Assembly (NCBI GenBank): GCA_016872755.1
Contig: VGZE01000007.1
Span: 1-51,488 of the forward strand
Source: Planctomycetota bacterium
Lineage (GTDB): Bacteria; Planctomycetota; UBA1135; GCA-002686595
Direction: 5' to 3'
Length of the DNA stretch: 51,488 nucleotides
The translations under genes and the position numbers were made by a program. The first letter of the stretch is position 1. Every line of letters begins with the position of its first letter. Shown in pieces: positions 1 to 51,488 of the stretch. Under the pieces are notes generated by a model. The model was not told the DNA's origin, searched no databases, and worked only from the letters and a program-made list of their open reading frames with translations.

Positions 1-1
1 C

Positions 2-1081
2 GGCTACTCGGTGCTCGAGGTCGATCGCGAGGGCGGCCAGCGCAATCAGCGCGACGATCGGATCTCGCAGTTGTGTCGTCGCCTGTTCGGTTGCGAGGCC
101 GCCATCGCCGTCAACAACAACGCCGCCGCCGTCATGCTCGTGCTGGCCTCGCTCGCGCGCGGCCGCGAGGTGATCCTGTCGCGCGGCGAGCTCGTCGAGA
201 TCGGCGGCGCCTTCCGCATGCCGGCGGTGATGGAGATGGCGGGCTGCGTGCTGCGCGAGGTCGGCACGACCAATCGCACGCGCCTGTCGGACTATCGCGA
301 CGCGATCGGCGAGCGCACCGCGCTGCTGTTGCGCGTGCACCCGTCGAATTTCCGCGTCGTCGGTTTCACGGAGGAGGCCGACCACGCCGCACTCGCGGCG
401 CTGGCGCGCGAGCGCGGTTTGCCGTCGGCATGGGACATGGGCTCGGGCCTGGTCGAGGCCGGTGGAGCCGAGGCGCTCGACTTCCTCGGCGACGAGCCGA
501 GCGTGCGCGCCGGACTCGAGGCGGGCTATGACCTCTTGACCTTCTCCGGCGACAAGCTGCTCGGCGGCCCGCAGGCCGGTCTGGTGATCGGGAAGAGCGC
601 GTGGGTGGCCCGCGTCCGTGCCTGTCCGCTGTACCGCGCGCTGCGCCTGGACAAGAGTCAGATCGCCGCGCTCGAGGCCACGCTCGAGCTCTTGCTGGCG
701 GCCCGCGGCGACGAGCTGCCGACGCGCGCGATGTTGCGATTGACCGCGGCCGAGTCGCGCGCGCGCTGCGAGGCGCTCGTCGCGCAGCTCGCGGCGCGCG
801 GCGTGCGCGACGGCGCGGCCGGTCTCGCGCTACGCATCGTCGAGTCCGCCAGCCAGCCGGGCAGCGGCTCCGCGCCCGATGTGTTCCTGCCGGGCTTTGC
901 GCTCGAGGTGCGGAAATCCGGCCGCGAAGCGGGCGAACTCGCGGCCGCGCTGCGGCTTCAGGAGCCGCCGGTTTTCGCGCGCGTGCAGGACGGCGCGCTG
1001 CTGCTCGACCCGCGCACGCTGCTCGTCGGCGAGACCGAGCTGCTGGCGAACGCACTCGCGGCGGTGTTGCCGAGCCGCTGA
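2..1081 (+). CDS. selA: L-seryl-tRNA(Sec) selenium transferase, 5' end outside the window
   Basis: SelA is the cytoplasmic pyridoxal-phosphate enzyme that converts seryl-tRNA(Sec) to selenocysteinyl-tRNA(Sec) using selenophosphate. The reading frame is open from the window edge, so roughly the first 100 residues of a normal SelA (about 460 aa) are missing. The visible part has the N-terminal glycine and arginine segment EGGQRNQRDDR, the VNNNAAAV motif of the fold-type-I aminotransferase family, and the segment SGDKLLGGPQAG. The lysine of that last segment (codon 554-556) should hold the cofactor. The conserved LRLDKSQIAALEATL helix follows. It lies 27 bp upstream of selD on the same strand, the usual pairing in Sec-decoding bacteria, and selC is 5 kb downstream. 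Only the truncation is odd. Identification is firm. Confidence 0.95.
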   Translation, partial: GYSVLEVDREGGQRNQRDDRISQLCRRLFGCEAAIAVNNNAAAVMLVLASLARGREVILSRGELVEIGGAFRMPAVMEMAGCVLREVGTTNRTRLSDYRDAIGERTALLLRVHPSNFRVVGFTEEADHAALAALARERGLPSAWDMGSGLVEAGGAEALDFLGDEPSVRAGLEAGYDLLTFSGDKLLGGPQAGLVIGKSAWVARVRACPLYRALRLDKSQIAALEATLELLLAARGDELPTRAMLRLTAAESRARCEALVAQLAARGVRDGAAGLALRIVESASQPGSGSAPDVFLPGFALEVRKSGREAGELAAALRLQEPPVFARVQDGALLLDPRTLLVGETELLANALAAVLPSR

Positions 1082-1094
1082 GTCGCTTCGATGC

Positions 1095-1100
1095 TAGGCT
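1095..1100 (+). promoter_or_regulatory. -10-like box TAGGCT just upstream of selD
   Basis: TAGGCT is preceded by TGC, an extended -10 arrangement, and lies 8 nt before the selD ATG at 1109. Transcription would then start at or next to the A of the start codon, giving a leaderless selD message. The same arrangement recurs before at least five other starts in this window. No matching -35 box is visible. This is inference from spacing. Confidence 0.4.
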
Positions 1101-1108
1101 GGATCGCG

Positions 1109-2185
1109 ATGAGCGATACGACCCTCGATCACCAGCACCCGCAGCTGACCCAATACGCCGACTGCGCCGGCTGAGCCGCCAAGCTGCCGCTCGGGCAGCT
1201 CGCGCACGTGTTGCGCGAACTCCAAGGCCAGAAGGACGACCGGTTGCTGGTCGGACCGCTGACGTACGACGACGCCGGTGTCGTCGTGCTCGGCGAGGGG
1301 GAAGGTCTGCCCCGCGGGAGCCGCGTCGGGCTCGTGCAGACGGTCGACTTCTTCCCGCCGGTCGTCGACGATCCGTGGTACTACGGCGCGATCGCCGCGG
1401 CGAACGCGCTGTCGGACGTCTACGCGATGGGCGGACGGCCGATCTCGGCGCTCAACATCGCCGGCTTCCCGAAGGACTTCCCACCTGAGTGGATCGCCGC
1501 GATCCTGCGCGGCGGCTACGCGAAGATCGCCGAGAGCGGCGCGGTCGTGGCCGGCGGCCACACGGTGCAGAGCGCGGTGCAGTTCGGCTTCGCCGTGACC
1601 GGCATCGTCGATCCGGAGCGGGTTGCGTCGAACGATCGGGCGCGCGCCGGCGAGCTCGCATACCTGACCAAGCCGATCGGCATGGGCTGCTTCACGACCG
1701 CCGCCAAGAAGCAGGCGATCTCCTGGAGCGAGCTCGAGCCGGCCGCACGCCAGATGGCGACGCTGAACGACCGCGCGGCCGCGGCGATGAACGAGGTCGG
1801 CGCGGGCGCCTGCACCGACATCACCGGATTCGGGCTGATCGGTCACGCCTTCAACATCGCGCGCGCCAGCCGGGTCACGCTGCGCATCGAGGCCGCGCGC
1901 GTGCCGCTCTTCCCCGGCGCGCTCGATCTGGCGCGCAAGGGGCTCTTCTCCGGCGGCTCCAAGCGCGGTCGCGCGAACCTGCAGGGCGAGTACGCGCTGG
2001 CCGCCGGACTCGACGAGGCGCTGGCCGGCCTGCTCTTCGACGCCGAGACCTCGGGCGGCCTGCTGATCGCGATCGCGCCCGAGCGCGCCCCCGCGCTCGA
2101 GCGCGCGCTTGCCGCGCGCGACCTGCCCGTCGCCTGCATCGGTCGCTTCTTGCCGCGAGGGGAGCATGCGATCGACGTGGTCTAG
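1109..2185 (+). CDS. selD: selenide, water dikinase (SelD), itself a selenoprotein with Sec at residue 22
   Basis: SelD makes selenophosphate from selenide and ATP, the selenium donor for SelA. An ATG at 1109 opens a frame beginning MSDTTLDHQHPQLTQYADCA. It continues through an in-frame TGA at 1172-1174 as C-A-G-U-A-A-K-L-P-L-G and then joins the long downstream SelD frame. The UGA sits exactly where SelD has its catalytic Cys or Sec, three residues before the conserved lysine, so it reads as Sec22. The total is 358 residues, close to the family size of about 350. Other family marks are the DDAGVV and TVDFFPPVVDDP metal-binding segments, NALSDVYAMGG, and the AGGHTV and GFGLIGHA glycine loops. 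A caller that treats UGA as a stop would begin at GTG 1208 and lose the active site. SelD therefore depends on its own product for its synthesis. Confidence 0.93.
1182..1200 (+). other. SECIS-like hairpin downstream of the selD UGA
   Basis: A perfect 7-bp stem, AGCTGCC paired with GGCAGCT, closes a 5-nt loop GCTCG that begins with G. The stem starts 7 nt after the UGA and the loop 14 nt after it. Bacterial SECIS elements are short hairpins just downstream of the UGA, within the coding region, with a G at the start of the apical loop and bound by SelB. The loop here is slightly closer to the UGA than is typical, so the exact fold is uncertain. Confidence 0.6.
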
Positions 2186-3833
2186 CGCGCGCTCGGCCGT
2201 GCTCTGCGGAGCGGGCCTCGCCGGCGCCTTGTCGGCGCAGGCCGGATTCACCGAGCGCGTCAGCGTCGGCACGGGCGGCACGCAGGGCAATGGGGTCAGC
2301 ACCTTCGGCTCGCTATCCGCGGACGGGCGCTACGTCGCGTTCTCGTCCTCGTCGTCCGATCTCGTCGCCGACGACACCAACAGGTCGAGCGACGTGTTCG
2401 TGCACGATCGCCAACTGCAGATCACGACGCTGGTCAGTCGCGCCAGCAGCGGCGCGCTCGCCAACAGCGACAGCCTGACGGCGGCGATCTCGGCCGACGG
2501 CCGCTGGGTGGCCTTCGAGTCGCAGGCCACGAACCTCGATCCGGCCGACGTCAACGCGTGGATCGACATCTACCTGCACGACCGTCTGACCGGCAGCACC
2601 GTGCTCGTCAGCCGCGGTCTCTCGGGGCCGGCGGGAAACGGCGAGAGCGCCGATCCGACGATCAGCGCGGACGGCCGGCGCATCGCCTTCGAGAGCGCGG
2701 CTGCCGATCTGGTCGCCGGCGACACGAACGGGCGCTTCGACGTGTTCGTGTTCGAGCTGCCCGCGGGAACCGTTTCTCGCGCCAGCCTCGCCGGCGACGG
2801 TACGCAGGGCTCGGCGGACTCCGGCGATGCCTGGATCTCCGCCGACGGCAGTAGCGTGATCTTCACGAGTGCAGCGCCCGAGTTTGCCCCGCTCGACACC
2901 AACGGCCACCACGACGTGTTCGTGCGCGTGCTCGCGACGGGCGCGACCGAGGTCGCCAGCACGTCCGCGGCCGGTGGATTCGGCGACGGTCCGTGCGCCT
3001 ACCCGTCGTGCTCGGCCGATGGACGCTACGTCGTGTTCTCGAGCCTCGCGGGCGATCTCGTGCCGTTCGACACGAACGCTTCCAGCGACGTGTTCGTGCG
3101 CGACCGCGTGCTCGGCACGCTCGAGCGGATCAGCCTCGGGAGCGGCTCGCTGCAGGGTGACTCGGGCAGTTCGAACCCGTTCCTCTCCTGGGACGGCCGC
3201 TTTCTCGCATTCCGCTCCTACGCGACGAACTTCGCCGTTCCTGACCTGAACGGGGTCCCGGACATCTTCTGGCGCGATCTGGCGAACGACCTCACGTTGC
3301 GCGCGTCGATCTCGACGCACGATGGCGAGGCCGACGGCTTCAATCAGGTATTCGGATTCAGCGCGGATGGACGAACCCTGGCGTTCCATTCGTACGCGAC
3401 GAACCTCGTCAACTTCGACACGAACCAGTCGCCCGATGTGTTCGTGCGCGACGTGTGGTGCGCGGTGCCGTGGTGCGAGAGCGGCCCGGGCGGCGGCAAC
3501 CCGGCCGGCGCGCCGAGCCTGTGGGCGCTGGGCGGTGCCGTGCCCGGCGCGGCCACGGAGTTGCACGCGCAGGGCGCACCTGCCCATGCGGCGGGGGCCT
3601 GGGTGCTCGGCACGAACCTGCTCGCGTTGCCGATCGCGGCGGCCGTGTTGTGGCCGGTGCCGGAGTTCGTGCTGCCCGCGACGGCCGATGCCGGCGGCGG
3701 CGCGGTGATCGCGCTCGGCTGGCCGGTCGGCGCGCCGAGCGGGCTCTCCGTGCATGCGCAGGCGTGGTTCGTCGATCCGGCCGGCGTCGTCGGGCTCAGC
3801 GCGAGTCCGGGGATCTGGGCGGCTTTTCCGTAG
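2166..3833 (+). CDS. secreted WD40-like/TolB-type beta-propeller protein
   Basis: The 555-residue product starts at ATG 2166, with a purine-rich GAGGGGAG ribosome site just before it, and has a signal peptide ending near ALSAQA. The body contains about seven copies of a roughly 55-residue blade: an S-A-D-G-R-x-V-A-F-x-S motif followed by DTN and a DVFVRD-type strand, as in PD40/TolB propellers. A C-terminal module of about 110 residues from near GNPAGAPSLWALGG follows and resembles the ends of other secreted proteins in this window. The start overlaps the selD stop by 20 nt, so the two are probably co-translated, though a role in selenium metabolism is not evident. The 3' end overlaps the convergent gene by 38 nt. 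Substrate or ligand is unknown; a surface protein is the best inference. Confidence 0.8.
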   Translation: MRSTWSSARSAVLCGAGLAGALSAQAGFTERVSVGTGGTQGNGVSTFGSLSADGRYVAFSSSSSDLVADDTNRSSDVFVHDRQLQITTLVSRASSGALANSDSLTAAISADGRWVAFESQATNLDPADVNAWIDIYLHDRLTGSTVLVSRGLSGPAGNGESADPTISADGRRIAFESAAADLVAGDTNGRFDVFVFELPAGTVSRASLAGDGTQGSADSGDAWISADGSSVIFTSAAPEFAPLDTNGHHDVFVRVLATGATEVASTSAAGGFGDGPCAYPSCSADGRYVVFSSLAGDLVPFDTNASSDVFVRDRVLGTLERISLGSGSLQGDSGSSNPFLSWDGRFLAFRSYATNFAVPDLNGVPDIFWRDLANDLTLRASISTHDGEADGFNQVFGFSADGRTLAFHSYATNLVNFDTNQSPDVFVRDVWCAVPWCESGPGGGNPAGAPSLWALGGAVPGAATELHAQGAPAHAAGAWVLGTNLLALPIAAAVLWPVPEFVLPATADAGGGAVIALGWPVGAPSGLSVHAQAWFVDPAGVVGLSASPGIWAAFP

Positions 3834-4500
3834 CAGGGTCGGCCGCGCGCAGCGCCCTGCGCGCGGCGAACCAGCCGACTGCCAGCAGGACGCCGAGCAG
3901 TAATGTGAACGCCGCCGCGAGCCACGGGTTCCTCAGCACCCGTTCCCCGTCGCTGCCGAGCGACTGCGCAACGCCGGCGAAGAGGGCCGTCGTGACGGCG
4001 CTGCCGGCGCCGACCGCGAGTACCCCATTCAACCTCGTGAAACCCAGCAGCCTTGCCACGAAGGTGCCGAGCACGGGGCCCGTGCCCGCGGGCAGCACGA
4101 TGAACAGCATCAGCCCGACGAACGCGAGCCTGCGCAGGCCCGGATAGCTCGCCAGCGCGGACACGGCCTGCGCGTGGCGCGCGTCCATCCAGGCTCCGAC
4201 TCGTCCGGCGCGTCGCGAGAGCCCGATCACCCAGGCGAGCAGGAAGCACACATGCACGTCCCACAAGAGCGCGATCAGCGCGAGCTCCCAGATCCCGAAG
4301 GGCACGTCCGCGTGCCAGGCCGCGAAGACGACGAACTTCCCCAGCGGTTGCGAGGCGAGCGCGAGCCCGGCTGCCTGCGCGACCAGCGCGGGTCCGCCGC
4401 GCGCGGCGAGCAGCACTGCGTACGCGAGCGTGACGAGCCAGCAGCCGATCCACGCCAGCTCGAGGGCCGGCTCCCGCTGGGACTTCTGCGCGCTTGCCAA
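3796..4500 (-). CDS. small-multidrug-export-like integral membrane protein
   Basis: The 234-residue product has about six hydrophobic helices, beginning with one around WLVTLAYAVLLAA. A short motif, VLPAGTGPVLGTFVARLLGF, resembles the conserved proline/glycine loop of the putative small multi-drug export family (PF06695-like). The start is TTG at 4500, the only initiation codon that keeps the first helix; GAGAAG lies 5 nt upstream as a modest ribosome site. The gene is convergent with, and overlaps, the 3' end of the propeller gene. Actual transport has not been shown for most members of the family, so the substrate is open. Family assignment is by motif only. Confidence 0.65.
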   Translation of the reverse strand: MASAQKSQREPALELAWIGCWLVTLAYAVLLAARGGPALVAQAAGLALASQPLGKFVVFAAWHADVPFGIWELALIALLWDVHVCFLLAWVIGLSRRAGRVGAWMDARHAQAVSALASYPGLRRLAFVGLMLFIVLPAGTGPVLGTFVARLLGFTRLNGVLAVGAGSAVTTALFAGVAQSLGSDGERVLRNPWLAAAFTLLLGVLLAVGWFAARRALRAADPATEKPPRSPDSR

Positions 4501-4559
4501 GGCTTCTCGCCGAGCATGACGGGCGCTACAACGCGTGCCAAGCCCGCGCTACGAATGCC

Positions 4560-6023
4560 GTGACACCCGCTTCCGAAATCCCCGCAACCGCGATCCTCGG
4601 CCACCGCGGCGCTCCGCTCGCGGCGCCCGAGAACACGCTGTCCGCGCTGCGCGTTGCGCTCGAGCAGGGCCTCGACGGCTTCGAGTACGACGTGCAGCCC
4701 ACGCGCGACGGAGCGGCGATCCTGCTGCACGACGACACGCTCGAGCGCACGACCGACGGTCATGGGGCGGTGACCGAGCACACGCTGGCCGAGCTGATCG
4801 GCCTGGATGCCGGCGCCTGGTTCCACAAGCGCTACGCCGGCGAGCGCCTGCCGCTCCTGGAAGAGGCGCTCGAGGTCGGCGGCGAGCGCGGCGACGAGCG
4901 GCCGCTGCACATGATCGAGCTCAAGCAGGCCGGTCTGGTGCGCGAGGTCGCGCGCGCGCTCGGCGAGCGGCTCGACCTGCGCGCGATCCTCGCGTCCTTC
5001 CACCGCGACGTCGTGCTCGAGGCGCGCGACGCGGGCCTGGCGACGATGCTGCTCGCCGAGCGCGCCGAGGAGCACGATCGCGAATTCGTCGCGCGCGAGC
5101 GCATCGATGCGCACGGAGTCGGTCCCGGCGGCTGGCGCAGCGACAGCGGCCGGCGCGAGTGGGCCTGCCAGCGCTGGTCGTGGAGCGTCGACGCGCCCGC
5201 CGACCTGCTCGAGGCGCTGCGCTTTCCGTTCAACGGCATCAACACGAACGAGGGGCCGCGCGCGCTCGCGTTGCGCGAGCTCGTGCGCCTCGCGCCGGAC
5301 GATCGCGGGCCCTACCCGCTGACGGTGCCCGAGCTGGTCGTCGATCCGACCCACGGCGCGCTGGGCCGCGGCGAGTGGTGCGGGGAGTGGACGGTCGCGG
5401 TCGAGGTGCGCAATCCGTTCATCTGGCCGGTCGAGGTCGAGCTCGAGCTGGTCGTGCGCAAGGGGGCCTTCGAGCTCGGCGCGCGCCCGCGCTCGCTCGG
5501 GCTGGCGCCCGGCGCGAGCGAGCGCACCGAGCTCGCGCTGCACGGCGGGTCCTTCTCGCCCGGCGGCGATCCGTGCGTCGCCGCGCACTACCGCTGGCGC
5601 AACGCGGCCGGCCGCACGGCCGGCGAGCTCGTGCTCGATGCTCCGCTGGTGCGCGTGCGCAACGCGCGCCTGCGCCGCGAGCCGCTGCGACTGCCGCTCC
5701 TGCGCGAGCAGCCCGACGATCCCGAGGCGAGCGTGCTCGTGCGGCGGCAGGGACGCTCGCTGCACGTGTCGATCGAGAGCCCGGGCCGCCTGCGCGAGCC
5801 GCGCGTGTGGGCCAATCTCGACGGCGTCGTGACCAGCGGCACGCGCGGCTTGCGCCTGGAGCTGCCGCTCGACTTCGACGGCCAGCAGGGCGGCGTGCGC
5901 TTCTCGTGCGGGATCGACGGTTGGCCTGAGCCGGGCGCGCGGCGGCGCGTGCTCCGCCGCTGGGCGGGCGGCCTGCCCGGTGACGTCCACAGCGGTGCGC
6001 CGGGCCGGCTGATCCCGGGGTGA
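4560..6023 (+). CDS. glycerophosphodiester phosphodiesterase with extra C-terminal beta-rich domain
   Basis: The first 250 or so residues are a GDPD TIM-barrel. The hallmarks are GHRGAP near the start with PENT following (catalytic His-Arg and Glu), FEYDVQPTRDG, and LLHDDTLERTTDG with the second catalytic histidine. The family hydrolyses glycerophosphodiesters to glycerol-3-phosphate and an alcohol, using a divalent metal. The remaining 230 residues are rich in alternating hydrophobic beta-strands (for example WTVAVEVRNPF, VELELVVRKG) and look like one or two beta-sandwich domains I do not recognise. The start is unsure. GTG 4560 gives a compact N-terminus, while an ATG-type start further upstream in the same frame would run into the divergent gene. 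No signal peptide is seen. The product is 487 aa, about twice a minimal GDPD. Confidence 0.82.
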   Translation: MTPASEIPATAILGHRGAPLAAPENTLSALRVALEQGLDGFEYDVQPTRDGAAILLHDDTLERTTDGHGAVTEHTLAELIGLDAGAWFHKRYAGERLPLLEEALEVGGERGDERPLHMIELKQAGLVREVARALGERLDLRAILASFHRDVVLEARDAGLATMLLAERAEEHDREFVARERIDAHGVGPGGWRSDSGRREWACQRWSWSVDAPADLLEALRFPFNGINTNEGPRALALRELVRLAPDDRGPYPLTVPELVVDPTHGALGRGEWCGEWTVAVEVRNPFIWPVEVELELVVRKGAFELGARPRSLGLAPGASERTELALHGGSFSPGGDPCVAAHYRWRNAAGRTAGELVLDAPLVRVRNARLRREPLRLPLLREQPDDPEASVLVRRQGRSLHVSIESPGRLREPRVWANLDGVVTSGTRGLRLELPLDFDGQQGGVRFSCGIDGWPEPGARRRVLRRWAGGLPGDVHSGAPGRLIPG

Positions 6024-6033
6024 CTGCGTTCGC

Positions 6034-6068
6034 GCAGTGCGCTAGCACTGCCCGTTCCTCACGGAACG
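6034..6068 (+). terminator. pair of adjacent perfect hairpins after the GDPD gene
   Basis: GCAGTGC-GCTA-GCACTGC (6034-6051) and CGTTCC-TCAC-GGAACG (6053-6068) are two back-to-back perfect stems starting 10 nt after the stop codon. There is no clear U-run directly behind either, although a further GCGGG/CCCGC stem followed by CCTGTTTT occurs near 6100-6126. The region most likely ends the upstream transcription unit before selC. Confidence 0.45.
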
Positions 6069-6195
6069 CGGGTTTCCCCGGGCCTTCGATTTGGACAGCC
6101 GCGGGCACGGGGAACCCGCCCTGTTTTCCCGGCCCATTCGGACCCGGCCGAGCGATCTTGCACGGTTCGTCGTCGTCGCGCTGCGGTCAGCGCGC

Positions 6196-6224
6196 TTGCC
6201 CCGCCGATACAGGTCGTGTGCAAT
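6196..6224 (+). promoter_or_regulatory. selC: candidate selC promoter
   Basis: TTGCCC (6196-6201) and TGCAAT (6219-6224) are separated by 17 bp and end 17 bp before the tRNA 5' end. Each is a partial match to the sigma-70 -35 and -10 consensus. Position, not strength, is the main argument. Confidence 0.35.
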
Positions 6225-6241
6225 CGGCGCTCTGCTCCGGC

Positions 6242-6339
6242 GGGAGCGGATCGGTGCTGGTGTGCCGCCCGGCCTTCAAAGCCGGTTGGGTCGCGTGAAC
6301 AGCGGGACCGGTGGGTTCGATTCCCATGCGCTCCCGCCA
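6242..6339 (+). tRNA. selC: tRNA-Sec (anticodon UCA)
   Basis: The 98-nt sequence folds as a bacterial selenocysteine tRNA. An 8-position acceptor GGGAGCGG faces GCGCTCCC (7 pairs plus one G-G mismatch). The D-stem is 6 bp (CGGTGC with GTGCCG, loop TGGT). The anticodon stem CCGGC/GCCGG encloses CTTCAAA, with TCA at 6276-6278. The variable arm is long, and the T-stem GTGGG/CCCAT closes loop TTCGATT. Discriminator G is followed by encoded CCA (6337-6339). The long variable arm, long D-stem and UCA anticodon distinguish it from tRNA-Ser and from suppressor-like tRNAs. It would read the UGA codons in selD and in the thioredoxin-like gene at 21845-22372. The two bases before the 5' end extend pairing with the 3' CC, which is probably incidental. 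Confidence 0.95.
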
Positions 6340-6355
6340 ACTCCCTCTTCCCCCC

Positions 6356-7366
6356 GTGAGCGAGCTGCCCCAGTTCGAGGTTCGCGAATATCGATCCGGC
6401 GACGAGCTCGGGATCCTCGAGGCGTTCAATCGGATCTTCGCGAAGGTCGATCCGACCTTCGCGCCGCGCACGCTCGACCAGTGGCGCTGGCAGTACCTGG
6501 AAAATCCGTCCGGGCTGCGGATCCAGCTGTGCGTCACGCCGGAGGGGCGCGTGCTCGCGCAGTACGCGGGCCTGCCGCAGCGGATGCGGATCGAGGGCGC
6601 GCCGACCTTCTTCAGCCAGTCCGTCGACTCGCTGGCGGATCCGGAGTTCCGGCGCGGGCTCGCCAAGCTGCCGCTCTTCGTGCAGGCCGGCCAGGCCTAC
6701 GACCATCTGTACGGCGGCGTCGGGCCGCACAAGGACACGCTGATGTGGGGCCTGCCGGTGCCCGCGGCCTGGCGCATCGGCAAGAAGCAGTTGAAGTACG
6801 AGTACCTGCGCACGCAGAACAAGCTCGTGCTGCCGGCCGACGGGCTCGCGCGCCTGGGCGCGCACGGCATCGAGATCGAGGAGCGCGCCGACTTCCCGCC
6901 CGAGCTCGATGCCTTCGACCTCGCCTTCGGCGCGCGCTACGCCTGCGTGGCGGTGCGCGATGCGGCGCAGATGAACTGGCGCTACGCGCGACACCCGCTG
7001 CAGCGCTACCGGATCGCGCTGGCGCGGCGTGGCGGCGCGCTCGCCGGCTACGCGGTCTTCCGCAAGGGCACGTTCGACGGCAGCGAGGACGGCCTGTTGT
7101 GCGACTGGTTCGCGCCGCTCGAGGACGCGGCCGTGCGCGACGCACTGCTGGGCTGGCTGTGCCGCGCGACGCTCGACTCCGGCGCGCGCGAGCTGACCGC
7201 CGTCGTGCCCGACACGAGCGACGAGTGGCTGATCCTGCAGGATCTCGGCTTCCGCGTGCGCCCGACGCGCTATTTCCTGGTCGGCTGGAGCTTCTCGCGC
7301 CAGCACTCGCTGCGCTGGCTGTGGCGGCACTGGTACTACACGCTCGGGGACACCGACCTCTGCTGA
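6356..7366 (+). CDS. GNAT-family acetyltransferase-like protein, first of two tandem paralogues
   Basis: The 336-residue product, from GTG 6356, lies just after selC; longer starts would fall inside the tRNA. The N-terminal segment FEVREYRSGDELGILEAFNR is the typical first strand and helix of a GNAT fold. AQYAGLPQRM and SVDSLADPEFRRGL follow in the positions of strand 4 and the acetyl-CoA loop, as in the large two-domain GNATs (Acetyltransf_9-like). It shares overall architecture and the ending L-x-R-H-W-Y-Y-x-L-G-D-T-D-L with the next gene, 8 bp downstream, so they are tandem duplicates. Such proteins often modify cell-surface sugars or peptides, but the substrate here is unknown. No signal peptide is present. 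Confidence 0.75.
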   Translation: MSELPQFEVREYRSGDELGILEAFNRIFAKVDPTFAPRTLDQWRWQYLENPSGLRIQLCVTPEGRVLAQYAGLPQRMRIEGAPTFFSQSVDSLADPEFRRGLAKLPLFVQAGQAYDHLYGGVGPHKDTLMWGLPVPAAWRIGKKQLKYEYLRTQNKLVLPADGLARLGAHGIEIEERADFPPELDAFDLAFGARYACVAVRDAAQMNWRYARHPLQRYRIALARRGGALAGYAVFRKGTFDGSEDGLLCDWFAPLEDAAVRDALLGWLCRATLDSGARELTAVVPDTSDEWLILQDLGFRVRPTRYFLVGWSFSRQHSLRWLWRHWYYTLGDTDLC

Positions 7367-7374
7367 GGCGCGCG

Positions 7375-8361
7375 ATGGCCGACTACGAAATCCGCGAGTA
7401 CCGCCCCGGTGACGAGCACAGCCTGCTCGCGTGCTTCAACACCGTCTTCGGCGATCAGCCCGGCTTCCGGCCGCGCACGCTCGAGCAGTGGAACTGGGCC
7501 TTCCGTCGCAATCCGGCCGGCTTCCGCATCTGGCTGGCGCTGCACGAGGGAGCGGTCGTCGCGCAGTACGCGGCGCTGCCGTACCGCGTCAACCTGCGCG
7601 GCGAGACGCGCCACTTCGCGCAGATCGTCGACTCGATGGTGCACCCGGCCCACCGCGCCGGGCTCAAGCGACCGGGCCTGTTCGTGCAGACCGCGCTGCC
7701 GTTCTTCGCCGCCTACGGCGATCCGCACAAGGACGTCGTGCACTACGGCTGGCCGATCGAGGAGGCCTGGCGCATCGGCAAGACCTTCCTCGACTACGAG
7801 ATCGTGCGCACGCAGACGATTCTCGGCCGCGCGGCCGGCCCCGGGCCGACCGAGTTGCCCGCAGGCGTCGAGCGCATCGAGCGCTTCGACGAGCAGGCGC
7901 GCTGGCTCTACGACCGCTGCAGCGGGCCGTGGGGCGCCTCGACGATCCGCGACGCCGCGTTCCTGAACTGGCGCTTCGTCGAGCACGCGTGGAATCGGTA
8001 CGAGATCTACGGCGTGCGGGATGCGGGCGGGATCCTGCGCGGCTATGCGGTGTGGCGGCAGGCCGACTGGGTGCGACCGAACATGGGCGTCGTCGTCGAC
8101 TGGTTGGTGCCGCCGGAGGAGCCCGAAGTGGGGGAGAAGCTGCACGCGGCGCTGCTCGCGCGCGCGCGCGCCGGCGGCGCGGAGGCGCTGGCGGCCTTGT
8201 TCCCCGAGTGGTCGCCGTGGTTCGCGCGCTTCCAGGAGCAGGGCTGGCGCGTGCACCCGACGAACTACTTCATGGTCGCGCGCAACTTCATCCCGCGCTA
8301 CGACATGCTGTGGTTGCGCGACCACTGGTGGTATCAGCTCGCGGACACGGATCTGGTTTGA
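7375..8361 (+). CDS. GNAT-family acetyltransferase-like protein, second tandem paralogue
   Basis: The 328-residue product begins with ADYEIREYRPGDEHSLLACF and has AQYAALPYRVN, QIVDSMVHPAHR and HYGWPIEEAWRIGK, parallel to the first paralogue segment by segment. It starts 8 bp after that gene stops and is probably co-transcribed with it. Its last 154 bp (8208-8361), encoding the end PRYDMLWLRDHWWYQLADTD plus two residues, occur again at 12914-13067 with only four silent changes. They occur a third time, decayed, at 13576-13722. The catalytic role is inferred from the fold; the acceptor molecule is unknown. Confidence 0.75.
   Translation: MADYEIREYRPGDEHSLLACFNTVFGDQPGFRPRTLEQWNWAFRRNPAGFRIWLALHEGAVVAQYAALPYRVNLRGETRHFAQIVDSMVHPAHRAGLKRPGLFVQTALPFFAAYGDPHKDVVHYGWPIEEAWRIGKTFLDYEIVRTQTILGRAAGPGPTELPAGVERIERFDEQARWLYDRCSGPWGASTIRDAAFLNWRFVEHAWNRYEIYGVRDAGGILRGYAVWRQADWVRPNMGVVVDWLVPPEEPEVGEKLHAALLARARAGGAEALAALFPEWSPWFARFQEQGWRVHPTNYFMVARNFIPRYDMLWLRDHWWYQLADTDLV
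8208..8361 (+). repeat. 154-bp direct repeat, copy A (3' end of intact GNAT gene)
   Basis: This segment matches 12914-13067 base for base, without gaps, except at four sites, each in a third codon position. The constant offset is 4706 bp. Upstream of 8208 and downstream of the stop codon the two loci no longer match. A third, more divergent copy without gaps lies at 13576-13722 (offset 5361). Confidence 0.93.
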
Positions 8362-8535
8362 ACAGAGTTCGTGACCCGTGCGCGGCGGCAACTCGGGTGG
8401 TCCTCGGGGGGGCGTCGAGGATTCCTGGCGCGGCGCGTAGCGCAAATTCCGCCTCGAGCCTAGGATCGGGGGAAGTCCAGGCGTTGCTTTACAGGTCAAG
8501 CGTCGCCCTAACAGGAGAACTCGGATGAAACTTCG

Positions 8536-8575
8536 CTCACTCGCTCACTCGCTCACTCGCTCACTCGCTCACTCG
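8536..8575 (+). repeat. five tandem copies of octamer CTCACTCG in a signal-peptide region
   Basis: CTCACTCG is repeated five times without error, directly after ATG AAA CTT CG from 8525, which has AGGAG (8513-8517) 7 nt upstream. Eight is not a multiple of three, so each gain or loss of a unit changes the frame. With five units the ATG frame stops at TAG 8582-8584 after 19 codons. With four units, or seven, it would run straight into the FG-GAP gene and give a conventional signal peptide ending VSA before QQC. Confidence 0.92.
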
Positions 8576-8619
8576 CTAGCGTAGCCCTCGTTTTCTGGTC
8601 GTCGGCACCCGCTCACCCC

Positions 8620-10209
8620 GTGTCGGCTCAGCAATGCGACGGCACGGACTACTGGGCCTGTACCGCGAGCAGGATCATCCAAGGGACCGTTCCCAACGAA
8701 CACATGGGGACCTCGGTTTCCGCTGTGGGAGACTGGAACGGTGATGGAATCAACGACATCCTCGTTGGTGGCACCATTGGGTGGGACAACGGGCTTCCCG
8801 CGGAGCCCGGCCGCGTCGAACTGTACCTGGGGAGCGGCACGGGCGGTTGCTCGGCGGCCCCCGTGTTGATTCTCGTCGGCTCGACATTTGGGTCGCCCGT
8901 GTCCGATGGAGAGTGCTTTGGCTACGATGTAGCTTTCGTCGGCGACCTCGATGACGATGGCAGGGACGACTTCGCGGTGGGCTCGCCGCGTGCGCCATGG
9001 ACCGGTACGGAATGGTCCGAGCGCGGTCGAATCCACTTCTTCCTCTCGTCGATGTTCCCGGCCACGGGCACCTACGACGGCAACTGCGCGAACGCGATCC
9101 TGGAAGGCGAGACCGACCGAGATCGCCTCGGAACTTCGATCGCCGAAGTCGGCGACTTCAATTTCGACGGCACGGACGACTTCGACTGGAACGATGATCA
9201 GATCGCAGATATTGCCGTTGGCGCACCTGGAGGAATCAGCAGCCTGCTTGGCTTTCCTGGCCGAGTTTACGTGCTCTCCGGAGCGGCCGTCTTGCAAGGC
9301 GCCGCCATCTACGGGGGATGCGTAACTCCTCCCTGCCACTGCGCAAGCCCGAGCGCGCCGCAGTTGGGTATCGGTCATCAGCCTCTCGCTTCCTGGAGTG
9401 GACAGGGAACAAATCCCCTTGGCGAACCTGAGCGCCGCGATCGCTTCGGCTGGTCGGTTGCGCTCGCCGGAGAGATAGGAGATGGCGGGGGCAAGCCGGA
9501 TCTCGTCGTCGGCGCGCCCCAGTTCCTGACCTTTCTCGCGACGCCGACCGACAGGTGGGGCCCGGGCTACGCACGAGTCATCACTGGCCCTTCAGCGCTG
9601 GATTTCATCCAGATCCCTCCAGGGGCGAACGATGAGCTGTTCGGCTTCAGCGTCAGCGGCCAGGTCAACATGAACTTCGGGGGCAAAGACGTCCTGATCG
9701 GTATTCCCGGTTGGGACAAGGTGGTCGAAGGGCAAGTGAAAGCCGACGCAGGACGCGTGGCGATCTTCGACCCGCTGGCCGAAGCGGAGATTCTGAGCAA
9801 CCCCGGTCGCAGCGGCGGCGACTTCTTCGGCTTCTCCGTCCAGGGTCTGGGGAGATTCGATGGCAACGAGGTCATCATTGACAGTTATGCCGTGTGTTCG
9901 AGCCGGTTCACCGCGGACGCGAACCTACAAGGGTGCGCCGCAAACTGCCCCGGCGGAGGGCCAGCCCCGGGCGATGACCTTTGCGGGCGTGCCTACGTGT
10001 TTCAAGGCCTCAATCTACGTCCGTGTTGGACCGTCACCGGCGAAGCACTGCGCGACTCTGCGGGCTGGGCCTTCTCGAGAATTGGAAACCTCGGTGGTCC
10101 AAGTGGGCTTCCAGAGCTGATTCTTACCGCTCCGCGATTCGCGACCTATGCAACTCCCGGTAATCCGTCGATTCCAGAGGTCGGTCGGATCTACGTTTTC
10201 CACCGCTAG
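8620..10209 (+). CDS. FG-GAP repeat (integrin-alpha-like) propeller protein, signal peptide out of frame in this allele
   Basis: The open frame from GTG 8620 encodes about 529 residues with seven FG-GAP/integrin-alpha blades. Examples are D-W-N-G-D-G-I-N-D-I-L-V-G, D-L-D-D-D-G-R-D-D-F-A-V-G-S-P and DIAVGAPG, with calcium-binding D-x-D-x-D-G-type loops. Such propellers are extracellular ligand-binding or adhesive proteins. The true start is probably ATG 8525, which has a strong ribosome site but is out of frame here because of the octamer repeat at 8536-8575. The frame leading into the protein has no start codon between the TAA at 8509 and GTG 8620. It does encode the hydrophobic core VALVFWSSAPAHPVSA in the right place. 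As read, the product would lack an export signal. Codon use is more A/T-rich than in neighbouring genes, suggesting acquisition. The next gene follows after 36 bp. Confidence 0.82.
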   Translation: MSAQQCDGTDYWACTASRIIQGTVPNEHMGTSVSAVGDWNGDGINDILVGGTIGWDNGLPAEPGRVELYLGSGTGGCSAAPVLILVGSTFGSPVSDGECFGYDVAFVGDLDDDGRDDFAVGSPRAPWTGTEWSERGRIHFFLSSMFPATGTYDGNCANAILEGETDRDRLGTSIAEVGDFNFDGTDDFDWNDDQIADIAVGAPGGISSLLGFPGRVYVLSGAAVLQGAAIYGGCVTPPCHCASPSAPQLGIGHQPLASWSGQGTNPLGEPERRDRFGWSVALAGEIGDGGGKPDLVVGAPQFLTFLATPTDRWGPGYARVITGPSALDFIQIPPGANDELFGFSVSGQVNMNFGGKDVLIGIPGWDKVVEGQVKADAGRVAIFDPLAEAEILSNPGRSGGDFFGFSVQGLGRFDGNEVIIDSYAVCSSRFTADANLQGCAANCPGGGPAPGDDLCGRAYVFQGLNLRPCWTVTGEALRDSAGWAFSRIGNLGGPSGLPELILTAPRFATYATPGNPSIPEVGRIYVFHR

Positions 10210-10245
10210 CGTCCCAATGAGCAAAGATCAGGAGCTACGACGCCA

Positions 10246-12816
10246 ATGGAACCATTTTCAGCCATTCGAGCCCTAGCCATTCGAGCACAAGGGACTCGAG
10301 CCATTCTAGTCCCAGTACTTCTTCTGTTGCCAACGCATGCGGCTCAGCACGGCACGAACCCAGGCGCGCCTGGGTCGGAAGCCGCGGCGGGCACCATAGA
10401 CGAACTGCATTCAGGTGCCCGGCGCTCCTCGCTTCCGACCGGCTTTCTCGAGAACAAGGGGCAATGGCCAGCTCATGTTCGCTACGCGACGGTCAGCGGC
10501 CACATGCGTCCCGTGGGAACCGACCATGGCCTGCTCCTCGGAACCGTAGCCAGACCCGAACCAGAGCAAGAGCGGGAGTTTCTGGGGATCAGGCCGATCG
10601 TTAGCGGATTGCCGACGGTGGTATCTGGGAATGGCGAAGCAGGCGGCCACTCCCACTTCCTGATCGGTCCTCTGGCAAATCACACCGTAGGCGCGCGGGA
10701 GTTCCAGCGTCTGACATGGATAACGGGTGCGGATCCCGGAGGAAGCCAAGAAGACCGCGTCGTCATGTCCTGCACCGCAGGCCTGTACGGATGGACCCTC
10801 GGATTTCCAGTTGGAGAGACGGTTCTTGAACTATCTGGGATCCTGAGCGCTTCAGTAGGGCCACAGGGCGCTCTGCTGATCCACACCGAACAAGGCCGTC
10901 TGCTGGTAGGACGGCCGCGCCGCGAGGCGGCGTCGGAACAAGAGCGAGAACTCGAGGAAGCGTCGTTCGATGTCGTCGGGAAACTCGTGCGAGTTCGAGT
11001 CCGAGCGCCAAGCGGAATTCCCAGCCAACTCTTCAGCGCAGACCTGACGTGGTCCTCCGCGATCGGGGGGGCCGACGACGAGAGCGCGAATCAAGTCGTC
11101 TTGGACTCCTCTCAGCGCGTCCTCGTCGCGGGTTCTGCGTGGTCGCTCGATTTCCCCAGCACGCCAGGTGCCATGACCTACACTGCAAACCAGGATGGGT
11201 TTCTGACGAAGGTCGATCCCGCGTTGGATCAGCACGTTTTCACGGCGTTCTTCGGTGGCCACGGTTACGATGACATTCGGGGTCTGGCGCTCGTCGGCGG
11301 CGATCGAATCGCCATCGCGGGCGCGACTTCGTCGAGCGACATGCCGACGACGCCGGGCGTCTGGGACGACAGCTTCAATGGGACCTTCGATGGCTTCTAC
11401 GCCAAGTTGAGAGCGGACGGTTCTCAGGTTCTGACCGGGACCTACGTTGGCGGCTCCCTCGAGGATAGATTCACCGACATGGCTGTCGACGGAGCCGAAG
11501 ACGCGACGATCGTCGGCTACTCGTACTCGGCAAACTATCCCGTGACGCCTGGAGCAGCGGATACGACCTACAGCAGTCCGTGGAGCGACGGAGTCGTGAC
11601 GCGCATTCGTGCGGATGGCACAGTGCTGCACTATTCGACCTACTTGGGTGGAAGCAGCAATGACAATCCGTATGCGGTCGCGCTCGAGCCAACAGGGAAT
11701 GCCGTGATAGCCGGTCGTACAATCTCGGGGAACTTCCCGATCACTCCTGGCACGATGAGTGGAAGTCCGAGCCTGGGATTTGTCACAAAATTGAATGCAA
11801 GTGGACAGAGCATCGTCGCCTCTACCTATTTTGGTGGCACGGATGACGGGTTTCTTTATGATGTAGCTATTGGTCCGCTTGGCAGAATCTACGTTGTTGG
11901 ATGGACCCGGTCTTTCGACTTTCCCGTAACTCCGGGCGCATACGACACTGTTTTCGGAGGCACGCCGTACGATGGAATCGTCTCGATCCTACATTCGGAT
12001 CTGTCAGACGTCGCCTACTCCACATTCCTGGGAGCAAGTGGATCCAGCCAACTCGAGGAAATTGTCTGCTTGGCAGTCGACAAGTCCGGTGTAGTCACGG
12101 TTGGTGGCACGGCAGGCAGTTATACGTACCCAGTGACGCCCGGGGCCTTCCAGTCCTCGATCAGCGTACCGAACAGTGCCGCGGTGGTTTCTCGATTGGA
12201 TCCAACTCTGAGCGAGCTTCTCTATTCGAGCTATCTGGGGGGAGTGACAGCTTCCGTGACTCACAACGACGACCGCGCGAACGCAGTGGCGGTTTTTCCC
12301 GACGGTTCCGCGGTATTCGTCGGGAGCGCAGGCAGCATCGACTTTCCACTGACCAGTACCTCCGTTCAACCAGGTGTCGGTGGTAAACTCGACGCCTTCG
12401 CCACGGTCATGCAATTGAGTCCGTTGGGGACCCAGCGGTACGGCGCGACCTCCAGCACCTGCAGCAGCGTTCCTTGGATCGGAGTCAACCGTATGCCCGT
12501 GCAGTCGGATTCAGGATTCGCCTTCACAGCGAGTGAGGCTCCACCGAGTTCAGTGGGCGTCCTGGCGATCGGCACAGCATCGGCGCCCAGTGGTGTGCCG
12601 GTCTTGGGCGTGTCCGCGTTCATCGATCCCGGCGCGCCTTTCCTCGTCCTGGGAGCCGTGTCGGAATCCTTGGGGTGGTGCAAGCGAAACGTGAGCCTGC
12701 CCGCCGGCAGTCAAGGCGTTGTCGCGTACGGACAGTTCCTCTGGTTCGACCCGTCGATCTGTGCCGGGGGGGCATTCAGCGCCACGAACGCCATGGCGAT
12801 CACCATCCAGCCCTGA
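10246..12816 (+). CDS. secreted SBBP-repeat propeller protein with DUF7948-like N-terminal domain
   Basis: The 856-residue product has an N-terminal export signal (hydrophobic AILVPVLLLLP). A domain starting FLENKGQWPAHVRYA follows, the mark of the DUF7948-type module that usually precedes SBBP repeats. From about residue 270 to 720 it has repeated blades of the form SxDFPxTPGA...DGFxxKxxxDG...YSTYLGG with D-x-A-x-D-x-x-G-x-x-x-V-x-G, which are SBBP beta-propeller repeats. The last 120 residues resemble the C-terminal module of other secreted proteins here, ending in a TNAMAITIQP-type strand. AGGAG (10230-10234) lies 11 nt before the ATG. It forms a pair with the FG-GAP gene and shares its A/T-richer codon use. 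The function is probably surface-exposed binding; nothing catalytic is seen. Confidence 0.82.
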   Translation: MEPFSAIRALAIRAQGTRAILVPVLLLLPTHAAQHGTNPGAPGSEAAAGTIDELHSGARRSSLPTGFLENKGQWPAHVRYATVSGHMRPVGTDHGLLLGTVARPEPEQEREFLGIRPIVSGLPTVVSGNGEAGGHSHFLIGPLANHTVGAREFQRLTWITGADPGGSQEDRVVMSCTAGLYGWTLGFPVGETVLELSGILSASVGPQGALLIHTEQGRLLVGRPRREAASEQERELEEASFDVVGKLVRVRVRAPSGIPSQLFSADLTWSSAIGGADDESANQVVLDSSQRVLVAGSAWSLDFPSTPGAMTYTANQDGFLTKVDPALDQHVFTAFFGGHGYDDIRGLALVGGDRIAIAGATSSSDMPTTPGVWDDSFNGTFDGFYAKLRADGSQVLTGTYVGGSLEDRFTDMAVDGAEDATIVGYSYSANYPVTPGAADTTYSSPWSDGVVTRIRADGTVLHYSTYLGGSSNDNPYAVALEPTGNAVIAGRTISGNFPITPGTMSGSPSLGFVTKLNASGQSIVASTYFGGTDDGFLYDVAIGPLGRIYVVGWTRSFDFPVTPGAYDTVFGGTPYDGIVSILHSDLSDVAYSTFLGASGSSQLEEIVCLAVDKSGVVTVGGTAGSYTYPVTPGAFQSSISVPNSAAVVSRLDPTLSELLYSSYLGGVTASVTHNDDRANAVAVFPDGSAVFVGSAGSIDFPLTSTSVQPGVGGKLDAFATVMQLSPLGTQRYGATSSTCSSVPWIGVNRMPVQSDSGFAFTASEAPPSSVGVLAIGTASAPSGVPVLGVSAFIDPGAPFLVLGAVSESLGWCKRNVSLPAGSQGVVAYGQFLWFDPSICAGGAFSATNAMAITIQP
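10261..10314 (+). repeat. imperfect 15-nt repeats in the signal-peptide coding region
   Basis: GCCATTCGAGCCCTA (10261-10275), GCCATTCGAGCACAA (10276-10290) and GCCATTCTAGTCCCA (10300-10314) are three related 15-mers. They encode AIRAL, AIRAQ and AILVP. The period is a multiple of three, so changes in number would alter signal-peptide length without shifting the frame. Confidence 0.7.
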
Positions 12817-12913
12817 GCGTCGAGCGGCAGGGCCCGACAGGGCTTGGACCAGATGAGCTGCCACGGCTGATGGCTTGATCCGGGGTGACGACGAGCATTT
12901 CGCTGCGTCCTCG

Positions 12914-13067
12914 GTGGTCGCCGTGGTTCGCGCGCTTCCAGGAGCAGGGCTGGCGCGTGCACCCGACTAATTACTTCATGGTCGCGCGCAATTTCATCCC
13001 GCGCTACGACATGCTGTGGTTGCGCGACCACTGGTGGTATCAGCTCGCGGACACGGATCTGGTCTGA
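12914..13067 (+). pseudogene. GNAT 3'-end fragment, copy B
   Basis: This encodes the last 50 or so residues of the GNAT at 7375-8361, with the identical protein sequence and four silent third-position differences. The reading frame is open from GTG 12885, but the first ten codons are unrelated and no GNAT 5' region precedes it. It is therefore a truncated copy. The exclusively silent differences suggest that it came from a functional paralogue rather than decaying after duplication. Confidence 0.85.
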
Positions 13068-13088
13068 GCACGAGGCGGCGTGTCTGCG

Positions 13089-13313
13089 CTACACGCGCTC
13101 CCAATCCGCGCGCTTCACACCAGCCTGCCGAAGGATGCGCGCGAGTAGATCGCGTCCGATGTCGCCGCGAGGCGGGTTGGGTATCGCAAGCACCAAGTCC
13201 TCGCGCCGCATGAACTCGTGCCGTCCTCCCGAGTAAGGACCGCTGAAGCCGAGCCGCTTCAGCGCGGCGACCAGTTCCCGCCGCGAGATCGGCCCGAACG
13301 GCGGCCTTTCAAC
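13089..13313 (-). CDS. hicA: HicA-like mRNA interferase toxin, no canonical start codon visible
   Basis: The reverse-strand frame reads VERPPFGPISRRELVAALKR, then LGF, YSGGRHEFMRR, LAIPNPPRGDIG and LLARILRQAG, the compact HicA (YcfA-like) double-stranded-RNA-binding fold. The GGRHEFM segment carries the catalytic histidine of the usual G-S-H-x-x-x motif. It directly follows, and slightly overlaps, the HicB-like gene at 13309-13548. In this frame the stretch between an upstream stop and the conserved core contains no ATG, GTG or TTG. A TTG at 13312-13310 is in another frame. Either the start is non-standard or a single-base change has damaged the gene. HicA toxins cleave mRNA and are neutralised by HicB. 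The order antitoxin first, toxin second is the reverse of classic hicAB. Confidence 0.65.
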   Translation of the reverse strand, partial: VERPPFGPISRRELVAALKRLGFSGPYSGGRHEFMRREDLVLAIPNPPRGDIGRDLLARILRQAGVKRADWERV

Positions 13314-13548
13314 TCGCGCGCTTGACCCTGACCGTCACGCCGCCGATGCGCGGAATACTCAGTCGCTGCGCGATCCGCACCAGGACCCACTCCTCGATGA
13401 CCTCGGCCAGCTCGGCTCTGCACTCGCGAATCCCGCTCCCGACCGCGAGGACGCCGCGCAGCCCCGGCACCGTTGCGCAGACCTGCCCGTCCTCCAAGCG
13501 CTCGAAGCGCGCATGCTCGAGGGCGGCGTCGATGTAGCGAAGGATCAT
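13309..13548 (-). CDS. hicB: HicB-like antitoxin preceding a HicA-like toxin
   Basis: The 79-residue product has the compact beta-alpha-beta-beta-alpha pattern of the degraded-RNase-H fold antitoxins: RYIDAALEHARFERLEDG, then VCATVPGLRGVLAVGSG and RAELAEVIEEWVLVR. The pattern PGLRGVLAVG is a variant of the family motif PxLPGxxxxG. No separate helix-turn-helix or ribbon-helix-helix tail is seen, so whether it binds its own promoter is unclear. It ends where the HicA-like frame begins, so the two are one unit. It sits between GNAT fragments B and C, in accessory DNA. Confidence 0.7.
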   Translation of the reverse strand: MILRYIDAALEHARFERLEDGQVCATVPGLRGVLAVGSGIRECRAELAEVIEEWVLVRIAQRLSIPRIGGVTVRVKRAS

Positions 13549-13575
13549 GCCGACATGCTACTCGATGCGGGATCG

Positions 13576-13722
13576 ACGTGGTTCGAAAGGTCCGCAGAGC
13601 GGCGCAGGGGCGTGCATCCAACCGTCCATTTCCTGGTCGCGCGCAATCTCATCCCGCGCTACGACATGCTGGGGTAGCGCGACCGCTGGTGGTACCAGCT
13701 CGCGGACACGGATCTGGTGTGA
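13576..13722 (+). pseudogene. GNAT 3'-end fragment, copy C, with internal stop
   Basis: Aligned without gaps to 8215-8361, this region encodes a decayed version of the same tail. VHPTVHFLVARNLIPRYDML matches VHPTNYFMVARNFIPRYDML. A TAG at 13676-13678 then replaces one codon of the LWLRD segment, and RWWYQLADTDLV closes it. It carries many changes in its first half and few in its last 40 codons. It cannot encode a functional GNAT. With copy B it brackets the hicB-hicA module at 13089-13548. Confidence 0.8.
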
Positions 13723-13763
13723 GTCTTGGTCTGCGTCGCGGACGACTCACACGGCCGGGAGCC

Positions 13764-13979
13764 TCAGGCGGCGGAGACGGTGACGAGCTTCGCCTCGCAG
13801 TGCGGCGCGGGGACCTTCGCGCCCGCCCGACGCAGATCCTTGATGTGGAACTCGATCGCTTCCTTGATCGACTTCACGACCTCGGAGCGCGATTTCGCCG
13901 CCGCGATGCATCCCGGCAAGTCGGGAACGTGCGCGCCCCAGCTCCTGGGGCCCTTTTCGATGACGACCAAGTACTTCAC
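13764..13979 (-). CDS. hicB: HicB antitoxin
   Basis: The 71-residue product MKYLVVIEKGPRSWGAHVPD, then LPGCIAAAKSRSEVVKSIKEAIEFHI, is a standard short HicB. It has the AHVPDLPGCIA core, in which HicB proteins conserve P-D-x-P-G-C, and an amphipathic helix next. The start is GTG and overlaps the stop of hicA by 4 nt (GTGA), so the two are translationally coupled. It neutralises the HicA RNase by covering its active site. No DNA-binding tail is evident at the C-terminus, so autoregulation may be weak or need a partner. Confidence 0.9.
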   Translation of the reverse strand: MKYLVVIEKGPRSWGAHVPDLPGCIAAAKSRSEVVKSIKEAIEFHIKDLRRAGAKVPAPHCEAKLVTVSAA

Positions 13980-14173
13980 GATCGCTCCTGCTTCATACCT
14001 GCCTGCTTGAGCACACTGGAGAGTGTACCCGGCGGGAGTTCGACGTTCGGGTGACCCGCAACGGTGACCGTTCCAGGCTTGGTCGGATGGTGGAACTGCC
14101 TATGGCTGCCGCGCGCTCGGACCTGGAACCACCCATCGGCCTCGAGCAGCCGGATCAAGTCTCTGACCTTCAC
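13976..14173 (-). CDS. hicA: HicA mRNA interferase toxin
   Basis: The 65-residue product from GTG 14173 reads VKVRDLIRLLEADGWFQVRA, then RGSHRQFHHPTKPGTVTVAGHP and LPPGTLSSVLKQAG. These are the HicA hallmarks: a K-V-x-D-L-I-x-x-L helix, the catalytic histidine in RGSHRQF, VTVAGH, and a lysine-rich closing helix. The frame extends further upstream, but that extension is arginine-rich and unrelated to the family, so GTG 14173 is chosen. HicA degrades mRNA in the cytoplasm when HicB is lost. The order hicA then hicB is the canonical one. Confidence 0.9.
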   Translation of the reverse strand: MKVRDLIRLLEADGWFQVRARGSHRQFHHPTKPGTVTVAGHPNVELPPGTLSSVLKQAGMKQERS

Positions 14174-14213
14174 CGTTGGACTCGAGGAGCATTCGTTCAG
14201 GCCAAACAGTAGG

Positions 14214-14290
14214 AGCGCCCACGAACCTGTCGAGCCGCGCGATCGGCGCGCATCGCTGAACCGGCCTGCATGGGCGCTGACGGCCGGTTC
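14214..14290 (-). other. interleaved inverted repeats upstream of hicAB (possible pseudoknot)
   Basis: AGCGCCCA (14214-14221) pairs perfectly with TGGGCGCT (14271-14278), and GAACCGGCC (14258-14266) with GGCCGGTTC (14282-14290). The two pairs are interleaved rather than nested. As RNA they would form an H-type pseudoknot with a 4-nt and a 3-nt inner connection; as DNA they would be competing hairpins. They lie 40-120 nt before the hicA start on its coding strand. The rest of 14174-14465 holds no gene that I can support. Confidence 0.45.
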
Positions 14291-14465
14291 ACCTCCGTTC
14301 CGTCGACGTGCGGGGGGCGAGGTCCGTCGGCTGGCATTTCGCCGAACGCGCTCCTGCAGACGGTGAATTCGTTGCTTTCGGCGGCGCGTGCCCCGTCGGA
14401 TCGACACCCTGCGCTCGAGCGTCCGTCAGCACCGTTGCGGACGGTACGGCTCTTCCCACCTCAGC

Positions 14466-17400
14466 TCACCAGCGGAAATACTCGCGCGCGAGCCAGCGGC
14501 CTGGGCGGCTGCCGAGCGTGTCGAACAGCGCGGCGATCGCCGGCCAGTCCTGCTTCTCCGCCAGCGGCCGCACATCTGCGAGCAGATCGGTCGCAAGGCC
14601 GCCCGGCGTCGCCTCGAGTTCCGCGATGAGCTGAGCGGCGCGCTCCTCGGCCTTGGGGCTCGCCAGGCGCGTCTTCCAGGCCTCGGTCGCGGCAACCAGC
14701 TTCTTCCACGCGACGCCCGACTTGGACGAGTCGAGCTTGCGCAGCGCCGCGGTCGCCTGCTTGTCGAACGGCTTGCCGAGCAATTCGGCCCACGCGATCA
14801 GCGTGCCCGCGCAGGCCTCGCCGCCCTCGCTCTGCAGTCGCTCGATCAGCCCGCTCGGCGCGGCGATCGCATCCTCGAGCACTTGCAGCGCGTCCTGCGC
14901 GGATGCGACCGGCGCGGCGATCTTGCGTTCGAGCGTGCGCGCCTCGCGCAGGCTTGGCAGTGCGGATGCGAGATCTCCGTTGCGCAGGGCCGGCAACCCA
15001 GTCGTTTCCCACGCAAGGAGCCACGCCCGCAGTTCCTTCAGGCGCCGCTTCGCGAGCAGATCTTCCAGCGGCGCGTCGAGGTACGAGCCCTCGCCGGCGC
15101 GCGGCCCGCCCTTCTTGAAGCCGGGATCGCCCTCCCACACGACGCGCTGATCGATGTCGACGAGGATCAGCCGCGGCAGGTTGTACGTGTCGATCTTGTA
15201 CAGCTCGAAGGTCTCGCCCCAGACCGTCTCGTTCTTCACGTCGACCGCGACCGCGCCGGGGAAGCGGTGCTCCTTCAGGTACGCATCCAGGCGCTTGTCG
15301 TCGAGATAGCTCGTGATCGACACGATCTCGAGCCCGTAGGGCGTGTACTGCGAATGCAGCTCGCGCAGCCAGCCGTCGATCGGGATCAGGTCGTTCTGTT
15401 CGACGTTCCACAGCACGAAGAGCTGCGGCACGAGTCCCTTCTCCTCCCACGTCTCGCGCTTGCCCTGCGCCCAGCGCGTGACGCGCGGGAAGGGCGGCAC
15501 CACCTCGAGGTACGAATCGGCGGCCAGGCTCTGCTCCTTGGGCAGCGATTCGAGCCGGATCGAGCGCTCGATCGGTCCGGCCGGATCGCCGACGGCGCGC
15601 GCGAGGTAGCGCACGTTGCGGAAGGCCGCGCGACCGGGTCCGGTGATCAGGCCGAAGCTGCCGCGCAACACGTCGAGGCTCGGGAACGAGTGCTTCGGCA
15701 TCAGCTTGCCGTCGACCCACAAGTCGACGTCGGCGCCGGTCACGTCGAGGCGCAGCTTGTGCCAGGTCTCCGACGTGCGGTGCGCCGGGTCGTCCTTGAC
15801 GGCCTGCACGCCGAGGTGGCGCCAGGTCTTGCTGGTGCCGCCGTAGAAGCTCGCCAGATCGACGAAGGCGCTCGAGTCGCGGTCCTTGGCCGGGAAGTAG
15901 ATCAGCGCGTGGAAGGTGGCGTCGGATTTCTTGCCGAAGACCAGTCCGGCGAAGGAGACGGCGCCGTTGTCGGCTTGCAGCTCGGCCTCCAGCGAGTAGT
16001 CGCCGGAGGTGACCTTGTCGAGCGCGAGGAAGCGGAACGCGTACTCGGCACCCGCCTCGTCCGTCCAGTTCGAGCGCAGCAAGGTGCGATCGGCGCTGTA
16101 CGAAGTGTTGCCGGCTGCGGACCAGCCGCCGAGATCGTTCTCGTTGTACGCGAGTTGCCACAGCGCGATCGAGCGCTTCGAGCGGCGCAAGGCGTCGGCG
16201 TAGACGTCGAGCAGCGCCGGCTGCTTGAGCTCCATGCCCAGGCGCCAGGAAGTCTCCATCGCCATCAGGTACATCTCGCTGGACAGGTAGCGCGTCGAGA
16301 TCGAGCGGCTCGCGGCCGCCACCTCGTCCAGGATCCGGCCCAGCGACTTGCGCTTGGGGTCGACCTTGTCGAGCAGCTTCTCGGCCCTGGCGATCAGCGC
16401 CTCATCCGGCTTCTCGGCGCGCTCGAGCGCGCGCAGGCACTGATTCAACAGCTGCGCGGCCCGGTCGGGATTGGCGCGCTGCTCGTTCAGGAACTGCGCG
16501 AACTCGTACAGCAGCGCGCCGTCGTCGGGCGTCGCGACGAGGCCCTTCTCGAAGTGCTCCTCCGCCGCGCCGAGGTCCTTGCGCACGAGCGCGTAGCGCG
16601 CCCACTTCAGGTACGGTCGCGCGACGGCCCTCTTGCCGCTCTGTTCGTCGACCAGGTCGAGCATGTACTGCTTCCAGACCGGATCGAGCTCGGCCACCTT
16701 GCGCGGCAGCTTCACGCTCTGCGCCAGCTTGACGTCGGGCGTCGGCGGCTCGGGCCGCGCGAGCACGACCTCCTCGAAGTTCTCGATCGCGCCCTCGCCC
16801 TGGCGGCCGCCGCTCGTGTCGATGAATTCGCTGAACGCGTTGCGATAGAGGAAACGGCCGTCTTCGAGGTCCTGGTAGTTGTAGAGGAAGTACACGACGC
16901 CCCAGGTCGGCGCGTACCACGCGGGGCCCCACTCGTACTCGTTCTCGAGCACGATGCCGAAGGTCGGCGACTTGGACGGCACCTTCTCGACGTCCTGCGA
17001 GTCGGCGCCGTCCTCGTAGTCGTCCATCCAACCCTTCTGCATCCGGCCCGCGAGCTCGAACAACCGGCCGTTCGCGGGCAGGTTGAAGATCACGGTGCCG
17101 TTGGCGAGCACGCGCGTGCCCTCGAAGAACGACGCGAGGCCCTCGTTGAGCCAGCCGGCCGCCTGCGTCGCGAGCGAGACGAACTGGTGCGCCGCCTCGT
17201 GGAACAGCGTGCCGATCATCAAGTCGAAGCCGCCTTCACCCGCGTAGGTCTCGACCGTGCCGCCGGTGAACTGACCGCCCGACCACTTGACCGGCGGTCC
17301 CGTGCCGCGCTTCAGGTACTCGTCGCGGTTCTTGAAGATGTGCAGCTCGATGCGCGGCACCGATCCGCCGTGCTCCTTCGTGCCGTAGCGGAAGAACTGG

Positions 17401-18128
17401 CGATAGAACGCGTTCATCTGCTCCATCGCCTCGGCCGAGCGCACCATCACCTCGTAGCCGGCGCTGCACTTGGTCTTGTAGTTGGGCTTCTCGTACTCGG
17501 CCGCGCGGTCCCAGCTCCCGTGCTTGAGGTCGTGTTCGCGGATCCACTCCTCCGACACGCCGGCCAGCAGGTCCTTCGGCTTGGCTTCGCCGGCCAGCGA
17601 CGGGTCGGGCACCGATGCGATGCGCTCGATCGCCTGCTGTGCTTCGGCGCGCTCCGGATCCAGCGCCAGGACCTGCTTCCACACGCGGATCGCCGAGTGC
17701 GGGCGCGCGTCCTTTTCCAGCTCGGCCGCCAGCGCGCGCAGCTTCTCGAGCGTGACCTTGCCCAGGTCGAGCAGATCCTTGGCCAGCGGGTCGATCGCGA
17801 GCAGGTTGTCGCGCAGCACCTGCTGGGCGGACTTGGGGAGCTTCTGCGCGACCGCGAGCCGGTACTCCTGGTGCAGGCACCACAGCCGCTCGTCGACGTC
17901 GCCGGCGGCCTCGGCCATGCGTGCGCGCAGCGCCCAGGCCGCGCGCGAGCGCGGGTCGCGCTCGAGCGCCTGTCGGACGAACACGCCGGCCGCCGTCGCG
18001 TCGCCTTGCGCGAAGGAGCTCTCGGCGCGCTTCAGGCACTCGGCGAACGGGGACTCCGCACTGTGCGGGGGCCACGCGGGAACGGCTGCGAGCGCGCAGG
18101 TGAAGGCTAGAGCGGCGAGCGAGAGCAT
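14466..18128 (-). CDS. secreted gluzincin-like peptidase (DUF1570-type) fused to LamG-like and thioredoxin-like domains
   Basis: The 1220-residue protein starts at ATG 18128, placing the hydrophobic signal MLSLAALAFTCALAAVPAW at the N-terminus. TPR-like helices span roughly residues 30-200. A metallopeptidase domain has HEAAH at residues 310-314 and a downstream zinc-ligand-type glutamate in GWLNEGLASFF (E329), as in DUF1570/peptidase-MA-like proteins. More helical repeats follow. Residues 690-850 or so form a beta-sandwich with SGDYSLEAELQADNG and WHKLRLDVTGADVDLWVDG, like the LamG/DUF1080 fold. Residues 890-1010 are thioredoxin/TlpA-like (LFVLWNVEQND, YNLPRLILVDID, VVWEGDPGF) but without the CxxC pair. 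The final 200 residues are helical. It probably acts outside the cytoplasmic membrane; peptidase activity is inferred from motifs, and the substrate is unknown. Confidence 0.82.
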   Translation of the reverse strand: MLSLAALAFTCALAAVPAWPPHSAESPFAECLKRAESSFAQGDATAAGVFVRQALERDPRSRAAWALRARMAEAAGDVDERLWCLHQEYRLAVAQKLPKSAQQVLRDNLLAIDPLAKDLLDLGKVTLEKLRALAAELEKDARPHSAIRVWKQVLALDPERAEAQQAIERIASVPDPSLAGEAKPKDLLAGVSEEWIREHDLKHGSWDRAAEYEKPNYKTKCSAGYEVMVRSAEAMEQMNAFYRQFFRYGTKEHGGSVPRIELHIFKNRDEYLKRGTGPPVKWSGGQFTGGTVETYAGEGGFDLMIGTLFHEAAHQFVSLATQAAGWLNEGLASFFEGTRVLANGTVIFNLPANGRLFELAGRMQKGWMDDYEDGADSQDVEKVPSKSPTFGIVLENEYEWGPAWYAPTWGVVYFLYNYQDLEDGRFLYRNAFSEFIDTSGGRQGEGAIENFEEVVLARPEPPTPDVKLAQSVKLPRKVAELDPVWKQYMLDLVDEQSGKRAVARPYLKWARYALVRKDLGAAEEHFEKGLVATPDDGALLYEFAQFLNEQRANPDRAAQLLNQCLRALERAEKPDEALIARAEKLLDKVDPKRKSLGRILDEVAAASRSISTRYLSSEMYLMAMETSWRLGMELKQPALLDVYADALRRSKRSIALWQLAYNENDLGGWSAAGNTSYSADRTLLRSNWTDEAGAEYAFRFLALDKVTSGDYSLEAELQADNGAVSFAGLVFGKKSDATFHALIYFPAKDRDSSAFVDLASFYGGTSKTWRHLGVQAVKDDPAHRTSETWHKLRLDVTGADVDLWVDGKLMPKHSFPSLDVLRGSFGLITGPGRAAFRNVRYLARAVGDPAGPIERSIRLESLPKEQSLAADSYLEVVPPFPRVTRWAQGKRETWEEKGLVPQLFVLWNVEQNDLIPIDGWLRELHSQYTPYGLEIVSITSYLDDKRLDAYLKEHRFPGAVAVDVKNETVWGETFELYKIDTYNLPRLILVDIDQRVVWEGDPGFKKGGPRAGEGSYLDAPLEDLLAKRRLKELRAWLLAWETTGLPALRNGDLASALPSLREARTLERKIAAPVASAQDALQVLEDAIAAPSGLIERLQSEGGEACAGTLIAWAELLGKPFDKQATAALRKLDSSKSGVAWKKLVAATEAWKTRLASPKAEERAAQLIAELEATPGGLATDLLADVRPLAEKQDWPAIAALFDTLGSRPGRWLAREYFRW

Positions 18129-18234
18129 CGTGGAGCCGGCGGCGCGCCCCTGCCAGGGCCGCGCCGCGCGGCGGGACAATCTACTCGATCCAGCGAGCGC
18201 CGCCACCCGGTCGGCGCCGCCGCGAGAACCGTCC

Positions 18235-19269
18235 TCAGGCCGCCACGTGTTCGCGGCGCATGCGCCCGACCACCGCCGCCGTGAACGCGCTGGTCGAAAG
18301 CTTGCCGCCCAAGTCACGCGTGCGCTCGTTGGCGGCCAGCGTGTCGCGGATCGCCGCGCGCAGCGCGTCGGAAGCCTTCAACTCCCCGATGTGACGCAAC
18401 AGCGTGCACAGCGCGAGCAGCGCCGCCGTGGGATTGCACAGGTCCCTGCCCGCGATGTCGGGAGCCGTGCCGCCGGCGGGATCGAACATCGCCAGCGTCA
18501 CGTGGCCGTCCTCGTCGAACGCATAGGACGCGCTGTCGCCGACGCCGATCGAGCCGACCAGTCCGCAGGCCATGTCCGACAGGAAGTCGCCGTACTCGTT
18601 CGGGCACACGATCACCGAGTAGCGCTCCGGGTTCATGATGATCCCGGCCAGCAGCGAGTCGAACAGCTCGCGCCGGTAGGGGATGCCCGGGTAGTCCTCG
18701 CTGACCGCCTCGACCGTCTCCTCGAACAGCCCGTCGGCCGCGCGCTGGATCGTGTACTTGCTGGTCGAGACGACGTGCGTGCGCTTGGTCATGGCCAGCT
18801 TGAATGCGAAGCGCGCGGCCTTCTTGCACGGACCGCGCTCGATCACGCGCAGCGAAACCGCCGATTCGGCGCCGATGCGGCGGCCGCGGTCCTCGTAGGT
18901 GCCGCCGGTGGCGATGCGCACGACGTCGATGTCGAGCGGCTTGTTGAAGTTCGTCGGCAGCCCCGGCACGGTCATGACCGGGCGGTGGATCACGGCGAAG
19001 GCGAGCCGGTCGCGCAGGATCGCGTTGGGGCTCTCGCCCTCGGTGACCGTCGGGTACTTGAGCGCGATGCGGTGCGCGCGCACCAGCTCGACCGATTCGT
19101 CGTAGGCGGACGTGCCGCGGCGCGCGCGTTCTTCCAGCGACAGGTCCACCGGAGTGAACTGCAGCCGGCACGGCAGCGCCTCGGCGACGGTGTGAATGCT
19201 CCGGGAGAGTTCGGACGAGATGCCGTCGCCGAGCAGCTCGACGATGGTGTAGGACTTCGGAGGGCGCAT
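18235..19269 (-). CDS. isocitrate/isopropylmalate dehydrogenase family protein
   Basis: The 344-residue product is of normal length for the NAD-type beta-decarboxylating dehydrogenases. It has the N-terminal LLGDGISSEL nucleotide-fold turn, NAILRDRLAF with the substrate-binding arginines, and a substrate lysine region SKYTIQRAADGLF. Also present are CPNEYGDFLSDMACGLVGS with the metal-binding aspartates, and DPAGGTAPDIAGRDLCNPTA, the cofactor-loop signature. These enzymes oxidise and decarboxylate isocitrate, isopropylmalate or related 2-hydroxy acids; the sequence alone does not settle which. It lies 107 bp downstream of the peptidase fusion gene's start and is divergent from the gene at 19349. 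The ATG at 19269 is chosen because residues upstream are unrelated to the family. Confidence 0.85.
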   Translation of the reverse strand: MRPPKSYTIVELLGDGISSELSRSIHTVAEALPCRLQFTPVDLSLEERARRGTSAYDESVELVRAHRIALKYPTVTEGESPNAILRDRLAFAVIHRPVMTVPGLPTNFNKPLDIDVVRIATGGTYEDRGRRIGAESAVSLRVIERGPCKKAARFAFKLAMTKRTHVVSTSKYTIQRAADGLFEETVEAVSEDYPGIPYRRELFDSLLAGIIMNPERYSVIVCPNEYGDFLSDMACGLVGSIGVGDSASYAFDEDGHVTLAMFDPAGGTAPDIAGRDLCNPTAALLALCTLLRHIGELKASDALRAAIRDTLAANERTRDLGGKLSTSAFTAAVVGRMRREHVAA

Positions 19270-19348
19270 GTGGTGGTGTAGATCGCCTGCCGGCGGCTGC
19301 GCGGCGCGCGGCCGATCGGCACAATGGGCGAAAGATTCTATCGACGCA

Positions 19349-21256
19349 ATGAGCCCCCTCCCAAGCATGCTTGCTCCGATTCGCCGCTGCCGAGCGGGCT
19401 CGAGTGCGCGGCCGCTGGCCGCGCTGCTGCTCCTGGCCGGGTTCGCGTCGGCGCAGGCCGAGCCGCCGCGCGGATTCGCGCGCCGGGAGGTCCAGGTGCT
19501 CGGGAATCCCGCGCTGGAGCTGCTCGCGCCCACGGACCGCGAACTCTCGGCACAGCGGCGCCAGCTGCCCTATTGGAAGCTGCTCAACGGCACGACCCGC
19601 CCGTGGCTGGACGGAGCGAAGTCGCCGGGTGAGTGGGCCGCGCTGCTGGATCCGAGCGCGCCGCGAGTCGTCGGATTGTGGTTGGAGGGTGGTGCGCAGA
19701 TCGCCCAGTCGGCGGCGGCCTACGCTCCGTTCGCCGCTGAACTCTCGATCCGCGTCCGGCTGAGCGGCCGTGCGCGCATCGAGGTGATCGACGGCAACGG
19801 CCGGCGCTTCGCGCGCGATTTCGACCAGGCCGGCGAGCCGGAGACCGCCGTGATCCGCGGCGCGGAACTGGTCGCTGCCTTCGGCGCGCCCGTGCTGCCG
19901 CGTTTGCAACTGCGCATCAGCGGCGCCGGCGCGCGCATCGAGGAGGTCGAGCTGTTCGTGCCGCTGCCCGCTCCCGATGAGGCCGAACTGCTCGCTGAGA
20001 TCGAGTCCGAGCTCGGGTGGTTCATCGCGACCTGGTCCGAGCGCGCGCTCGACACGCTCGGCGAGCGCAAGACTGCGTTTGCCGCGCGCGACTTCGACGC
20101 GGTCAGCGGCGCGCCGCTGGCCGTGCTGGCGCGCAGTCCGGTGCTCGATTCGTTCTGGCAGCAACTGCTGGATGCCTGGGAGGCCGATCCGCGGCCGGAG
20201 TGGAGTGCGCTGCTGGAGCGCTACCTCGCGGACTTGTTCGAGCTGGGCTTGCAGCCGGGCAACGGCCTGCCGCGCGCGTGGGATCCCGAGCGCGACGTGC
20301 CGGTCGACGACTTGACGCTCGAGATCCACGCGCACCTGCGCTTCCTGTGCGAGCTCGCCGAGCGCGGCCCGCAGGCCTTCCGCGCGCGGGCGCGCGAGGC
20401 CGCGCTGAAGATCGGCGAGCTCGTGCTCGCGCTCGGCGTGCTGCCCGACGGCGCGGTCGCGGCCGCCTACCGCAGTTCGGACGGGCGGCCCTCGACCGAC
20501 ACGGTGCCGATCCGCCGCCTCGACCTGCCGGCGATGCTGGCGCGCCTGGGCGCGCTGAGCGGCGACGAGCGCTACGTCAGCGCCGCGCGCGACGCGCTCT
20601 TCGCGCTCGAGTTCGCGCACCACTGGCCGGGAACCTGGGACCGCATCGATCCGGGTTTCGACGACAACTTCGGGCACTACGGCGAGCGCGCGGCCGCCGC
20701 CGCGCACGCGCTGCCTGCGGAGCATTCCTTCCACGCCTTCGCGCTGTCCGGACACGCGCGCTATGCGCCGCTGCTCGCGCTCGCGCTGCGCTTCGGCGGC
20801 AATGTGGCGGCCGACCAGGTGCGCTGCTGGCGGATCTTCCGCGAGCTCGGTGAGCTCGTGCCGGCGCTGCGCGAGCCCAATCGCGCGCTGATCGTCGAGG
20901 CGGCGCGCAATCACTTTCGCGGCCAACAGGGCGCTTCCGGCGCCTGGCTGGACCTGACGATGCAGGGTTTCGATCCGGTCGCGCTGCCGGTCGGCGACAC
21001 CGGCGGCGTGCCGCAGAACCTGCTGGCCGGGCTTGCGCATGCGTACGAGCGCGAGCCCGACGCGCACGCGGCCGAGCTGCGCGCGATGTTCACGGCCGTG
21101 ATGCTGTCGACGCGCGCGCAGTACAGGGCCGAGTACGGCTACGTCAGCGGGGCGCGGCGCAACGAGGGGCGCGGGGCCGCGAACTCGGCCTCGGCCACGC
21201 TGCGCTATACGAGCGGCCTCGTCGCGATGCTGCGGCGGTTGAAGGGGCTCGATTGA
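19349..21256 (+). CDS. secreted protein with alpha-helical toroid-like domain, function unknown
   Basis: I do not recognise this family with confidence. The 635-residue product has a signal peptide ending near ASAQA, then a beta-rich segment of about 160 residues (VVGLWLEGGAQIAQSA, ELSIRVRLSGRARIEVIDG) that could bind carbohydrate. A largely alpha-helical region of 400 residues follows, with aromatic and charged patches such as FAHHWPGTWDRIDPGFDDNF and GHYGERAAAAAHALPAEHSF, reminiscent of (alpha/alpha)-barrel glycan-active enzymes. No catalytic residues can be assigned. An alternative start at ATG 19367 would also keep the signal peptide. It is divergent from the dehydrogenase gene and overlaps the next gene by 4 nt (TTGA), so those two are probably co-translated. 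Confidence 0.7.
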   Translation: MSPLPSMLAPIRRCRAGSSARPLAALLLLAGFASAQAEPPRGFARREVQVLGNPALELLAPTDRELSAQRRQLPYWKLLNGTTRPWLDGAKSPGEWAALLDPSAPRVVGLWLEGGAQIAQSAAAYAPFAAELSIRVRLSGRARIEVIDGNGRRFARDFDQAGEPETAVIRGAELVAAFGAPVLPRLQLRISGAGARIEEVELFVPLPAPDEAELLAEIESELGWFIATWSERALDTLGERKTAFAARDFDAVSGAPLAVLARSPVLDSFWQQLLDAWEADPRPEWSALLERYLADLFELGLQPGNGLPRAWDPERDVPVDDLTLEIHAHLRFLCELAERGPQAFRARAREAALKIGELVLALGVLPDGAVAAAYRSSDGRPSTDTVPIRRLDLPAMLARLGALSGDERYVSAARDALFALEFAHHWPGTWDRIDPGFDDNFGHYGERAAAAAHALPAEHSFHAFALSGHARYAPLLALALRFGGNVAADQVRCWRIFRELGELVPALREPNRALIVEAARNHFRGQQGASGAWLDLTMQGFDPVALPVGDTGGVPQNLLAGLAHAYEREPDAHAAELRAMFTAVMLSTRAQYRAEYGYVSGARRNEGRGAANSASATLRYTSGLVAMLRRLKGLD

Positions 21257-21825
21257 GGGCCGAGCCCGCGATACGTCGCCTGCAGGAGCTCGGCAACGCC
21301 GAGCTCGAGCAGCTCGCCGCCCTGACGGTCGATTGCGTGGAGGGCGGCGCGTCGATCGGGTTCATGCAGCCGTTCACGCTCGACATGGCGCGCGCGTTCT
21401 GGCGGCGCATCGGGCGGGACGTCGCCGCGGGAGAGCGCGCGCTGCTCGTCGCCGAGGACGAGCAGGGGATCTGCGGCACCGTGCAGCTCGTGCTCGCGCT
21501 TCCCGAGAACCAGCCGCATCGCGCGGACCTGTGCAAGATGCAGGTGCATCGGCGCATGCGGCGCCGCGGCCTGGGCGAGCTGCTCGTGCGCGCCGCGGAG
21601 CGGCTGGCGCTCGAGTGCGGTCGGAACCTGCTCGTGCTCGACGCGGTGACGAACGGCGACGCCGCGCGCCTGTACGAGCGCTGCGGCTGGATTCGCGTCG
21701 GCGACGTGCCGAACTTCGCGCTGTACCCCGATGGGCGGCCGTGCGGGACGACGTACTACTACCGCAGCCTGGAGCCGGCGCCCATGCAGGCTCCCCGACG
21801 CGCTCGCGGCTCAGCCGACTCCTAG
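21253..21825 (+). CDS. GNAT-family N-acetyltransferase
   Basis: The 190-residue product has the complete GNAT core. Strands in RALLVAEDEQGICGTVQLVL are followed by ADLCKMQVHRRMRRRGLGELLV, where QVHRRMRRRGLG is the acetyl-CoA pyrophosphate loop (family motif Q/RxxGxG/A). LLVLDAVTNGDAARLYERCGW is the C-terminal motif B. The start is TTG, overlapping the stop of the previous gene (TTGA). It transfers an acetyl group from acetyl-CoA to an amine; the acceptor cannot be told. The gene ends 19 bp from the convergent selenoprotein gene. Confidence 0.88.
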   Translation: MRAEPAIRRLQELGNAELEQLAALTVDCVEGGASIGFMQPFTLDMARAFWRRIGRDVAAGERALLVAEDEQGICGTVQLVLALPENQPHRADLCKMQVHRRMRRRGLGELLVRAAERLALECGRNLLVLDAVTNGDAARLYERCGWIRVGDVPNFALYPDGRPCGTTYYYRSLEPAPMQAPRRARGSADS

Positions 21826-21844
21826 CCTCGACGGTCGCGTACCT

Positions 21845-22372
21845 TCAGCGATCAGCCCGGAAGGCCGCGCGACCTGCCTCGAGCTGGGTCAAGACCTGCT
21901 GAACTGGAATCTCGCCCGCGACGGGGTTGCCGTCCAAGCGACCGGCCAGTTCGCTGCCCTTGGAGTCGAAGATGCGCAGCACCGGATAGCTGCCGTAGCT
22001 CTCGCCAAAGTTCAGGAAGGGCTTCGATCGATCCAGCGTGTCGATGAACACGGGCACGAAAGCAGCGGCTGCCTGGACGATGCGTGGATCGCGCAGCGGA
22101 CCGCTCGCGAACTTCTGGCAACCGAGTCAGCCGGGGTGCTCGCCGAAGTGCACCCACAGAGGCTTGTTGGACGCTCTGGCGATCGCGCGCGCTTGTTCGT
22201 AGTCCACATGCCAGCGGATCTTGCCGATCTCGACGGTGGCACTGGTCTGCGAGATGGTGGGCGCGGGCTGCGAGCTGGACTCGGAGCCGGAGCCACAGGC
22301 CGCCGGCAGACAGCTGATCCCCAGAACCGCCAACGGCAGGGCGCGCGGGTGTCGGGAAGCGGGGGTGGCCAT
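21845..22372 (-). CDS. thioredoxin-fold selenoprotein with UxxC active site, lipoprotein-like
   Basis: From ATG 22372 a 175-codon frame runs to a TGA at 21845, interrupted only by an in-frame TGA at 22129-22127 (residue 82). Read through as Sec it gives KPLWVHFGEHPG-U-L-G-C-QKF, a U-x-x-C redox motif at the exact place of the thioredoxin CxxC. It is followed by RDPRIVQAAAAFVPVFIDTL and YPVLRIFDSKGSELAGRLDG, the second half of a thioredoxin-like (Thioredoxin_7-type) domain, with the cis-proline in SYPVLRIF. The frame is clean on both sides of the UGA, and the two halves form one domain. The N-terminus has a hydrophobic stretch with LPAACGSG, an imperfect lipobox, so the product is probably exported and lipid-anchored. 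A GGTC-loop hairpin follows the UGA, and selA, selD and selC lie in the same window. The partner or substrate is unknown. A plain nonsense mutation is the alternative, but UGA at the catalytic position argues strongly for Sec. Confidence 0.85.
22090..22109 (-). other. SECIS-like hairpin downstream of the selenoprotein UGA
   Basis: On the coding strand, CGCG-AGCG then GTC then CGCT-(G)-CGCG forms two 4-bp stems separated by one bulged G. The apex reads GCGGTCCGC, closely resembling the GGUC apical loop of the E. coli fdhF SECIS. The hairpin begins 17 nt, and the GGTC 24 nt, after the UGA, within the usual bacterial range. The fold was paired by hand. Confidence 0.65.
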
Positions 22373-22379
22373 GGCCGAG

Positions 22380-22385
22380 AGGGTA
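22380..22385 (-). promoter_or_regulatory. -10-like box TACCCT before the selenoprotein start
   Basis: On the reverse strand TACCCT is followed by exactly 7 nt (CTCGGCC) and then the ATG at 22372, matching the TAnnnT spacing seen before other genes here. It would give a leaderless or near-leaderless message. Confidence 0.4.
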
Positions 22386-22464
22386 ACACCCGCGACCGTG
22401 CGCATGGACGACCGCTCGCTGTGAGGAAGGCGCGCATCGACTCCCGCACGCAGGACCGGAAGGC

Positions 22465-22470
22465 TACGCT
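22465..22470 (+). promoter_or_regulatory. -10-like box TACGCT before the DUF1080 gene
   Basis: TACGCT is followed by 7 nt (TGCGCTC) and the ATG at 22478. With the opposing box at 22380-22385, the 105-bp intergenic gap would carry two divergent, leaderless-type promoters. Confidence 0.4.
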
Positions 22471-22477
22471 TGCGCTC

Positions 22478-23170
22478 ATGCGCCATCACACCGCTCTCCT
22501 CGTCGCCCTCGTCCTCGCCTTCGTCTTGTGCAGTGCTTGCGCGAGCGCGCCGCGCACGCAGAGCCTCTTCAATGGCACGAACCTGTCGGGCTGGCACGCC
22601 GACGTTCCCGAAGCCGACGGCAATCCGAGCGTCGCGCCCTCCTTCGTCGCGCGCGATGGACTGCTCGTGTCGAACGGCACGCCCGGCGGTCACCTGATCA
22701 CCGACGCGTCCTTCCGCGACTACCGGCTCGTCGTCGAGTACCGCTTCGCGAAGGATGCGGGCAACTGCGGCGTGCTCGTGCACGCCTCGACCCCGCGCAA
22801 GCTCTACGGCATGTTTCCGCAGTCGATCGAGTGCCAGCTCCACAGCGGCAATGCCGGCGACTTCTGGTGCATCGGCGAGGACATCGCGGTGGCGGACATG
22901 GAGAAGCGCCGTGGGCCGAAGGAAAAGTGGGGCGTCGACGGCGACAAGGCGCGCCGCATCCTGAACCTGACCGACGGCTCGGAGAACCCCGTTGGCGAGT
23001 GGAACACGATGGAGATCGAGTGTCGCGGCCGCGGCATCAAGGTCTGGGTCAACGGCGCCTTGGTCAACGACGGTCATGACTGCACGGCCGACCGCGGTCA
23101 GATTGCGCTGCAGGCCGAGGGCACGCCGGTCGAATTCCGGCGCCTCGAGCTGACTCCGTTGGCTTTGTAG
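22478..23170 (+). CDS. DUF1080 (3-keto-disaccharide hydrolase-like) lipoprotein
   Basis: The 230-residue product has a lipoprotein signal (hydrophobic LLVALVLAFVL, then CSACAS). A single DUF1080/concanavalin-like beta-sandwich follows: SLFNGTNLSGWHADVPEADG near the start, DYRLVVEYRFAKDAGNCGVLVHAS, SIECQLHSGNAGDFW, EWNTMEIECRGRGIKVWVNG and IALQAEGTPVEFRRLEL. This order and length are typical of the family, which is very abundant in planctomycetes. Members are linked to keto-sugar hydrolysis or sugar binding in the periplasm. It is divergent from the selenoprotein gene and 39 bp before the padR-like gene; cotranscription with the latter is possible but unproven. Confidence 0.88.
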   Translation: MRHHTALLVALVLAFVLCSACASAPRTQSLFNGTNLSGWHADVPEADGNPSVAPSFVARDGLLVSNGTPGGHLITDASFRDYRLVVEYRFAKDAGNCGVLVHASTPRKLYGMFPQSIECQLHSGNAGDFWCIGEDIAVADMEKRRGPKEKWGVDGDKARRILNLTDGSENPVGEWNTMEIECRGRGIKVWVNGALVNDGHDCTADRGQIALQAEGTPVEFRRLELTPLAL

Positions 23171-23209
23171 CGGACTTGCCTCAAGCTTCGATGCCTCGGC
23201 GACCGATGC

Positions 23210-23566
23210 ATGGCGGACCCAGCCATGCCAGCCCGTGAATTGATCGCCGCGTCCTCCGTCCCGCTCGTGCTCGCCGTGCTCGCGCGCGGCGAGTCCTACG
23301 GCTACGCGATCCTGCAAGGGGTCGCCGAACTCTCCGAAGGCCGCCTGGCCTGGGGCGAGGGGATGCTCTATCCGGTGCTGCATCGCCTCGAGCGCGACGG
23401 CCTGGTCGACGCGTCTTGGGGCCGCTCGGAGGTCGGGCGCGAGCGCAAGTACTATCGCATCACCGCCGCCGGTCGCGCGGCCCTCGCGCGTCACCGCGAC
23501 GAGTGGCTCGGAGTGCATCGCACGCTGGAGCGCGCCTGGGGCGCGATCGGAGCCGCCCATGCGTGA
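23210..23566 (+). CDS. PadR-family transcriptional regulator
   Basis: The 118-residue product has the PadR winged helix-turn-helix: SVPLVLAVLARGESYGYAIL, LAWGEGMLYPVLHRLERDGLV and KYYRITAAGRAAL. This region covers the DNA-recognition helix and the wing, followed by a C-terminal helix ending in WLGVHRTLERAW for dimerisation. A second start at ATG 23225 would remove five residues without loss of the domain. It overlaps the next gene by 8 nt. PadR proteins of this size often repress their own operon and respond to small ligands or membrane stress. Confidence 0.92.
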   Translation: MADPAMPARELIAASSVPLVLAVLARGESYGYAILQGVAELSEGRLAWGEGMLYPVLHRLERDGLVDASWGRSEVGRERKYYRITAAGRAALARHRDEWLGVHRTLERAWGAIGAAHA

Positions 23567-24263
23567 GCCGCAATTCCAGCAGCGCCTCGAGCGGCTCGGC
23601 TTCGACGCGCGGGAGCGCGCCGAGCTGGCCGACCACGTCGAGTGCCGGGCCCAGCAGCTCGAACGCGCCGGACTTTCGCGCGCCGAGGCGGTCGAACGCG
23701 CCTGTGCCGGCCTGGGCGACCTGCGCCAGATCGCGCGCGAGCTGCACGCGCCGCGAGTGCGGCGCATGCAACTCCAGCGCGTGCTCGGCGCCGCGTTGGT
23801 GCTCGCCGCGCTCGGCGTGATCCCGCTCTCGGCTGGCGTGCTCGGCGGCCTGCTGGCCGCGGCGCCGCTCGGGCTGGTCCTGGCACTCGTGGCGAGCGGG
23901 CTGTGGGCGAGCTTCGGTCCGCGGCGCGCCGCCGCTGCGTGGCGGGTCGCGTGGGAAGGCGGCGTAGTCGAGTTCGAGCGCGCGCGCGCGGCCGTGCGCG
24001 TGTTCGAGCGCGGCGAGCGCCTCGCTTGGGTCGCCGGACCGATCGCCTTCCTCGTGCTCGCGGCCGTCGAAGCGTCGCGCCTGGCGGATCCGCCGCAGTT
24101 CTACTCCGGCCTCGCGCGCGCCGCGCTCGCGCTGCCGTGCGGCGCGATCCTGGGCGCCTTCGTGTTCGGCACGCTGGCGACCTGGGCGCGCGAGACTTGT
24201 GGAGATCGCGGCGACGGTGACAGACTTGCACTCGAGGGCGGTCCGACCGGACCGCAGCCATGA
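23559..24263 (+). CDS. permease-prefix-domain membrane protein, PadR partner
   Basis: The 234-residue product begins with a soluble helical segment of about 65 residues, FQQRLERLGFDARERAELAD and ERACAGLGDLRQIARELHA. This is the permease-prefix type of domain usually encoded next to PadR-like regulators. Four hydrophobic helices follow, including ALVLAALGVIPLSAGVLGGL and IAFLVLAAVEASRLA. It overlaps padR by 8 nt and the next gene by 4 nt (ATGA), so the three form one translationally coupled unit. It may sense the membrane and tether or tune the regulator; no enzymatic motif is present. Confidence 0.72.
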   Translation: MREPQFQQRLERLGFDARERAELADHVECRAQQLERAGLSRAEAVERACAGLGDLRQIARELHAPRVRRMQLQRVLGAALVLAALGVIPLSAGVLGGLLAAAPLGLVLALVASGLWASFGPRRAAAAWRVAWEGGVVEFERARAAVRVFERGERLAWVAGPIAFLVLAAVEASRLADPPQFYSGLARAALALPCGAILGAFVFGTLATWARETCGDRGDGDRLALEGGPTGPQP

Positions 24264-26347
24264 CCCTGCGCGAGCAAACCCTCGAATCGATCCACCCGTT
24301 CCGCTTCCTGCCTCCTTCGCTGCGGGCGGAACTGGCCGAGGCGCTCGTCGAGCACGACGTCGCGCCCGGACAGCCGATCCTGCGCCAGGGCGACGCGCAG
24401 GACAAGCGCGTGTGGCTGCTCGCGCGCGGTCGGCTCGAGCAGGTCGAGACCTGGCCGCGCGAGCATCCGCTCGGCGTGCTCGAAGCGCCGCGCTTCTTCG
24501 GCGAGCGCGCCGCGCTGTTCGACGAGTCGCGCCCGTCGACCGTGCGCGCGCTGACGCAGGCCGTGTGCTATTCGATCGAGGCCGAGCGCTTCCTGCTCTT
24601 GCTGCGCGAGGACGTGACCTTCGCGCAGGCGCTGGGCGAACTGCTGCGCGACAAACGCGCGATCTTCGCCGCCTTCGATCGCTTCCGCGCCGAGCTGCTG
24701 CACGGCGTCGCGACCGGTGAGATCTCGCTCAAGCGGCTGCTGCCGCTGTATCGCGCGCTGGAACCCGCGCTGCACCCGCGCCTGGCCGACGAGCGCGAGA
24801 TCGATTGGGGGGCGCTGTCCTACGCGGTGCGCCGGCTGCCGGAGAACGTCGGGCGCACGCTGATGTTCTTCCTGACCGACGAGCTGCCGGAGTTCTACGC
24901 CGCGCTCGCTCCGAGCTTCCGCTCCGTGCCGACCGACGTGCGGCCGCGTTCGGTGTACGAGATGCTGCCGGGCAAGAGCATCGTGATCCTGCGCGACGGC
25001 CTGTCGGATCTGATCGACCTGGTCACCTGCCTGTGCCTGTACTCGATCGAGGCGCGCAAGATCCGCCGGCGGCTGCGCGGGCCCGGCGCGGTCGATGCGC
25101 TCTCACGGCTGCCGACCGATCTGGCGGCGCTGCGCAGCGAGTGTCCGGTCGAGGGCGAATTCGATTGCGACGATCTGGCCACGCTGCCCTTCGATGCGGA
25201 CGAGCTGGCGCGACTGACGGCCATCTGGCCGCGCGACACGCTGCTGCGTGTGCGCGAGATCGTCGTGCACCACGAGGACTTCGGTCTCGAGATCAAGAAG
25301 CAGGTGCACAACTACAACAGCGTGCACGGCGAGCGCTGGACCGCGCAGATCGCGCGGGCGACGCGCGAACTGATGGGCGCGGATCCGACCGAGCTGCCCG
25401 ACGGGCTCGACGTGCACGTGATCAGCAGCAACACGCACTCGGTCGGCAACTGCCTTTCCTCGTACTGGCCCGCGCGGGCGGCCGAGATCGAGGTCTGGGC
25501 GCGTGCCGAGCGCCCCGAACTCGCGGCCGAGCTGCCCGAGCGCGCCGACCTCGTGTACGCGGCCGGGCGCGAATGGCTGGCGCTGGATGCGGCGCGCGGA
25601 CGCGAGCGCCGCGAGCAGGAGGCGCGCGACGGCCACGCGCGGCTGTCGGAGGGAGCGTTCACCGGCATCCAGGTCGACCTGATCGACTTGCGCCGTCTGG
25701 CCGGTCGCGCGATCGATCCGCTGCTGCCTGCCGTCGCCGGCGGTGCGAATGCGCTGCTGGTCAACATCGACTTCGCGTTCGGCCAGCAAGCCGCCGAGAT
25801 CCTGGGCAGCCTGATCACGCTGTTCGGCCCCCGTCTGCGCAGCGTCAACGTGCTTGGCAAGGCAGGCGCGCTGCTCGGCAAACGCGGCGACCTGCTGGTG
25901 CCCGACGCGTTCGTCGAGCAGGGCGCCGACGGTCTGCTGCCCCTCGCGCACCTGCAGCGCATCGACTGTGCGCGCCTCGCGGCGCGCTCGGGCGGGCGCG
26001 AGTTGCATCGAGGTCGCCTGCTGACCGTGGCGGGCACGCTGCTGCAGAATCGGCGGATGCTGCACTTCTACCGGCGCATCTGGGGCTGCGTCGGCCTCGA
26101 GATGGAGGGTTGGTCCTATGCGCGCAAGCTGATCGACGCGCAGCGCCTGGGCATGCTGCGCGCGGACCTCGACGCGCGCTTCGTGTACTACGTGTCGGAC
26201 CTGCCGCTGGCTCCGCACTCCTCGCTGGCCGAGCGGCTGGGTGCGGGCGAGGGGATTCCGCCGCTCTACGCGATCACGCGCGAGGTGCTGTGCGAGATCC
26301 TCGAACGCGCGCCCGTGCTGCCGCCGTCGCGAGTCCCGGCGCGCTGA
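24260..26347 (+). CDS. cyclic-nucleotide-binding domain fused to a nucleoside-phosphorylase-like domain
   Basis: In the 695-residue product, residues 10-130 or so form a cNMP-binding beta-barrel: HDVAPGQPILRQGDAQDKRV, LLARGRLEQVE, and RFFGERAALFDESRPSTVRA, the phosphate-binding cassette. A long middle section without obvious family marks follows (VHNYNSVHGERWTAQIARAT, SSNTHSVGNCLSSYWPAR). The last 250 residues contain LRSVNVLGKAGALLGKRGDL, LLTVAGTLL and CVGLEMEGWSYARKL. These resemble the glycine loop and the M-E-G active-site motif of purine-nucleoside phosphorylase/MTA nucleosidase folds. It is translationally coupled to the permease-prefix gene. A cNMP-regulated nucleosidase or a nucleotide-sensing protein (DUF6909-like) is the inference; activity is unproven. 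No transmembrane segment is present. Confidence 0.7.
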   Translation: MTLREQTLESIHPFRFLPPSLRAELAEALVEHDVAPGQPILRQGDAQDKRVWLLARGRLEQVETWPREHPLGVLEAPRFFGERAALFDESRPSTVRALTQAVCYSIEAERFLLLLREDVTFAQALGELLRDKRAIFAAFDRFRAELLHGVATGEISLKRLLPLYRALEPALHPRLADEREIDWGALSYAVRRLPENVGRTLMFFLTDELPEFYAALAPSFRSVPTDVRPRSVYEMLPGKSIVILRDGLSDLIDLVTCLCLYSIEARKIRRRLRGPGAVDALSRLPTDLAALRSECPVEGEFDCDDLATLPFDADELARLTAIWPRDTLLRVREIVVHHEDFGLEIKKQVHNYNSVHGERWTAQIARATRELMGADPTELPDGLDVHVISSNTHSVGNCLSSYWPARAAEIEVWARAERPELAAELPERADLVYAAGREWLALDAARGRERREQEARDGHARLSEGAFTGIQVDLIDLRRLAGRAIDPLLPAVAGGANALLVNIDFAFGQQAAEILGSLITLFGPRLRSVNVLGKAGALLGKRGDLLVPDAFVEQGADGLLPLAHLQRIDCARLAARSGGRELHRGRLLTVAGTLLQNRRMLHFYRRIWGCVGLEMEGWSYARKLIDAQRLGMLRADLDARFVYYVSDLPLAPHSSLAERLGAGEGIPPLYAITREVLCEILERAPVLPPSRVPAR

Positions 26348-26359
26348 GCGCGCGCGTCG

Positions 26360-27583
26360 TCAGAAGGCCTGATCGAGCAGCAGGGACGCGCTCGGCGCGC
26401 CGAACCACGCACGGGCTCCGTCGAAGTAGCCGCTCTGCACGAACAGGATCACGCCCTCGACGCCCGGGCCGAGCTCGTTCAGCGCCACGCCGCCGGTTTG
26501 CGTGCCACTCGGTGGTACGACTCCCGCGAACGCCACCTGGAACGGCGCCTGCAGCGCGAGCACGCCGGCCGCCGTGACATCGGGGTAGCCGAGCAACGGC
26601 GCGAGCCCATAGGCGACGAACGCGAGGTCGCCCGGCACGCCCTGCAGGGACCAGAGAAGCGTCTGGCCCTCGCGCACCGGGCTCGTGACGGTGAGCTCGC
26701 GTGCAGTGCCGGCGTACGTGTGCAGGTTCGCGGTCGAACCGGCGTAGGCGGGGCCCGCGGCACCCGCCGGGCAGGGGCCGCTGCCTGCGCCGCCCGCTCC
26801 ACCCTGCACCTGCGTATCGAGCGTGTGGAACGGCGGCGGATTCTGGAACAAGAGCAGATCGGCGCCGGGGCCGCCGACGCCGGCGGCCTGGCACACGACG
26901 CCGGCGAACGCGTTCCCGCCGGCGCCGCCGCGGATCGTCGAGCCCTGCGCGAAGAACTGACCGTCCATCGCGAGCAGCCCGCGCGCGCCGCTGACGGCGG
27001 AGAACGACGCGGTTGCGTCGCGTCCCTTGCCGCCGCGCACGTCGATGCCATAGGCACTGACCAGTGACTGGAACAAGTCGAGCGCGTAGGCCCCTAGGAA
27101 GCCCGCGCTCTGGCCATCGGCGCCGATGAACGTGCTGGCGTGCAGCACGACGCGCTGGCAGCCCACCAGATAGGCTGCGGCCGGCAGCGGGCCGGAGCCG
27201 GGCACAGACGCGTTGCGCACAGAGCAGCGCTCGATCCACAGCGGCGCCGAGACGGTCACGGCCATCAGCGCCGCTTCGGCACCGACTGTGCTGTGCAACT
27301 GGATTCCCTGCAGCAGGCAGGTCGCGCCCGTCGGATTGCCGGAGACCTCGAGCTGGCGCTGGAACTCCACCACGGCGCCCGCGTCGGCGACGAGGCTGAC
27401 GGCCTTGCCCGAGATCGCGAACGGGGCGGTGTGCGCATAGACGCCGGCCTTGAGCAGCACGATGTCGCCGTTCTGGCTGCTCGACAACGCGTTGAGCAGC
27501 GAAGGCGTGTCCGTGGCGACCCAAACCTGGCCGGCGGCAGGAGCGAGGGCCGCGAACAACGGGGCGGCAAGGAGGGCGAGCAT
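26360..27583 (-). CDS. secreted right-handed beta-helix-like surface protein
   Basis: The 407-residue product from ATG 27583 has a signal peptide (ALLAAPLFAALAPAAGQ). SLLNALSSSQNGDIVLLKAG, the standard opening of pectate-lyase-like beta-helices, comes next, with successive short strands and loops rich in G, N and S (VEFQRQLEVSGN, WIERCSVRNASV, AVSGARGLLAMDGQFF). The last 110 residues from ARELTVTSPVREGQ form a module resembling that of the beta-helix protein at 38751-40082. No catalytic site is visible. It ends 12 bp from the convergent cNMP-domain gene. A surface or extracellular role is inferred. Confidence 0.75.
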   Translation of the reverse strand: MLALLAAPLFAALAPAAGQVWVATDTPSLLNALSSSQNGDIVLLKAGVYAHTAPFAISGKAVSLVADAGAVVEFQRQLEVSGNPTGATCLLQGIQLHSTVGAEAALMAVTVSAPLWIERCSVRNASVPGSGPLPAAAYLVGCQRVVLHASTFIGADGQSAGFLGAYALDLFQSLVSAYGIDVRGGKGRDATASFSAVSGARGLLAMDGQFFAQGSTIRGGAGGNAFAGVVCQAAGVGGPGADLLLFQNPPPFHTLDTQVQGGAGGAGSGPCPAGAAGPAYAGSTANLHTYAGTARELTVTSPVREGQTLLWSLQGVPGDLAFVAYGLAPLLGYPDVTAAGVLALQAPFQVAFAGVVPPSGTQTGGVALNELGPGVEGVILFVQSGYFDGARAWFGAPSASLLLDQAF

Positions 27584-27802
27584 CGTGCAGTCTCCGCTGC
27601 GATTGCGAGGTTGGCGAGGCTGCGCCGAGCATAGCACCAACTCCGGGGAGCGGTGGCCGCTGCCCTGCGCACCCGCCGCGCCGATCGACGGCCCGTGTCG
27701 CGAAGGACTTTCCAGGCGAGAAAACCGACTGCTACCCAAGAAGTCGGCCCGCTCGGTCGTCGAGCCGAGCCGAGTCCGCGGCCGATATCCCAAGCACACG
27801 AC

Positions 27803-28375
27803 ATGAGCCTCCCGACCCCGTCCGACCCTCTCCCGCTGCGCATCCAAACACCCTGCCCGAAGCGTTGGGAGGATCTCGTCGGCGGTGACTCCAAGCGCTA
27901 CTGCGCGCAGTGCTCGCTGCACGTCGTCGATGGCGCGCAGTTGACGCGCACAGAGGCCTCCGAGCTGGTCGCGAGCGCGACCGGTCGCGTCTGCATGCGC
28001 CTCGAACTCGATGCGGCCGGTCAGCCGATCCATCGCGCCGAGCGCGCGGAGCCTCCGAAGCCGACGCGACTCACGCTCGCCGGTCGCGTGGTCGGTTGGG
28101 CCGCCTCCGCGGCTGCGAGCCTGCTCGCCGCATGCGCGCGCACGAGTGAGCACGGTCCTCAGGATGTTCCGGTCGATCCGAACTCGGCGGCCACGACGCA
28201 GCTCATGGGCGAAGCGACCTGCAGGGTGGTGCTGGGGGATATCGCGACGCCCGCTCCAGCGCCCGGCCCTGAACCTGGTCCCGCGACGAACGAGGTCCTG
28301 ATGGGCAAGGTCGCGGCCGCGCCGATCTCCGCTCCGGTCGAAACCGAACCGCCGGCCCCCGAAGAGCCGCGCTGA
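27803..28375 (+). CDS. small membrane-anchored protein with cysteine-rich knuckle-like N-terminus
   Basis: The 190-residue product has an N-terminal cysteine motif. PCPKRWEDLVGGDSKRYC is followed by AQCSLHVVD, giving Cys18, Cys34 and Cys37, with a later cysteine in RVCMRL; this could bind a metal. Similar short cysteine-bearing domains with W-x-D-L and F/Y-C-x-x-C-x-x-x-V-x-D spacing occur at the start of many small membrane proteins. A single hydrophobic helix (VVGWAASAAASLLAACA) follows, then a proline- and alanine-rich tail (PAPAPGPEPGP), probably periplasmic. There is no obvious enzyme and no symbol. It stands alone between two reverse-strand genes. Confidence 0.72.
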   Translation: MSLPTPSDPLPLRIQTPCPKRWEDLVGGDSKRYCAQCSLHVVDGAQLTRTEASELVASATGRVCMRLELDAAGQPIHRAERAEPPKPTRLTLAGRVVGWAASAAASLLAACARTSEHGPQDVPVDPNSAATTQLMGEATCRVVLGDIATPAPAPGPEPGPATNEVLMGKVAAAPISAPVETEPPAPEEPR

Positions 28376-28388
28376 GACAAGGCGCCGA

Positions 28389-30626
28389 CTACTTCGGCGG
28401 CACGTCGTAGAGCACCGACACGTCGTCGCTGAAGTTGTTCGCGACGGCGAGATCGATCACGCCGTCCTGGTTCAGGTCGACGCCGAGCACATCCAGCGGT
28501 CCCAGGCCCGCGCCGAGGTCGCTCTGGCGCACGAGCTTCACGCCGTCACCGGCCTTGCGCGCGAGCCACACCTGCACGAGGTGGCTGTTCTGCGCGGCGA
28601 CCGCGACGTCCGCGAGCCCGTCGCCGTCGAGATCGCCGGCCCATGCGCGCGCGGGCAAGAGGCCGGTCTCGACGACGTCGGCGAGCTTCTCCCCGCTCGC
28701 GCGGTTCAGCACCAAGGCGAGCCGACCCGCCGCGTTCGCCTGCCCATTGCTCGCGAGCACGACGACATCGGGACGGCCGTCGCCGTCGCAATCGGCGGCA
28801 CACAGCGTCTGCGCGCGGAAGCCGGCCGGCAGCACCCCGCGCAGCGGAGCCGTCGTCGGGCCGACGAGGCTTCGAAACGGCGTGTCGGTGAGATCGGCGT
28901 CGCTTGCGATCAACACATCCGCTCGTCCGTCTCCCTTCCAGGCTGCGAGCACGGCCGCGCGCGGCAGCGGGCACTCGACTTCATCCGAGCTGCGCAGGGC
29001 CCTCGCGGCGCGGTCCCACGCGAAGCGGCGCACGCGGTTCCCATCGCGGTCGAGCGCGATGAGCTGCAGGCCGGGCGCGCCGTTCCACTCGCCCGCGAGC
29101 AGCGCCGTCGCGCTCCTGCCGACTTCGAGTGTCTGCGGCGCGAGCAGTCCGCCCTTGCCGTCGCCGCGCGCGAGGCACAGCTTCGCCACGCGCGCGTCGT
29201 CGACGAGCCAAGCCGCGTCCGTCGCGCCGTCGCCGTCGACGTCGGCTGCGACCAGCCCGCGCGGCGATGGACCGGCGGCCAGCGGCGCGCGCGCGCGCAG
29301 CAGACCGAACTCGTTGTCCAGCAGGGAGAGGTCGCCCGAGCCCGAGTTCAAGGTGAGCACTTCGCTCGCGCCGTCGCCGTGGAAGTTCCCGCTTGCCAGC
29401 GCGACCGGATTGCGGCCGACCGCGACCCGCGTGGCTTGGTAGAACGCGTTCTTCTTCTCCTTGACGATGCCGGTGCCCGACAGCACCGAGATCGCGAGCG
29501 CGTCGCGATTCGCGATCGCGAGATCGATGCGCGCGTCGGCGTCGAAACGTCCGAGCGCGAGCGCCACCGGCGTCTGGCCGGCGTACTCCGACAGCGTCAG
29601 CGTCGCGCCATTCGCACCGAACTGCGCCTGCACGCCGAAGGCCGTGTCGCCACTGGCGATCGACACGAGCTCGGCGCGCTGGTCGCCGTCGAGGTCGGCC
29701 GCGGCGAGCGCGAGCGGCACGAGCCCGCCGGCCGACCACGCGCGCGGCGGACCGCCGTCCAGCAGCCACAGCGCGCGGTCGCCGCCGCATGCCACCACCT
29801 CCGTGCGCGCGTCGCCGTCCAGGTCCAGCTCCGCGAACGCGCGCGGGATCGCGCCGAGCGCATGCAGCGCGGGGGGCTCGATCCGCATCCCCGGTTCCCA
29901 CCAGCGCAGGACGGCTTCGAGTCTCGAGACGGCGCGCGCGGCCTGGAACCCGATGTGCAGGTCGCCCGCGCTCGTCACGAGGGCCGCACAGGCGTGTTCC
30001 GGGCCCAGCCCGAATGCGTGCGGCGGGAGCTTGGGATCGAGCGGCGCGCACACGATGCGCGCATCGCGCGTGCAGACGACCGCGCTCCCGCCGCGCATGC
30101 CGGCGAACGCGACCGGTGCGCTGTCGAACTCGCGTTCGCATCGCAGCACGAGCTCGCCGGTTGCGGTGAGCGCATACGCTTGGAGCTTCGGCGGCTGCCG
30201 CGCGACGAGCACCAGCAAGCGCCGCGCCGGATCGAGCGGATCCGGCGAAGCGACGAGGCCGACCGGCCACCCACCCGCTTCGATCGAGCAGGGCTCGCTC
30301 TCCAGGCTGCCCGCGCTTCCGCGCCATACGAGCAGTCGCCCGGGCTCCTGCAGCGCCGCCGCGAGCTCGTCCCGTCCGTCGCCATCGAGGTCGCCGGCCC
30401 ACACGCAAACCGGCTTCCCCGGCACGCGCAGCTCTCGGCGCGCTAGGAAGGACAATGGCCAGGGACCATGGCGCGGCTTCCGAGGCGCTTCTTGCACCTG
30501 CGGCAGCCCTTGCACCCGTGCTGCGTCGGTGGCCGCAGCCTCGGCCGGAGGCGTCGTGGGGGCCTCTCCGCAGCTCACCAGCAGGCCCAGGGCGAGCAGA
30601 GTCGAGCCGATGCCACGCGCATGCAT
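28389..30626 (-). CDS. VCBS/FG-GAP repeat lipoprotein
   Basis: The 745-residue product starts at ATG 30626, which puts a lipoprotein signal with lipobox LVSC (STLLALGLLVSCGEA) at the right distance. A long series of VCBS/FG-GAP blades follows: AGDLDGDGRDELAAAL, ELDLDGDARTEVVA, AADLDGDQRAELVSIA, AADVDGDGATDAAWL, AADCDGDGRPDVVVLA and VDLNQDGVIDLAVANN. Each has a D-x-D-x-D-G calcium loop followed by a hydrophobic strand. With ten or more blades it probably forms more than one propeller. It is predicted to be anchored to a membrane surface and to bind ligands or mediate contacts. The C-terminus ends soon after the last repeat, without the shared C-terminal module of other propellers here. Confidence 0.85.
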   Translation of the reverse strand: MHARGIGSTLLALGLLVSCGEAPTTPPAEAAATDAARVQGLPQVQEAPRKPRHGPWPLSFLARRELRVPGKPVCVWAGDLDGDGRDELAAALQEPGRLLVWRGSAGSLESEPCSIEAGGWPVGLVASPDPLDPARRLLVLVARQPPKLQAYALTATGELVLRCEREFDSAPVAFAGMRGGSAVVCTRDARIVCAPLDPKLPPHAFGLGPEHACAALVTSAGDLHIGFQAARAVSRLEAVLRWWEPGMRIEPPALHALGAIPRAFAELDLDGDARTEVVACGGDRALWLLDGGPPRAWSAGGLVPLALAAADLDGDQRAELVSIASGDTAFGVQAQFGANGATLTLSEYAGQTPVALALGRFDADARIDLAIANRDALAISVLSGTGIVKEKKNAFYQATRVAVGRNPVALASGNFHGDGASEVLTLNSGSGDLSLLDNEFGLLRARAPLAAGPSPRGLVAADVDGDGATDAAWLVDDARVAKLCLARGDGKGGLLAPQTLEVGRSATALLAGEWNGAPGLQLIALDRDGNRVRRFAWDRAARALRSSDEVECPLPRAAVLAAWKGDGRADVLIASDADLTDTPFRSLVGPTTAPLRGVLPAGFRAQTLCAADCDGDGRPDVVVLASNGQANAAGRLALVLNRASGEKLADVVETGLLPARAWAGDLDGDGLADVAVAAQNSHLVQVWLARKAGDGVKLVRQSDLGAGLGPLDVLGVDLNQDGVIDLAVANNFSDDVSVLYDVPPK

Positions 30627-31048
30627 GCGCCGAAATCTATCAGTCTTGCGCCAATTTCCGAGCAACCGATCCGGCGTGCGTGGATAGCAGCATGCACCGG
30701 AGCCGCTCCGGACACTCCGCCGCCTGAACGACCGCGCAGCTTGCAGAGCTCGCTGCGCTGCCCGTGCATGGCGCGTGGGGACCCTGTTCCCTGGTCGCAG
30801 CTCAGGCAGTCGAACGGAAACGAGGCCGGGGGCAGGATCGACTCTCCTCTCATTCCCTCCTTGGGGCGGCTCCGGTCCTCCTCGCTGCGCGCGTGCCTTT
30901 CCCGCCGCGTGCCGCGATCTCCGGCGGCCGCTGCGACCGCGGTCGCCGACTGCAACGTCGTCGACTGCAACGGGCGACCCCTTGGCTCGCTATGCTCTCC
31001 GCCCGTTCCCGCGCGTGAGCCCGATCGCCGCGTGAGCACGACCCGCGC
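30627..31048. other. 422-bp intergenic region without a supported gene
   Basis: This lies between a reverse-strand lipoprotein gene and a forward-strand gene, so it should hold divergent promoters. I find no ORF with protein-like composition. A short direct repeat occurs at about 30949-30972 (two copies of CGACTGCAACG separated by a few bases), and a TATGCT box near 30989 could serve as a -10 element for the downstream gene. Confidence 0.5.
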
Positions 31049-32758
31049 ATGAGCACCACCGCTTCGTCTCGCCTGCTCGCGTTCGCGCTGTGCGCGGTCC
31101 TCGCGCTCGGCGGCGGCGCGGCCTGGTGGTTCTTGCGCATGCCCACCAAGGCTCCGGTCATCGACGGACCGGCGTCGCGCCCGACCGCGCAGACCGAACT
31201 CACGCCGACGACGGTCGATCTGGCGCCCGCGCCGACCAAGCAGGCCGTTGCCTCGAGCGCGACCAATGTGCTGTGGCCGCTGCGCGTCGAGCTCGAGCTG
31301 GTGCGGCCGGCCTACATGGCGCTGGGCGCCGATCTGCGGCCGCTGGGCTCGGACAAGAGCGCGCGCCTGAGCGGTCGCATCGGGATGCGCGACGACGCTC
31401 CGGCCCCGCGCGCCAGCGTGAAATTCGCGGCGGGCAGCAATGCCGGGCGCACGCTCACCTGCGATGCCGAGGGCCGCTTCGGGGCCACTGATCTCGCGCC
31501 CGGCATCAACGTCGTCGAGGTGACCGGCGCCGGCATCAGCGGCGCGCGGCGCGAAGTGCTGCTGCGCCAGGGCAGCACGGCCGAGCTCAATCTCGGCTTC
31601 GGACGCCCGGCGGCCTGCTTCGGCACGGTCGTAGACAAGGAGGGCAAGCCGGTCGTCGGCGCGCTCGCGCGCATCGATTTCCAGCAGGCGGCGACCGACG
31701 AGAGCGGCGTCTTCTACCTGACGAACCTGTGTCCCGGTCACTCGGTCATCGAGATCGAGAAGCCCGGCTACGCAACGGTGCGGCAGCACCTGGGCTTGAC
31801 CGCCGCCTACACGATTCCCGTCGGCAATTTGACCTTCAAGCTCAAGCCCTCGGCCAGCCTGATCGTGTCGATCAAGTCCGACGTCGGCGCGAACCAACCG
31901 GTCGACGTCCTGCTGCTGCCGTCGGAAGTGCGCAGCGAGCGTTCGTATCCGTGGTACCGCCTCAATCCGATCGCCGTTCGCCCCGGCGTGCCGGTCCGCA
32001 TCGACGACCTGCCGCCGGGCGTGGTGACGGTGCGCGCGTTCCGACCGGGTGCGCTGGCCGAGCAGGAGCCCAATGTGCTGTTGCGCGAAGGCGAGGTCCA
32101 ATCGGCGGAACTGACGCTGACCCCGACCGCCGAGATCGTCGGCCGCGTGCTGCTCGACGGTCGGCCGCAGGCGGGCGTGCAGGTCGAACTGGAGGCCGCC
32201 GACGGCGTCAACGCGACGCTCGAGTACGCCAAGCGCCCGATCTGGTTCCTCGAGTCGGAGGTGCTGCCACCGCTGTCTCCGGCCCTGCAGCGCTCGACCA
32301 GTGACTCGGAGGGACGCTTCGTCTTCACATCGTGGGCCGAGATCGCACCGCTGCGCTACCTCGAGGCGCGCACGGTCGACGGTCGCTACTACGCGCACAA
32401 GCTCGTGCGCAAGGACGACGACGACATCGAGCTGCACCTCTTGCCCTCCGACACGGGCAAGGGTTCACTGCGGCTGATGCTGGACGCGCGCACGCAGGGC
32501 CTGCCTTGCGAGCTGTTCGTGAACGGAGAGCCGCGCGATCCGTGGGTGCTCGCACCGGACGAGGATCTCGTCGTCGACCGGCTGGTCGAGGGCACCTGGT
32601 CGCTGAAGCTCACCTTCCACGAACAGCCGGTGCACGACGAAGCCGAGGTCGACGTGAAGGGCGAGACTCGCCGGCCGATCGACTTGCCCGAGGAAGCGAT
32701 CGTCGGGCACACGCCCGAACAGTGGAAGCGCGCCGGTCGCGCCTACCCGGGCTCGTAG
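31049..32758 (+). CDS. membrane-anchored protein with carboxypeptidase-regulatory-like domains
   Basis: The 569-residue product has one N-terminal transmembrane helix (LLAFALCAVLALGGGAAWWFL) and an extracytoplasmic region. At least four beta-sandwich repeats of the CarboxypepD_reg type are visible, with characteristic opening strands: ARLSGRIGMRDDAPAPRASV, FGTVVDKEGKPVVGALARID, EIVGRVLLDGRPQAGVQVEL and LRLMLDARTQGLPCELFVNG. These are prealbumin-like folds common in surface and cell-contact proteins. Each copy carries the hydrophobic core V-x-G-x-x-x/d-D-x-x-G-x-x-V, and TDESGVFYLTNL is a typical second strand. No catalytic domain is present. It is 31 bp upstream of hutH, which seems to have its own promoter box, so a shared function is not implied. 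Confidence 0.78.
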   Translation: MSTTASSRLLAFALCAVLALGGGAAWWFLRMPTKAPVIDGPASRPTAQTELTPTTVDLAPAPTKQAVASSATNVLWPLRVELELVRPAYMALGADLRPLGSDKSARLSGRIGMRDDAPAPRASVKFAAGSNAGRTLTCDAEGRFGATDLAPGINVVEVTGAGISGARREVLLRQGSTAELNLGFGRPAACFGTVVDKEGKPVVGALARIDFQQAATDESGVFYLTNLCPGHSVIEIEKPGYATVRQHLGLTAAYTIPVGNLTFKLKPSASLIVSIKSDVGANQPVDVLLLPSEVRSERSYPWYRLNPIAVRPGVPVRIDDLPPGVVTVRAFRPGALAEQEPNVLLREGEVQSAELTLTPTAEIVGRVLLDGRPQAGVQVELEAADGVNATLEYAKRPIWFLESEVLPPLSPALQRSTSDSEGRFVFTSWAEIAPLRYLEARTVDGRYYAHKLVRKDDDDIELHLLPSDTGKGSLRLMLDARTQGLPCELFVNGEPRDPWVLAPDEDLVVDRLVEGTWSLKLTFHEQPVHDEAEVDVKGETRRPIDLPEEAIVGHTPEQWKRAGRAYPGS

Positions 32759-32776
32759 CCGCGCCGTCCGGCTCCG

Positions 32777-32782
32777 TACAAT
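32777..32782 (+). promoter_or_regulatory. -10-like box TACAAT before hutH
   Basis: TACAAT, one base from the consensus TATAAT, is followed by exactly 7 nt (CGGCCGG) and the ATG of hutH at 32790. No -35 match appears 17 bp upstream. The distance predicts a transcript starting at or one base before the ATG. Confidence 0.5.
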
Positions 32783-32789
32783 CGGCCGG

Positions 32790-34334
32790 ATGTCGCTCTC
32801 CCTCGACGGCACCAGTCTCTCCCTCGCCGCGCTCGCGCCCGTGCTGGCCGGCGCGCCCGTCGAATTGCGCGTCGCCAAGGCCGCGCTCGCGCGCGTGCGC
32901 GCCGCGCGCAAGCTCGTCGACGATCACGTCGAGGCCGGGGACATCGTCTACGGGCTGACCACCGGCTTCGGCAAGCTGAAGAGCGTCGCGATCGCGCGCG
33001 CGGACCTGGCCGAGCTGCAGCGCAACCTCGTGCTGTCGCATTCCTGCGGCGTCGGCGCGCCGCTCTCGATCCCCGAGACGCGCGCGGCGCAGATCCTGCG
33101 CTTGAACGGGATCCTGCGCGGTCACTCGGGCGTGCGCGCCGAGACGGTCGAGCAGCTCGTGCGGCTGTTCAACCTGGGCTTCGTGCCGGTCGTGCCCGAG
33201 AAGGGCTCGGTGGGGGCGAGCGGCGACCTCGCGCCGCTCGCGCACATGGCGGCAGCCTGCATGGGCGTCGGCGAGGCCTGGCTGCTCTCGCCGCGCGGCG
33301 CCAAGCGCATGCCCGCGCGCGCCGCGCTGAAGAGGCTCGGCGAAGCGCCGCTCGAGCTCGCGGCCAAGGAGGGCCTGTCGCTGATCAACGGCACCGAGGT
33401 GATGAAGGCCGTCGGCGCCGGCGCCGCGTTGCGCGCGACGAACCTGTCGAAGGCGGCCGATGCGATCGCGGCGCTGTCGATCGAGGCACTGCTCGGATCC
33501 GCGCGGCCCTTCGAGCAGCGCTTCGCGGACCTGAAGGGGCAGAGCGCGCACGCGCGCTGCTCGGACAATGTGCGCCGCTGCCTGGCCGGCTCGCAGGTGC
33601 TGAAGAGTCACGCGAACTGCGCGCGCGTGCAGGATGCCTACTCGCTGCGCTGCACCCCGCAGGTGCACGGCGCGTCGAAGGCCGCGCTCGAGCACGTGCT
33701 CGCGATGCTGGCGCCGGAACTCAACAGCGTGACCGACAATCCGGTGCTGTTCCCCGACACCGGCGAGGTCGTCTCGGCCGGGCAGTTCCACGGCCAGCCG
33801 ATCTCGATGGCGCTCGACTACCTGGCGATCGCCGTGACGACGCTCGCCAACGTCTCGGAGCGGCGCACCGAGCAACTCGTCAACCCGGACCTCTCGCACC
33901 TGCCGGCCTTCCTGACGCCGGAGCCGGGCTTGAATTCGGGGTTCATGATGGCGCAGGTGACCTCGGCGGCGCTGTGCAGCGAGAACAAGGGGCTCGCGCA
34001 CCCGGCCTCGGCCGACACGATCCCGACCAGCGCCAATCAAGAGGACCACGTGTCGATGGGAATGTGGTCCGCGCGCAAGGCGCGCGAGGTCGTCGCGAAC
34101 ACCGAGGTGGTGCTGGCGATCGAGCTGTTGTGCGCGGCGCAGGCGCGCGAGTTCCATCGCGAGCTGCGCGCGGGCAAGGGGGCGGAGGCGGCCTATGCCG
34201 CGCTGCGCGAGCTGGTGCCGGCGCTGAAGAAGGACCGCTACCTGAAGCGGGACATCGATGCGGCGCGCGAACTGGTGGCGAGCGGCGCGTTGGTGGCCGC
34301 GGTCGAGAAGGCCACGGGGCCGTTGCTGGCCTGA
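32790..34334 (+). CDS. hutH: histidine ammonia-lyase
   Basis: HutH deaminates histidine to urocanate, the first step of histidine breakdown. The 514-residue product is the normal length. It contains GSVGASGDLAPLAH with Ala143-Ser144-Gly145, which cyclise autocatalytically to the MIO electrophile, one position from the Pseudomonas enzyme. VYGLTTGFG supplies the catalytic tyrosine Tyr54. Other family segments are SHSCGVG, NGTEVMKAVGAG, NSVTDNPVLFPDTGEVVSAG with the FHGQPISMALD motif, and SANQEDHVSMGMWSARK. The cytoplasmic enzyme is a tetramer in known cases. hutU follows 2.7 kb downstream on the same strand, with an unrelated reverse-strand gene between them. No hutI, hutG or hutC is visible. 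Identification is firm. Confidence 0.97.
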   Translation: MSLSLDGTSLSLAALAPVLAGAPVELRVAKAALARVRAARKLVDDHVEAGDIVYGLTTGFGKLKSVAIARADLAELQRNLVLSHSCGVGAPLSIPETRAAQILRLNGILRGHSGVRAETVEQLVRLFNLGFVPVVPEKGSVGASGDLAPLAHMAAACMGVGEAWLLSPRGAKRMPARAALKRLGEAPLELAAKEGLSLINGTEVMKAVGAGAALRATNLSKAADAIAALSIEALLGSARPFEQRFADLKGQSAHARCSDNVRRCLAGSQVLKSHANCARVQDAYSLRCTPQVHGASKAALEHVLAMLAPELNSVTDNPVLFPDTGEVVSAGQFHGQPISMALDYLAIAVTTLANVSERRTEQLVNPDLSHLPAFLTPEPGLNSGFMMAQVTSAALCSENKGLAHPASADTIPTSANQEDHVSMGMWSARKAREVVANTEVVLAIELLCAAQAREFHRELRAGKGAEAAYAALRELVPALKKDRYLKRDIDAARELVASGALVAAVEKATGPLLA

Positions 34335-34351
34335 TCGCGCGCCGGGGATGG

Positions 34352-36967
34352 CTACGGCACGAGCACCAGCTCGACCGCGTTGCTCGTCCAGACGACCTGG
34401 CCGATGAACAGGTCGAACACGAGTGCGGCGTGCCAGAGCTTGAAGCCCGCGAACGACGCGGACAAGTCTGCCGGGATCGCGAGCGCGGCCTGCGCATGGC
34501 CGAGGCTCGACACGAATCCCAGGTTTGCCTGGTACCAGCCCTGATTCGGCGCGCCGAGCACGAGCGCGGTCCACGCATCCGGCACCAGCGGGTATGCCAC
34601 GCCGTCCAGCACGATCCCCGGGGTCGCACCCGTCAGCGAGCCCGCGACGAGGTACAGCGCACCTGCGTAGTTCGGCCCGGGCGCCAGCTTCAGCGTCTGC
34701 GTGCCGCCCTGGGCGAGCGAGACCTCGGGCGTGTTGATCACCAGCGTCCCTTGCGCGCAGCCCGACCACTGCGCGATGCCCTTCGACGCGATCACCCCCG
34801 CGAAATGGAATGCGCCGCCCAGGTGCAGGCCCGCGAGGACCGGATCGGCTCCGACGTGCAGCGCGTGCACCGCGCCATCGACGCTCGCGACCCCCGGCTG
34901 CGCGGCGCCGGGCACCGCGAACCAGTGCGCGCCGTCGTAGCGCGCGAGCCAGCCCGGCGCGCTCGCGCTCGGAGCGAACGCGCCGCCGGCGTAGAGCTGG
35001 GTTCCGCTGCCGTCGTCGTACATCGCCAGCGCGCGCACCGGCGCGGGCGGCGTGCCCAGCGGTGTGTACTGCGAGCCGTCGAAGGCGGCCAGCCCGCCGA
35101 GCGCCTGCGCGCCGTCGCTGTTGAACGCGCCCGCGACGTACAGGCGCGGCTCGCCTCCGAAGAATTCGGGTGCGGCGAGCCAGGCGAGCTCATGCACCGC
35201 GCCGTCGAGCGCGGGGCCGGCCGGCTGCCACGCGCCCTGCACGTGGCGCGCGAGGAACGGGAGTGCAGTGGCTCCGCCGAACTGGAACGCGCCGCCGGCG
35301 TAGAGTCCCAGCGGAGTGCTCTGCAACGCGTTGACGCCGCCGTCGAAGCCGGTGCCGACGGCGCTCCACACGCCATTCTGCAGCCGCGCGATGCGCGCGG
35401 CGGCGACGCCCGCGACATTCTGGAAGTCACCGGCGACGTACAGTGCGGCGCCCGAACCGTCGTCGTGAACCGCCAGCGCGCGCGCCTCGCCGTCGAGGCT
35501 GCCCGGCGCGCTCCACGCATTGCCGTTCCAGCACAACAGGCCCGCGCCGGGGATCCCGTGCGAGCCGAGCGCGGCCTGAAAGGAGCCGGCGACGTAGAGC
35601 GCGGCGCCCGCGCCGTCGTCGTGCACCGCGAGCGCGCGCACCGCGCCGTCGACGCCGCCCGCCAGTGGCGACCACTGCGCGCCGTTCCAGCGCGCGATGC
35701 GCTCGACCGTGGCGCTGCCGGCCTTCTTGAACTCGCCGCCGACGTACAACGCAGGTCCGAACGGGTCGTTCCACTCGGCGAAGCACAGCGCGGCGCCGTC
35801 GAGACCGCCGCCGGGCTCGCCCCACAGTCCGCTCGTCGACAGCGCGAACCAGCGCGACAAGTCGGTGGCAGTGAACGTGCCGCCGGCCGCGAGCTCGGCT
35901 CCGGTCTTCGGCGGATCGGGAGCGAGCGCGTATACGCTGCCGCCCGCGAGCGGGAAGTACGCATCGGCGTCGGCTTCGGCCTGCCACGCGAAACCGGTGT
36001 GGCGCGCGACGCGCGGCGTGGACAGCGCGCCGACCTGCGCGAACGCGCCGCCGGCGTTCAGGATCTGCGCGCCGGCGGGTCCGCGCGCCGCGAGCGCGTG
36101 CACCGGGCCGTCGAAGCCTGCGCCGAGCGCATCCCAGCTCGCCCCGCTCCACTGCGCGATGTACGGCGATGCGAACGTCGAGAACATGCCGGCGGCGACC
36201 AGCCGTGCCCCGCCCAGCGTGTCCCAGCGCGCGAGCGCGAGCACCGGCTGCGTGAAGGGTGCACCAACGTCCTGCCAGGCCGTGCCACTCCAGCGGGCGA
36301 CCTTGCCGACCTGCGCCGTGCCCGACTTCGCGAAGTAACCGCCGGCGTAGAGGCGCGCTCCATTGCCATCGTCGTACACCGCGAGCGCGACCGTCGGCGC
36401 GTCGAAGCCGGCGCCCAGCGCCTGCCAGCCTGCGCCGTTCCAGCGCGCGATGCGCGCGGCGGGTGCACCTCCTGCTTGCGTGAACTCGCCGGCCGCGACG
36501 AGCTCGTTGCCGCCACCGAAGTCGAAGGCGACGAGTGCGCGCACTGCGCCGTTCAGGCCGGTTCCCAGCGGCGTCCATTGCGCGCCGTCCCAGCACGCGA
36601 CGCGCACGAGATTCGCACCGCCGCCGCTGCCGTTGAATGCGCCGCCTGCGTACAACCGCGCCCGCGGCGCCGCGCCGATCTGCGCGCTCGCGAGCGCAAA
36701 GACCGAACCGTTCAGACCGGCGCCCAACGGACGCCAGGCCAGCCCGTCCCAACGCGCGACGCGCTCGGCACCGCTGGCCGGCGTGAACGAGCCGCCGGCG
36801 TAGAGCTCCGGGCCGTTGCCCGCGTCGTGCGTGCACATCGTCCACACCGCGCCATCGAGCGCCGGCGTCGCGAAGGCCTCGTTCCACTGCGGCACGCAGG
36901 ACTGCGCCCACGACTCCGCCGCCAGTGCCGTGGCGAGGCAGCAGGACAGCGAGCGCAATGGGATCAC
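34352..36967 (-). CDS. secreted protein of ~50-residue delta-60-type/propeller repeats
   Basis: From GTG 36967 (871 residues) the product has a signal peptide ([20 protein letters not shown]). A longer frame from TTG 37021 would push the hydrophobic segment inward. About twelve copies of a 50-residue unit follow: ELYAGGSFT or LYAGGAF, then x-G-x-x-x-x-x-V/I-A-R-W-D/N-G-x-x-W-x-x-L-G-x-G-x-D/N-G-x-V-x-A-L. This is the delta-60/beta-propeller type of exposed repeat found in large surface proteins of planctomycetes and myxobacteria. The last 130 residues from [16 protein letters not shown] form a beta-sandwich-like C-terminal module ending [11 protein letters not shown]. It lies on the strand opposite hutH and hutU, between them, and is head-to-head with hutU. 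Likely extracellular; ligand unknown. Confidence 0.8.
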
Positions 36968-37025
36968 TCGTTCCAGCCTGCGCGTCCCGCGCGGATCCTG
37001 CAAGTCCACAGACCTCGACAAACCG

Positions 37026-37031
37026 TAGAAT
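37026..37031 (+). promoter_or_regulatory. -10-like box TAGAAT before hutU
   Basis: TAGAAT, one base off consensus, is followed by exactly 7 nt (TCCGGCG) and ATG 37039. The spacing is identical to that before hutH, which is consistent with hutH and hutU being driven separately but alike. Confidence 0.5.
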
Positions 37032-37038
37032 TCCGGCG

Positions 37039-38727
37039 ATGCAAGCCACGAGTTCTCCCGCCGCTCCGCTCCAGATCCGTCCGGGCGCCCAGCGCGCCCC
37101 GCGCGGCCCCGCGCTGCACTGCAAGAGCTGGAAGGCCGAGGCCGCGCTGCGGCTGCTGTTGAACAACCTCGACGCGGAGGTGGCGGAGGACCCGCTGCAC
37201 CTGATCGTCTACGGCGGCAGCGGCAAGGCCGCGCGCGATTGGGACTGCGCGGCGGCGATCGTGCGCGCGCTGCAGCGCCTCGAAAACGACGAGACGCTGC
37301 TCGTGCAGTCGGGCAAGCCGGTCGGCGTCTTCAAGACGACGCCGTTCGCGCCGCGCGTGCTGATCGCGAACTCGAACCTGGTCGGCCACTGGGCGAACTG
37401 GGAGCACTTCCGCAAGCTCGAGGCCGAGAACAAGATCATGTACGGCCAGATGACGGCCGGTTCGTGGATCTACATCGGCACGCAGGGGATCCTGCAGGGC
37501 ACGTACGAGACCTTTGCCGCGGCCGCGCGCGCGCACTTCGGCGGCTCGCTGAAGCATCGGCTGGTCGTGACCGGCGGCCTCGGCGGCATGGGCGGCGCGC
37601 AGCCGCTGGCGGCGACGATGAACGAAGGCACGTTCCTCGGCGCCGACGTCGATCGCGCGCGCATCGAGAAGCGCCTCGCGACGCGCTACTGCGACGTGCT
37701 GATCGACGACCTCGACCGCGCGATCGACCAGGCGCTGGCGTGGAAGCAGCAGGGCGTCGCGAAGTCGATCGGCGTCGTCGCGAACGCGGTCGACCTGCTC
37801 GAGCGGCTGATCGCGCGCGGCATCACGCCGGACGTGCTGACCGACCAGACCAGCGCGCACGATCCGCTCAACGGCTACGTTCCCAACCGGATGCCCTACG
37901 CGCAGGCGCTCGCGCTGCGCAAGTCGGACCCGCGGCGCTACGAGAAGGAATCGCGGCGCACGATGGTCGAGCATGTGAAGGCGATGATCGAGTTGCAGCG
38001 CCGCGGTGCCGACACCTTCGACTACGGCAACAACCTGCGCGGCTTCGCGCTCGAGGAAGGGCTCCAGAACGCGTTCGACTTCGACGGCTTCGTGCCGAAG
38101 TACATCCGGCCGCAGTTCTGCGAGGGGCGCGGGCCGTTCCGCTGGGTGGCGCTGTCGGGCGATGCGCGCGACATCGCGGAGACCGACCGGATCGTGCGCG
38201 AGCTGTTCCCGCGCGATCGCTCGCTGGCGCGCTGGCTCGACATGGCGACCGAGCGCGTCGCGTTCCAGGGCCTGCCCGCGCGGATCTGCTGGCTCGGCTA
38301 CAAGGAGCGGCACGTCGCCGGGCTCGCGTTCAACGAGGCGGTGCGCACGGGACGCGTGTCCGCGCCGATCGCGATCGGTCGCGACCACTTGGACTGCGGC
38401 TCGGTCGCGAGCCCCAATCGAGAGACCGAGGGAATGAAGGACGGCACCGACGCGGTCGCCGATTGGCCGATCCTGAACGCGCTGCTGAACGTCGCGTCGG
38501 GCGCCGCGTGGGTGAGCTTCCACCACGGCGGCGGCGTCGGCATCGGGTACTCGCTCCACTCAGGGCAGGTGACGGTCGCCGACGGCACCAGCGAGGCCGC
38601 GCGCGCGCTCGAACTCGTGCTGACGAACGATCCCGGCACCGGCGTGATGCGCCACGCCGATGCCGGGTACCAGGAAGCGCTCGACTGCGCGCAGCAGCGC
38701 GGGCTCGACCTGCCGCTGCGCGGCTAG
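37039..38727 (+). CDS. hutU: urocanate hydratase
   Basis: HutU adds water to urocanate to give imidazolonepropionate, the second step of histidine breakdown, using tightly bound NAD. The 562-residue product has the family signatures [40 protein letters not shown] and the NAD-binding glycine run [14 protein letters not shown] (about residue 180). It also has [21 protein letters not shown] and [14 protein letters not shown]. Cys417 in the last of these is likely the counterpart of Cys410 of the Pseudomonas enzyme. The [18 protein letters not shown] loop and [18 protein letters not shown] complete it. The ATG at 37039 is chosen from alignment with family starts and the promoter box 7 nt before it. 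It functions with hutH; the later pathway genes are not in this window. Confidence 0.97.
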
Positions 38728-38750
38728 CCCGCGCTCGCGCAGGTCACACG

Positions 38751-40082
38751 TCACAGCGCCGCGTCGAGCAGCAACAGGTGCGTCGGCGCGGTCGTAGTCG
38801 CGGTTGCCGTCGGGATATCGATCATCGCGCCCTGCACGTACAAGCTCGCGGAGGACACGCCCGATCCCAGATCGCCGACCGTGAACGGCAGCGTCGCGTA
38901 GCCCTTGAAGCTGCTGACCTGTCCGAGGTACAGCAATCCCGGCGCGGGCAGCCAGGTGCCCTTCCACGACAGGTCGAACAGCGGATGCTGCGTCGCGGAC
39001 GCGAAGACGAAGGCCTGGTAGTTGCTCCCGCTTCCGAACTCGAGCTTGCCGGGCTGCGCCTCGCGCAGCGGCGACGTCGCTGACAGCCTCACGCGATTCC
39101 CGCCCAGGTCCTGGTACGACGCGTTCGTCGCGTCGATGCGGACTCCGCCACTCCCGGGCAGCACGGCCCAGGCGTCCATCGTGGCACCGCCTGCACCGGG
39201 TTGAAACGCACACCCCCGCAGCGCCGAGGTCTGCGACAGATTCCCGAGCACGAGCCCGGCGCCGCCGGTCGAACTGGGGACGAACCCGCTGAATTGGGAT
39301 GCCTTGGTCGCGCCGCCGGCACCGCCACGGAACACCACGCCGCCCGCGAACAGGAAACTCGCATCCGAAACGACCGCGCCCGGTTGACCGTCTTGGGCGC
39401 CGCCGCCCTGGGGCGAGTCGTTGTCCTTGCCGTCGGCACCAGCCAGCGTGCAGTCGTACAGGTGCACAGCCGACTGCGCGACGACCAGGGCCGGGCCCGA
39501 CTTCGTCGACAGCACGGGCACGTACTCCCAGCCGGTGATCCTGCAGTTCGACAACGTGACCGCCGCGCATTGTTCGATGGTCAGCGTCGGGTCGCCGTCC
39601 ACGAGTTCGCAGTCCTCGAGCAGCACCGCGCCGGCGCATTGTTGGATTCTCGAGTTCGCGTTGGGAGGCGACGGCGAGGTGAGCGCTACGTTCCTGAAGT
39701 TGCGCAACACGACCGACTGAGCTGGGCCGAGGTTCTGGATCGTGAACTTGTTGCCGAGCACGCCCTTCGACGCGCTGACTCCGTCGGCCGCGATGACGAG
39801 CGACTTCGCATCGACGACGAAGCTGCCTCCGCTGCCGGGCGCGACGAGGATCACATCGCCGTCGACGCTCGCATCGACAGCGGCTTGGATGTTCGCGTAG
39901 CTGCCACTGGGTCCGACCTTCAGCACGCTGCCGAGCGCGGAAACCGGAACGGCCAGAGCAGCCAGGAACAGGCCGGAGTGCAAAGCTCGAAAGCGCGGAA
40001 CTCGCCGAAACGAAGCGTGTGTGGGCGCAGTCGGATGACGCTGAAGCTGGTCGAACGAAGTGGGCTCGTGTGGAACTTGCAT
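38751..40082 (-). CDS. secreted right-handed beta-helix protein, related to the gene at 26360
   Basis: The 443-residue product starts at ATG 40082 with a GGAGG ribosome site 7 nt upstream. The N-terminal region is long and charged before a hydrophobic stretch (SGLFLAALAVPVSALGS), so it may use a long signal peptide. VGPSGSYANIQAAVDASVDG with DVILVAPG is the standard opening of pectate-lyase-like beta-helices. Repeated turns follow (VVLRNFRNVAL, AVLLEDCELVDGD, AVTLSNCRITGWE, AVHLYDCTLAGADG). The last 110 residues from SATSPLREAQPG resemble the C-terminal module at 26360-27583. No active-site residues are recognisable. It ends 23 bp from the convergent hutU gene. Confidence 0.78.
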   Translation of the reverse strand: MQVPHEPTSFDQLQRHPTAPTHASFRRVPRFRALHSGLFLAALAVPVSALGSVLKVGPSGSYANIQAAVDASVDGDVILVAPGSGGSFVVDAKSLVIAADGVSASKGVLGNKFTIQNLGPAQSVVLRNFRNVALTSPSPPNANSRIQQCAGAVLLEDCELVDGDPTLTIEQCAAVTLSNCRITGWEYVPVLSTKSGPALVVAQSAVHLYDCTLAGADGKDNDSPQGGGAQDGQPGAVVSDASFLFAGGVVFRGGAGGATKASQFSGFVPSSTGGAGLVLGNLSQTSALRGCAFQPGAGGATMDAWAVLPGSGGVRIDATNASYQDLGGNRVRLSATSPLREAQPGKLEFGSGSNYQAFVFASATQHPLFDLSWKGTWLPAPGLLYLGQVSSFKGYATLPFTVGDLGSGVSSASLYVQGAMIDIPTATATTTAPTHLLLLDAAL

Positions 40083-40409
40083 GGGGGTCCTCCAGAGGGG
40101 CGTACACCACCTCCTAGTCTGACTCGCGCACGGAATCCGCTGTCTCCAGTCCACGTGAGGTTTTAGTGGGAATGGAACCACAGCCGTGCGCGCAAGTTCG
40201 AGCACCGACTCATCCACGAGACCGTGCTGACGCGGATACGGCGGGAGTTCCTCTCTGCGTTGCACGAGCGCGTTCTCCCAGCGTTCCCGACTCGCGCTCG
40301 GTCCGAGTCGCCGCGCGATTTCCCGCGCAGGCATTCCAGTTGTGGGCGGATCGCCACAGGTCGCGTCCGCATGGCCGGCGTGCGGCGAACCTGGCTGAGG
40401 CCGCGTGAA
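40083..40409. other. 327-bp region between two reverse-strand genes, possible gene remnant
   Basis: On the reverse strand, one frame reads MPAREIARRLGPSASRERWE and then LVDESVLELARTAVVPFPLK. The first part faintly resembles a sigma-factor-type helix-turn-helix. No complete gene or reliable start is present, and a stop or frame change separates the pieces. The region also contains the ribosome site for the beta-helix gene at 40082. Confidence 0.35.
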
Positions 40410-42422
40410 TCAGGCTTCGCAGCGTTGCGCGCAGATTTCCAGCAACTTTTGCAGGTCGAGCGGCTTGGCCAAGATGCGGCACGCGCCATGCGCACGGAGT
40501 GGCGCCAGTTCCGGCAGCCCGAGGTCTCCCGTCACGAAGACAAGTCGTGAGAGCAGCTCCGGCCTCTCGCGCTGCAGGATCGCAAACAGCTGCGGCCCGC
40601 TCAGGTGCGGCATCTGCACGTCGCTGACGATCACGGTCCAATCCGCACCCCCGCGCAGCGCATCCAGCGCCGCGCGAGCACTTCCATAGGCTTCGACCTG
40701 CCAACCCTCGCGATCGAAGACCGCCTGCAGCAGCACGAGCACCGCGGCATCGTCTTCGATGACGCACATGCGTCGAGACGTTGCGCCGGTTCGCGGCGAT
40801 TGAGGTCGCAGTTCGCGCACGGGCAGCACCTCGCCCTGCTCGGCCGGCTCGCGAAGCGGTCCCATCTTCGACGGTGGGCGATGGGAAGGCGGCCACGAGG
40901 GCGCGCCCGAGCGCGTCGAGATGCGCGGCCAGGGTGTCGACAAACTGCGGCCTCGGCTCAGCAGCGGCAGCCGCGCGGTGAAGCGCGCTCCGCGCGCCGG
41001 CGGGGACAGGTTCTCGGCGTGCAGCGAGCCGGCGTGCGCACGCACGATGCCATGCGTGATCGACAGGCCGAGCCCGGATCCGCCCGACGCGGCACGCGTC
41101 GTGAAGAAGGGTTCGAAAATGCGGGGCATCACATCCGACGGAATGCCGGGCCCATCGTCTTCGACGCACAGTTCGGCCTGGTCACCGTCGGTTCGCGCGA
41201 ATACACGCACGTGACCGTTCCGGTCGGCCGCCTGAATCGCGTTGTGCACGAGATTCGTCACGACCTGCTCGAGCCCGATGACATCGCCGCGCATCGCCAC
41301 GACTGCGCCGGGAGCGAGTTCGACCGCGATCCCCCGAGCCTGCGCCTCGGATTGCAGACCTTCGATCACGCGCCGGCAGACCGCCCGCAACTCGAGGTCT
41401 TCCCTGCGCTCCTCCCGGTTGCCGACGAACCCGAGCAGGTTGTCGACGATCGAGCGACAGCGCTGCGCCTGATCGTGCACGATGCGCATCGTCGCCTCCG
41501 GAACCTCCACCGGTGGGTGTCCGCGAAGCTGGTCGGTGTAGCCGAGGATCGCCGTCAATGGAGTGGCGAGTTCATGCGCGACTCCGCTGACCAGCACTCC
41601 GATCGACTCCATGCGCTTGGCCTGAGCGAGCCGAAGCTCCAGCGCACCGATGCGCGCGTCTTGTTCGGCCGACTCGCGCTCCTGGTCCTGCAAGAGGACC
41701 ATCAAGAGCCCCATGGCCAGGCCCAATCCCATAAGCAGGTCGAGGTGGGAGTTGTACTCGAGCAGGAGTTCGAGCGGTCGCGCTCCGGCAATCTCCACCG
41801 CAGCCGGGCCGACACCGAGCGCGACTGCGTAGGCGAGCCACACCAGAGCGATCGCGCACAACCAGACCACGACCAGCCGCGTCGCGAACGTGCGGCGAGC
41901 CGTCGGCAGCCGCCAGAGCGTGAACGCGGCGGCTCCAAAGCCGAGCACGCACAACGGCGCCTGCAGTGTCAGCGCGCCGCCGAGGCCGTCGATCGCCCAG
42001 GCCGCACCTGTCGAGAACAGCAGGATCGCTCCGAGAGCGAGGCGAATCAGCCGACGCGGCGGCACTTCTCCGGCGAAGATGCGCATGCCGGAGACGAGGA
42101 AGAGCAGCGCGCCGAGCTTGGACGAGAGATAGACCGTGTACAGCACGCGCGCCGTCGTGCTCCGCTCCGCGGCCCATGACAGCGGCTGCTCGATCTCGAG
42201 CAGGGCATAGCGCAGGGCGACGGCCATGGCCGCTACGGACACAAGAGCGTTCGACCACGCGAACGCCCGCAGGCAGGCCGGATTGCGCGCGCTGCGGGCG
42301 AGACCGGCGAACAGCAATGCGAGCAAGGCCATGCCGAGACCCTGCGCGACCACACCGACGAAAGTGAGTTGGTCGACTAGCTCGACGAGCCGATTCGCTC
42401 CGAGGGGTCCGACGAGGCCCAT
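40410..42422 (-). CDS. hybrid sensor histidine kinase with C-terminal receiver domain
   Basis: The 670-residue product from ATG 42422 has AGGAA 6 nt upstream; a start further upstream in frame would nearly collide with the divergent gene. Residues 1-235 or so contain about seven membrane helices (for example VGVVAQGLGMALLALLFAGL), a membrane-sensor layout. A kinase core follows: the H box VAHELATPLTAILGY with the phospho-histidine, N box NLVHNAIQA, G1 DDGPGIP, F box FEPFFTT, and G2 GGSGLGLSITHG. A 60-residue S/P/R-rich linker leads to a receiver domain with VIEDDAAVL, the phospho-acceptor Asp in VIVSDVQMPHLSG, and ILAKPLD with the conserved lysine. No DNA-binding domain is present, so the partner regulator is elsewhere. 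It is divergent from the ABC genes; control of that exporter is a guess. Confidence 0.88.
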   Translation of the reverse strand: MGLVGPLGANRLVELVDQLTFVGVVAQGLGMALLALLFAGLARSARNPACLRAFAWSNALVSVAAMAVALRYALLEIEQPLSWAAERSTTARVLYTVYLSSKLGALLFLVSGMRIFAGEVPPRRLIRLALGAILLFSTGAAWAIDGLGGALTLQAPLCVLGFGAAAFTLWRLPTARRTFATRLVVVWLCAIALVWLAYAVALGVGPAAVEIAGARPLELLLEYNSHLDLLMGLGLAMGLLMVLLQDQERESAEQDARIGALELRLAQAKRMESIGVLVSGVAHELATPLTAILGYTDQLRGHPPVEVPEATMRIVHDQAQRCRSIVDNLLGFVGNREERREDLELRAVCRRVIEGLQSEAQARGIAVELAPGAVVAMRGDVIGLEQVVTNLVHNAIQAADRNGHVRVFARTDGDQAELCVEDDGPGIPSDVMPRIFEPFFTTRAASGGSGLGLSITHGIVRAHAGSLHAENLSPPARGARFTARLPLLSRGRSLSTPWPRISTRSGAPSWPPSHRPPSKMGPLREPAEQGEVLPVRELRPQSPRTGATSRRMCVIEDDAAVLVLLQAVFDREGWQVEAYGSARAALDALRGGADWTVIVSDVQMPHLSGPQLFAILQRERPELLSRLVFVTGDLGLPELAPLRAHGACRILAKPLDLQKLLEICAQRCEA

Positions 42423-42490
42423 GTGGTTCCTGAGCATAGCTCGGGCGAGCATTTCACGCCCGTCGCCACTAGCATCACCGGCCCACATCC

Positions 42491-43420
42491 ATGACCGACT
42501 CCGTTCTTCGACTCAGGGGCTTACGCAAGCGCTACGGCGACTTCGTGGCCGTGGACGACCTCGATCTCGACGTACCGCGCGGCTGCGTGCTGGGCTTTCT
42601 CGGACCCAACGGCGCCGGCAAGACGACCACGATCCGCATGATCCTCGGCATCTACGAGCCGAGCGGCGGCACGATCGAAGTTCTCGGCACGCCGAGCGCG
42701 CTCGACGTGCGCCATCGCATCGGGTATCTGCCCGAGGAGAAGGGCCTGTACAAGAAGATGAAGGCGCGGGACCTGATCGCGTACTTCGCCGAGCTCAAGG
42801 GGATGAAATCGAAGGACGCCAGGCAGCGCGCGATCGAGTTGCTCGATCGCTACGGTCTGGGGGAGTTCAAGGAGCGCAAGTGTGACGCGCTCTCGAAGGG
42901 CATGGGCCAGAAGGTGCAGGTGCTCGCCTCGATCGCGCATCGCCCGGAGTTCGTGATCCTGGACGAACCGTTCAGCGGGCTGGATCCGGTCAACCAGCAG
43001 GTGATGGAGCAGGTGATCGCGGATCTGTCGAAGGACGGCTCGACGATCGTCTTCTCGACGCATGACCTGGAGAAGGCCGAACACCTTTGCGATCGCATCG
43101 CGATGCTCGCGCGCGGCAAGAAGGTCTTCGACGGCACGCTGCAGGAGGCATTCGCCGCCCTGCCGAAGCGGATCGTGATCGGCACGAGCGCCGAGTCGGC
43201 GGCCTTGCAGGCTTTGTCCGGCGTGACGTCTGTCGCGCGCGGGCGCGTCGACGGCACGTACGAACTCGGGTTGAGCCAGGACGCAAGTCCCGACGGGATC
43301 CTGACCGCGTGCATTCGCGCCGGCCACGAGGTGCGCTCGTTCGACAAGCGCGAGCCGGGGTTGCGCGAACTGTTCTTCGACCGCGTCGGCGCGAAGGATG
43401 CGGCGGAGATGTTGGCATGA
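42491..43420 (+). CDS. ABC transporter ATP-binding protein (NatA-type)
   Basis: The 309-residue product has Walker A GPNGAGKTTTIRMI, the signature ALSKGMGQKVQV (in place of the usual LSGGQ), Walker B FVILDEPFSGLDP and the switch histidine in FSTHDLEKAEHLCDR. About 80 C-terminal residues with LARGKKVFDGTLQEAF and a regulatory beta-domain follow, as in the NatA/DUF4162 class that powers export. It couples by a 4-nt overlap (ATGA) to the permease gene, and together they would form one exporter. A TAGCAT box lies 15 nt before the ATG. Sodium, drug or peptide export are all possible for this class. Confidence 0.92.
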   Translation: MTDSVLRLRGLRKRYGDFVAVDDLDLDVPRGCVLGFLGPNGAGKTTTIRMILGIYEPSGGTIEVLGTPSALDVRHRIGYLPEEKGLYKKMKARDLIAYFAELKGMKSKDARQRAIELLDRYGLGEFKERKCDALSKGMGQKVQVLASIAHRPEFVILDEPFSGLDPVNQQVMEQVIADLSKDGSTIVFSTHDLEKAEHLCDRIAMLARGKKVFDGTLQEAFAALPKRIVIGTSAESAALQALSGVTSVARGRVDGTYELGLSQDASPDGILTACIRAGHEVRSFDKREPGLRELFFDRVGAKDAAEMLA

Positions 43421-44847
43421 GCACCGACAAGCGCGCCGGATCGTTCTGGAAGTACGTGTGGCTCGTCGCCGGTCGCGAATACGGCGAGAACGTGCGCACG
43501 AAGGGCTTCATCATCGGCCTATTGTTTTTCCCGCTGATGCTGTGGGCCGGCATCCGCGTGCCGAGGTTCCTCGCCGACAAGGCAACTCCGACGCGCTACT
43601 ACTGCGTCGTCGATCGCAGCAAAGACCTAGGCGAGATCGTGCGCTCGCATCTGAAGAGCGAGGCGACCAAGCGTATCGATCTGGCCAAGGCCGAGTGGTT
43701 CGAGAAGACGAGATCGCAGCCGGAGGACAAGCGCAAGCCATTCGTCGAGCCCAAGGCGCGCTTCGTCGAGGTGCCGGTGCCGTCCGGCGTCGTGGCTGAC
43801 GACACCGAGGGGCTCAAGACGGCGCTGAAGCCGTACCTCGTCGGCGAGAAGAAGATCGTCGTCGACGGCAAGGATGCGGAACTCTTTGCGCTGGTCGTGC
43901 TCCCCGAGGACCTCGCGAAGCGCAAGAAGGGCGCGGAGTTCTGGACGATCAACCTCGCCGATTCGGACCTGAAGGAGGGCGTCGAGCGCAGCCTCGAGGA
44001 CGAGTTGCGGCGTCGCGAGTTCGTCTCCGCTGGCATGCTGCCGGACGAGGTGAAACGCATTGCGGAGATCCGGGTCAAGGTCGAGTCGAAGAACCCGAAG
44101 AAGAAGGAAGGCGACGAAAAGGTCTCGACGGCGGACGTCGTGCGCCAGTGGGCGCCAGCCGGGTTCGTCTACCTGCTGTTCATCGGGATCATGACGGTTG
44201 CGCAGATGCTGCTCAACAACACGGTCGAGGAGAAGAGCAACCGCATCGTCGAGGTGTTGTTGTCCTCCGTGACTTCGACCGAACTGATGACGGGCAAGCT
44301 GGTCGGCATCGCCGGAGTGGGCTTCACGATGTTCCTGTCGTGGTTCACGACGGGGGCGTTGGTGCTGCGTTTGAGCTTCGGGCCCGAAGTCGACGACATC
44401 GCACGCATGATCTTCACCGTGATCTTCACGCCGCAGTTCATCGGCGCCTTCGCGGTCTACTTCACGATGGCGTACCTGCTGTACGCGAGCGTGTTCCTCG
44501 CCATCGGCGCGCTGTGCAACACGCTGAAGGATGCGCAGAATTTCATGGGCCCGGTGGTCATGGTGATGATGGTCCCGGTCCTGACGATGATGTTCATCCC
44601 GAAGGATCCGAACGGAACGCTCGCCACCGTGCTGTCGTGGGTGCCGATCTATTCGCCGTTCATCATGTTGAACCGGATCGCAGCCGATCCGCCGATGTTC
44701 GACGTGATCGGCACCGGTGCGCTGACCATCGTGACGACCGCCCTCCTGCTGATCCTCGCCGGCCGCATCTTCCGCGTCGGAATCCTGCGCACCGGCCAAC
44801 CGCCCAAGATCGTCGAGCTGTTCCGCTGGATGAAGCAGGGCGCATAG
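43417..44847 (+). CDS. ABC transporter permease (NatB-type)
   Basis: The 476-residue product has one N-terminal membrane helix (GFIIGLLFFPLMLWAGI). A long extracytoplasmic region of about 200 residues follows, and then a cluster of five or six helices (for example FVYLLFIGIMTVAQMLLNNT and NFMGPVVMVMMVPVLTMMFI). NNTVEEKSNRIVEVLLSSV is the signature of the ABC-2/NatB family, with TSTELMTGKLVGIAGVG next. The large loop between helix 1 and the bundle is typical of NatB-like subunits. It follows the ATPase with a 4-nt overlap, so the two form one unit. The last helix is followed by a short basic tail. Confidence 0.9.
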   Translation: MSTDKRAGSFWKYVWLVAGREYGENVRTKGFIIGLLFFPLMLWAGIRVPRFLADKATPTRYYCVVDRSKDLGEIVRSHLKSEATKRIDLAKAEWFEKTRSQPEDKRKPFVEPKARFVEVPVPSGVVADDTEGLKTALKPYLVGEKKIVVDGKDAELFALVVLPEDLAKRKKGAEFWTINLADSDLKEGVERSLEDELRRREFVSAGMLPDEVKRIAEIRVKVESKNPKKKEGDEKVSTADVVRQWAPAGFVYLLFIGIMTVAQMLLNNTVEEKSNRIVEVLLSSVTSTELMTGKLVGIAGVGFTMFLSWFTTGALVLRLSFGPEVDDIARMIFTVIFTPQFIGAFAVYFTMAYLLYASVFLAIGALCNTLKDAQNFMGPVVMVMMVPVLTMMFIPKDPNGTLATVLSWVPIYSPFIMLNRIAADPPMFDVIGTGALTIVTTALLLILAGRIFRVGILRTGQPPKIVELFRWMKQGA

Positions 44848-44890
44848 CCGCGCAGCCGATCCCGCTGGCTGCTCGCGGTCGGCCGACCTC

Positions 44891-44910
44891 GTGCGCGCTT
44901 CGGTGCGCAC
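44891..44910 (+). terminator. hairpin 43 bp after the ABC permease stop
   Basis: GTGCGC-GCTTCGGT-GCGCAC has a perfect 6-bp stem and an 8-nt loop. A 12-bp palindrome, GGTCGGCCGACC (44877-44888), lies just before it. No U-run follows, so it may mark a factor-dependent end or merely DNA symmetry. The rest of the 286-bp gap (44848-45133) holds no supported gene. Confidence 0.35.
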
Positions 44911-45133
44911 CCTCCTACCGTTCGAGCCGGTCGGCCATTCGAGCTTCGTGAACTTGTTGGGCAAGGCTGTGCAGCGGCAGGTGCGGTGAAATGCGCCGTC
45001 ACGAAGGGCGGCGGCAGATGCTGCGGCGACCCTTGGCCAGCGACAAGCCGTGATTCGTGCTGAAAGCTGCCGCGGAGCGCTGATCCTTGCCGCGCGGACC
45101 CCCGAGCGCGGAGACTGTGCAGCCGCACCGCGT

Positions 45134-46231
45134 ATGACGTTCCGATCGCGCTCGACCCGCTTCATGCTGCTTGCCGCGCTGCTTGCGCTCGCGTGCGTCG
45201 GCGCCGAGTGGAGGCTGCGGCAGCTCGGGTTCTGGTTTCCGCCGCTCGAACTGCGCGTGCCCTGGCGTTCGGCTGCCGAGGACCGCGCGATGCTGACCGG
45301 CATCCATGCGTGCGAGCTCGATCCGCTGACCCTGTGGTCGCCGCGTCGCGGCGGCGGTGCGGGCGCGCTCAGCGGTGTCAACGAACTCGGGGGCCTGGGC
45401 GAGCTCCCGCCGCGGGATCGCGATCCGGGGCGCGCGCGAATCGCGCTGTTCGGCGATGCGCAGGTCGCCGGCACCGAACTCGCGCCGCCGGAGCGGTTGT
45501 CGGCGCTTCTGCGAGAACGACTGTCGGCGGCGGGCACGGAGGTCGAACTCGTTGCGGCGGCCGTAGATGATTTCACGCTGGCACAGGGGCGCGCGCTGTG
45601 GCGCGGCCGCGCTCGTGAGTGGCGGCCCGATGTCGCCATCGTGTGCTTCTCCGGGCGCAATGAATTCGTTCCGGCGCGCGGCGCGCCGGATCTGGTGAAG
45701 CTCGAGGCGCTGGCGACTTGGACCGGTGGCGAGGCGACCTTCGGCTATCGCATGCGACTGGCGCACCTGGCGCGGTTGGCCGGGGCTGCGTGCAGCGGCG
45801 CCTGGATCGAGTCGCGCGAGTCGGCCTTCGTCGGCGCGCAGCTCGAGATGGCGGCCAGCAACGGGTCCGGCACCTTCGCGTGGCCGGGAAAGCGGCGCAT
45901 GGCGCCACCCGAGTACCGGCGCTGCTTCGAGGAGTGGGGCGCGGAGCTGGCGCAGCAGCGCACATCGCTCGTCGCGCTGGCGATTCAAGCGCCGCGCGGC
46001 GAGCAGCCGCCGCTGCCGATCCTCGAGGGGTACGCACGCGCCGCAATCGAGGCGGCGAAGGCGCTGGGGGCGACCGTGGTCGATCCGCGCGCCGCGCTGG
46101 GAGATCCAGTGGCAGAGTGGAGCGCGCCAGGCGGGCGCCTGACGGCCACCGGGCACGCGCGCGTCGCCGCGGCGCTGGTTCCAGTGCTGCTGCCGCTGCT
46201 CGCTGCGCGCCGGGAAGGGAGCAAGCCGTGA
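45134..46231 (+). CDS. SGNH-hydrolase-like membrane-anchored protein
   Basis: The 365-residue product starts at ATG 45134, with one N-terminal hydrophobic helix (FMLLAALLALACVGAEW). An SGNH/GDSL-like alpha-beta fold follows: ARIALFGDAQVAGTEL (GDAQ in place of the classic GDS block), then VAAAVDDFTLAQGRAL, DVAIVCFSGRNEF (the N of block III) and, near the end, GGRLTATGHARVAAAL with the catalytic-type histidine. The usual serine of block I is replaced by alanine, so hydrolase activity is doubtful. It overlaps the next gene by 4 nt (GTGA) and is probably part of its envelope-glycan unit. Role inferred only. Confidence 0.68.
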   Translation: MTFRSRSTRFMLLAALLALACVGAEWRLRQLGFWFPPLELRVPWRSAAEDRAMLTGIHACELDPLTLWSPRRGGGAGALSGVNELGGLGELPPRDRDPGRARIALFGDAQVAGTELAPPERLSALLRERLSAAGTEVELVAAAVDDFTLAQGRALWRGRAREWRPDVAIVCFSGRNEFVPARGAPDLVKLEALATWTGGEATFGYRMRLAHLARLAGAACSGAWIESRESAFVGAQLEMAASNGSGTFAWPGKRRMAPPEYRRCFEEWGAELAQQRTSLVALAIQAPRGEQPPLPILEGYARAAIEAAKALGATVVDPRAALGDPVAEWSAPGGRLTATGHARVAAALVPVLLPLLAARREGSKP

Positions 46232-49131
46232 GTACGGCTCGACTCGCGGAGTCGGATCGCGCGAGCTCGGCTTGCGCGATCGAGCCGAGCCCTGTCACGC
46301 GCCGCCAGGGCTGGCTCGCGGCGCTCTGCTTCGCGCTGCTGGCGTTGGCGTTGCTCGCCGAGCCGATCGCGAAGCTCGGCACGCACGCGTATTCGACCGG
46401 CGATCTCGCCAATCAATTCGCGCTGCTCGAGCTAGAGGCCGGGCGCGTGCCGGCCAATCGCCTGCTGTCGGATCCGGCCTTCCAGATGCAGCCGTGGACG
46501 GCCTTCGTGCGCGAAGAATTGCACGCCGGACGCCTGCCGTTGTGGAATCCGTACAACGGCTGCGGCGAGCCGCTGGTCGCCAACTACCAATCGGCGCTGC
46601 TTTCGCCGTTCCAGTGGCCGTTCTACGTACTGCCGTTCGAGGCCGGTCTCGTCGTCAGCGCGTTCCTCAAGCTGTTCGCGCTGGCATGGTTCAGCTGGTT
46701 GTTCCTGCGGCGCATCGGGATCGGCGCCGCGGCGGCGGGCTTCGGCGCGGTCGCGTTCGCCTACAGCGGCCACAATGTGCTGCTGCTCGGGTATCCGCAT
46801 CCGGGCGCTTTGGTCGTGCTGCCGGCCGGGCTGTGGTGCGCCGAGGGCGTGCTGCAGGCGGCCGAGCGCGGCGCGCGCGTGCTGCGCTCGGCGCTCGGAC
46901 TGGCGTTCGCGGTCGCGCTCGGCGCGCTGGCCGGACATCCGGAACCGTTCTTCTTCGGCGTGCTCGGCATCGCACTGTGGGTGCTGTGGCGCTGCATGCA
47001 CATCGCCCGAGCGCGCGGCCCGCGCTGCTGCGCGACCGCGCTGGGAGCGATCGCGCTGGCGGGAGTCGGCGGCATGCTGCTCGCCGCGCCGCAGGTCCTG
47101 CCGTTCCTCGAGTACCTGAGTCACGCCAGCGCGCTGGAGAGCCGCGTGCACAACCAGCAGCCGTTCGAGCTGCGCTACTTGCCGCTGTGGGTGTTCCCGG
47201 CGCTGCTGGGCAATCCCGCCTCGCCCTATCTGATCGACATCCGCACGCCGCCGCCGAATTACGAGGGCATCAACATGGCCTACGCGGGCGTGTTCGTGCT
47301 GCTGGCCGCGTTGATCGGCGCCGCGGGCGCGTGGCGCGATCGGCGCGCGCGCGTCGCGCTCGGACTTGCGCTGGTCTGGTTCCTGTGGTCGCACGACGTC
47401 GGCGGACTGGCGCGCGCGACCGCTCGCGTGCCGCTGCTCGCCGACATGCCGATCAACCGCAGCCAACCGCTGTGGGTGTTCGCGTTGGCGCTGCTGGCGG
47501 CGCTGGGTTGCGAGCGCGCACGGCGCGGTGCCGCGAACGCGGGCTGGATCCTGGCCGTGGTCGTCGCCGGTGCGGCGCTGTGGCTGGCCGCGCTGGCCGG
47601 AGCGGATCACGCGCTCATGCTGTTCGGCGAGCGCGTGCGCGCCACCACCGGCATGGGCGACCTGCTGCCGGCCCACGTGCGCGAGATCGGTCTGTCACTC
47701 GGCGTCGGGATCGCGGCGCTGGTGCTCGCGCGCGGCGCCGGGTCCGCGCGCGTCGGCGCTGCCGCGCTCGGGCTCGCCGCGCTGGTCGTGTTCTTCCAGG
47801 GGGGTTGGATCCACCGCACGTACAACCCGACCATCGAGCAGCGCCTCCTGTTCCCGCGTACCGGACACATCGATCAGCTGCGCAGCGATGTCGGCGCGGA
47901 GAACGTCGCGACGCTGGGGGAGTCGGTGCTGGCGGCCGAGCTGAACGTCGCGTACCGGCTCGCGATCCTGTCCAACTACGACGCGATGGGCGTGGCGAGC
48001 TTCGACAAGTTCCTGCACCAGGGCTTCGCTGCCTTCGGGTCCAACAAGGACCCGCGCAGCGCGACGACGAACGCGCTGGCGGCTTCCGGCACGCGCTGGA
48101 TCGTCGCGCGCGGCGCGTGGCCGCCGCTGGACACGGGAAGGGGAGACCAGCTCCACAAGCCCGGCATCCGCGCGAGCCCGGTGGAGCTCGTGGCCGGCGT
48201 CGAGCTCGTGCAGGAGTTCGACGTGGCGCGCGCCGACATGCAGGCGCTGATGCTGTGGGCGGGCAGCACCCAGGCGGGTTGGGAACACGCGTTATCGCTG
48301 CGTCTCGAGCACGCCGAGCGCGGGCTCGTGCACGCGCAAGAAGTCGCGCTCGGCGAGCGCCTGGTGACCTCGCGCGATCCCGAGGAGCTGCCAGGCTACT
48401 TCGAGCGTCCCGGCCCGGTCCCTGCCTGCACGCATCCGATCGCGCTGCCGGCCGGGCTGCCCGCGGGGCGCTATCGGCTGCGGCTGTCGTGCGCGACCGG
48501 TGCGTCGCGGGCCTGTCCGGTGGTTTGGCAGGCGGGCGCGCTGAGCGTGCCGGGGGGCCGGCTCAGCGTGGCGGGCAAGGAGAGCGCGGGGGCGCTGCAC
48601 TTCGACTGGTCCTTCTCGCACGCACGACTGGAGCTGGTGCGCGAGATGCGGCACCTGCGGCTGTATCGCGATCGAGCTGGGCTCGGGCGCTATTTCAGCG
48701 TGGGCGCCAGCGAGGCCGTCGCGAGCGAGCAGGACGCGCTGCGGCGATTGCTCGATCCGCGCTTCGATGCGCGACGCACGGTGGTGCTCGAGGGCGTCAG
48801 CGCCGGCAGCGCGAGCGACGCGCTGCCGCTGCCCGTGCGCGTGATCGAGGAACTGCCGGCTCGCATCGAACTCGAAGCCACGCGCGAGGACGCTGGGTTC
48901 CTCGTCATCTGCCGCGCGAGCTACCCCGGTTGGCGCGCGACGCTCGATGGCGAGCCCGTCGAACTGCTGCGAGCCAATGGCGCCTTCCAGGCGCTGCGCC
49001 TCGGCGCCGGCACCCACCGCGTGGTGCTCGAGTATGCGCCGCGTTCATGGACGCTGGGCTGGGCGCTCGCGGGCCTCGCGCTGGCGACCCTGCTCGTGCT
49101 GCTGCGGCGGGCGCGCCGCCAGGCGGACTGA
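46228..49131 (+). CDS. YfhO-like multi-pass membrane protein with C-terminal extracellular domain
   Basis: The 967-residue product starts at GTG 46228, overlapping the previous stop. About a dozen membrane helices occupy the first 550 residues. The first loop after helix 1 carries LPLWNPYNGCGEPLVANYQS and LLSPFQWPFYVLPFEAGLVV, the pattern of YfhO-type proteins (GT-C-like fold) in which LWNPYxxxGxP and a large acidic or aromatic loop are conserved. The C-terminal 400 residues are extracytoplasmic. A final segment, FLVICRASYPGWRATLDGEP with VELLRANGAFQALRLGAGTH, matches the family's terminal beta-domain. In Bacillus, YfhO acts on lipoteichoic-acid sugars; here the substrate is unknown. A final helix (WALAGLALATLLVLLRRA) ends it. 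Confidence 0.85.
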   Translation: MSTARLAESDRASSACAIEPSPVTRRQGWLAALCFALLALALLAEPIAKLGTHAYSTGDLANQFALLELEAGRVPANRLLSDPAFQMQPWTAFVREELHAGRLPLWNPYNGCGEPLVANYQSALLSPFQWPFYVLPFEAGLVVSAFLKLFALAWFSWLFLRRIGIGAAAAGFGAVAFAYSGHNVLLLGYPHPGALVVLPAGLWCAEGVLQAAERGARVLRSALGLAFAVALGALAGHPEPFFFGVLGIALWVLWRCMHIARARGPRCCATALGAIALAGVGGMLLAAPQVLPFLEYLSHASALESRVHNQQPFELRYLPLWVFPALLGNPASPYLIDIRTPPPNYEGINMAYAGVFVLLAALIGAAGAWRDRRARVALGLALVWFLWSHDVGGLARATARVPLLADMPINRSQPLWVFALALLAALGCERARRGAANAGWILAVVVAGAALWLAALAGADHALMLFGERVRATTGMGDLLPAHVREIGLSLGVGIAALVLARGAGSARVGAAALGLAALVVFFQGGWIHRTYNPTIEQRLLFPRTGHIDQLRSDVGAENVATLGESVLAAELNVAYRLAILSNYDAMGVASFDKFLHQGFAAFGSNKDPRSATTNALAASGTRWIVARGAWPPLDTGRGDQLHKPGIRASPVELVAGVELVQEFDVARADMQALMLWAGSTQAGWEHALSLRLEHAERGLVHAQEVALGERLVTSRDPEELPGYFERPGPVPACTHPIALPAGLPAGRYRLRLSCATGASRACPVVWQAGALSVPGGRLSVAGKESAGALHFDWSFSHARLELVREMRHLRLYRDRAGLGRYFSVGASEAVASEQDALRRLLDPRFDARRTVVLEGVSAGSASDALPLPVRVIEELPARIELEATREDAGFLVICRASYPGWRATLDGEPVELLRANGAFQALRLGAGTHRVVLEYAPRSWTLGWALAGLALATLLVLLRRARRQAD

Positions 49132-49163
49132 AACCCAACTCGAGCGCCGGCATCCATCCATTC

Positions 49164-51437
49164 ATGCTGCGATCCCTCGAGCGCTACGCGCACTGGTTGC
49201 ACGGGCGCTGGCCCGCCGGCCGCGTCGAGCGCCGTCCCGAGGTGGAGCCGGACGGAACGACGCGCGTGCCGGGCCTGTACGTGGCCGGCGACCTGACCGG
49301 AGTGCCGCTCTTGAAGTTCGCGCTCGACTCGGGCGCGCGCTTGGCGGCGCGCGTGGCCGACGATCCGGAACTGCCGCGCCTGCGCGCGCTGCCGGCACCG
49401 AAGGGGGTCGAGGTGCTGGACCTGGCGATCCTGGGCGGCGGCGTGTCGGGGATGGCCGCGGCGCTGGAGGCGCGCCGGCGCGGCCTGACCTTCGCGGTGC
49501 TCGAGGCCGCGCAGCCCTTCGCGACGATCGAGGACTTCCCGCGCGGCAAGCCGATCTACACCTATCCGAGCGAGATGCGTCCCGCCGGCGAGCTGCAGGT
49601 CGCGGCGACGGTCAAGGAGGACCTGCTGCGCGAGCTGCGCGAGCAGGTCGAGCGCGCCGGGATCCAGAGCCGCCGCGCGCACGTCGAGCGCGTGCTGCGC
49701 GACCAAGGGCTGCTCGCTGTGTGGGTCGACGGCAAGCCGCTCCTGTACGCGCGCCGCGTGATCGTCGCGATCGGCGCGTCCGGCAACTTCCGCAAGCTCG
49801 GCGCGCCGGGCGAAGAGCTCGAGAAAGTCCACCACCGGCTGCACGATCCGGCCATCCACGCGGGCCAGCACGTGCTCGTCGTCGGCGGCGGCGACAGCGC
49901 GCTCGAGGCGGCGATCGCGCTGTCCGAGCAGGGCGCGCGCGTCACGCTCGCGCATCGCGGGGCGGAGTTCGCACGTCCCAAGCCCGAGAACGTGGAGCGA
50001 CTGAACGCGCTCGAGCACAGCGGCGCCCTGCGCGTCGCGCTGGGCACGACGGTCGCGCGCATCGGCGAGGGCCGCGTCGAGTTGAAGGGCGCCCAGGCCG
50101 CGCAGCTGCCGAACGACGCCGTGTACGCGCTGATCGGACGCGAGGCGCCGCTGGAGTTCTTCCGCCGCTCCGGCGTGCCGATCCGCGGCGAATGGAACGC
50201 GCGCACCTGGGCCGCCTGCGCCGCCTTCGTGCTGTTCTGCGTGTTCCTCTACAACTGGAAGGCCGGCGGCTGGCTGAACGCGCAGTTCCAGCAGCGGGGC
50301 TGGTTCCCGTACCAGATGCCGGAGCTGGTCAGCCGCCTCGGTGAGTCCGCCCGCGATGCGGGCTCGTTGCTCCACACGCTCGCGATCACGCTGGCCGAGC
50401 CGGGGTTCTACTATTCGCTCGCGTACTGCCTGTGCGTCGGACTGTTCGGCATCGCGCGCATCCGACGACGCCGGACGCCGTACGTGACCGCGCAGACGCT
50501 GACGCTGATCGCGTTCCAGGTCGTGCCGCTGTTCCTGTTGCCGTACCTGGTGCTGCCGTGGCTCGGGCACAACGGTGTCTTCGACGCGGGCTTCGCGCAG
50601 AGCGCGGCCGACGCGCTGTTCCCGGCGGTCGAGAGCGGGCACGGCCGTGAGTACTGGCGCGCGTTCGGCCTCGTGCTGGCCTGGCCGTTGTTCCTGTGGA
50701 ACGTCTTCACCGGCGAGCCGCTGTGGACCTGGCTCGTGATCAGCCTCGTGCAGACCTTCGTGCTGATCCCGCTGATCGTGTGGCGTTGGGGCAAGGGCGC
50801 CTACTGTGGCTGGATCTGTTCGTGCGGCGCGCTGGCCGAGACCCTGGGCGACACGCAGCGGCAGAAGATGCCGCATGGACCGCTGTGGAACCGGCTCAAC
50901 CTGGTCGGCCAGGTCCTGCTGGTCGCGTGCCTGCTGATGCTGGTGCTGCGCGTGCTCGGGTGGAGCGGCGTGGGGTGGGCGGGCGCGCTCTCCGGCGCGC
51001 TGCTCTCCAACTGGACCGGATTGGACTACTACCACCTCGTGGACATCGGATTGGCCGGCGTGGTCGGCGTCGGGCTGTATTTCTGGCTCAGCGGCCGCGT
51101 GTGGTGCCGCTTCGCCTGCCCGCTGGCGGCGCTGATGCACGTGTACGCGCGCTTCAGCCGTTTCCGCATCCTGGCGGACAAGAAGAAGTGCATCTCGTGC
51201 AACGTGTGCACCAGCGTCTGCCACCAAGGCATCGACGTGATGGCCTTCGCCAACAAGGGGCTGCCGATGCAGGACCCCGAGTGCGTGCGCTGCTCGGCCT
51301 GCGTGCAGGGCTGCCCGACCGGCGTGCTGGAATTCGGCGCGGTCGAGCCCGGCAGCGGCGTCGTGATCGCGCGCGACCGCCTGGTCGCCTCGGCCGTGGC
51401 GTTGCGCGAACGCGCCGCGAACTCAGTCGCGGGCTGA
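49164..51437 (+). CDS. flavoprotein (thioredoxin-reductase-like) fused to NapH-type membrane ferredoxin
   Basis: The 757-residue product has three parts. Residues 25-340 or so form a two-dinucleotide-binding flavoprotein: LAILGGGVSGMAAALEARRR (FAD), VLVVGGGDSALEAAIALSEQ (NAD(P)H) and IVAIGASGNFRKLG. The usual C-terminal FAD motif, here RVPGLYVAGDLTGVPLLKFA, lies at the N-terminus instead, so the domain looks circularly permuted. Residues 350-640 hold about six membrane helices with paired cysteine loops GAYCGWICSCGALAE and WCRFACPLAALMH, as in NapH/CcoG. The end is a 2x[4Fe-4S] ferredoxin, CISCNVCTSVC and CVRCSACVQGCP. The architecture predicts electron flow from NAD(P)H through FAD and clusters to a membrane acceptor. 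It starts at ATG 49164, 33 bp after the YfhO-like gene. The acceptor is unknown. Confidence 0.85.
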   Translation: MLRSLERYAHWLHGRWPAGRVERRPEVEPDGTTRVPGLYVAGDLTGVPLLKFALDSGARLAARVADDPELPRLRALPAPKGVEVLDLAILGGGVSGMAAALEARRRGLTFAVLEAAQPFATIEDFPRGKPIYTYPSEMRPAGELQVAATVKEDLLRELREQVERAGIQSRRAHVERVLRDQGLLAVWVDGKPLLYARRVIVAIGASGNFRKLGAPGEELEKVHHRLHDPAIHAGQHVLVVGGGDSALEAAIALSEQGARVTLAHRGAEFARPKPENVERLNALEHSGALRVALGTTVARIGEGRVELKGAQAAQLPNDAVYALIGREAPLEFFRRSGVPIRGEWNARTWAACAAFVLFCVFLYNWKAGGWLNAQFQQRGWFPYQMPELVSRLGESARDAGSLLHTLAITLAEPGFYYSLAYCLCVGLFGIARIRRRRTPYVTAQTLTLIAFQVVPLFLLPYLVLPWLGHNGVFDAGFAQSAADALFPAVESGHGREYWRAFGLVLAWPLFLWNVFTGEPLWTWLVISLVQTFVLIPLIVWRWGKGAYCGWICSCGALAETLGDTQRQKMPHGPLWNRLNLVGQVLLVACLLMLVLRVLGWSGVGWAGALSGALLSNWTGLDYYHLVDIGLAGVVGVGLYFWLSGRVWCRFACPLAALMHVYARFSRFRILADKKKCISCNVCTSVCHQGIDVMAFANKGLPMQDPECVRCSACVQGCPTGVLEFGAVEPGSGVVIARDRLVASAVALRERAANSVAG

Positions 51438-51465
51438 GTCGCGAGCCTCCGAACCGGCGCTCCGC

Positions 51466-51471
51466 TACAGT
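51466..51471 (+). promoter_or_regulatory. -10-like box TACAGT before an apparent gene start at the window edge
   Basis: TACAGT is followed by 6 nt (ATCGCG) and an ATG at 51478 that runs off the window after three codons. The spacing matches the boxes before hutH and hutU, so a gene probably begins here, but its product cannot be told. Confidence 0.35.
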
Positions 51472-51488
51472 ATCGCGATGCTGAATCA

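Follow-up and report, generated by a model that had tools for sequence, protein, structure and literature searches.

A probable UxxC selenoprotein of the Thioredoxin_7 family encoded across an in-frame UGA in a planctomycete genome

A reverse-strand gene of a Planctomycetota bacterium very probably encodes a selenoprotein. An in-frame UGA would be read as selenocysteine (Sec) by means of SelA, SelB, SelC, SelD and a hairpin, and the product would be an extracytoplasmic, probably lipid-anchored thiol/selenol-disulfide oxidoreductase. The gene lies in a window of 51,488 nucleotides, the whole stretch of DNA analysed, which is an entire contig of a 3.98 Mb genome from a metagenome-type assembly (389 contigs, 87% complete). 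From 22372 to 21845 the frame has a sole interruption, the TGA at residue 82 (22129-22127), and it closes with a terminal TGA. An earlier note, made from the DNA letters alone, had described this single-UGA frame, had placed the UGA where a thioredoxin CxxC has its first cysteine, and had seen thioredoxin-like sequence on both sides; all three observations are borne out. The read-through product is MATPASRH...WVHFGEHPGU(82)LGC(85)QKFASGPLRDPR...GSYPVLR...RADR-stop, and the UGA is exactly at the first position of the pair, in PGULGC. With the UGA translated as Cys, the protein, here termed the U82 protein, matches PF13899 (Thioredoxin_7) with E=3.4e-10 over residues 53-136 (40.4 bits; gathering threshold 27), and the match therefore runs across residue 82.

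Table 1. Positions of the gene, its signals and the selenocysteine machinery in the window
Feature	Position	Strand	Remarks
Selenoprotein gene (probable)	21845..22372	-	175 residues, Sec at 82, Thioredoxin_7 domain 53-136, stop TGA 21847-21845
In-frame UGA, probably read as selenocysteine	22127..22129	-	motif PG-U-LG-C; kept in 10/10 distinct orthologues
Bacterial SECIS-like hairpin	22089..22110	-	9 bp plus one bulged base; GUC loop 22101-22099
N-terminal signal region, probable lipobox	22295..22372	-	C21 fits the pattern, C26 is the conserved Cys
selA, 5' end cut by contig edge	1..1081	+	TIGR00474, 398 bits (cut-off 268)
selD, Sec-containing	1091..2185	+	start ATG 1091 or 1109; TIGR00476, 302 bits (cut-off 125)
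selC, tRNA-Sec	6242..6339	+	anticodon UCA; RF01852, 73.5 bits

The gene stands by itself, with a convergent GNAT gene on one side and, on the other, a divergent gene of the 3-keto-disaccharide hydrolase type. No conserved operon or partner gene was apparent by eye in the ORF lists around nine orthologues, and a promoter and terminator scan found nothing. Elsewhere in the window, an open reading frame at 24260-26347 (+) joins a DUF6909 domain to a cyclic-nucleotide-binding domain, and a 662-residue frame at 19268-21256 (+) has a GC3 like that of coding sequence and matches neither Pfam nor NCBIfam models.

The search for orthologues covered 61 related genomes, 392 drawn from the whole phylum and 154 of the class. 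After duplicate loci were taken out (L033, identical to L003, and L035, identical to L002), ten distinct orthologues were retained: the window gene (L001), L002-L007, L037, L038 and L043. They are spread over at least five families of Planctomycetota in GTDB and are 54-65% identical across the domain. All ten have UGA at the PGUxGC codon, and none has an in-frame stop in the 88 codons that follow. At E<=1e-20, the 61, 392 and 154 genomes yielded no member of the clade with Cys, and extending the search to the orders to which two distant members belong brought no additional orthologues. When window peptides were run against the GTDB contig collection, an insensitive scan, planctomycetes alone were returned. 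In the region 3' of the UGA, the median dN/dS is 0.26 (maximum 0.60; 45 pairs of the ten orthologues), a value that is only approximate since dS is high for many pairs. The low ratio is purifying selection, the signature of a translated protein. Two distant orthologues, L037 and L038, have a region of ∼350-400 residues without Pfam match fused N-terminally to the Sec thioredoxin domain (L055 4010-5602 (-) and L056 3165-4610 (+)).

Downstream of the UGA is a hairpin of sequence UCGCG-AGCG-[GUC]-CGCU-(G)-CGCGA, with a stability of approximately -12.0 kcal/mol. Its stem occupies nucleotides +17 to +38 after the UGA and its loop nucleotides +26 to +28, beginning 25 nt after the UGA. The bacterial SECIS (bSECIS) model specifies a loop of 3-9 nt with a G in the first two loop positions, located 16-37 nt after the UGA, and a minimum free energy of -7.5 or below (PMC13188914). 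Folding with such a model, which the earlier note had proposed as a check, shows that the hairpin fits (GUC, 25 nt, -12.0). The GGTC-loop hairpin of that note is thus real, with GUC as the loop, but taken alone it is no more than chance would provide: among the window's 777 TGA triplets, 51% also fit the bSECIS model and 24% have an equally stable hairpin, and 22% of synonymous recodings give one as good. Comparable hairpins are not rare in DNA of such high GC content. Accordingly, the hairpin was rejected as a proof by itself.

What goes beyond chance is conservation, i.e. that of the UGA, of the hairpin spacing and of the codons, together with purifying selection. A GUC-loop hairpin with a stem of 9-10 bp and a loop exactly 25 nt past the UGA is present in all ten orthologues, with stabilities from -11.9 to -15.7 kcal/mol. 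The stem-loop codons for A, G and P are GCG, GGT and CCG in every one of them, and elsewhere only one of 25 comparably degenerate invariant-residue columns is codon-invariant (Fisher p=0.004, from a small table). In the sampled genes of the window, only 9.6% of glycines are encoded by GGT. In L038 the protein sequence has changed from RDPR to ANEK, and a 10-bp stem is retained. Covariation was set aside as evidence, variation within the clade being too small to count; with the YFTRSY group described below added, it amounts to one double change and one G-U swap.

The machinery for Sec insertion is largely encoded in the window itself. The earlier note had reported selA, selD and selC there, and profile searches with TIGR00474, TIGR00476 and RF01852 recover all three; among Rfam families, tRNA-Sec is the only match. 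The selB gene is outside the window, on contig 178 of the genome (352 bits; cut-off 242). SelB and tRNA-Sec score above cut-offs in every orthologue-bearing genome that was searched. The selD gene carries a UGA of its own at 1172-1174, in DCAGUAAK, which is in itself an indication that UGA is translated as Sec in this organism. Ordinary ORF calling starts selD at 1208, with loss of the active site.

The nearest relatives outside the clade are VPGUxxT-type proteins, with the motif FQE[VI]PG[UC]xxC. Among 17 distinct loci of this type, the U82 column holds UGA in 12 and Cys in five (VPGC proteins L008, L009, L018, L045 and L046). Residues 82 and 85 are invariant in 31 aligned sequences when U is written as C. 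In a phylogenetic tree, the ten PGUxGC proteins form one clade (support 0.95), the VPGUxxT proteins a separate group (0.78), and a third Sec group is characterized by YFTRSYxxUxPC (0.97). The earlier note had proposed that residue 82 should face Cys in relatives lacking Sec. Homologues do align end to end and the VPGC relatives do have Cys, but there is no Cys form inside the direct clade, and the Cys/Sec exchange is therefore visible only against a sister family of ∼30% identity. Hairpin stability also differs within the sister family: four tested Cys members range from 0 to -7.4 kcal/mol, whereas nearly all Sec members range from -7.2 to -16.8 and most from -9 to -17. The exceptions among the Sec members are L015, with no hairpin under the strict model, and L050, with only -7.2.

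Nine of the 17 VPGUxxT-type loci (L010, L013-L017, L019, L047 and L050) encode a C-terminal MsrA-like domain in which the active-site Cys codon is a second in-frame UGA, as in FGMTUYW and FGMSUFW, and the frame goes on for ∼120-180 residues after it. Residues at the first and second sites pair as U/U in nine loci, U/C in three, C/C in five and C/U in none. The catalogue gives one Sec for the VPGUxxT family (PMC13188914). The YFTRSYxxUxPC group, also of the Thioredoxin_7 type, has UGA in all four loci (L021, L022, L023 and L024). Its hairpins have stabilities of -13.5 to -14.7 with the loop again 25 nt after the UGA, and that of L024 displays one C-G to U-A swap. L021 and L024 show a weak DsbH match and no NCBIfam model above cut-off.

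An AlphaFold model of the U82 protein predicts a thioredoxin fold with confidence (mean pLDDT 85.6, and >90 through most of the domain). In the model U82 directly precedes helix 83-90, the site of the attacking Cys in thioredoxins, and an invariant SYP loop of the cis-Pro type is at residues 128-130. The closest solved folds are 3f9u, the DsbH-like 7tkv and DsbD-gamma (1uc7/1vrs), with moderate TM-scores of 0.43-0.56 that are normalized by query length and include the low-confidence N-terminus. By sequence, the closest structures are DsbH 2ju5 and DsbD-gamma 2fwe. A lipobox pattern is present in seven of eight short members, the window protein included. In the window protein the pattern falls on C21, and the Cys aligned across the short orthologues is C26. 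The N-terminal signal and the conserved Cys point to a probable lipoprotein. The exported, lipid-anchored Sec redox protein of the earlier note is supported as to Sec, but the anchor is only probable, given the choice between C21 and C26. The genome encodes one DsbD_TM protein.

We infer selenium incorporation, location, substrate and the direction of electron flow in the following scheme. The UGA would be translated as Sec by the organism's own SelA, SelB, SelC and SelD, guided by the adjacent downstream hairpin. The product would be a single 175-residue protein with a short export signal, probably that of a lipoprotein, followed by one Thioredoxin_7 domain, and the first active-site helix would carry the active site U82-L-G-C85 at its N-terminus. 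Outside the cytoplasm, the U82 selenolate may attack an oxidized substrate and C85 may resolve the selenenylsulfide; a membrane donor, perhaps the DsbD-type protein of the genome, would then re-reduce the U82 protein.

Other readings of the UGA have to be weighed. It could be a true stop in a decaying pseudogene or an assembly error, as a fragmented metagenome-type assembly and a clade without a known Cys orthologue might suggest, but ten distinct genes, taken from different genomes, all have UGA at this codon, and selection persists past it with no further in-frame stop; this explanation is extremely improbable. It is very improbable, too, that the UGA ends a short N-terminal product and that the C-terminal half of a split thioredoxin is made from an internal start. 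There are in-frame GTG and ATG codons downstream, where the ORF caller begins some fragments, yet a break here would separate the strand and the helix that bear the active site. Further points against a split gene are the conservation of C85 and of the codons immediately after the UGA, the constant distance of 25 nt from UGA to hairpin, and the Sec machinery of the genomes that bear the gene. A conserved gene with a UGA that is read through would also be expected if a suppressor tRNA or a reassigned genetic code made the codon specify another amino acid such as Trp. There is almost no likelihood of this, since both the gene and selA terminate in UGA, tRNA-Sec is the only tRNA with a UCA anticodon seen in the window, and relatives hold Cys, not Trp, in the column.

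A different question is the function of the protein once Sec is accepted. Instead of a general disulfide oxidoreductase, the U82 protein might be an enzyme of peroxide or methionine-sulfoxide defence, or a reductant dedicated to such an enzyme. In favour of such a role, Sec is typical of peroxide-reducing enzymes, and in the sister VPGUxxT proteins a domain of this kind is fused to an MsrA-like one, which often has UGA in place of its active-site Cys codon. However, the window protein and the short orthologues have no MsrA-like part, the resolving Cys of the UxxC pair is retained, and the nearest folds are reductases of the DsbD-gamma/DsbH type; the defence role is accordingly considered unlikely. 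The thiol/selenol-disulfide oxidoreductase thus remains the preferred reading. Planctomycetota may have, although this is doubtful, a so far unrecognised redox network outside the cytoplasm that is built from Thioredoxin_7 selenoproteins, with the U82 protein as its free-standing electron carrier. Such a network would comprise the obligately Sec PGUxGC clade, some members with an N-terminal fusion, the YFTRSYxxUxPC clade and the VPGUxxT double selenoproteins, in which the UxxC thioredoxin domain would feed electrons to the Sec-containing MsrA-like domain.

The U82 clade is a small, so far uncatalogued family with Sec in every relative found. A family of its layout was not found among the 119 prokaryotic families in PMC13188914, nor was the subfamily found in NCBIfam release 20. 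The main text of the planctomycete selenoprotein paper PMC4807772 does not name a protein of this type. The clade is monophyletic and scores below the NCBIfam cut-offs of the nearest named families, and the catalogue has no family of its layout; it is therefore termed a new subfamily, that of a UxxC Thioredoxin_7 selenoprotein. The protein that the earlier note called new is thus new as a subfamily beside the catalogued VPGUxxT, but not as a kind. Because no Cys-using member of the clade was found, searches that depend on Cys versions are likely to miss or truncate these genes, which suggests that selenoprotein surveys of Planctomycetota are incomplete.

The best NCBIfam match of the U82 protein is VPGUxxT type 2 (NF041383; E=9.7e-21, profile positions 1-109 of 287), a family termed 'OS_HP5' in the 2026 catalogue (PMC13188914). 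The two share a homologous thioredoxin domain in which PGU occupies the CxxC position; VPGUxxT proteins likewise occur in planctomycetes, and most of their Sec members have a downstream hairpin. They differ in that the U82 protein ends after the thioredoxin domain and lacks the C-terminal MsrA-like half (profile 110-287), in the motif (HFGExPGUxGC versus FQE[VI]PGUxxC), and in that the U82 proteins form their own clade (0.95). Scores are 74.7 bits against a cut-off of 275 for NF041383 and 56.3 against 350 for NF041382 (type 1); cut-offs and domain layout rule out an assignment to VPGUxxT. The Trx7/PDZ (seleno)protein (NF041199) has in common the Thioredoxin_7 fold and selenocysteine, but its redox motif is CxxU (PMC13188914, Table 1) and not UxxC, the U82 protein has no PDZ domain, and its score is 25.3 bits against a cut-off of 300. 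The UxxC thioredoxin selenoprotein (PF00085; PMC13188914) also has Sec in place of the attacking Cys of CxxC but belongs to another thioredoxin family, and for the U82 protein, which is probably exported, PF00085 is not among the matches listed up to E=1. With the periplasmic reductases of the DsbD-gamma/DsbH type (PF13899), the likeness is one of fold similarity only, including the position of the redox pair; the known structures have Cys, whereas the U82 protein, a short, probable lipoprotein of one domain, very probably has Sec.
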